A DNA stretch of 33,266 nucleotides, taken from assembly GCA_902385765.1 (NCBI GenBank), contig CABMGU010000034.1, forward strand, positions 1 to 33,266. The letters run 5' to 3'. This stretch comes from an uncultured archaeon (GTDB taxonomy: Archaea > Nanobdellota > Nanobdellia > Woesearchaeales > ARS49). This document shows, in pieces, positions 1 through 33,266 of this stretch. Both the position numbers and the translations under genes were made by a program. The notes under the pieces were generated by a model. It did no database searches. It worked only from the letters and a program-made list of their open reading frames with translations, and was not told the origin of the DNA. Each line of letters begins with the position of its first letter. Position 1 is the first letter of the stretch.

Positions 1-428
1 CCGACACCGCCAAAGCCAGTGGTAAACGTGCCTAGAGACGAACGGTAACCTGTTTCCTGGTCGACAAGCCACACTTCATACTGAATATTATTCTCATAAG
101 AAGGAGGCAAATCTTTAGTTACAACGTTAACAGTAGCACTTGGAAAACCATACCAGTCAGTAGTACTGAAAATCTGCGCAGTGGCACGAGGGTACATAGG
201 AGCATAACCGCCCCTGCCAACACCCTTGTACTGTGTAACCTGCACAGGACTAAGGTAAACAATCATATCAATACGACCGTAATTAACACGAGGATCGTAA
301 TTAGCCACGCGCTCAACACCATAACGCTGAGGAAAATTAAAAGCAGTCTTATAACTCGTCTCAGGAACCATGGCAAGAGCAGGCAAGCTAACCAAAATAA
401 TCAGCAGTGCAATAATCAACTGTTTCAT
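1..428 (-). CDS. Secreted protein with RskA C-terminal-like region (partial, runs off left edge)
   Basis: Minus-strand reading from ATG 428-426 gives MKQLIIALLIILVSLPALAMVPETSY...YEVWLVDQETGYRSSLGTFTTG; signal peptide; YEVWLV motif shared with the next gene; ATG overlaps the TGA of the upstream gene. Confidence 0.65.
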   Translation of the reverse strand, partial: MKQLIIALLIILVSLPALAMVPETSYKTAFNFPQRYGVERVANYDPRVNYGRIDMIVYLSPVQVTQYKGVGRGGYAPMYPRATAQIFSTTDWYGFPSATVNVVTKDLPPSYENNIQYEVWLVDQETGYRSSLGTFTTGFGGV

Positions 429-1234
429 CTTAACCTCTGATTAAAGTCTGAACCTGAAGGATTCAAAGTATCCCTAATCTGGCCGAAGTAACCCCACAGG
501 ATAATATCACTAGGACGGGGATCTGAATCAGGGAACGGCTCTTTTGTAATCATAACAGCATCAAACTGGTCAGCCCTGCGCCTCATCTCAAAAATAAGCT
601 GTCCTGTGTGATCGATACCAACCTTCATCAAGCCAACACTCAAAGGATATTCCCTCTCGCTGTTAAACAGCCAAACCTCGTAAACCTCAGTCTCGTCCAA
701 AGGAGGCAAATTATTCGCCTGCACAAAGACCTGAGTACTTGGCAAAGCCTTAGTCAAACCAGCACCATACTCGTCGCCCAAACTGACAAGCCTGGCAGCG
801 CCTTTAGCCATAACATCATTAGGACCAATAACCTGCTGAAGAGCACCATACGGCAACATATCAGCACTAACATCAATAATCGGATAACCACGCATATTCG
901 GGTCCCAGTTGCTGATAGCACTAGGGTCGCGACCCCTTGGAATAAATGCGTTAACATCAAGATTGAAAACACTTGAAAATGCAGATTTCGCTCCAGTCTT
1001 GGTCAAACGGTCAGTAGGGCCCTTTGTCCCGAAATTACTGAAATCCCTCTGATAATCGCTACCAAAATAACGGTCACGGGAATACGGGTCAAACACTCGC
1101 CTATCCCTTGCAATCTGACCAGAATAACTGTCAATATTAGTATCATAAACCCACCAAGTAGGCAAAGCAAACGCTGCGCACGCTAAAACCAGCACAATAA
1201 GAATTGAAATTGCAAGCTTGCTCACTATATACAC
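425..1234 (-). CDS. Secreted protein resembling anti-sigma-K factor RskA C-terminal domain
   Basis: 269 aa ORF, N-terminal signal/TM, motifs YEVWLFNSE...VGLMKV...FDAVMITKEPFPDSDPRPSDIILWG. Confidence 0.6.
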   Translation of the reverse strand: MYIVSKLAISILIVLVLACAAFALPTWWVYDTNIDSYSGQIARDRRVFDPYSRDRYFGSDYQRDFSNFGTKGPTDRLTKTGAKSAFSSVFNLDVNAFIPRGRDPSAISNWDPNMRGYPIIDVSADMLPYGALQQVIGPNDVMAKGAARLVSLGDEYGAGLTKALPSTQVFVQANNLPPLDETEVYEVWLFNSEREYPLSVGLMKVGIDHTGQLIFEMRRRADQFDAVMITKEPFPDSDPRPSDIILWGYFGQIRDTLNPSGSDFNQRLR

Positions 1235-1285
1235 CTCTTTCTTAACGGATATAGAAATATAGTGTATATAAATGTTGTGATGATG

Positions 1286-1630
1286 TTAATTAGAATAAGA
1301 GGGCAGGGCAATATGATTGGCGCACGTTTTAGTTTTAGGAGAAACTTCTCGCACCCTACCTCTATAAATTTCCCAGCCTTCAATATCTCCACGAAGTTGA
1401 GCATCCCAGCAAGCCGTTTCTATTCTTTCACAAGCAACATCAACAGCTTCTTCAAACGAAGATGCCCTAATCGTAAAATGCCTATCAAATTCGCTCGTTT
1501 TATCGACCCTATATTCCACATAAGGCACCACAAGATCATATGGACGTCGCGGACCTGTGGCTATTTCTTTTCCATTTTCCTTTATCCTCGCTATTAGTTC
1601 CTTTAGACCTGGCGAAAGTTGGGCTTTCAT
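1286..1630 (-). CDS. Hypothetical protein (114 aa)
   Basis: ORF with protein-like composition; AT-rich TATA-like tatttaaata at ~1651-1660 upstream. Confidence 0.55.
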   Translation of the reverse strand: MKAQLSPGLKELIARIKENGKEIATGPRRPYDLVVPYVEYRVDKTSEFDRHFTIRASSFEEAVDVACERIETACWDAQLRGDIEGWEIYRGRVREVSPKTKTCANHIALPSYSN

Positions 1631-1706
1631 AATGGTAGTAAAGCATCCAGTATTTAAATAACTTATGCGAAAGGTTTATAAATAGTCATTACTTAAGAGT
1701 GGTAAA

Positions 1707-2519
1707 ATGGGAGACATTTTAAGCAGAAAACCGGCTGAAATGAACGTATTCGAGCTTTTACAAGCTGAAAGAAACCTAATTTACCATATCCAAACAGCAA
1801 CAGGAAAAGATGAGTTAATGCCATTAGTCCATGAGCACAGAGCAATAATTCGACGAATAACTGATTATGCCATTCGAGATTCATTAACTCACTTACTCAA
1901 TCGCAATGGCTATGCCGCACTTGTACAAGGACTCGTCGATAAAGGATTAAAAACAAACCAAGATTTCGTCCACCTGATTTTTGACGTAGACAATTTTAGA
2001 AAAATTAATACGAAATACGGACATGATGCTGGTGACGCGATTCTAAGAAACCTCGCAAGAACAATTGAAAATTCTCTGACTATGCCCTCTTATCACGGAA
2101 GTTATGCCGCAATCCTAAGAAATGAAAATCCCATAAGGCTGGGCGGAGAGGAAATTGTCGTCCTTTTACCCGCGCATTCAACATGCCAAGGCAGAAATCG
2201 CGCAGAAGAATTACGCAAGAAAATTGCATCAGACTCGCAAAAAGAAGAGCAGTTACCATCAATAGCAGTGAGCGGAGGGGTGGCCTCACTGGATACCATC
2301 TTAAGAGCCTATAATTCCGCTGACCGCGTCCCAGACACAAAAGAGATTGCCAAAGCGATATATGTCTTCTCAGATTACGCTCTCTATTTCGCCAAAGAGC
2401 ACGGAAAAGATCGGGTTGTAACATTCGAGGAGGCATTACAAGAACCAATTACCCGACGTTCAAAAAGAAGACTAAGAGATTTGACAGAAATAGCACAAAG
2501 ATATAAGGATACTCTATGA
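1707..2519 (+). CDS. GGDEF-domain protein (putative diguanylate cyclase or relative)
   Basis: FDVDNFRKINTKYGHDAGDAILRNLARTI and RLGGEEIVVLLP match GGDEF signature positions; tttataaata ~25-30 nt upstream of ATG. Confidence 0.8.
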   Translation: MGDILSRKPAEMNVFELLQAERNLIYHIQTATGKDELMPLVHEHRAIIRRITDYAIRDSLTHLLNRNGYAALVQGLVDKGLKTNQDFVHLIFDVDNFRKINTKYGHDAGDAILRNLARTIENSLTMPSYHGSYAAILRNENPIRLGGEEIVVLLPAHSTCQGRNRAEELRKKIASDSQKEEQLPSIAVSGGVASLDTILRAYNSADRVPDTKEIAKAIYVFSDYALYFAKEHGKDRVVTFEEALQEPITRRSKRRLRDLTEIAQRYKDTL

Positions 2520-3481
2520 CACAACTTTTAATTCAAAGAATGAAGTACCCGACAGGACTCTATCCTGCAGCGCCTGTCCAGAAAACAGGATACCACAGAG
2601 TCTGGATAAGAGACAATATTTACACACTGTTCGGGCTGGAGACCAAAGGGTACAAAACTTCTGTAAAAACAATACACGCAATTCTTGACATACTCAAAAA
2701 ACACGAATACAAAATAGACTGGATGATAAAACAGCCCACAAAAGACGCACACAGATACATACACCCAAGATACGAAAAAGACGGAAGCGAAGTAGCAGGA
2801 GAATGGGGAAACAAGCAAAACGACGCAATAGGCGCATTACTCTGGAAAATAGGAGATTTGGACAAAAAAGGAAAATATGAATGGCGCGAAGGAGACAAAG
2901 AAATAGTGCAAAAACTAGTCAATTACTTGGGAGCAATAGAATACTGGCACGACGCAGACAACGGAATGTGGGAAAACAACGAGGAAGTGCACGCAAGCTC
3001 AATAGGAGCCTGCCTCGCAGGATTACTTGCAGTAGACCACATTGTTCACGTACCATTGCACCTGATAGCACACGGAGAATATGCACTAAGAAAAATACTG
3101 CCGAGAGAGAGCATAACAAAGCACATAGATTTGGCATTACTATCATTGATATGGCCTTACAAGATTGTGACAGTAAAAGAAAGAGACGAGATTTTGAAAA
3201 ACGTTGAAGCAGAACTTGTCAGAGAAAAAGGAGCCATAAGATACTTTGGAGACGAGTATTATAATAATGGAAAAGAAGCAGAATGGCCACTCGGACACTT
3301 GTGGCTCGCAATAATTTACAAACAGCTCGGCAAGACAAACAAATACAAGTTCTATCTCGATAAAGCAAAGAACGCAATGACAGAGGAAGGAATGCCGGAA
3401 TTGTATTACGGAGAAACTTCCGAACACAACGAGAACACACCATTAGCGTGGGCGGAAAGCTTGATGAGGGCGGCGCTATGA
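2516..3481 (+). CDS. GH15 / phosphorylase-kinase-regulatory-subunit-like (alpha/alpha)6 protein
   Basis: PTGLYPAAPVQKTGYHRVWIRDNIYTLFGLE resembles the N-terminal motif of GH15-like proteins; 4-nt ATGA overlap with upstream gene. Confidence 0.6.
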   Translation: MTQLLIQRMKYPTGLYPAAPVQKTGYHRVWIRDNIYTLFGLETKGYKTSVKTIHAILDILKKHEYKIDWMIKQPTKDAHRYIHPRYEKDGSEVAGEWGNKQNDAIGALLWKIGDLDKKGKYEWREGDKEIVQKLVNYLGAIEYWHDADNGMWENNEEVHASSIGACLAGLLAVDHIVHVPLHLIAHGEYALRKILPRESITKHIDLALLSLIWPYKIVTVKERDEILKNVEAELVREKGAIRYFGDEYYNNGKEAEWPLGHLWLAIIYKQLGKTNKYKFYLDKAKNAMTEEGMPELYYGETSEHNENTPLAWAESLMRAAL

Positions 3482-3924
3482 CACTATTCTACCACGGCAC
3501 ACCAGCAGGACGCGCAATAAAGATAGCAAGAGACGGGGCAATACTTTCGCCGTGGGAACAGGAAATAATATTCCTGAGACAGCTAAAAGAAAAAAACCCA
3601 AACAGCTATAAAAAAATCACAAACAAAAACAATGGAATGGACGAAGAAGAAACCGCATTAGAACTTGCAAAAATAGGATATGCTGCACGAGAAACAGAAG
3701 AAAGAATAAAATGCGTTTCACTCACATCAGACAAGTCCTGGCTCATCGCACCACACTATGAAATCATACTCGGAATAGAACTGGAACACCCGCCACAAGA
3801 TGGCGCATTATTCGTGCCACGAAAAGTGCCATTAGACACTCTCACAGAAGTGCACTATAAAACGCGAGAGCAAGAAATCAGGACAGCATTCGCAAAATAC
3901 AAACCAAAATTCATAAAATTCTAA
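3478..3924 (+). CDS. Hypothetical protein, possible ADP-ribosyltransferase-like fold
   Basis: MTLFYHGTPAGRAIKIARDGAI... with ...CVSLTSDKSW...; ATG 3478 overlaps the previous stop (ATGA), preferred over the tracked start 3448. Confidence 0.4.
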   Translation: MTLFYHGTPAGRAIKIARDGAILSPWEQEIIFLRQLKEKNPNSYKKITNKNNGMDEEETALELAKIGYAARETEERIKCVSLTSDKSWLIAPHYEIILGIELEHPPQDGALFVPRKVPLDTLTEVHYKTREQEIRTAFAKYKPKFIKF

Positions 3925-4499
3925 GCAAGAACAGCATTACACTTTCCTTCCTTGCAAACACAACTGCCACCGCAATCCAAAGTACCACCACGACATTCCA
4001 TCGTGCACATAACATCAGCACAATTAGGAGCTTGAGATTTAGGAACACAAGCAGTCGCGTGACAGCATTCTGCAGCAACACAATCACCATCTGTTGAACA
4101 TTCAACACCAGGGCACGGAGCAAACTCGCAATTAGGACCAGACCTCCCAACAGCACTGCCATCAGGACACAACTTTGCTTCCATAGTGCAGGCAACCGGC
4201 TTATTCCAGTTCTCACGAGGCACAGTTTTGCAAACATTACTCACACACTTGGTCTCCAGATGACCTGCAATGCCGGTGCAGAAATCAGGACAGCTCTTGG
4301 AAAAATCAACATACTGGGAAGCATACAATTTGTTTCCAACAAAACAATTATTCGTATTTTTATCAATACCGCCGCAAGTGCAGTCAGCATCAGAATTACA
4401 CAAAGAAGGATTATCCATCATAGGATGAACTGTCTTAGGAGGCACAACTGCACAAGCAGTCAAAACAAAAAATAAAAACAAAAAATCAACCGATTTCAT
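3921..4499 (-). CDS. Cysteine-rich putative lipoprotein
   Basis: N-terminal LFFVLTAC lipobox-like; many cysteines (CSTDGDCVAAECCHATACVP...CGGSCVCKEGKC). Confidence 0.6.
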   Translation of the reverse strand: MKSVDFLFLFFVLTACAVVPPKTVHPMMDNPSLCNSDADCTCGGIDKNTNNCFVGNKLYASQYVDFSKSCPDFCTGIAGHLETKCVSNVCKTVPRENWNKPVACTMEAKLCPDGSAVGRSGPNCEFAPCPGVECSTDGDCVAAECCHATACVPKSQAPNCADVMCTMECRGGTLDCGGSCVCKEGKCNAVLA

Positions 4500-5220
4500 A
4501 ACTCACGCTCACCTGAGCAGAAACGTGGACGCTCGCAGGCGAAACATCTGTTGACGGAACACCGCCAGCCATCTCAGACTTCATAGCCATCATATCATAC
4601 CTGGCAACAGGAGCAACAAAATAACTGCTTTCCTGCAGGCTGAGCACCTTGCCCAAACGCACGCCAGCGCCATTAGCCAAAGCATCTGCCTTTTCGCGGG
4701 CATTCTTTGTAGCCTTTGTCAAAGCCTCTGTCTTCACTTCCTTCTGCTTATCATCAGACAACTCAAAACTAATGCTTTCAACATTATTAGCACCAGCCTG
4801 AACACCAACATCAAGCAAAGGACCAACCTTCGGCAAATCCTTAGTAGTCACCACAAAAGCATTGCTCGTCCTGTAACCCTTCTCAATCATCTTGTTATAC
4901 TGAGGATCCCATTCCTGAACCTTCTCAATGCGATAATCCGTGGTTTCAATCTCGCTCTCGCGAACGCCAGCATTAATCAAAGCAGACTTAACACTGGCGC
5001 CAATCTCACGATTACGCAATTGGGAATCCTGAGCAGTAGGACTCAAAGTCTCAATCCTGAAACGAACCTTAGCCAAATCAGGAGCAACATCAAACTCACT
5101 TGAGCCCTGAACAGAGATAGCGTTCGTAGGCTGAACTCCAGGCTGTTCCATAACAACCCTTGTCTCACACGCTGTTAAAGCTATCAACAAAATTGCCAAT
5201 AAAATCATTGTTTTCTTCAT
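4486..5220 (-). CDS. SIMPL (DUF541) domain lipoprotein
   Basis: LLIALTAC lipobox; ISVQGSSEFDVAPDLAKVRFRIET...TDYRI...ATKNAREKADALANGAGVRLGKVLSLQE is SIMPL-like. Confidence 0.85.
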   Translation of the reverse strand: MKKTMILLAILLIALTACETRVVMEQPGVQPTNAISVQGSSEFDVAPDLAKVRFRIETLSPTAQDSQLRNREIGASVKSALINAGVRESEIETTDYRIEKVQEWDPQYNKMIEKGYRTSNAFVVTTKDLPKVGPLLDVGVQAGANNVESISFELSDDKQKEVKTEALTKATKNAREKADALANGAGVRLGKVLSLQESSYFVAPVARYDMMAMKSEMAGGVPSTDVSPASVHVSAQVSVSYEIG

Positions 5221-5264
5221 TTTACATCACCATCTTTACGGTAAATCACCCATTTATATATACC

Positions 5265-5819
5265 CTATCTTTTGATAAGGCTTTTGCCTAACATCCTATT
5301 ATATTGATAGGACTTGACTAGTAAATATATCAGTACAAAAGCAAATATGATGGCAGCAATGCCAAAAACATAAGGCCAATAGTTAACAGGCGATGGAGCA
5401 GTTCCTGCAAGAGTTTGAACCATATCTGTCGCAGGAGCAGGCGCGCGCAACATCGCCTTCTCAGCAGCAAAAGTGCCAACCTTTCCAACCTGACTGCTCA
5501 AAGAAGTATAAAATCCGCCAACAACGCTCAAGCAGAACAAACCAAGCACAATAAAAATCTTCAACTCCTCAGGATGCAAAACACCATGACCTTTCTTAGT
5601 TAAAGAATAGTATTTCCATTTGCGACCTTCATCATTACGCTCAACCAAGCCGGCTTTTTCCAAAGCAGACAAATGCTCCTTAACAGTCGGAACAGAAAAA
5701 CCAAGAATTTCAGCCATCTCGCTCTGCATATAACGCCTGCCGCCAAGAAGCTTAAGAACATCAACTCTAGTACTGCTAGCCAAAGCTTTGAAAGTCTCCT
5801 TGTCAAGACGGATATCCAT
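5265..5819 (-). CDS. ArsR-like winged-helix regulator with C-terminal transmembrane segments
   Basis: MDIRLDKETFKALASSTRVDVLKLLGGRRYMQSEMAEILGFSVPTVKEHLSALEKAGLVER then two hydrophobic segments; start set at internal Met (CAT 5817-5819). Confidence 0.8.
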   Translation of the reverse strand: MDIRLDKETFKALASSTRVDVLKLLGGRRYMQSEMAEILGFSVPTVKEHLSALEKAGLVERNDEGRKWKYYSLTKKGHGVLHPEELKIFIVLGLFCLSVVGGFYTSLSSQVGKVGTFAAEKAMLRAPAPATDMVQTLAGTAPSPVNYWPYVFGIAAIIFAFVLIYLLVKSYQYNRMLGKSLIKR

Positions 5820-5870
5820 ACGACAGAATATAGATGAATTATTTATTAAGATTATGATTTTGAAAGGCAA

Positions 5871-7535
5871 CTACCTAAACAATTCCTCAATCAACTCAAT
5901 ATACATCGCAGAACTCCAAGCCTGAACAAGACAACCCTCAGACAATAATTTCGAAGCGCTGCTAAGCTCGGCATGATGACCGATAACGCCCTCTTCCAGA
6001 ATCTCCCGAGTGCTGGCTTTCAAAATATGCTGAATGTAATTCTTATACTTCTTCTTGTCAAAAGCAAACAAGACAACACCTGCAAGATTGTTAATCCAGA
6101 ACCAGCTATCGCCGGAATGATAACTCTTGGAATTCTCACCAGTGTGATTCTTAACAAAAGAAGAATGGCTTTTGTCAACCGTTGACAAGCCGCCCCAATC
6201 AAGCCACAGCTTAGGCAGAACAAAATCAAAACAAGCAATCCAGTCCTTCTTCGACAACAATTCAGGATAAGCATAAGCAGCAATGAAAACATTCGGACGA
6301 ACAGTCTGGTCACCAGCACCATCAGAAAGATGTTTGCCATTCCAGAAAGCCTTCTTAACATTATCCTTAAGGGTCTGCTCAAGAGGAACTTCTTTGCCAA
6401 GCAAACGAGACAAACGGCAGGCAGACAAAATCAAACACTGCACCTCAATCCTCGCACCAGAACGGTCAATGCTGTCCATCCAGGTCTCCTTAGCGCCATT
6501 AATCACAAGACCATCCTGCAAATTACTCTCAACACGCTGCAGGAAAGCAGAAAGCTTTTCCAGCAAATACTCCTTCTCCTTCCTGGACATCTCAGGAAGA
6601 TAATCCTCAAAACGCAAAAACAGCCAGCAATCAGCAACATTCTCGCCCAAAGCTCCAGGCAGTTTGCAATTATTCAGCTTGTCAAGCCAATCAAACAAAA
6701 CAGCCTTTGCAAGACTTTCCTGCCCGGAATGCAATAATGCTTTCACGCAAACAAGCTCATCACGCGCCCAGCGCTGATGGAACCAGGGCAAGCCAGCATA
6801 CAAGCCATTATTCGAATGCAGGCAGACAAGAGAATACTGAGCGCACTCATACGCAGAACGGAAATCACTATTCTTAACATGACCAGCAGAAATGCTGTTT
6901 GAGGCAAACTTTTCAGCCTCCTTGGCAAGCATCTGCCTGTTTTTCCAGGAAGACTTCGCAAGCTTCAAAGCATCATCCTTTGACTTGGAAAAAGCAACAA
7001 CAAAACTGCCGGAAGCACGGCAACCGCGCAAAACCCATCTGGAAAAAGGAGGGCTATTGCGCAATTCATCAAAAGAATAAGTCTGCTGCTCCCACTTGTC
7101 AATCTTCTCAAAATCACAACCATACAAGGCAAGCCAGAAATCATATTCCTCGCCTGAAGTTTCACGGGAATCATTCAACTTCTCAAAATGAACCAGCAAA
7201 GCCTTATCCTCAAAAGAAAACTGATAATTACGACCCCAATCGCGATTATCAAAATTCAGCTTGCAATCAAAAAGAACATCAACTTTTGCAGAACGGGACA
7301 GCTCATAAAAGAAAACAGGCAAACGATGAGCAAACCAAAAAGACTCCTGAACACCATCACGATTGCGGGAAACCTTCCAGAACTCATTCAAAATAGCGCC
7401 AGGAGCGCCCTTCACATCAAAATGAGCAATCGTCTTGAAAACCTTATCATCACCAGAAAAAAACAAGCCCTGATAACGAGACTTAATCCCAAACAAGCCA
7501 AAACTGCCAGAGGCATTAGAGACTAAAAAGCTCAT
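5871..7535 (-). CDS. Glycogen debranching enzyme-like (amylo-alpha-1,6-glucosidase family)
   Basis: AGLPWFHQRWARDELVCVKALL, TWMDSIDRSGARIEVQ, GDQTVRPNVFIAAYAYPELLS, YHSGDSWFWINNLAGV, LLSEGCLVQAWSSA. Confidence 0.85.
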   Translation of the reverse strand: MSFLVSNASGSFGLFGIKSRYQGLFFSGDDKVFKTIAHFDVKGAPGAILNEFWKVSRNRDGVQESFWFAHRLPVFFYELSRSAKVDVLFDCKLNFDNRDWGRNYQFSFEDKALLVHFEKLNDSRETSGEEYDFWLALYGCDFEKIDKWEQQTYSFDELRNSPPFSRWVLRGCRASGSFVVAFSKSKDDALKLAKSSWKNRQMLAKEAEKFASNSISAGHVKNSDFRSAYECAQYSLVCLHSNNGLYAGLPWFHQRWARDELVCVKALLHSGQESLAKAVLFDWLDKLNNCKLPGALGENVADCWLFLRFEDYLPEMSRKEKEYLLEKLSAFLQRVESNLQDGLVINGAKETWMDSIDRSGARIEVQCLILSACRLSRLLGKEVPLEQTLKDNVKKAFWNGKHLSDGAGDQTVRPNVFIAAYAYPELLSKKDWIACFDFVLPKLWLDWGGLSTVDKSHSSFVKNHTGENSKSYHSGDSWFWINNLAGVVLFAFDKKKYKNYIQHILKASTREILEEGVIGHHAELSSASKLLSEGCLVQAWSSAMYIELIEELFR

Positions 7536-8467
7536 TCTTCACCCCTGTAGAATTTGGCTGCATCCTCTGGAGCAACAGAATTAATTATAACACCAGAACA
7601 AAGCTCAAAACCAGCCCAAATAGCAACTCTCGGACAGATTTCAATGTGGAAATGGAAGTCCTCATTTTTCGGACCATACTGAACAATCATATTGTAATCA
7701 AAACCAGCATCATAGACTTTCCTGAGAACCCTGACAAGAATATCAGCAAGCCCTGCAAAATTAACTTTCTCAAGACGGGCAACATGCGTCTTAGGGAAAA
7801 TCCACACTTCATAATTAAAACGCGAAGCAAAAGGCGTGAAAGCAACAAAATCAGAATTCTCAAAACACAACCGACCGCTGTTTTTTTCAGACTGAACAAC
7901 AGAACAATAAGGACACGAAATAAAACGGCGCATTGCTGAAATCTTCTCGTTAATCTCAGGAGGAACAAAAGAGAGCGCCATAATCTGGGAATGAGAATGA
8001 ACAATACTTGTGCCACCGTACAAGCCGTGATTCTTGAACACGTTCACGTACTTGATACCAGGCTTTGATTCAAGCTCAACAATACGCCTTGCATAAACGT
8101 TTAGAACCTGCTCAACCTCATCAACAGACAACTGGGCGAGCTGTTTGTCGTGGCGAGGAGTCTCAACAATAATCTCATGATAGCCATAAGCAGAAGACGA
8201 AGAGTAAAAACGATTATCAGTCTTAAAAGAAAAATCGCCCTCTGGCTTCAACGCAGCAAACTTGTTCTCAAACCAGCGCAGCTGCCAGCCGCCATTTTTC
8301 ACAATACGACCAATCTCAGGAGGCGTCAAATTCTCACTGCCAGGACAGAAATAACAAACACCAGACTCAACTATCGGAGGCTTTTTTAATTCGTGAGGAC
8401 GCTGACCACGCTTAGGAGAGACTATAACCCAGCGGTCCAAGATGTAATCCTTTCTAATTTCCCCCAT
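7532..8467 (-). CDS. galT: Galactose-1-phosphate uridylyltransferase-like
   Basis: DRWVIVSPKRGQRP, CYFCPGSENLTPPE, GLYGGTSIVHSHSQIMAL, CPYCSV; HSHSQ active-site region. Confidence 0.85.
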   Translation of the reverse strand: MGEIRKDYILDRWVIVSPKRGQRPHELKKPPIVESGVCYFCPGSENLTPPEIGRIVKNGGWQLRWFENKFAALKPEGDFSFKTDNRFYSSSSAYGYHEIIVETPRHDKQLAQLSVDEVEQVLNVYARRIVELESKPGIKYVNVFKNHGLYGGTSIVHSHSQIMALSFVPPEINEKISAMRRFISCPYCSVVQSEKNSGRLCFENSDFVAFTPFASRFNYEVWIFPKTHVARLEKVNFAGLADILVRVLRKVYDAGFDYNMIVQYGPKNEDFHFHIEICPRVAIWAGFELCSGVIINSVAPEDAAKFYRGEE

Positions 8468-8563
8468 CAATACACCTCTTTATGAATAACCTCAATTTTT
8501 CCGCCGTTTATAAATGTTTCCCAACCGTAAAGTTTATATATAATACAATCCCAAACCAGAGTA

Positions 8564-8857
8564 ATGGAAAGAGGTGACAAGAGCACCATAGCGATATTAG
8601 GCGCCATAGCAATAGTAGGCGTATTAGCATTGGTTACACTTGTTGTGCAACAGCCAACAGGACAAGTAATGCAAGACCAAAGCATATACGTAACAGAAGA
8701 CGCAGGAAACCTCGCCATTGAATGCAAAAACCCAACACAAACCGTGGTGTTTTTGAGGTATGACGCGAATTATGCAGTATACTGCTGCCTCGAAGACATG
8801 ATGGACCAAAACCAGTGCAGGTTTGAAAAAAGAGTATTGTTAACCAGAATGTATTGA
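8564..8857 (+). CDS. Small membrane-anchored protein (N-terminal TM)
   Basis: STIAILGAIAIVGVLALVTLVVQQPTGQV; upstream TATA-like aagtttatatata. Confidence 0.6.
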   Translation: MERGDKSTIAILGAIAIVGVLALVTLVVQQPTGQVMQDQSIYVTEDAGNLAIECKNPTQTVVFLRYDANYAVYCCLEDMMDQNQCRFEKRVLLTRMY

Positions 8858-8874
8858 AAAAGGAGGATGAAATC

Positions 8875-9288
8875 ATGACGGACAAAAAAGAAATAAGCAT
8901 TTTGCTTTTAGGCATCGTTGCAATACTTGCAATAGTGGGCCTAGTACTATTATTCACAAGCCCTGCTGCAACAGGAAAGGCATACTTCCCGCCACCACTG
9001 GGACCACAGGTACAATCACCTGCACCAGTAGGATACGGACCAGTGCCTGGAGAGGAATCGATAGTAGACCAGCAGGCAGGACAAATCAGCAATGCAATTT
9101 ACGTTACAGCATTAGAAGGCGCAAACCTGCCAAGATGCCCTAACGGAGAAATCAGGACAAGACGACAGGGCAATATCGCTTACGAAGCAATACCTGGATA
9201 CTACTGCGACTGGTTCTACTGCGCAACATTAGCAAGCAGCCCTAGCCCAGCAGTACAGCCAATAATGGCCTGCGTAACAAAGCCATGA
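8875..9288 (+). CDS. Small membrane-anchored protein (N-terminal TM)
   Basis: MTDKKEISILLLGIVAILAIVGLVLLFTSPAATGKAY; same layout as preceding ORF; internal Met preferred after aaggagg. Confidence 0.6.
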   Translation: MTDKKEISILLLGIVAILAIVGLVLLFTSPAATGKAYFPPPLGPQVQSPAPVGYGPVPGEESIVDQQAGQISNAIYVTALEGANLPRCPNGEIRTRRQGNIAYEAIPGYYCDWFYCATLASSPSPAVQPIMACVTKP

Positions 9289-9590
9289 ATCAAGACTCAC
9301 TTGGCTTGATTATTTTTGCACTCATCGCGCTTGGCGCGGTGTTTGCCTTTATCTTTGTATTTGGCGGACCTGAAGAAACAGGAGCAATCTCAGGAACGCA
9401 AAAAATAGGCACAAGCTGGTTCAAAGTAAAAGACGCATACCAAGCCTGCGGTTCAGGCACAAACTGCCGAGACGGACTTCCAGGACTCCCAACAGGAAAC
9501 TACGACCAAATAACAGAATTGTTTGAATGCAAGTGCCAGACATCAGACCCGGCATTCACATTTTACAGAAGCAAGTTCTCTCCAGGATAA
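9285..9590 (+). CDS. Small membrane-anchored protein (N-terminal TM)
   Basis: SLGLIIFALIALGAVFAFIFVFGGPEETGAISG; overlaps upstream stop by 4 nt. Confidence 0.6.
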   Translation: MNQDSLGLIIFALIALGAVFAFIFVFGGPEETGAISGTQKIGTSWFKVKDAYQACGSGTNCRDGLPGLPTGNYDQITELFECKCQTSDPAFTFYRSKFSPG

Positions 9591-9615
9591 TTATTTTTCT
9601 TCTATAAATGTTTGA

Positions 9616-9706
9616 ATGAACGCCGCGGTCTAAAAGACTTGATTTTTCTCCCCACGCAAGCTAAGGGGAGAAGAAATCAACCTTGCAAAGCAAGGCGCGG
9701 CGTCAT
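9616..9706. other. Structured element copy 1: four-helix junction
   Basis: P1 9616-9627/9696-9706, P2 GTCT-AAA-AGAC 9628-9638, P3 9639-9653/9665-9680 with 11-nt loop, P4 CCTTGC-AAA-GCAAGG 9681-9695; helices abut with no unpaired junction bases. Confidence 0.85.
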
Positions 9707-9715
9707 AAAAAGAAA

Positions 9716-10369
9716 TCAGTCTATAAATTCAACTTCCCCGCCGTAAAAAGTACCTTTCTTCAGAGGAACAGGGCGCCAGTCATCAAGAACAAGAGTTGCA
9801 CCCAACCAGTCAGCAAGCTCATCAGGATTGCCGATTGTTGCAGACAAGCCGATAAGCTGAACACTCTTCAAGACCTGCTTGAGAACAGTGATTAAAATTT
9901 CCAAAGTAGGACCGCGCTCAACGTCATTAATCAGGTGAATTTCATCAATGACCACCAAACTGACAAGACTGAGCCACGGCGAATGATGACGGATTAACGA
10001 GTCCAATTTTTCTGCAGTACAAATGATTAAGTCATAATCAACAAGATAAGGGTCAGAACTATCCAAGTCGCCAATGCTCAGCGCTATTTTACAGAGATGA
10101 CCATACTTGCGCTTGAACTCTCGGTATTTCTCGTTCGCAAGCGCGATTAAAGGAACAATGTAAATGGTCTTGCCCCTGCCCTCAAGAATATGCTTCAAGG
10201 CAGCCATCTCAGCAATCAAAGTCTTGCCACTCGCAGTAGGAGTGCAAACCAGCAAGCTCTTGTTTTCCAGCAAGCCAGCTTTCAGGGCTTTCTCCTGCGC
10301 AGGACGGAAAATCGTAATACCTTCTTTCGCGATAACTTCCTTAAGTTTATCAGGCAATAAAGGATGCAT
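9716..10369 (-). pseudogene. Truncated Hel308/Ski2-like helicase (RecA1 domain only)
   Basis: CTPTASGKTLIAEM (motif I), DEIHL (II), LSATIGN (III), WRPVPLKKGTFYGGEVEFID then stop; no motifs IV-VI. Could instead be one half of a split gene. Confidence 0.65.
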
Positions 10370-10371
10370 AA

Positions 10372-11622
10372 CTATAACCCAATACTCGCAAGCAAACGCT
10401 CTTTATCAAACTCCTGCAAGTCCTCATACTCCTGACCGATGCCCAGGAATAAAATAGGCTTCTGGGTAACATAACTGACAGAAATCGCAGCACCGCCCTT
10501 CTCATCAACATCAGCCTTTGCCAAAATGATACCATCAATTCCCACAGCAGCATTAAACTGCTTAGCCTGCTCAACACAATCATTTCCGGTAATGCTTTCA
10601 CCAACAAAGATTTTCAAATCAGGCTTTGCAACCCTCATAATCTTCTTCATCTCATCCATCAAATTAGTATTGCTGTGCAAACGACCAGCAGTATCTATGA
10701 GAACAACATCCTTCCTGTTTGCCTCAGCGTGCTTGATAGCATCAAAAGCAACAGCAGCAGGGTCAGAGCCGTAATCCTGACGGATAAGCTTAACGCCCAG
10801 TTTGTCAGCGTGCAATTGAAGCTGGTCAATAGCAGCAGCACGGAAAGTATCAGCAGCAGCAAGAACAACACTCAAACCATTATTCTGCAAATATTTGGCA
10901 ACCTTCGCAATGCTTGTGGTCTTGCCACTGCCATTCACGCCAACAAAACATATGACAAAAGGCTTTTTCTGGCGGGCTTTCTCCAACAAATCAATTCCCG
11001 GGATGCCAAACAAGTCCTCAATGCTCTTATGCAGAGAGTTGGCTATAGTTTCGTCAATCTGACCTCTCGGAATCGGCTTGTCAACAAGCTGAGACTTCAA
11101 ATCACTTTTGATTTTTTCAATAACCTCAACAGCAACATTATTCTCAAGCAAAGCAAGCTCCAAATCCCAGAACAACTCATCAAACTTCTCAGCACTGATT
11201 CTCTTTGTGGTAATAGTTTCAGTAATCTTCTGGAAAAAGCCCTTCTCTTCAACAGGCTGTTCAACTTTTACTTCAGGCTTTGATTCTCCAACAACAGCGT
11301 CCTTTAATTTCGCGAAAAAACCCTTTTCAACAGGCTTTTCAACAACTTTAGGAACCTGCACTTCAACCTTGGGAACTTCAGGCGCAACTTCAACTTTCGG
11401 CCTCTCAACTCTCGGCTCGGGCTTTCTCTCAACTTTCTTCACTGGCTTCGGCTTTTCAGCTTCAACTTTCTTTACCTGCTTCTCGACTTTCTTTTCAACA
11501 GGCTTTTCAGGAGGAACAACACTCTTCTCAACAGCAACTTTCTCTTCCGGAGCTTCCTCTTCCACCTTCTTAGTAAACTTTGAAAGAACTCCCTTCAGCT
11601 TATCTTTAAGAAAACCAAACAT
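10372..11622 (-). CDS. ftsY: Signal recognition particle receptor FtsY
   Basis: FVGVNGSGKTTSIAKVAKYL, AADTFRAAAIDQL, LIDTAGRLHSNTNLMDEMKKI, GIILAKADVDEKGGAAISV; long K/E/P/V-rich N-terminal extension. Confidence 0.95.
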   Translation of the reverse strand: MFGFLKDKLKGVLSKFTKKVEEEAPEEKVAVEKSVVPPEKPVEKKVEKQVKKVEAEKPKPVKKVERKPEPRVERPKVEVAPEVPKVEVQVPKVVEKPVEKGFFAKLKDAVVGESKPEVKVEQPVEEKGFFQKITETITTKRISAEKFDELFWDLELALLENNVAVEVIEKIKSDLKSQLVDKPIPRGQIDETIANSLHKSIEDLFGIPGIDLLEKARQKKPFVICFVGVNGSGKTTSIAKVAKYLQNNGLSVVLAAADTFRAAAIDQLQLHADKLGVKLIRQDYGSDPAAVAFDAIKHAEANRKDVVLIDTAGRLHSNTNLMDEMKKIMRVAKPDLKIFVGESITGNDCVEQAKQFNAAVGIDGIILAKADVDEKGGAAISVSYVTQKPILFLGIGQEYEDLQEFDKERLLASIGL

Positions 11623-11623
11623 T

Positions 11624-12034
11624 TTACTTTACCAGCGCCCTCAGCTCTTCCTGAGCCCTTCCGGCTTCAACAGCAAGCTTGTTCATCTGCTCTGCAAGCT
11701 CATCCTGCAGTTTGCGCAATTCAGTTCCCTGCTCAGCAATAATCTTCTTTGCATCAGGAATATTCTTCTGAACAACAGCACCGCCGCCAACATTCAGCAG
11801 AACCGAATCATTCGCTTCCAGTTTTGCCTTAACATACAAGCCAGGAGTCAAAGTGACAAACATATCACTGCCGACCTTGGAAGCTGCAAAATCCTCAAGA
11901 ACTTCCTGAACAGCATCCATCTCAGAAGCCTGCGATTCAAGAGCCTGCAACTGCTTCTGAACCTGCATAAGCTGGTTCTGCAACAACTGCAATTCCATAT
12001 ACTTCTGCTTCACTTCATTAGACGGCTCTTTCAT
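11624..12034 (-). CDS. pfdA: Prefoldin alpha subunit
   Basis: Coiled-coil/hairpin pattern, TPGLYVKAKLEANDSVLLNVGGGAVVQKNIPDA; neighbour of ftsY. Confidence 0.9.
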   Translation of the reverse strand: MKEPSNEVKQKYMELQLLQNQLMQVQKQLQALESQASEMDAVQEVLEDFAASKVGSDMFVTLTPGLYVKAKLEANDSVLLNVGGGAVVQKNIPDAKKIIAEQGTELRKLQDELAEQMNKLAVEAGRAQEELRALVK

Positions 12035-12201
12035 TTTAGCTTAGCCAGCAATTGCTCCAAAAAGTGGCCATACTCGTGCGCTGCCTTAAAAAACCTGACA
12101 GAAGCCTCCAAATCACCCGGAATTTTCTGCTCCTTCTTAAAATGCTCCAACTCGCGCTTAACCATATCGCGCAAAAATTCCTTTTCATCATTGCTGAACA
12201 T
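12031..12201 (-). CDS. Small hypothetical protein (56 aa)
   Basis: MFSNDEKEFLRDMVKRELEHFKKEQKIPGD...; 4-nt overlap with prefoldin gene; start CAT 12199-12201. Confidence 0.55.
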   Translation of the reverse strand: MFSNDEKEFLRDMVKRELEHFKKEQKIPGDLEASVRFFKAAHEYGHFLEQLLAKLK

Positions 12202-12922
12202 TTTTACCCTCCACAATCTTGATATTAATATCACCAAACTGCTCTTTCTGCTCCAGTTCCACTTTCTGCTGGTGCGATAAATGCAACAACGGAATAAAAG
12301 TGTAAACCTTGTCCTGCTTTGTTTCTCCAGGCAACAATTCCTTAAAAGTCAATGTTGGACGCGCAGAGAACAATGAAAGAATGCGGTGAAACAAATTAGT
12401 TATTGCAGCAGTAACATCAAACTTTCTGGCAGGCAGTTCCATAAAAGGAGGAACACTGTGCAGGACACGGCGCTGTTTGACCTCGAGAGCCTTGTCCAGA
12501 GCTTTGACAAGATCGTAAACGCTCACCTTTCTCCTTCGCGCCTGAGGAAGCCTCGGCATCAGCTCAAAGTCCTCCTTCAAGCCAAGCTCCTCACCCCTTG
12601 CAAGCTCCTGCTCAAGCTCATCATAAAACTGCTCCTGAGACACATCAGTGCCAGCGATAAGCCTGTCAAACTCATCCAAATCATCACCAACAAGCTTGTT
12701 GCTCTTCACACGCAAAAGAATTGCAGCTGCCAAAAGAACCTTGCCGCCAACCTTCAAATCCTGCTCTTTCAACTGGTGCAAACGCTCAATATACTTGTCA
12801 GTCAGCAAAGAAATATTGATATTCCAAGGGTCCATCTTCTCAGAATTAATCAGCTCAAAAATGATAGACTTCCAGCTAATCTCATTCTGCTCGACAAGCA
12901 ATGAAAAAATGCGGTCGTTCAT
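12188..12922 (-). CDS. scpA: Segregation and condensation protein ScpA
   Basis: MNDRIFSLLVEQNEISWKSIIFELINSEKMDPWNINISLLTDKYIERLHQL...; TATA-like tatataaat ~28 nt upstream of CAT 12920-12922. Confidence 0.85.
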   Translation of the reverse strand: MNDRIFSLLVEQNEISWKSIIFELINSEKMDPWNINISLLTDKYIERLHQLKEQDLKVGGKVLLAAAILLRVKSNKLVGDDLDEFDRLIAGTDVSQEQFYDELEQELARGEELGLKEDFELMPRLPQARRRKVSVYDLVKALDKALEVKQRRVLHSVPPFMELPARKFDVTAAITNLFHRILSLFSARPTLTFKELLPGETKQDKVYTFIPLLHLSHQQKVELEQKEQFGDINIKIVEGKNVQQ

Positions 12923-13026
12923 ATGAAAATCTGGAGAAAGAGGGTATATAAATGTTGTGCGCAAAGCCACTGGACACTGGACATCTCGACGTGAAGTATT
13001 TAAATACAAAATCTACAGAAACAGTC

Positions 13027-13767
13027 ATGACTATTCCTCCAGAAGCTTTACCGACAGAACCAAACCAACCGCCACGCCAGATTAGAATTCCTGAAACTAA
13101 TTCTGAAGACTTTGCAGAATTCTATGGCGCAATGATGGGTGACGGGTGCATTTATGGAAATATGGCAGCATTCTGCATAACGTGCAATGGAATATTAGAC
13201 GAATGGTATTTAACCCAATATTTGAAAAAACTCTGTTTTTCATTATTTAACATACAACCAAAGATATACTATGCTAAAAAAGAACAAGTTGTGCGCTTGA
13301 TAATCAACAGCGTAAAGATAACGCGTTTTTTGGTCAAACTCGGTTTTCCAAAAGGCAGAAAAAAGGATGCTAAAATAAGGATTCCAGAAGCCTTTTTCTC
13401 AGATGACAAATTACTAGCTGCATGCCTAAGAGGCCTGATAGATACAGATGGAGGCATATACTCTCACCCACACACAAAAATCATGCTCGATTTCACCTCA
13501 GTAATTCCAAGTCTCATAACATCCGTTCACGAAGCGTTCAGTAAATTAAACTTGCAACACGGCATTTCAACCAACAGAATTCAATTTTATAGCGGCACCA
13601 AGCTAGCCAAATATTTCTCCCGTGTTGGAAGCAGCAATCCCAGAAACATCATAAGATATTCACAGTTTATCCAAACAGGAATTACTCCTTCTGCGATTGA
13701 GACAGAAAGGCTTTTAAAACACTACGATACCAGAATTAATGTACCTTACCATGGACCGGTAGTTTAG
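13027..13767 (+). CDS. LAGLIDADG homing endonuclease-like protein
   Basis: Two motifs, FYGAMMGDGCIYGN and LRGLIDTDGGIY; tatttaaata 12997-13006 places a leaderless start at ATG 13027; stop TAG 13765-13767. Confidence 0.85.
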   Translation: MTIPPEALPTEPNQPPRQIRIPETNSEDFAEFYGAMMGDGCIYGNMAAFCITCNGILDEWYLTQYLKKLCFSLFNIQPKIYYAKKEQVVRLIINSVKITRFLVKLGFPKGRKKDAKIRIPEAFFSDDKLLAACLRGLIDTDGGIYSHPHTKIMLDFTSVIPSLITSVHEAFSKLNLQHGISTNRIQFYSGTKLAKYFSRVGSSNPRNIIRYSQFIQTGITPSAIETERLLKHYDTRINVPYHGPVV

Positions 13768-13849
13768 CGGCTAGTTTTCCGAAGGAAAACCCGTAGATAA
13801 CGTCTCGTTTACACCGAGAAGGTCGGCGGTTCGAATCAGCCCCGGTCCA
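13753..13849 (+). tRNA. tRNA-Val(TAC) with 24-nt D-loop intron (13773-13796)
   Basis: GGACCGG/CCGGTCC acceptor; anticodon stem TCTCG/CGAGA with loop TTTACAC; T-loop TTCGAAT (one T-stem mismatch). BHB: ATT/TAA... outer helix, bulge AGA, central GCGG/CCGT, bulge CTA, hairpin GTTTTCC-GAA-GGAAAAC. Confidence 0.85.
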
Positions 13850-13977
13850 CTTACATTCATATGCTTCGCATTCGCCGGCAAAGTTAAAGGCGGATTCAAG
13901 GTCGTTCGGAAACCTTCGGTTTCCTCCGAGTTCAAAGAACTCCCTTCGGTCGCTCTTCGAACATCCGCCCGGGTCCA
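13850..13977 (+). repeat. Structured insertion-like segment downstream of tRNA-Val ending in a diverged copy of the tRNA 3' portion
   Basis: GGTCGGCGGTTCGAATCAGCCCCGGTCCAC (tRNA) versus GGTCGCTCTTCGAACATCCGCCCGGGTCCAC (13948-13978); P1 GGCGGAT 13889-13895 / ATCCGCC 13963-13969; internal hairpins 13908-13924 and 13928-13942. Confidence 0.65.
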
Positions 13978-14346
13978 CTATTTTTCCTTAGAAACCTTAT
14001 AGAGATAACAGCTCAGACAACCGTTATTGCAGTCCAAAGAATCATCTGCATACCTGCCTTCCAATTTTATCAAATCAGTAACAATATTCCTGACGCCCTG
14101 ACCCTTCTCAGTCAAACGATACATCACCCGGATAGGCGGGGTTTTTGATATGATTGCCTTCCTAATAAGACCGGTTTCCTCCATCTCCTCCAAGCGCCTT
14201 GACAGAACAGCAGGACTTATTTTCGACATCTTATGCAGCATCCCGTTAAAACCGTGCTGGCCGTTGCACGCGATTTCCTGGAATATCTCAAGAGTCCATT
14301 TCTTGCCAAAAAGCTTAACCGTTTTGTATACGGGACATTCAGACAT
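13978..14346 (-). CDS. HxlR-family winged-helix transcriptional regulator
   Basis: MSECPVYKTVKLFGKKWTLEIFQEIACNGQHGFNGMLHKMSKISPAVLSRRLEEMEETGLIRK...YRLTEKGQ. Confidence 0.9.
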   Translation of the reverse strand: MSECPVYKTVKLFGKKWTLEIFQEIACNGQHGFNGMLHKMSKISPAVLSRRLEEMEETGLIRKAIISKTPPIRVMYRLTEKGQGVRNIVTDLIKLEGRYADDSLDCNNGCLSCYLYKVSKEK

Positions 14347-14434
14347 AGCTACCTCACACCTTCGCCAGCGAGAAACCAATTAAAAAACGACCTTGTTGCT
14401 ACCATCACGTCAATCACCTATCCTGTTTACTCAA

Positions 14435-14459
14435 GCAACTTTATAAATGTGAAAGTTGC
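14435..14459. promoter_or_regulatory. Inverted repeat overlapping a TATA-like sequence, candidate operator for HxlR regulator
   Basis: GCAACTTT-ataaatgtg-AAAGTTGC, perfect 8-nt arms. Confidence 0.55.
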
Positions 14460-14592
14460 CAAAAAGATAGTTGAAATAAAATAAACACATTTTGTGCCAA
14501 CATTTAAATACATTACAAAATATGTATTTCCAAAAAGAGACGAGTTGAAAGCAAAAGATTTCCGCGAGCCTCTTTTTTCAGAGAAAAAAGAG

Positions 14593-15945
14593 ATGAAATA
14601 CACTAAAAGATTCATGAAAAGACTAGCCATAGGAGCAGTCCTATTACTAATAGTTCTAAGCGGGCTTGCATACTATTACAGAAACCCGGTAAAGCTCGTA
14701 GACGTGCCACTGACATCTTTGCAGGAAAAACTGGACGTTACAAAACTCGACAACGGAATGACCGTCACCATAAAAGAAATGAAAGCAGTACCGCTTGTCA
14801 CAATACAATTCTGGGTGCACGTCGGCTCAAAAAACGAGCCAGAACAATACAGAGGAATCGCACACATCTTCGAGCACATCTGGTTCAAAGGAACAGCAAC
14901 ACAGCCGGTAGGAAGCTTCCACAAAAGAGTCGAGTCATTGGGAGGAGAACTAAACGCGATGACCTCGCAGGACTGGACAATGTACTACGTAACAGTCCCG
15001 TCAGACAAATTTGACGAAATCTTCCCATACATGACTGACTTGCTGCTCAACCCGGCTTTTGACAACAACGAAATCGAAAAAGAGAAAAAAGTGGTACTGG
15101 AAGAGCAAAGCTTCAGCTTCAACGAACCTGAAAAGTTCCTTGACGACCAATTCGGACTGTTGCTGGTAGACAAGCACCCCTACAGGAACCCAGTCATAGG
15201 CTACAAAAATACCATCTCAGCAGCAAACAGGGAAGAAATCATAAACTTCTACAAAACCTGGTACGTGCCAAACAACATGAACATAATAGTCGTTGGCAAC
15301 ATAAACAAGGAAAAAACACTTGAAAAAATCAAACAAGCATTCGCAGGCTTCAAACAACAAGAACTGCCAGCACTGGACTTACCAAAAGAAAGCCCATTAT
15401 CACAATAAAAATACAACAGCAGCTACAAAGACATAGGATACACATACATCGCAATAGGATTCACAGGACCGGGCTCAAAAAACCCGGACAGATACGCAAT
15501 GGAAGTCCTGAATACCATATTCTCTTCAGGAGACAGCTCAAGACTGCAACAAATCGTCAAACAACAAAAGAACCTCATAACAAAAGGAACAAGCGTGTTC
15601 GTTCCATTAAACGACTTTGGAGTATTTGAAGCAGTCACCACAGTAGAGCCTCAAAAAGCAGGCCTTGCAAAAGCAGAACTAATCCTTCAATTAAACAGGT
15701 TCAAAACAGAGTATGTAACTGACGAAGAGCTCGAAAGAGCAAAAATGAACATACGCGCGGACAAAGTCAGAAAACAGGAAGAGATATTCCAGGTAGGAAT
15801 GGATATCGGACAGGCGTGGATTGACGGAGAGGATTATTCTGAATTCATCACAAAAATAAACGCAGTAAGCAAGGAAGACATCAGAAAAGCCGCACAAAAA
15901 TACTTCACAGCATACGCAATGTATGAACTAAAACCAAAACTATGA
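14593..15945 (+). pseudogene. M16 zinc peptidase (active-type subunit) with in-frame TAA at 15406-15408
   Basis: Same frame before and after the stop; HIFEHIWFKG zinc motif, downstream EKEKKVVLEEQ; continues KYNSSYKDIGYTYIAIGFTGPGSKNPDRYAM... Confidence 0.75.
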
Positions 15946-17252
15946 GAAAGACAGCAATATTACTATTATTACTGGCAGCCTGCACAAGCGTAAGCTATCA
16001 AGAGCACACAGATGCAGGAAGCAAATATGTCCTAAACAACGGAATGATAGTGCTGCTCAAAGAAAACCCGGATACCGGAATGGTCGGGATAGACCTGATG
16101 CTGAAGAAAACAATAGGAGCTGACGGCGACAAGCAGGGACTCGGATATTTCACAAACAGATTATTGCTGGCAGGAACAGAAAAAAGAACAAGAGAACAAA
16201 TAGTAAAGGAAATAGAATCAAAAGGCGGAACAATAAAAGCAAGAACATACGACGAATCAAACGAGATAGTCATAGAAATACCAAGCGATAGCTTAAGCCT
16301 GGCCTCGGATATTCTGCAGGACGTAATACTGCATCCGACATTCCCTCCTGAAGAAATAGAAAAAGAACGAGCACTAATGATTGGAGAACTGGAATCCAAA
16401 AAAGACCAGCCAGTAGTGATGAACGAAGAATTGTTCATGAAAACAATGTACGCAGGATACCCATACCAGCACCCAGTAGACGGCTACGTTGAAACCGTCA
16501 AGGCAATAACACGAGACGACATAATAAACCATTACAAAACCTGGTATGTGCCAAACAGGATAATTCTCGCAATCGTGGGAAACATCAAGGAAAAACAAAC
16601 AATCAAGGCACTCAATTACCTGTTTGGAAAAATGAAACCAGCCCAGACACCCCCAGAAGGAACATTCGAAATGCCGATAAGAGTAGAATCAAAAACGAAC
16701 ACGCAAAACATGAACACAGAAAGCTACTACATACAATACGGATACCAACTGGTTCCTGCAGTTCATCCTGACTTCATCAAAATAAGAATGACAAACGCAA
16801 TACTCGGCTCAGGCTCTGGAAGCAGGCTATTTTACGAATTAAGGGACAAACAGGCACTCGCGTACAGCGTGTACTCAATCGCGCCAAGCACAAGAAGCAC
16901 GGGATTCGTAAAAATCAGCATGGTAACAGGACCTGAAAAATTAAACGCTTCAATAGAAGGCATAAAAGAGCAGATTGGCCTGCTGAAAACAGAAGACGTG
17001 CCAGAAGAAGAAATGAAAACAGTCAAACAAAAACTCAGAGGATTCTTCTTCTTAGACCACCAAAGAACCACAGACCAGGCAAACTACCTCGCACTCTACG
17101 AAACAACAGGATACGGATACCATTACGATGTCGAATACCCTGACAAACTCGACAAAGTAACCGCTCCCGAAGTCAAATACGTTGCAAACACGTATTTCAA
17201 CAATCCAGTAATAGCAATAGTAGGACCGTTTGAAGGCGGAAAAATAGAGTAG
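15942..17252 (+). CDS. M16 peptidase-like lipoprotein lacking the HxxEH zinc motif
   Basis: LLLLLAAC lipobox; M16 layout, YVLNNGMIVLLKENPDTGMVGIDLML, GLGYFTNRLLLAGT in place of HxxEH, NHYKTWYVPNRIILAIVGNI, LGSGSGSRLFYELRDKQALAYSVYS. Confidence 0.8.
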   Translation: MRKTAILLLLLAACTSVSYQEHTDAGSKYVLNNGMIVLLKENPDTGMVGIDLMLKKTIGADGDKQGLGYFTNRLLLAGTEKRTREQIVKEIESKGGTIKARTYDESNEIVIEIPSDSLSLASDILQDVILHPTFPPEEIEKERALMIGELESKKDQPVVMNEELFMKTMYAGYPYQHPVDGYVETVKAITRDDIINHYKTWYVPNRIILAIVGNIKEKQTIKALNYLFGKMKPAQTPPEGTFEMPIRVESKTNTQNMNTESYYIQYGYQLVPAVHPDFIKIRMTNAILGSGSGSRLFYELRDKQALAYSVYSIAPSTRSTGFVKISMVTGPEKLNASIEGIKEQIGLLKTEDVPEEEMKTVKQKLRGFFFLDHQRTTDQANYLALYETTGYGYHYDVEYPDKLDKVTAPEVKYVANTYFNNPVIAIVGPFEGGKIE

Positions 17253-17262
17253 AAAGATTTAT

Positions 17263-17292
17263 ATATCATAAGATATCATGGTTTAATGATAT
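17263..17292. promoter_or_regulatory. Candidate VapB autoregulatory operator at promoter/start codon
   Basis: ATATCAT at 17263-17269 and 17273-17279, inverted ATGATAT 17286-17292; TATA-like tttatata just upstream. Confidence 0.45.
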
Positions 17293-17503
17293 GGCAGAAT
17301 TAGATGTTGAAACTAAAAAATGGGGAGATTCTATGGCAATTATAATACCAAAACCCATAGTTGAAGCCGAACGAATAAAGCTAAATCAAAAAATTCACAT
17401 AATAATACACAAAGAAACAGACCTCTCAGACCTGTTTGGAAAATTCAAAACAAGCAAGACCGCCCAACAATTAAAGGACGAAGCCCGAAAGGACTGGACG
17501 TAA
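17291..17503 (+). CDS. vapB: AbrB/SpoVT-type antitoxin (VapB-like)
   Basis: VETKKWGDSMAIIIPKPIVEAERIKLNQKIHIII then short C-terminal tail; followed by PIN ORF. Confidence 0.75.
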   Translation: MAELDVETKKWGDSMAIIIPKPIVEAERIKLNQKIHIIIHKETDLSDLFGKFKTSKTAQQLKDEARKDWT

Positions 17504-17505
17504 AT

Positions 17506-17868
17506 ATGCAGTTCTTTGAAACGTACGCATTATACCAGATTGCGAAAGGCGCGGAAAGCTATGCCCAATTCGTAAAACACGCACGACTTGCCACCACCAT
17601 TCTCAATCTATACGAAATGTATTATGTACTCTGCAAAGAAAACCAAGAAAGCCTGGCAGACAAGTTGTTCGAACGACTGCTACCATACTGCATCGACGTA
17701 TTGCCTGAAGATATTAAACCAGCAGCACAATTCAGGCTGAAACACGCAAAACTCGGCTTTTCTTACATTGACGCACTCGGATACACCATTTCACTTCGTT
17801 CCGGACTGCAGTTCCTGACAGGCGATGATGCTTTCAAAAACTTTGATCAGGTAACTTTTATCAAGTAA
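17506..17868 (+). CDS. vapC: PIN-domain toxin (VapC-like)
   Basis: FFETYALYQIAKG, NLYEMYYVL, YIDALGYTIS, FLTGDDAF acidic PIN positions. Confidence 0.8.
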   Translation: MQFFETYALYQIAKGAESYAQFVKHARLATTILNLYEMYYVLCKENQESLADKLFERLLPYCIDVLPEDIKPAAQFRLKHAKLGFSYIDALGYTISLRSGLQFLTGDDAFKNFDQVTFIK

Positions 17869-17913
17869 TTCCAGTAAACTTTTTATACAGGCCATTTGAA
17901 AAGCAATATTATC

Positions 17914-18039
17914 GCGCCAGTGGTCTAGCGGTTATGACACTGCCTTGCCATTTGCGCTCATACGGCAGTAACAGCATATGCAAAAGCCGGATGAGCAGCA
18001 AAGAGGCAGTTGCCCGAGTTCGAATCTCGGCTGGCGCAT
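17914..18039 (+). tRNA. tRNA-Gly(GCC) with ~54-nt intron at the canonical anticodon-loop position
   Basis: GCGCCAG/CTGGCGC acceptor; CTGCC-TTGCCA | intron 17951-18004 | A-GGCAG; CCGAG-TTCGAAT-CTCGG. Intron boundary uncertain by ~1 nt; intron contains GCTCAT/ATGAGC helix. Confidence 0.9.
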
Positions 18040-18079
18040 GAACGCAACATTTTTAAAAGCCACTATCATAATTGATAGC

Positions 18080-18856
18080 GTGAAATTCGCAAAAAGCCTG
18101 GTGATACTATCTGTAGCAATATTAATTGCCGCCACATTCTTCTATTTCACACGCGAAGACCTGACGTCAATCGGCGATACGACCTTTGTTCTTGTCTCAC
18201 TGATAGCAGCAATACTGCTGTGGATTACGGCGTTCAGAATCAAGTTTGAAGATGAACGCGCAGTCTGGAGACGCATGGCAATAGCAACAACGTTCGATTT
18301 CCTGGGAGAAGCATACTGGGCATACTACGAAATATTCAAAGGAATAGAACTACCCAGCCCTTCAATAGCAGACATATTCTGGATCACATCATATCTAATA
18401 TTCATTTTCGCATTATGGGCGCAGTTAAAAATAATGTTTGCACCAACAAGAAAACTCATTGCAGGATTAACTGTCGGTTTGCTTGCCCTTCTTGCAATCA
18501 CATACTTATTCGTGAAAGACATCGCAATACAAGGCATCACTTTTTCCACGCTAATCGACTTCATTTATCCATACATTGATGTAGTCCACATAACTTTAGT
18601 CATACTCATCCTAATACCACTGTGGCGCATACACAGCAAGCTTTCCACACCTTGGCTGCTATTATGTACAAGCTATTTGGCATTCATAACATACGATTTC
18701 ACATACGCATACCTGCGCGTATTCGCAGAATACTATACTGGCGCAACAATAGACTTAATCTATGCTTTAGGATACATCTTGCTCGGCATCGCAGGATATA
18801 CAAAACTAACAAGTACAGAGGTGCAAAGTGCAACTAGAACAACTCGCAATCGTTAA
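18080..18856 (+). CDS. Multi-TM membrane protein, possible sensor module
   Basis: Several hydrophobic segments from SLVILSVAILIAATFFYF to LIYALGYILLGIAGYTKL. Start uncertain: GTG 18080 (~25 nt after tttttaaaa) or ATG 18039 (overlaps tRNA-Gly). Confidence 0.7.
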   Translation: MKFAKSLVILSVAILIAATFFYFTREDLTSIGDTTFVLVSLIAAILLWITAFRIKFEDERAVWRRMAIATTFDFLGEAYWAYYEIFKGIELPSPSIADIFWITSYLIFIFALWAQLKIMFAPTRKLIAGLTVGLLALLAITYLFVKDIAIQGITFSTLIDFIYPYIDVVHITLVILILIPLWRIHSKLSTPWLLLCTSYLAFITYDFTYAYLRVFAEYYTGATIDLIYALGYILLGIAGYTKLTSTEVQSATRTTRNR

Positions 18857-19337
18857 AACCACCCATCAAGGAGAAATAACTGCGTACGTCCTGAAAAGCG
18901 AGAAGATACATCCGCAAACCTTAGAACTAATAAGAAAAAACAAAAATGCTCCAGGACTGATAGTATGCATAACAAGACCGGCAGAAGAACTTCTTAAAGA
19001 ACTGAAGATTAAGACCAACGTACTACTCATAGACGTCTACGGCAAGACAGAATCACCGCAAGTCATTTCCATACCAGACCCCGCAGCACTGACAGAATTA
19101 AGCATAGCAATAACACAAGCATTACAAGCGCTTCCAGAAAAAAGAAAATACCTGATTATCGAAGGGCTCGGAGGATTAACAATATACAACAACCCCATAA
19201 TTGTACAACGATTCGTACAATTCATTTTCTCGAAAATGCGAACGTGGAACATCTGCGCATATATCCTCACAGACAGCACAACCGAAATCTCAACACTCTC
19301 GCTCATCAAGCAAAACGCTGACAAAGTAAAAGAATAA
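18828..19337 (+). CDS. DUF835/KaiC-like domain protein without Walker A
   Basis: YLIIEGLGGLTIYNNPIIVQRFVQFIFSKMRTWNICAYILTDS resembles the C-terminal part of KaiC-like/DUF835 proteins and the paralogue at 20628-21158. Confidence 0.55.
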   Translation: MQLEQLAIVKTTHQGEITAYVLKSEKIHPQTLELIRKNKNAPGLIVCITRPAEELLKELKIKTNVLLIDVYGKTESPQVISIPDPAALTELSIAITQALQALPEKRKYLIIEGLGGLTIYNNPIIVQRFVQFIFSKMRTWNICAYILTDSTTEISTLSLIKQNADKVKE

Positions 19338-19389
19338 GTTTTCTGAGAACATTAGCTTTAAATACCAAAACAGGAGAACTCAAAGCTAC

Positions 19390-19504
19390 GGGCCCGTAGC
19401 TTAGCCTGGTAGAGCATTGGTCTTATATGACCTCAGCCGGGACAAACATTATACCGGCTGACTAAGTCCACCAAGGGTCAGGAGTTCGAATCTCCTCGGG
19501 CCCA
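19390..19504 (+). tRNA. tRNA-Ile(TAT) with 41-nt intron at 37/38 (19428-19468)
   Basis: GGGCCCG/CGGGCCC acceptor; TTGGT-CTTATA|intron|C-ACCAA; BHB central helix CTTA (32-35) / TAAG (19463-19466) with 3-nt bulges; intron hairpin TCAGCCGG/CCGGCTGA; AGGAG-TTCGAAT-CTCCT. Confidence 0.85.
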
Positions 19505-19624
19505 GTTTATTTTCTTATGCTTCGCATTTCAAGGTCTTGTTAAGAGGAGATTCGAAAATGGCATCGAACTGCGGTTCTCGCCACCTCAAGCTTGCTACGC
19601 GAGCTTAAGGTCTCCTCGGGCCCA
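19505..19624 (+). repeat. Structured insertion-like segment downstream of tRNA-Ile ending in an exact copy of the tRNA 3' end
   Basis: TCTCCTCGGGCCCA at 19491-19504 and 19611-19624 (14/14 identical); GAGGAGATTCGAA 19544-19556 is the exact reverse complement of tRNA TTCGAATCTCCTC (19485-19497). Confidence 0.75.
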
Positions 19625-19688
19625 TTTTTAGGCTCCGCGCGGCTCCGCAGCATACAATCACAACACCTGCGGAGTCTTCCTCGGGCCC
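19625..19688 (+). repeat. Second downstream segment ending in a third copy of the tRNA-Ile 3' end
   Basis: TTCCTCGGGCCC ending 19688; hairpin CTCCGCAG...CTGCGGAG between copies 2 and 3. Confidence 0.6.
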
Positions 19689-19752
19689 GGTTTTTCTTTA
19701 TAAAGAGCATTTTGGGATAAATTTTTAAAGAAAGCAAACTAAACACTCATAT

Positions 19753-20631
19753 ATGAAAAAAGAGGAAAAGCACACAATCAAACACAAGGCAAAGCCTTCC
19801 AAGAAGAGTTCAGCCATCGAAGACATCAAGAAACAGATACAACAGAAACTGGCAGAAAAACCAGCCCCTGCACGAATAAAAGTAACAGGAGAAAAATACG
19901 TAGGCACAGGCATCGCAGGACTTGATGAACTATTCATCCACGGAATACCAAAAGGAGTAAGCTCACTCATATGCGGAGGACCAGGAAGCGGAAAAAACAT
20001 ATTCTGCCTGCAAACACTATACGAAGCAGCAAAAGCAGGAGAAAAAGTCTACTACATGACCTTCGAGGAATCACCAGACAGGCTAAGACAGCACATGAGA
20101 GACTTCGGCTGGAACCCAGACCCGCTGGAAAAAGCAGGCAAACTGCTAATCAAAAAGATATCACCTCTGGACGTCACAAGACAGATAGACGCAATGCTTG
20201 AAAAAGCAAAAGGAGAACTGCTCATAGACATCAAACACCTGATAATACCAAAAGGGTTCAACCCAGACAGAATAGCAATAGACTCATTATCAGAAATAGC
20301 ATCAGCATTCTACGGCAAAGAAGAAACATACAGGCTGTACATAGAACAATTGTTCACGCTATTCAGCGAAGTCGGAGCAACAACATTCCTGATATCAGAA
20401 ACACCCGACCCTGTCACAAAACTAACTGCATCAGGCGTTGAAGAATTTTTGGCAGACGGAGTATTCGTAATGTACAACATAAGGCACGGAAACGTCAGAG
20501 AAAGCGCAATAGAAATTCTAAAAATGAGAGGCTCTGGATTCCGCAAGAAAATCGTGCCAATGGAAATCAGGCCAGACCAGGGAATAATAGTCTATCCGGA
20601 ACAGGAAGTCTTCTCAACCGAACTTAAATGA
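19753..20631 (+). CDS. KaiC-like RecA-superfamily ATPase
   Basis: VGTGIAGLDELFIHGIPKGVSSLICGGPGSGKNIFCLQTLYEAAKAGEKVYYMTFEESPDRLRQHM...IAIDSLSEI; upstream TATA-like tttttaaag. Confidence 0.85.
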   Translation: MKKEEKHTIKHKAKPSKKSSAIEDIKKQIQQKLAEKPAPARIKVTGEKYVGTGIAGLDELFIHGIPKGVSSLICGGPGSGKNIFCLQTLYEAAKAGEKVYYMTFEESPDRLRQHMRDFGWNPDPLEKAGKLLIKKISPLDVTRQIDAMLEKAKGELLIDIKHLIIPKGFNPDRIAIDSLSEIASAFYGKEETYRLYIEQLFTLFSEVGATTFLISETPDPVTKLTASGVEEFLADGVFVMYNIRHGNVRESAIEILKMRGSGFRKKIVPMEIRPDQGIIVYPEQEVFSTELK

Positions 20632-21158
20632 TAAAAACCGGACAAATAACGAAAGGCAGAATTTTTTTAGTCATACTGCCCTCACAGGAAATACAGAAAA
20701 ACGTTGACAGCGAAGTAGCACGGCTGGTAAAAAGAGACAAGACCTCAATAGTGTACGTAAGCCTGAACAAGCCATACAGCCTTTTAAGCCAGAGCTGGAA
20801 AAAGAAGAAGATTGGCCTTGACAAAATACTGTTTATTGACTGCCTGACAGCAGGAGTTGTGGAGAAACAAAACGGAAAAAACGTCATCTACGACCTAACT
20901 CCCAACAGCCTGACGTCAATAAGCCTTGCAATCAGCACCTTCCTGAAAAGCGTCAAAGGCAAAAAAGCAATCGTAATGGACTCTTTGAGCACACTTCTGA
21001 TTTACAACGAGCTCAGCATGGTCGCAAGGTTCACAAACGACCTTGTAGAGAAAGCAAGAGCATCACAGGCAAAAGCAATAATATTCACAACAAAACACGA
21101 AGAACTGCTGAACAAAGTCTCACTATTCTTTGACAGGATAATCAAAAAGGAGGGATAA
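20628..21158 (+). CDS. DUF835/KaiC-like domain protein without Walker A
   Basis: TSIVYVSLNKPYSLL...DKILFIDCLTAGV...AIVMDSLSTLLIYNELSMVARFTNDLVEKARASQAKAIIFTT. Confidence 0.65.
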   Translation: MIKTGQITKGRIFLVILPSQEIQKNVDSEVARLVKRDKTSIVYVSLNKPYSLLSQSWKKKKIGLDKILFIDCLTAGVVEKQNGKNVIYDLTPNSLTSISLAISTFLKSVKGKKAIVMDSLSTLLIYNELSMVARFTNDLVEKARASQAKAIIFTTKHEELLNKVSLFFDRIIKKEG

Positions 21159-21160
21159 AA

Positions 21161-21523
21161 ATGATAAAAATAATGCACATTGAAGATGACCTTGACACGC
21201 AAAGAGTGGTAAAAGACATACTGCAGACAGAAGGATACAAAGTAACAAGCTATTCATCAGGAGAGGCAGGAATCAGGGCAATCAAGAACGAAAAGCCAGA
21301 CATAGTATTACTGGACATAATGATGCCAAAAATGTCAGGCTGGGACGCATTCGAAAAAATAAGAAAAACATACAAGAAAGCAAAAGTGGTATTTTTGACA
21401 GTGCTCGAGATTTCACCAGAAAGACTGAAAGTGCTGAAGCACGCAGGAATAAAAGACTACATAGCAAAACCATTCACTGCAACAGAACTCGTAAACAGAA
21501 TAAAAAAAGTCGCAAAAATGTAA
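21161..21523 (+). CDS. Response regulator receiver (CheY-like) protein
   Basis: MHIEDDLDTQRVVKDIL...PDIVLLDIMMPKMSGWDAFEKIR...VVFLTVLE...KDYIAKPFTATELV. Confidence 0.95.
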   Translation: MIKIMHIEDDLDTQRVVKDILQTEGYKVTSYSSGEAGIRAIKNEKPDIVLLDIMMPKMSGWDAFEKIRKTYKKAKVVFLTVLEISPERLKVLKHAGIKDYIAKPFTATELVNRIKKVAKM

Positions 21524-21524
21524 A

Positions 21525-24251
21525 ATGACACTTCTTGATACAGAACGATTAAAGTATTACGCAACCGTAGTCTTGGATTCTAATGATGCGATAATAATCA
21601 TTGATTTACAGGGCAAAATAAAAGAATGGAACAAAGGAGCAGAGAAAACATACGGATACACTGCCGAAGAGATGATTGGGAAAAACATTGAAACAATAAT
21701 AACAAAAGAACACAAGAAGTCTGCACGAGAACAAATCAGGAAAATAATTTCTGGAAAGCCGACATTCAGGGCAGAACAGGAAATAAAAACAAAAACAGGC
21801 AAGGCCATACATGTTGACATAACATACACGCCAATCAAAGAGCACGGGAAAATAACAGGAATAGCAACAACAGAACGAGACATAACAGAAAAGAAGAAAG
21901 CAGAAGGAGAGCTGAAAAAGGAAAAAGAATTCTCTCACAGTCTGCTTAATACTGCGCAAGCAATAATTCTGTTATTAGATAAAAAAGGCAGAATCACATA
22001 TTTTAATCCCTACATGGAAGAAATATCCGGCTACAAACTAGAAGAAATGCAGGGCAGGGACTGGTTCAGCGATTTACTTCCGAAAAGAGACCGGCCAAGA
22101 ATCAAAAAACTGTTCCTTAAATCAGTAGGAGGCATACAGACCAAAGGCAACATCAACCCCATCATCACAAAAAAAGGAGAAGAAAAACTCATCGAATGGT
22201 ATGACAAGACAATAAAAGATGACCAAGGACAGGTTGCAGGTATTCTTGCAATAGGACAGGACGTAACAGAAAAAAAGAAAACAGAAGAAGAACTGAAAGC
22301 ATCAGGAAAGACCTTTGAGGACCTGTACGAAACAAGCACAGCACTGAACGGAACAACAGACGAGATACTGGACAAGATATGCAACAAAGTCCACGAGCTA
22401 TTTGACGGGTATTTTGTGCTTATCAACTATGCACAAGAAGGAGAATTCCATTTCAAAGCAGGATGCAACCTGCCAAAAGTAATCTTAAAGCTGGGAAAAG
22501 AAAAAATTGAAGGAACAATATGCTCACACATACTGGAAAACAAAAAACCCTTGTTCACAAACGAACTGCAAAACGCAAAATGCCCAACCTGCAAGACGCC
22601 ATACAGCAAGGATTCAGCAGTCAAAGCATTCGGGCTTAATACGTACTTCGGAGTGCCGCTGGTTTTCTCAGACAACAGCGTGCACGGAACACTATGCATT
22701 CTTTTCAAGGACAAAAAAGAGCCGTTCTCACACAAGGAAACAAAAATCCTCACCTTGCTCGGCAAAAGAGTTGCAATAGAGCTTGAAAGAGAACAGAACG
22801 AGACAAGAGTGAGAGAAACAGAAGAGCACTACAAAGACATAGTGGAGCACACCCCGGAAATCGTCATAGAAACTGATTTGAACGGAAAAGTCACTTACGC
22901 CAACCCCTCGGCGCTCAAAACATTCAACTACTCGCTAAAAGAGGTCAAAGGAACCAGCCTCATAAAATACATCCACAACAATGAAAGACAGATAGCAAAG
23001 AAAATGCTGGAACTCGGACTGAGTGGAAGCCAAAAGCCAATCGAGACGACAGGCACGACAAAATACGGCAGGGAGCTGACAATCCTGAACAACTCCTCGC
23101 CAATCTTCAAGCACGGCAAGCTGACAGGACTCACAATATTCGGGCAAAACATAACAGAAGAAAAGAAAGCAGAAGAAGAAGTCAAAAAATCCGAAGAAAA
23201 ATACAGAAGCCTTTACACGTCCTCTGCAGACGCAATAATGACGCTGGAACCGCCAGACTGGAGATTCACAGCAGGAAACCCTGCAACAGTCAAGATGTTC
23301 AAATGCAAGAACGAGAAAGAGTTCACATCAAAAGCACCTTACGAATGGTCGCCGAAATACCAGCCAGACGGACAAACATCAGCAACAAAAGCGCTGAAAA
23401 TGATAAACAAGGCAATGCAAGAAGGAACTAACTTCTTTGAATGGGTGCACAGAAGAGCAACAGGCGAAGACTTTTCAGCAACAGTCCTGCTGACAAGATT
23501 AGAGCTGGGCGGAAAAAGATTCCTGCAGGCAACAGTAAGAGACGTTTCCCAAATCAAGAAGTCAGAAAAGGAACTCAGGAAATCAGAAAAAACATTCAGG
23601 GACTTATACGAAACAAGCACAGCAATTACAGGCACCTGCGATGATGTCTTAAAGCAGCTATGCAAAAAAGTCCGCGAGATTTTTGACGGATTCTTCGTGC
23701 TGGTCAACTATGCAAAAGCAGAAGAGTTCAATTTCAGGGCAGGATGCAACCTGCCGAAACTCATCTTAAAACTTGGAAGACAGCCGATAAAAGGCACCAT
23801 ATGCTCCCACGTACTTGAAAACAAAAAAACACTATTCACAAACGAACTGCAAAAAGCGAAATGCCAAACCTGCAAAGAACCATACAGAAACGACGCCTTA
23901 ATAAAAATATTCAAACTAAAAACATATTTCGGAATACCGCTGGTATTCTCAGACGGCCGCGTGAGAGGCACGCTGTGCACAGTATTCAAGGACAGGAAAG
24001 AACCATTCACGCCAAAAGAAATAGAAATATATTCAGTGCTGGCAAAACGAGCAGCAATTGAACTCGAACGGGATGAAGAAGAAAAAGCCCTCAAAAAAAG
24101 AACACAGGAACTGCAGGAAGCATACGACGAGATAAAAGCCAAAAACGAGGAACTGGAGAAATTCGCAAAATTCACAGCAGGAAGAGAAATTAAAATGATA
24201 CAACTCAAAAAACAGGTAGAACTTCTGGAAAAGAGAAATGAAAAACACTAA
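21525..24251 (+). CDS. Multi-PAS/GAF sensor protein without kinase domain
   Basis: Four PAS-like segments and two closely similar GAF-like domains (LYETSTA...GCNLPK...GTICSH...AKCxTCKxPY...GTLC); ends in coiled coil. Confidence 0.85.
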   Translation: MTLLDTERLKYYATVVLDSNDAIIIIDLQGKIKEWNKGAEKTYGYTAEEMIGKNIETIITKEHKKSAREQIRKIISGKPTFRAEQEIKTKTGKAIHVDITYTPIKEHGKITGIATTERDITEKKKAEGELKKEKEFSHSLLNTAQAIILLLDKKGRITYFNPYMEEISGYKLEEMQGRDWFSDLLPKRDRPRIKKLFLKSVGGIQTKGNINPIITKKGEEKLIEWYDKTIKDDQGQVAGILAIGQDVTEKKKTEEELKASGKTFEDLYETSTALNGTTDEILDKICNKVHELFDGYFVLINYAQEGEFHFKAGCNLPKVILKLGKEKIEGTICSHILENKKPLFTNELQNAKCPTCKTPYSKDSAVKAFGLNTYFGVPLVFSDNSVHGTLCILFKDKKEPFSHKETKILTLLGKRVAIELEREQNETRVRETEEHYKDIVEHTPEIVIETDLNGKVTYANPSALKTFNYSLKEVKGTSLIKYIHNNERQIAKKMLELGLSGSQKPIETTGTTKYGRELTILNNSSPIFKHGKLTGLTIFGQNITEEKKAEEEVKKSEEKYRSLYTSSADAIMTLEPPDWRFTAGNPATVKMFKCKNEKEFTSKAPYEWSPKYQPDGQTSATKALKMINKAMQEGTNFFEWVHRRATGEDFSATVLLTRLELGGKRFLQATVRDVSQIKKSEKELRKSEKTFRDLYETSTAITGTCDDVLKQLCKKVREIFDGFFVLVNYAKAEEFNFRAGCNLPKLILKLGRQPIKGTICSHVLENKKTLFTNELQKAKCQTCKEPYRNDALIKIFKLKTYFGIPLVFSDGRVRGTLCTVFKDRKEPFTPKEIEIYSVLAKRAAIELERDEEEKALKKRTQELQEAYDEIKAKNEELEKFAKFTAGREIKMIQLKKQVELLEKRNEKH

Positions 24252-25131
24252 TCAGTCATTTAAAATCTGTTTAAGAGATAGAAAAGAATTGGTAGAATTG
24301 AAAAAACAATTAGAAGAAAGAACAAGAGAACTGGAAGCAAAGAAGACCGAGCTTAATACAAAACTCAAAGAAGCAGAAGAAATGAGAATAGCGACTCTGA
24401 ACATGATGGGCGACCTTGACGAAGCACTGAAAGAGCTCAAGACACTTGACAAACTAAAAGCAGAATTCATGAACGTGGCAGCACACGAGCTAAAGACGCC
24501 ACTAACACCAATGATTGCGTATATCGATATGCTGATAACAGAGAAGAAAGGAAAAATAACACCTCGGCAGAAAGAGACACTGCAAATCGTATTCAAGAAT
24601 CTTGAACGACTGAAACGGCTCATAAATGATGTTCTTGACATCAGCAGGCTTGAAGCAAAAGCAATGAAAATGGCAATAAAAGACGTAAACATAACAATAC
24701 TGCTCAGAGAAGCAGAAGAAGAATACAGACCAGCAATAGAGAAAAAGAAACTGAAATTCATAACAAACATACCGTCACATTTGCCAAATGCAAAAGGAGA
24801 CTACGGCAGGCTAAGACAGGCAGTCGGCAACCTGCTAAACAACGCACTAAAGTTCACAGAAAAAGGAACGATAACACTAACAGTTGAAGCAGACAAAGAC
24901 AGAATAAAGGTAACCGTAACAGACACCGGCATCGGAATAAAAGAAAAAGACGAGCCAAAAATCTTCCAAAAATTCTACCAGGCAGAAACAAGCCCTGAAA
25001 GAAAAGCACAAGGCACAGGACTCGGACTTCCAATAGTCAAAGGCATAATAGAAGCACACAAAGGAAAAATGTTCTTCTCATCAAAATACGGCAAAGGCTC
25101 AACATTCGGATTCTATTTACCGTACAAATAA
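24238..25131 (+). CDS. Histidine kinase (HisKA + HATPase_c)
   Basis: KAEFMNVAAHELKTPLTPMIAYIDML (H-box), NLLNNALKFTEKG (N), DTGIGI (G1), GTGLGLPIVKGI (G2). Confidence 0.95.
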   Translation: MKNTNQSFKICLRDRKELVELKKQLEERTRELEAKKTELNTKLKEAEEMRIATLNMMGDLDEALKELKTLDKLKAEFMNVAAHELKTPLTPMIAYIDMLITEKKGKITPRQKETLQIVFKNLERLKRLINDVLDISRLEAKAMKMAIKDVNITILLREAEEEYRPAIEKKKLKFITNIPSHLPNAKGDYGRLRQAVGNLLNNALKFTEKGTITLTVEADKDRIKVTVTDTGIGIKEKDEPKIFQKFYQAETSPERKAQGTGLGLPIVKGIIEAHKGKMFFSSKYGKGSTFGFYLPYK

Positions 25132-25132
25132 A

Positions 25133-26068
25133 TCAGCCAAAACGGGAAAAAACAGCAAACCGCCTATACGACTTAGCAAGACCGTGCCACACCTGCAAAT
25201 CAGTCCTCAACTTGCGCTGTTTCTGCTTGAAAGCAGACATACGAGACTTATATGTAGTAGCACCCATTTTGCAGGAATAATACTGCTCCTGCGTGGAACG
25301 CTCGGTCTGCTCAACAGCGCTCAATTCAATCGACAACAAACGAATTTTCCTTAAAGCATACAAAGTCCTTGACTCAAAGAAAATCCAAAAGCCAACAATA
25401 ACCACGCTTGCCAAAGCAATCAGCAAGCCACGCCAGTGATCTTTAGTGTAGTCAACAACATTACGCCTTGCCAAACGCAGGAAAGCGCGCTCACGAGCAG
25501 ACTCAACCTGAGCGTCCTCTAACTGCGATTTCGCCTGCTCAACAAGAGGAGGAACATCATTGTAACGCTCATCGCTAAAAGCCATCTCAGCAGAACCCAA
25601 AGTCTCAATCACGCGCGAAAGATTAACCGTCACGTTAATAGAAGCAATAGACTTCTGCAAATCAGACAACAATTCAGCAGAAGCAAAAGCCTTCTCCTTC
25701 ATACCGCGAATCCACACGGCTTTCTCAACAACAAAAGAATAATTAGCACCAACAGGAAGACCAGAACTTAATGACGCCTGAACAAGACTCGAAAGCTGGG
25801 AAGCAAGAACCATCTTATCAGACTCATTCGACGCGTTCAAAATAGCAATCTTATCCATCAACAATGAAATGTTCTCACCGTGCAATTTATCAGACATCGC
25901 ATCAAGAGCATCTTCCAAAGAGTCAACAGGCAAGCCGGCAGACTTCATCTGCCGAACATCCAAAGCAGCACTCGTGAAAGCTTCATCAGCGTCCTGCAAA
26001 GTAACAGCGGCAGCAAACGGAATCAATAAAAGCAATAGCACAGACAAAGTCGCGGTCTTCGACTTCAT
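25133..26068 (-). CDS. Secreted/membrane protein with C-terminal TM and coiled coil
   Basis: Signal peptide MKSKTATLSVLLLLLIPFAAAVTLQDADEAF; C-terminal TM GLLIALASVVIVGFWIFF. Upstream in-frame ATG at 26155 overlaps the previous stop; true start uncertain. Confidence 0.7.
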   Translation of the reverse strand: MKSKTATLSVLLLLLIPFAAAVTLQDADEAFTSAALDVRQMKSAGLPVDSLEDALDAMSDKLHGENISLLMDKIAILNASNESDKMVLASQLSSLVQASLSSGLPVGANYSFVVEKAVWIRGMKEKAFASAELLSDLQKSIASINVTVNLSRVIETLGSAEMAFSDERYNDVPPLVEQAKSQLEDAQVESARERAFLRLARRNVVDYTKDHWRGLLIALASVVIVGFWIFFESRTLYALRKIRLLSIELSAVEQTERSTQEQYYSCKMGATTYKSRMSAFKQKQRKLRTDLQVWHGLAKSYRRFAVFSRFG

Positions 26069-26130
26069 TTTTTCTCCCCTATGCCTGCAAGGGGAGCAAA
26101 AATGAACCTGAGCTTGCTCAGGCGCGACTT
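26047..26130. other. Structured element copy 2: four-helix junction
   Basis: P1 AAGTCGCG 26047-26054 / CGCGACTT 26123-26130, P2 GTC-TTC-GAC 26055-26063, P3 26064-26079/26091-26106 with 11-nt loop, P4 CCTGAG-CTTG-CTCAGG 26107-26122; no unpaired junction bases. Confidence 0.85.
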
Positions 26131-26151
26131 CTTTAATCAATTCGATACTTT

Positions 26152-29100
26152 TCATTTTCTCAACCTCGCCTTCAATGCAAGCACAGAAGCGTCAAGCTCT
26201 GCAAGCAACAACTTCAACTCTTCAGCACGCACAAGATACTTCCTGCGCGGAAGCTTTCCTTTAACGAAATACTCCTCCTGAGCCCTGCGCAAGGATTCCC
26301 TTGCATTACTCTGCTCTTCAACAGTATACCTCAACGCAGTTTTCACAGTAAGCAAGCGGGAGCGCATTATCCTCAAGCGAGCCATCTGAGACTTAATACG
26401 CTCAAGTTGGCGCTCATACTGATGCATAGCCCTATAATACTCAAGCGAACTAATCGACTTCTTCACAAACGCATCAACCTGCGCCTCACGCATATCACCA
26501 AGCAAAACAACCTGTTCTTTAGCCAAAGCGCGCAAGCGATGCCTGATGTAAACAATCAAAGCACGGCGATAAGCAAAGTAAGCGCCAACAGCGCCAAGAC
26601 CAGCAGCCAGCAACAAAGCATACCAGTAGCGATACGCGAAATTCCAGAGATTGAAAGCACGCGTGGTCTCAATAGCCCCAATCTCCATTGCCTGAGTGGC
26701 ACGAGCAGAAGCCTTGTCAAAGTCCTCCTGCTCAAAAGACTTCAAAGCAAGCTCAAGCACTCTTCGAGATTCAGAAACATCCAAACCGCGAGTAACAGCA
26801 TCATCAATACGCAGACGCAGCTCACTGATAGCCTGACCGGCAGATAACTCTCTCGTCAGCAAGTCCTTCACTTTTGCAGTAAGATAAGGCACTTTCTCCC
26901 ACAAGCCAGACTCCATTGCCTGCCTTATCTGCTCCATCAAAGCATCAGCAAGATTGTGCGGGTAATCCTTAGCAAGAACTTCCTGATACAACTTGTCAAC
27001 ATCAGAAACCTCTTTCTCAGCCTGAATCTGGCTCAACTCGCGGATAATCACGTGCACGGTCTTGTACTCAATGATTTTCTTCTTGTACATCACAGAGTAC
27101 ATTATGCCGTTCCTCATCTCAGTTCCAGGAGCATCCAGTTCAGCAGTAATCTCAAAAGTAACATCCAGCTCAGACTTTCCAGCATACGCAGGAGCTGCAA
27201 GATTGATGAAGAAGAACTTCGTATGACCGTAAATGATGTCTTCCAAATACTGAGGAGTCCAGGAAACATACTTCTTCATATAGCCCTGAACATCCAAAGT
27301 CACATTCCTCATCACAGACTCAGCATACACGTTAGTAACTTCCAACGGGAAGCCAATCTTCTCGCCACGCACAACCTCGATAGTCTCATTTGTGACAAGC
27401 ACAGGCATTTCCTCAAAAGTCTTGATGAACGCGCCAGCAGTAACACCTGCATAAGGACTGGGACCAGCACCACCACCTCCACCACCTCCACCACCTCCGC
27501 CTCCTCCACCACCGCCGCCTTTCTGCAATACTAAAACCTGGTCAGTAGTGTTAATAGTCAAATTATTAGGACCAAGCTGGGCACCGCTGTCATTAAAGCC
27601 ATCAGCAGATGCTGTAATATCCCTAAGACCAACCACTGCATCAGATGGAAGAGCAATAATAATCGCATTAGACTCGCTGGCATTAGTCTCTATCTCAGAG
27701 AAGAACACACTCAATGAACCGCCAGTCAAAATCCAGTCAGGAGGCAAAGTGATATTCAAAGTAACATTTGAAGCGTTTAGCACTCCAATATTATCAACAG
27801 TAGCCTCAATCTGCACGCCAGCCTGACCCTGCGTCAACTGAACAGGCAAAATAGTGAAGTGAGAGTACAAGAACGCATTGTTTGTCACAACGATGGTTGC
27901 AGTAGTATAGTTAGACGGCGGAGTGGCATTCGGACCAGCAGTAATAGTGATGTTAAGAGGGAAAGAACCGAATGAAACAGGCGCGGTAACATTCACCTCA
28001 ATAACCCGAACTTCCTTCGGAGTCAGATTAAAGCTCGATTCATTAAAGAACGTATCAGGCCAGGTGCTTGACAGATTAAAGTTAAAATTAAAGTCGCCAG
28101 TATTGTTAATCGTCAACGTGCCAAGAGTTCCATTCTGGCCAGGAGAAATGGTAACAGCGCCAAACGTTGCAGGAGACCTCGTCCAAGTATACTCAAACTC
28201 AATCGTGCGGTTAATCGTAGGACCGGTGCCATTATTCCCAACAGTATCGTTCGCCGTAAGGAAGAACGAATAATTGCCCGGAATAATAGGAGTGTAAGAC
28301 GCGTTGTACAAGTCAGTGCCATTCGGAGTCATCGTAACATTAAGAATAGAAATTCCTTCCTTCAAAATGTGCAGTATGACAGTGTCAACAGCAGTCAGAT
28401 TATCAGTAACATTTCCAGTAAAGTTAATCTCCTGTCCAGGGTCAAGAGGACCAGGACCGTCAGGCTCTAGCGTCAAATTATTGAAGTCAGGAGGAGTCAA
28501 ATCAACAGTGTAGAGATAAGTATCGCTAGTGTTCGTACTATTATAAGTATCAATACACGTGACACTCCAGTAATAATGCGCCTGCGCAAGACCAGCAAAC
28601 GTGAAAGACGTAACAGTGTTATTCAAAGTGCTCGCATTGGTAGCATTAAGCGTGGCGTTCAACTCAAGAGTGCAATTCATAGTTGGAGACAAATCATCAG
28701 TCGCATTAAAGCTGAAAGTCCTTGAAGTGCTCGTGGTATTTGTATCATTTGCGGGAGAAATAAGCTGGATGTAAGGCGGAAGGTCAGAAACAACCGTTGT
28801 CTGCGCTGAAGCGCTGACAGTAGTATTGCTTCCATTAATGTCCGCAAAGGTCACATCAACATTGTTGGTAAGAATCGTTCCATTAGGCAATGCGGCACTC
28901 ACATTAACAGTAATGTTAACAGTTGTTGAATTTCCAGGAGAAATATTCCCGAGGAGCCAAGTCGTATTCCCTGAAGTAGGCACAGGAGATGCATTATTGA
29001 ACACTACGCCAGCAGGATAAGACTCAACAAGCGTCACATTATACGCAGTCCCGTTGCCAGTACTGTTAACAAGAATCTCATAATGCAACTGGGTTCCCCT

Positions 29101-32100
29101 TACAACAGGGTCAGGATAATCCGACTTAATAAGAACAATAATCGGAACATTAATCACAGCAGTAAAGTTCGTCATCTCAGTATTATTAACGTTATAAGAC
29201 GTATCATTGGCAAAGAACGTCACATTATACAAGCCAGCAAGAATAGGAATAATGAACGAACCATTAAACTTGTCAGTGCCAGGCACGTTCGTCAAAGTAA
29301 TGTTTTGGGCAGAACCGTCAGGCAAATGAACAGTTGCATAAACAAGACTGATGTTAGTCTCATCAGTCACATTAGCAGAAATCTCAATCCTCTCAGTAAC
29401 ATTGAAAACAGTATCTGCAACAGGCATCAAATCAAACACTGAAGGAGGCGATATGTCACACACGCCATTCCACGGCTGACCATTTGTAAAGAAGCCCTTG
29501 AAAATACCCTGGTCAGTTGAATTGCTGAAAGCAACCACAAACCTGCCAGGACAGAGAGTGTCATTAGTAATCGGGTCACGCGAAGCAACATCAAGCAAAC
29601 GGAAAGTAGCACCAGGCTGAGCATCGACAGTAAACGGAGCAGTCACCTGACTGCCAGAGCTGTTATAGACTGAAGCCCTGATAGTGTTAGAGACGTTATT
29701 ATACCACACGAACACAAACAAGTCCTCAGTACTGGTAGCATTCCTTCTGACAGTACCGCCAGCAACACGCGAAATCGTGCCAGCAGCAGCATCAACAATT
29801 GCAGGCGCAAGAATGACCGCATTGTCTCTTGAACGCATGGCAATCTGAATATTAGCATCTGAAGAATCATACCAGACAAGACCAAACTGCTCATCGTTCA
29901 TACTCGCAACAGCAACCTGACCAGTCTCACCAACAGTGGCGTCGATAGTACCAGTAGCAACAGAACCGCCCGCCTCATTAAGAATTGCGAACTTCGCATC
30001 ATTTGAAGCGTCATCAAACCAGAAATAAGTCCAGCGCGAACTGTTAATTCCAGCACAATCAACAATATTCTGCAAAGTCGCTCCAGGAGCCATATTAGCA
30101 TCAACATTCGACAAGCCAACAGCCTGAGTGCCGTTATTGTAGAACTCCATAAAGGCAGCATCATTGCTTGAATCATTGGCATAACAAACTGCAAACCTGT
30201 CTCCCAGCTCTCCAATGGCAACATCCTTATTCAAGCCAAGACTGCCGCCAAGCGGGATTACTGAAGAAGAGTTGCTGCCATTAACATTGAAGAACTGCAT
30301 TTTCAAATCATTAGCAGTGCCTCTAGCCCAGACAACCACAAAGTTAGTCTCGTTCAGCATAGACACGTCAATTCTGGATGAAACATTATTCACATCAGTA
30401 TCCACAACAACCGTGTTCACGATAACGCTTCCATTCGTATTCATAACCTTGAAAGCAGAACGATTCAAGGCAGCATCAATGTACGCGATAACAAACGAAG
30501 TGTAATTAATCGGCACAACCGCAACATCAACAGCAGAGCTGGTCTCAAGATAACCGGGGTCGCCAGGAGTCAGAGTGAAAGTATAGTTCTGACCCATAGT
30601 CAGATTCTTGAATTCAGTCCAGTTGCCCTCAGGACAATCCTCTCCCGTGTAATTATAGTACTTGCACACGTGCAACATCAGGTCAGCAGCAGAAGTCGCA
30701 AAAACGGTAATATTCGTGAAATTAATTCCAGAAGTATCAATCGCATAATCATCAAAGTATGCAGAATCATCATACGGCACATCGTCATCCAATTTTATAA
30801 CACTGTACACCGAGTCCTCATTGTGCAAAGTAATATTCATCTGGTGCACTCTGCTACCATTGATGTCAATTGTCAAGTCCAACAAACCAGAATAGTTGGC
30901 GGTAACAGTAACTGTATAATTCCAGAACTGGTCGGTGCTATTGATAAGGTCAATAATATGATAAGTGATTCTTGTGAAAGTAACCGTCTCGGAATTATTG
31001 ATATTATTACCAGTATCATTTGCAAAAATCCTAATGGTGTAATTGCCCATTAGAGTTAAGTTGAGGAAAGTCAGATTGTAAAGAGTGCCGCTAACGCTCG
31101 GAATATAGGTTTCATTGGTTCCATCAGGATAAGTAATCTCGAACAAAACAGTATCAACAACACCGAAAATATCAGTCACATTCGCAGTAATGTTAACCGA
31201 CTCATTGAGCAGGAATGTGGAGCCGGCTGTCGGAGATAAGATGACAACTGAAGGAGGAATTCCAAGAACAGTCGTCAACGTGCCATTCGTAACAGTAACA
31301 TTTTCTCCAGTAATATTTCCGTAAGTCACATTGTATGTATTATTCAGAATTGAACCGTTAGGAGCAGCAGCACTGACGTTAAGAGTAATATTAACAGTAG
31401 CTTCACCAGGAGACAGGTTGCCAAGCAGGAAGGTATCATTGCCAATACTTGGAGCAGGAGAAGAACTATCAAAGGTCGTATTAGCAGGGTAAGACTCAAC
31501 AACAGTCACGTTCTCAGCAACATAGTCACCTGTGTTATTAACCAAAATAGTATAGTTCAACTGGCCGCCATTGCTGACCGGGTCAGGAACGCCAACCTTG
31601 CTCGTCTCAATAACCGGGAAGCCAAGAACGGTCGTAAGCTCGGTATCACTCACAGCACCTGTCTGACCTGAAGCATTCTCAAAAGTCACATTCACTGTGT
31701 TAGACAAAACAGTACCGTTAGGCACAGTAATGCTGACATTAACCGTGACGTTAACGAGAACAGAAGCGTTCGGAGACAGATTGCCCAACAACCAAGTATC
31801 ATTACCAATACTCGGACCAGGAGATGCACTGTCAAACAACACTCCCGAAGGATACGTCTCATTCAGCGTGATGTTATACGCGGTGTCATCACCCGTGTTG
31901 TTGATGAATATAGTATAGTTGAGCTGGTGACCTTTGATGACTGGGTCAGGATTGTCATTCTTGATCGTCACAACAACAGGACTGCCGAGAACAGAAGTGG
32001 TCGTGCTATTGTCAACAGTTGAATATGTTCCAAAGAAGTTCGCAAACGTAACATTGTAAGTGTTATTCAATACAGTACCATTCGAAAGGTTGGAACTAAC

Positions 32101-32859
32101 ATTGACATTAATGTAAATAGAAGTCGCACCAGGAGGCAAGTTGCCAAGACTAAACGTATTATTGCCGGATGAGGGCGCAGGAGTGCTGTCATTAAACTCA
32201 ACACCAGCCGGGTACTCATCAATTACGGTCACGTTGAAGGCGGCATCATCACCAGTGTTGTTCACAACAATCTGATAGGTGAGCGTGGTGCCTCGCTGCA
32301 CAGGATTAGGAACACCGGTCTTGAGAGTACTAATCACAGGATAACCAATAACAGTAGTAGACTCGGTATCACTAACAGTCGCATTATCGTTGGAACTATT
32401 GTAATAAGTCGCGTTCACAGTATTACTCAAAACGGTACCATTAGCAACTGAATTGCTGACGTTCACAGTAATGTTAATCGTTACAGACTGGCTTGGCGAC
32501 AAGTTACCCAACAACCACGTGTCGTTGCCTGATGAAGGCGCAGGCGATGCACTGTCAAACGCAACACCAGACGGGTACAACTCCAACAACGAAACATTAA
32601 ACGCCATATCATCGCCAGTATTATTCACTAAAATAGTATAATTCAACTGAGTACCCTTCAAAACAGGATCAGGACTATCACTCTTAATCGCAACAACAAG
32701 AGGACTACCAAGAACAGAATTCACAGTACTATTACTCACCGTCAAATACGCACCAAAGAAGTTCGCAAAAGTCACATTATACGAATTATTCAAAACAGTG
32801 CCGTTAGCCAAGCTTGAGACATTCACAGTAATGTTAATTGTAGTTGAGCCAGGCGACAA
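26152..32859 (-). CDS. Giant DUF11-repeat surface protein, poly-Gly linker, C-terminal TM and coiled coil (main open segment)
   Basis: Repeats of type PDPVxxGxxLxYxIxVNNTGDDxAxNVTxxExYPxGVxFxxxxPxPSxGNxTxxLGNLSP...ITVNVS; TM WYALLLAAGLGAVGAYFAY. Real start lies upstream of the window or of the in-frame stop. Confidence 0.85.
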   Translation of the reverse strand: MSPGSTTINITVNVSSLANGTVLNNSYNVTFANFFGAYLTVSNSTVNSVLGSPLVVAIKSDSPDPVLKGTQLNYTILVNNTGDDMAFNVSLLELYPSGVAFDSASPAPSSGNDTWLLGNLSPSQSVTINITVNVSNSVANGTVLSNTVNATYYNSSNDNATVSDTESTTVIGYPVISTLKTGVPNPVQRGTTLTYQIVVNNTGDDAAFNVTVIDEYPAGVEFNDSTPAPSSGNNTFSLGNLPPGATSIYINVNVSSNLSNGTVLNNTYNVTFANFFGTYSTVDNSTTTSVLGSPVVVTIKNDNPDPVIKGHQLNYTIFINNTGDDTAYNITLNETYPSGVLFDSASPGPSIGNDTWLLGNLSPNASVLVNVTVNVSITVPNGTVLSNTVNVTFENASGQTGAVSDTELTTVLGFPVIETSKVGVPDPVSNGGQLNYTILVNNTGDYVAENVTVVESYPANTTFDSSSPAPSIGNDTFLLGNLSPGEATVNITLNVSAAAPNGSILNNTYNVTYGNITGENVTVTNGTLTTVLGIPPSVVILSPTAGSTFLLNESVNITANVTDIFGVVDTVLFEITYPDGTNETYIPSVSGTLYNLTFLNLTLMGNYTIRIFANDTGNNINNSETVTFTRITYHIIDLINSTDQFWNYTVTVTANYSGLLDLTIDINGSRVHQMNITLHNEDSVYSVIKLDDDVPYDDSAYFDDYAIDTSGINFTNITVFATSAADLMLHVCKYYNYTGEDCPEGNWTEFKNLTMGQNYTFTLTPGDPGYLETSSAVDVAVVPINYTSFVIAYIDAALNRSAFKVMNTNGSVIVNTVVVDTDVNNVSSRIDVSMLNETNFVVVWARGTANDLKMQFFNVNGSNSSSVIPLGGSLGLNKDVAIGELGDRFAVCYANDSSNDAAFMEFYNNGTQAVGLSNVDANMAPGATLQNIVDCAGINSSRWTYFWFDDASNDAKFAILNEAGGSVATGTIDATVGETGQVAVASMNDEQFGLVWYDSSDANIQIAMRSRDNAVILAPAIVDAAAGTISRVAGGTVRRNATSTEDLFVFVWYNNVSNTIRASVYNSSGSQVTAPFTVDAQPGATFRLLDVASRDPITNDTLCPGRFVVAFSNSTDQGIFKGFFTNGQPWNGVCDISPPSVFDLMPVADTVFNVTERIEISANVTDETNISLVYATVHLPDGSAQNITLTNVPGTDKFNGSFIIPILAGLYNVTFFANDTSYNVNNTEMTNFTAVINVPIIVLIKSDYPDPVVRGTQLHYEILVNSTGNGTAYNVTLVESYPAGVVFNNASPVPTSGNTTWLLGNISPGNSTTVNITVNVSAALPNGTILTNNVDVTFADINGSNTTVSASAQTTVVSDLPPYIQLISPANDTNTTSTSRTFSFNATDDLSPTMNCTLELNATLNATNASTLNNTVTSFTFAGLAQAHYYWSVTCIDTYNSTNTSDTYLYTVDLTPPDFNNLTLEPDGPGPLDPGQEINFTGNVTDNLTAVDTVILHILKEGISILNVTMTPNGTDLYNASYTPIIPGNYSFFLTANDTVGNNGTGPTINRTIEFEYTWTRSPATFGAVTISPGQNGTLGTLTINNTGDFNFNFNLSSTWPDTFFNESSFNLTPKEVRVIEVNVTAPVSFGSFPLNITITAGPNATPPSNYTTATIVVTNNAFLYSHFTILPVQLTQGQAGVQIEATVDNIGVLNASNVTLNITLPPDWILTGGSLSVFFSEIETNASESNAIIIALPSDAVVGLRDITASADGFNDSGAQLGPNNLTINTTDQVLVLQKGGGGGGGGGGGGGGGGGAGPSPYAGVTAGAFIKTFEEMPVLVTNETIEVVRGEKIGFPLEVTNVYAESVMRNVTLDVQGYMKKYVSWTPQYLEDIIYGHTKFFFINLAAPAYAGKSELDVTFEITAELDAPGTEMRNGIMYSVMYKKKIIEYKTVHVIIRELSQIQAEKEVSDVDKLYQEVLAKDYPHNLADALMEQIRQAMESGLWEKVPYLTAKVKDLLTRELSAGQAISELRLRIDDAVTRGLDVSESRRVLELALKSFEQEDFDKASARATQAMEIGAIETTRAFNLWNFAYRYWYALLLAAGLGAVGAYFAYRRALIVYIRHRLRALAKEQVVLLGDMREAQVDAFVKKSISSLEYYRAMHQYERQLERIKSQMARLRIMRSRLLTVKTALRYTVEEQSNARESLRRAQEEYFVKGKLPRRKYLVRAEELKLLLAELDASVLALKARLRK
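27469..27520 (-). repeat. Poly-glycine codon run (about 17 Gly)
   Basis: Low-complexity caccacctcc... region translating to KGGGGGG...GAGPSP. Confidence 0.9.
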
Positions 32860-33266
32860 GTTGCCAAGATACTAAGTATTGTTGCCAGATGAAGGAGCAG
32901 GAACGCTGTCATTAAACACTACACCAACAGGATACACATCAACAACACTCACATTAAACGCAGCATCATCACCAGTATTGTTAATCACAATCTGATACGA
33001 CAACGTCGAACCACGAGGCACAGGCTCAGGAACACCAGTCTTGAAAGTACTAACCACAGGATAACCACGAACAGTAGTAGACTCAGTATCAGACACGGTC
33101 GCATTATCATTGGAACTGTTGTAATAAGTCGCGTTCACAGTATTACTCAAAACGGTACCATTAGCAACTGAATTGCTGACGTTCACAGTAATGTTAATCG
33201 CTACAGACTGGCTTGGCGACAAGTTACCCAACAACCACGTGTCGTTGCCTGATGAAGGCGCAGGCG
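32401..33266. repeat. 720-bp tandem super-repeat (two DUF11 units) with a near-identical stretch
   Basis: 32401-32546 and 33121-33266 are offset by 720 nt and differ at one position in 146 (t32482 vs c33202 region). Confidence 0.85.
32872..33266 (-). pseudogene. Upstream part of the giant DUF11 protein, separated by in-frame TAG (32872-32874)
   Basis: Same frame and same repeat family as 26152-32859; repeat unit reads SSGNNT-TAG-YLGNLSPG where the aligned unit has SSGNNTFSLGNLPPG. Confidence 0.7.

Follow-up and report, generated by a model that had tools for sequence, protein, structure and literature searches.

Features of the locus

The window, by which we mean the whole analyzed stretch of 33,266 nt, is contig C34 of a genome assembly of 1.04 Mb (G000; 98 contigs, 95% complete), referred to below as the own genome. 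Among the window's genes are those for prefoldin, FtsY, a ScpA-like protein, a Hel308-like protein and KaiC, which suggest a small-genome archaeon, probably a member of the DPANN group. Between two minus-strand ORFs lies an element of 84 nt, belonging to a family of about 85 nt, in which a P1 stem encloses the hairpins P2, P3 and P4 with zero unpaired bases at the junction (Table 1). The fold and the sequence proposed earlier in a sequence-only reading of this DNA were found as described, including the zero-gap junction and the 11-nt P3 loop, and the same plan was recovered in the other window copy.

Table 1. Coordinates of the four-way-junction elements and their parts in the window
Feature	Position	Strand	Remarks
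Complete four-way-junction element, CGCG-type P1 subfamily	26047–26130	+	covariance model match 26046–26131, E 4.2e-18
P1 5' arm, AAGTCGCG	26047–26054	+	
P2 hairpin, GTC-TTC-GAC	26055–26063	+	
P3 hairpin, TTCATTTTTTCTCCCC/GGGGAGCAAAAATGAA	26064–26106	+	15 paired positions and one T.C mismatch
P3 11-nt loop, TATGCCTGCAA	26080–26090	+	
P4 hairpin, CCTGAG-CTTG-CTCAGG	26107–26122	+	alternative: 7 bp with a TT loop
P1 3' arm, CGCGACTT	26123–26130	+	
Second complete copy	9620–9703	+	same plan as 26047–26130
Direct repeat TCTATAAAT, 5' copy, flanking the second copy	9601–9609	+	10 nt filler
Direct repeat TCTATAAAT, 3' copy, flanking the second copy	9720–9728	+	16 nt filler

A scan for zero-gap four-way junctions gave scores of 26 for the element at 26047–26130 and 25 for the copy at 9620–9703, and 20 dinucleotide shuffles of the window peaked at 21, in agreement with the earlier view that this is not a chance hairpin. 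A third match in the window (6163–6342, score 22, with very long loops) looks like a chance one.

The minus-strand ORF at 25133–26155 is open across all 84 nt (28 codons) of the element, and its signal-peptide-like N terminus, MKSKTATLSVLLLLLIPF, would begin at an ATG located within the insertion. Judged from the reading frame, this ORF may owe its start codon to the element. The neighboring minus-strand gene (26152–33234) encodes a very long surface-type protein with tandem repeats of about 120 residues and is split into two ORFs around 32859–32872. Elsewhere in the window, the Hel308-like helicase gene (9716–10369, minus strand) encodes only 217 aa, the N-terminal part, and a matching stretch of equal length occurs in the sister species. 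A GGDEF (diguanylate cyclase) domain protein is encoded at 1707–2519 (plus strand) in this archaeal genome. The LAGLIDADG protein encoded at 12952–13767 (plus strand) is free-standing and resembles the intein region of a V-type ATP synthase subunit A model. Two tRNA genes detected with Rfam and missed by ARAGORN (17914–18038 and 19390–19504) span 125 and 115 nt and therefore probably contain introns.

Family size and distribution

A covariance model (R1) built from 24 own-genome copies located the element at about 54 distinct places in the own genome at E<=0.0015, along with three weak ones. The element had first been described as a "second copy"; it is indeed a real copy, and the wording understated the size of the family. 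A genome-wide pattern search of the kind proposed at the same time returned 36 occurrences of CTCCCC-N9-13-GGGGAG in the own genome versus 2 of the reversed pattern. The core then regarded as conserved, CTCCCC-N11-GGGGAG, turned out to vary (CTCCTC, TTCCCC, CTCCCT), and the pairs at the junction, G/GT..AC/T..A/CC..GG/C (slashes mark the junction), are more constant.

With the covariance model, six copies were found in the sister species, and the element was detected in 3 of 59 close relatives. Within the own family, it is common only to the window's genome and its congeneric sister species, and it is absent from the other genomes of that family that were searched. Its distribution across the order is patchy (24 of 359 genomes, 15 of 222 genera), and matches in a phylum sample of 380 genomes were confined to the host's order. 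Between genera, all arm sequences differ, and the plan of P1, a short P2, a long P3 with a bulged tip and P4 is kept. No match was obtained in the phage and plasmid collections, and viral contigs gave a single weak one (18.7 bits). The copies are intergenic, often 10–20 nt past stop codons, and their orientation with respect to tandem genes is random (17 versus 19).

CTCCCCACGC..GC..GGGGAG palindromes are abundant in Reyranella and related Alphaproteobacteria (L179, L198 and other loci), some spaced about 300 nt apart. These and the other bacterial palindromes that dominated the pattern scan of contigs are unrelated to the element.

Conservation of the fold and of the junction

Watson–Crick pairs alone suffice to fold 77 of 83 elements into a four-way junction, and 62 have zero unpaired bases at the junction. 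The helices of the 83 elements contain 3013 Watson–Crick pairs versus 12 G.T and 16 A.C single mismatches. When G.U was allowed, it made up 2.9% of pairs, equally on both strands, compared with 10.7% in 12 tRNAs of the same loci, which served as the control. As a constraint on RNA would favor G.U on one strand, its rarity and its equal share on both strands indicate that the structure is maintained as DNA, not RNA. The compensatory base changes claimed from the two window copies were borne out in 24 own copies, which carry double changes at 19 of 30 consensus pairs, whereas one-sided changes are rare. The P3 tip is present in both orientations among the copies, as ACGCCTTGCAA and as TTGCAAGGCGT. 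Mechanical perfecting of palindromes by template switching is an alternative to selection for structure, and the two are not fully separated by these data.

The pair adjoining the junction is G-C in P1 (61/61), G-C in P2 (60/61), T-A in P3 (61/61) and C-G in P4 (60/61) among 61 distinct zero-gap elements, which were collected by a model built from own copies, a sampling that favors conserved positions. In the same set, the third and fourth pairs of P1, P3 and P4 mostly have an entropy of 1 to 1.9 bits. Thus, the junction-lining pairs are the most conserved feature of the element, and the arms vary with compensation. Arm compensation together with the near-invariant lining pairs indicates that selection acts on the junction. 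The near-constancy of the lining bases, set against arms that vary, suggests that the decisive property is the folded shape of the DNA. The strand passing from P3 to P4 reads A/CC at the junction, and the ACC trinucleotide has been reported to stabilize stacked Holliday junctions in crystals (PMC4813226); this resemblance, an analogy, may serve as a lead.

Mobility in the own genome

Filled and empty sites were compared, as the sequence-only reading had proposed, with the sister species (G001), whose DNA is about 85% identical. Six orthologous sites were testable, and in five of them the sister site is empty, opposite the own copies at C46, C18:3880, C91:5248, C91:9899 and C91:16204; the site C51/C72 is filled in both genomes. 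Opposite the window copy at 9620–9703, the sister genome lacks the element and has other genes over 1.85 kb. Several copies at empty sites are flanked by duplications, namely AAATTCTTGAAGTGAA (16 nt) at C91:16204, CTGAATACGT (10 nt) at C91:5248 and about 12 nt at C91:9899. Overall, 10 of 45 own copies have flanking direct repeats of at least 8 nt, whereas mismatched flanks would give about 1.6; the shorter of these repeats could alternatively be local sequence similarity, for example promoter motifs. Based on the empty sites in the sister and the flanking duplications, the element family is mobile. The earlier alternative of a "selected or mobile family" is thus answered on both sides, selection being supported by the arm compensation and the junction-lining pairs. 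An apparent insertion in a coding region was also seen at C91 (L287 8175–8273).

The duplications in the own genome are variable (8–16 nt) and lie 1–38 nt from P1, with fillers that are unrelated and of varied length, unlike those of a precise transposon. The flanks of the own copies revealed neither terminal inverted repeats (TIRs) outside P1 nor target-site specificity, and by inspection of 44 copies no conserved bases or tetranucleotide were found beside P1. Y1_Tnp (PF01797) was found in neither the own nor the sister genome; it occurs in 5 of 24 element-bearing genomes versus 123 of 335 others of the order. DDE_Tnp_1 was likewise found in neither of the two genomes, whose assemblies are incomplete, and other DDE families may occur there; it is present in 8 of the 24 element-bearing genomes. 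RVT_1 had no match in the own genome and occurs in 5 of the 24. A Y1 transposase, DDE_Tnp_1 or a reverse transcriptase as the common mobilizer is therefore unsupported, none being matched in the own genome and each being present in a minority of the element-bearing genomes. As for the features of a retroposed (SINE-like) element, target duplications of variable length (8–16 nt) were found, and a reverse transcriptase was not found in the own genome.

The element as a MITE in related genomes

Three genomes of the order (G281, G289 and G291) have the junction enclosed by inverted repeats and exact 9-bp target-site duplications (TSDs). The TSDs adjoining inverted repeats in related genomes are GGAATCGTG, TGCCAAAGC, CGGTGGCTT, TGTGCTGCT, CGCTAGTGG and GTCCAATAG. 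The copies of another genome, G312, terminate in GGCTYTGTAGAAAAT, the TIR type of an IS5-like insertion sequence in G286. That insertion sequence is complete (L158 1119–2039), with the TIR GGCTCTGTAGAAAGTC, the 9-bp TSD CTTATAAGC and a transposase of 281 aa (NCBIfam IS5_2, E 1.9e-27, under the curated cut-off). The equal TIR types make it likely that an IS5-like transposase moves the element in the relatives that carry it as a miniature inverted-repeat transposable element (MITE). The DDE_Tnp_1 loci of G281 and G289 were rejected as the source of the MITE ends in those genomes, since these loci lack the TIRs of the MITEs found there. The same junction is common to at least four different TIR types. 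A CTCCCC...GGGGAG hairpin was observed upstream of the transposase gene in the IS5-like element of L158.

Other zero-gap junctions nested in the element

A second repeat of about 70 nt, with no genes, forms the zero-gap four-way junction TCGG/AAAT..ATTT/CCGAGTGTGCTCGG/AAATC..GATTT/CCGA. Five own copies that differ in P1 and P4 (L016, L017, L021, L024 and L029) contain it at an identical position in the 5' arm of P3. These "composite" copies had been considered recombinants of two elements, an idea abandoned once folding revealed that a second element had inserted into the arm of P3. A third repeat of about 50 nt, TCAA/GACAAAC..GTTTGTC/TGGACTCCA/GCCGAAC..GTTCGGC/TTGA, also forms a zero-gap junction and has a TGG..CCA mini-hairpin. 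It was found inside P4 of two own copies (L011 2574–2623 and L026 2490–2539), with look-alikes in two other genera (G278 and G289; loci L114 2853–2898 and L134 1409–1459). At C51/C72, where both genomes have a copy, the third repeat occupies P4 of the own copy, and the P3 loop of the sister copy contains another hairpin cluster. Both repeats are unrelated in sequence to the element, and the equal geometry in unrelated sequences gives support, short of proof, to a role for shape.

Interpretation and alternatives

These data are best explained by a non-autonomous element of mobile DNA, about 85 nt long, one strand of which forms a fully paired four-way junction maintained at the DNA level, a reading that we regard as probable. 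The element would thus be a new, structure-defined variant of non-autonomous palindromic mobile DNA. We suppose that the strand would fold during replication, in the lagging strand, as excised single-stranded DNA or as an extruded cruciform, and that a junction-recognizing protein would bind the fold in mobilization or replication, so that the junction stays intact. Copying templated by the hairpins would help to keep the arms perfect and could invert the P3 tip. Where suitable outer ends exist, a transposase acting on them would move the element; in the relatives, this would be a MITE with TIRs moved in trans by an IS5-like transposase.

A more far-reaching proposal, which we rate below even chance, is that shape defines a class of small mobile DNA elements, in which the perfectly paired Holliday-type junction formed by the single strand would itself be the recognition site of the mobilizing or copying machinery. 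At least three families of this order, unrelated in sequence, share the zero-gap geometry and insert in each other's arms, and the arms would be free to change while the junction stays.

The element may also be an ordinary IS5-family MITE whose inside is incidentally rich in hairpins, the copies in the window's genome being the same with decayed ends. The exact TSDs and TIRs in G281, G289 and G291 and the IS5-like insertion sequence with the TIR type of G312 favor this explanation, but one junction is combined with at least four TIR types, it is the inside and not the ends that is conserved across the order, and own-genome copies have perfect P1–P4 without a TIR or a fixed TSD length; we therefore consider it unlikely. 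A structured RNA (regulatory element, small RNA or structure at transcript ends) that spread as a repeat would account for the strong fold and for the intergenic position shortly past stop codons. We judge it highly improbable, as G.U does not exceed A.C in frequency and has the same share on each strand, the model fits both strands, orientation to genes is random, most testable sites are empty in the sister, and no Rfam family came near its gathering score. Just as improbable is a REP/REPIN-like element moved on single-stranded DNA hairpins by a Y1 (IS200/RAYT) transposase, to which the intergenic imperfect palindromes with a bulged hairpin and their conservation at the DNA level would correspond; Y1_Tnp is missing from the own and sister genomes and is scarcer in element-bearing genomes than in the others, and the conserved tetranucleotide beside P1 is absent.

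Significance and comparison with known systems

The known small palindromic mobile elements are, to our knowledge, hairpins or inverted-repeat ends. What is conserved in the present family, within an order of small archaea, is a DNA four-way junction whose lining pairs are almost invariant. Recognition of a natural repeat as a folded, Holliday-like junction thereby becomes directly testable, and the family supplies substrates for archaeal junction-binding proteins. It is also a case of compensatory evolution in which DNA and not RNA is the target, and the lack of a G.U excess on either strand provides an internal control; it further reveals a fauna of mobile elements in small-genome archaea. 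In the collection of papers searched, no report dealt with both DPANN and miniature inverted-repeat elements.

Like the prokaryotic MITEs (reviewed in PMC10969869), including those of the IS5 family, the element is short, non-coding, intergenic and present in many copies with target duplications, and it has TIRs and 9-bp TSDs in related genomes; it differs from them in that the conserved part is the zero-gap junction, common to different TIRs, rather than the ends, and in that the own copies have neither TIRs nor TSDs of constant length. REP/REPIN sequences with their RAYTs are likewise dispersed intergenic palindromes with internal bulges that are kept as folded DNA, although they are single or paired hairpins with a GTAG-type foot and a Y1 transposase, and neither the foot nor Y1 was found here (PMC3733652, PMC3116915, PMC6006769). 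The GC clusters of yeast mitochondria (GC42, PMC4478555) are also small mobile palindromes with no known enzyme, short flanking duplications, mutual merging and a constrained palindrome, but they are mitochondrial single palindromes with duplications of 2–3 nt, for which no four-way junction has been described. Finally, insertion sequences that target REP sequences (PMC1525189) resemble the second repeat in the P3 arm, as a second mobile repeat occupies one place in a palindromic repeat, whereas the invader here is itself a gene-less zero-gap four-way junction of about 70 nt.
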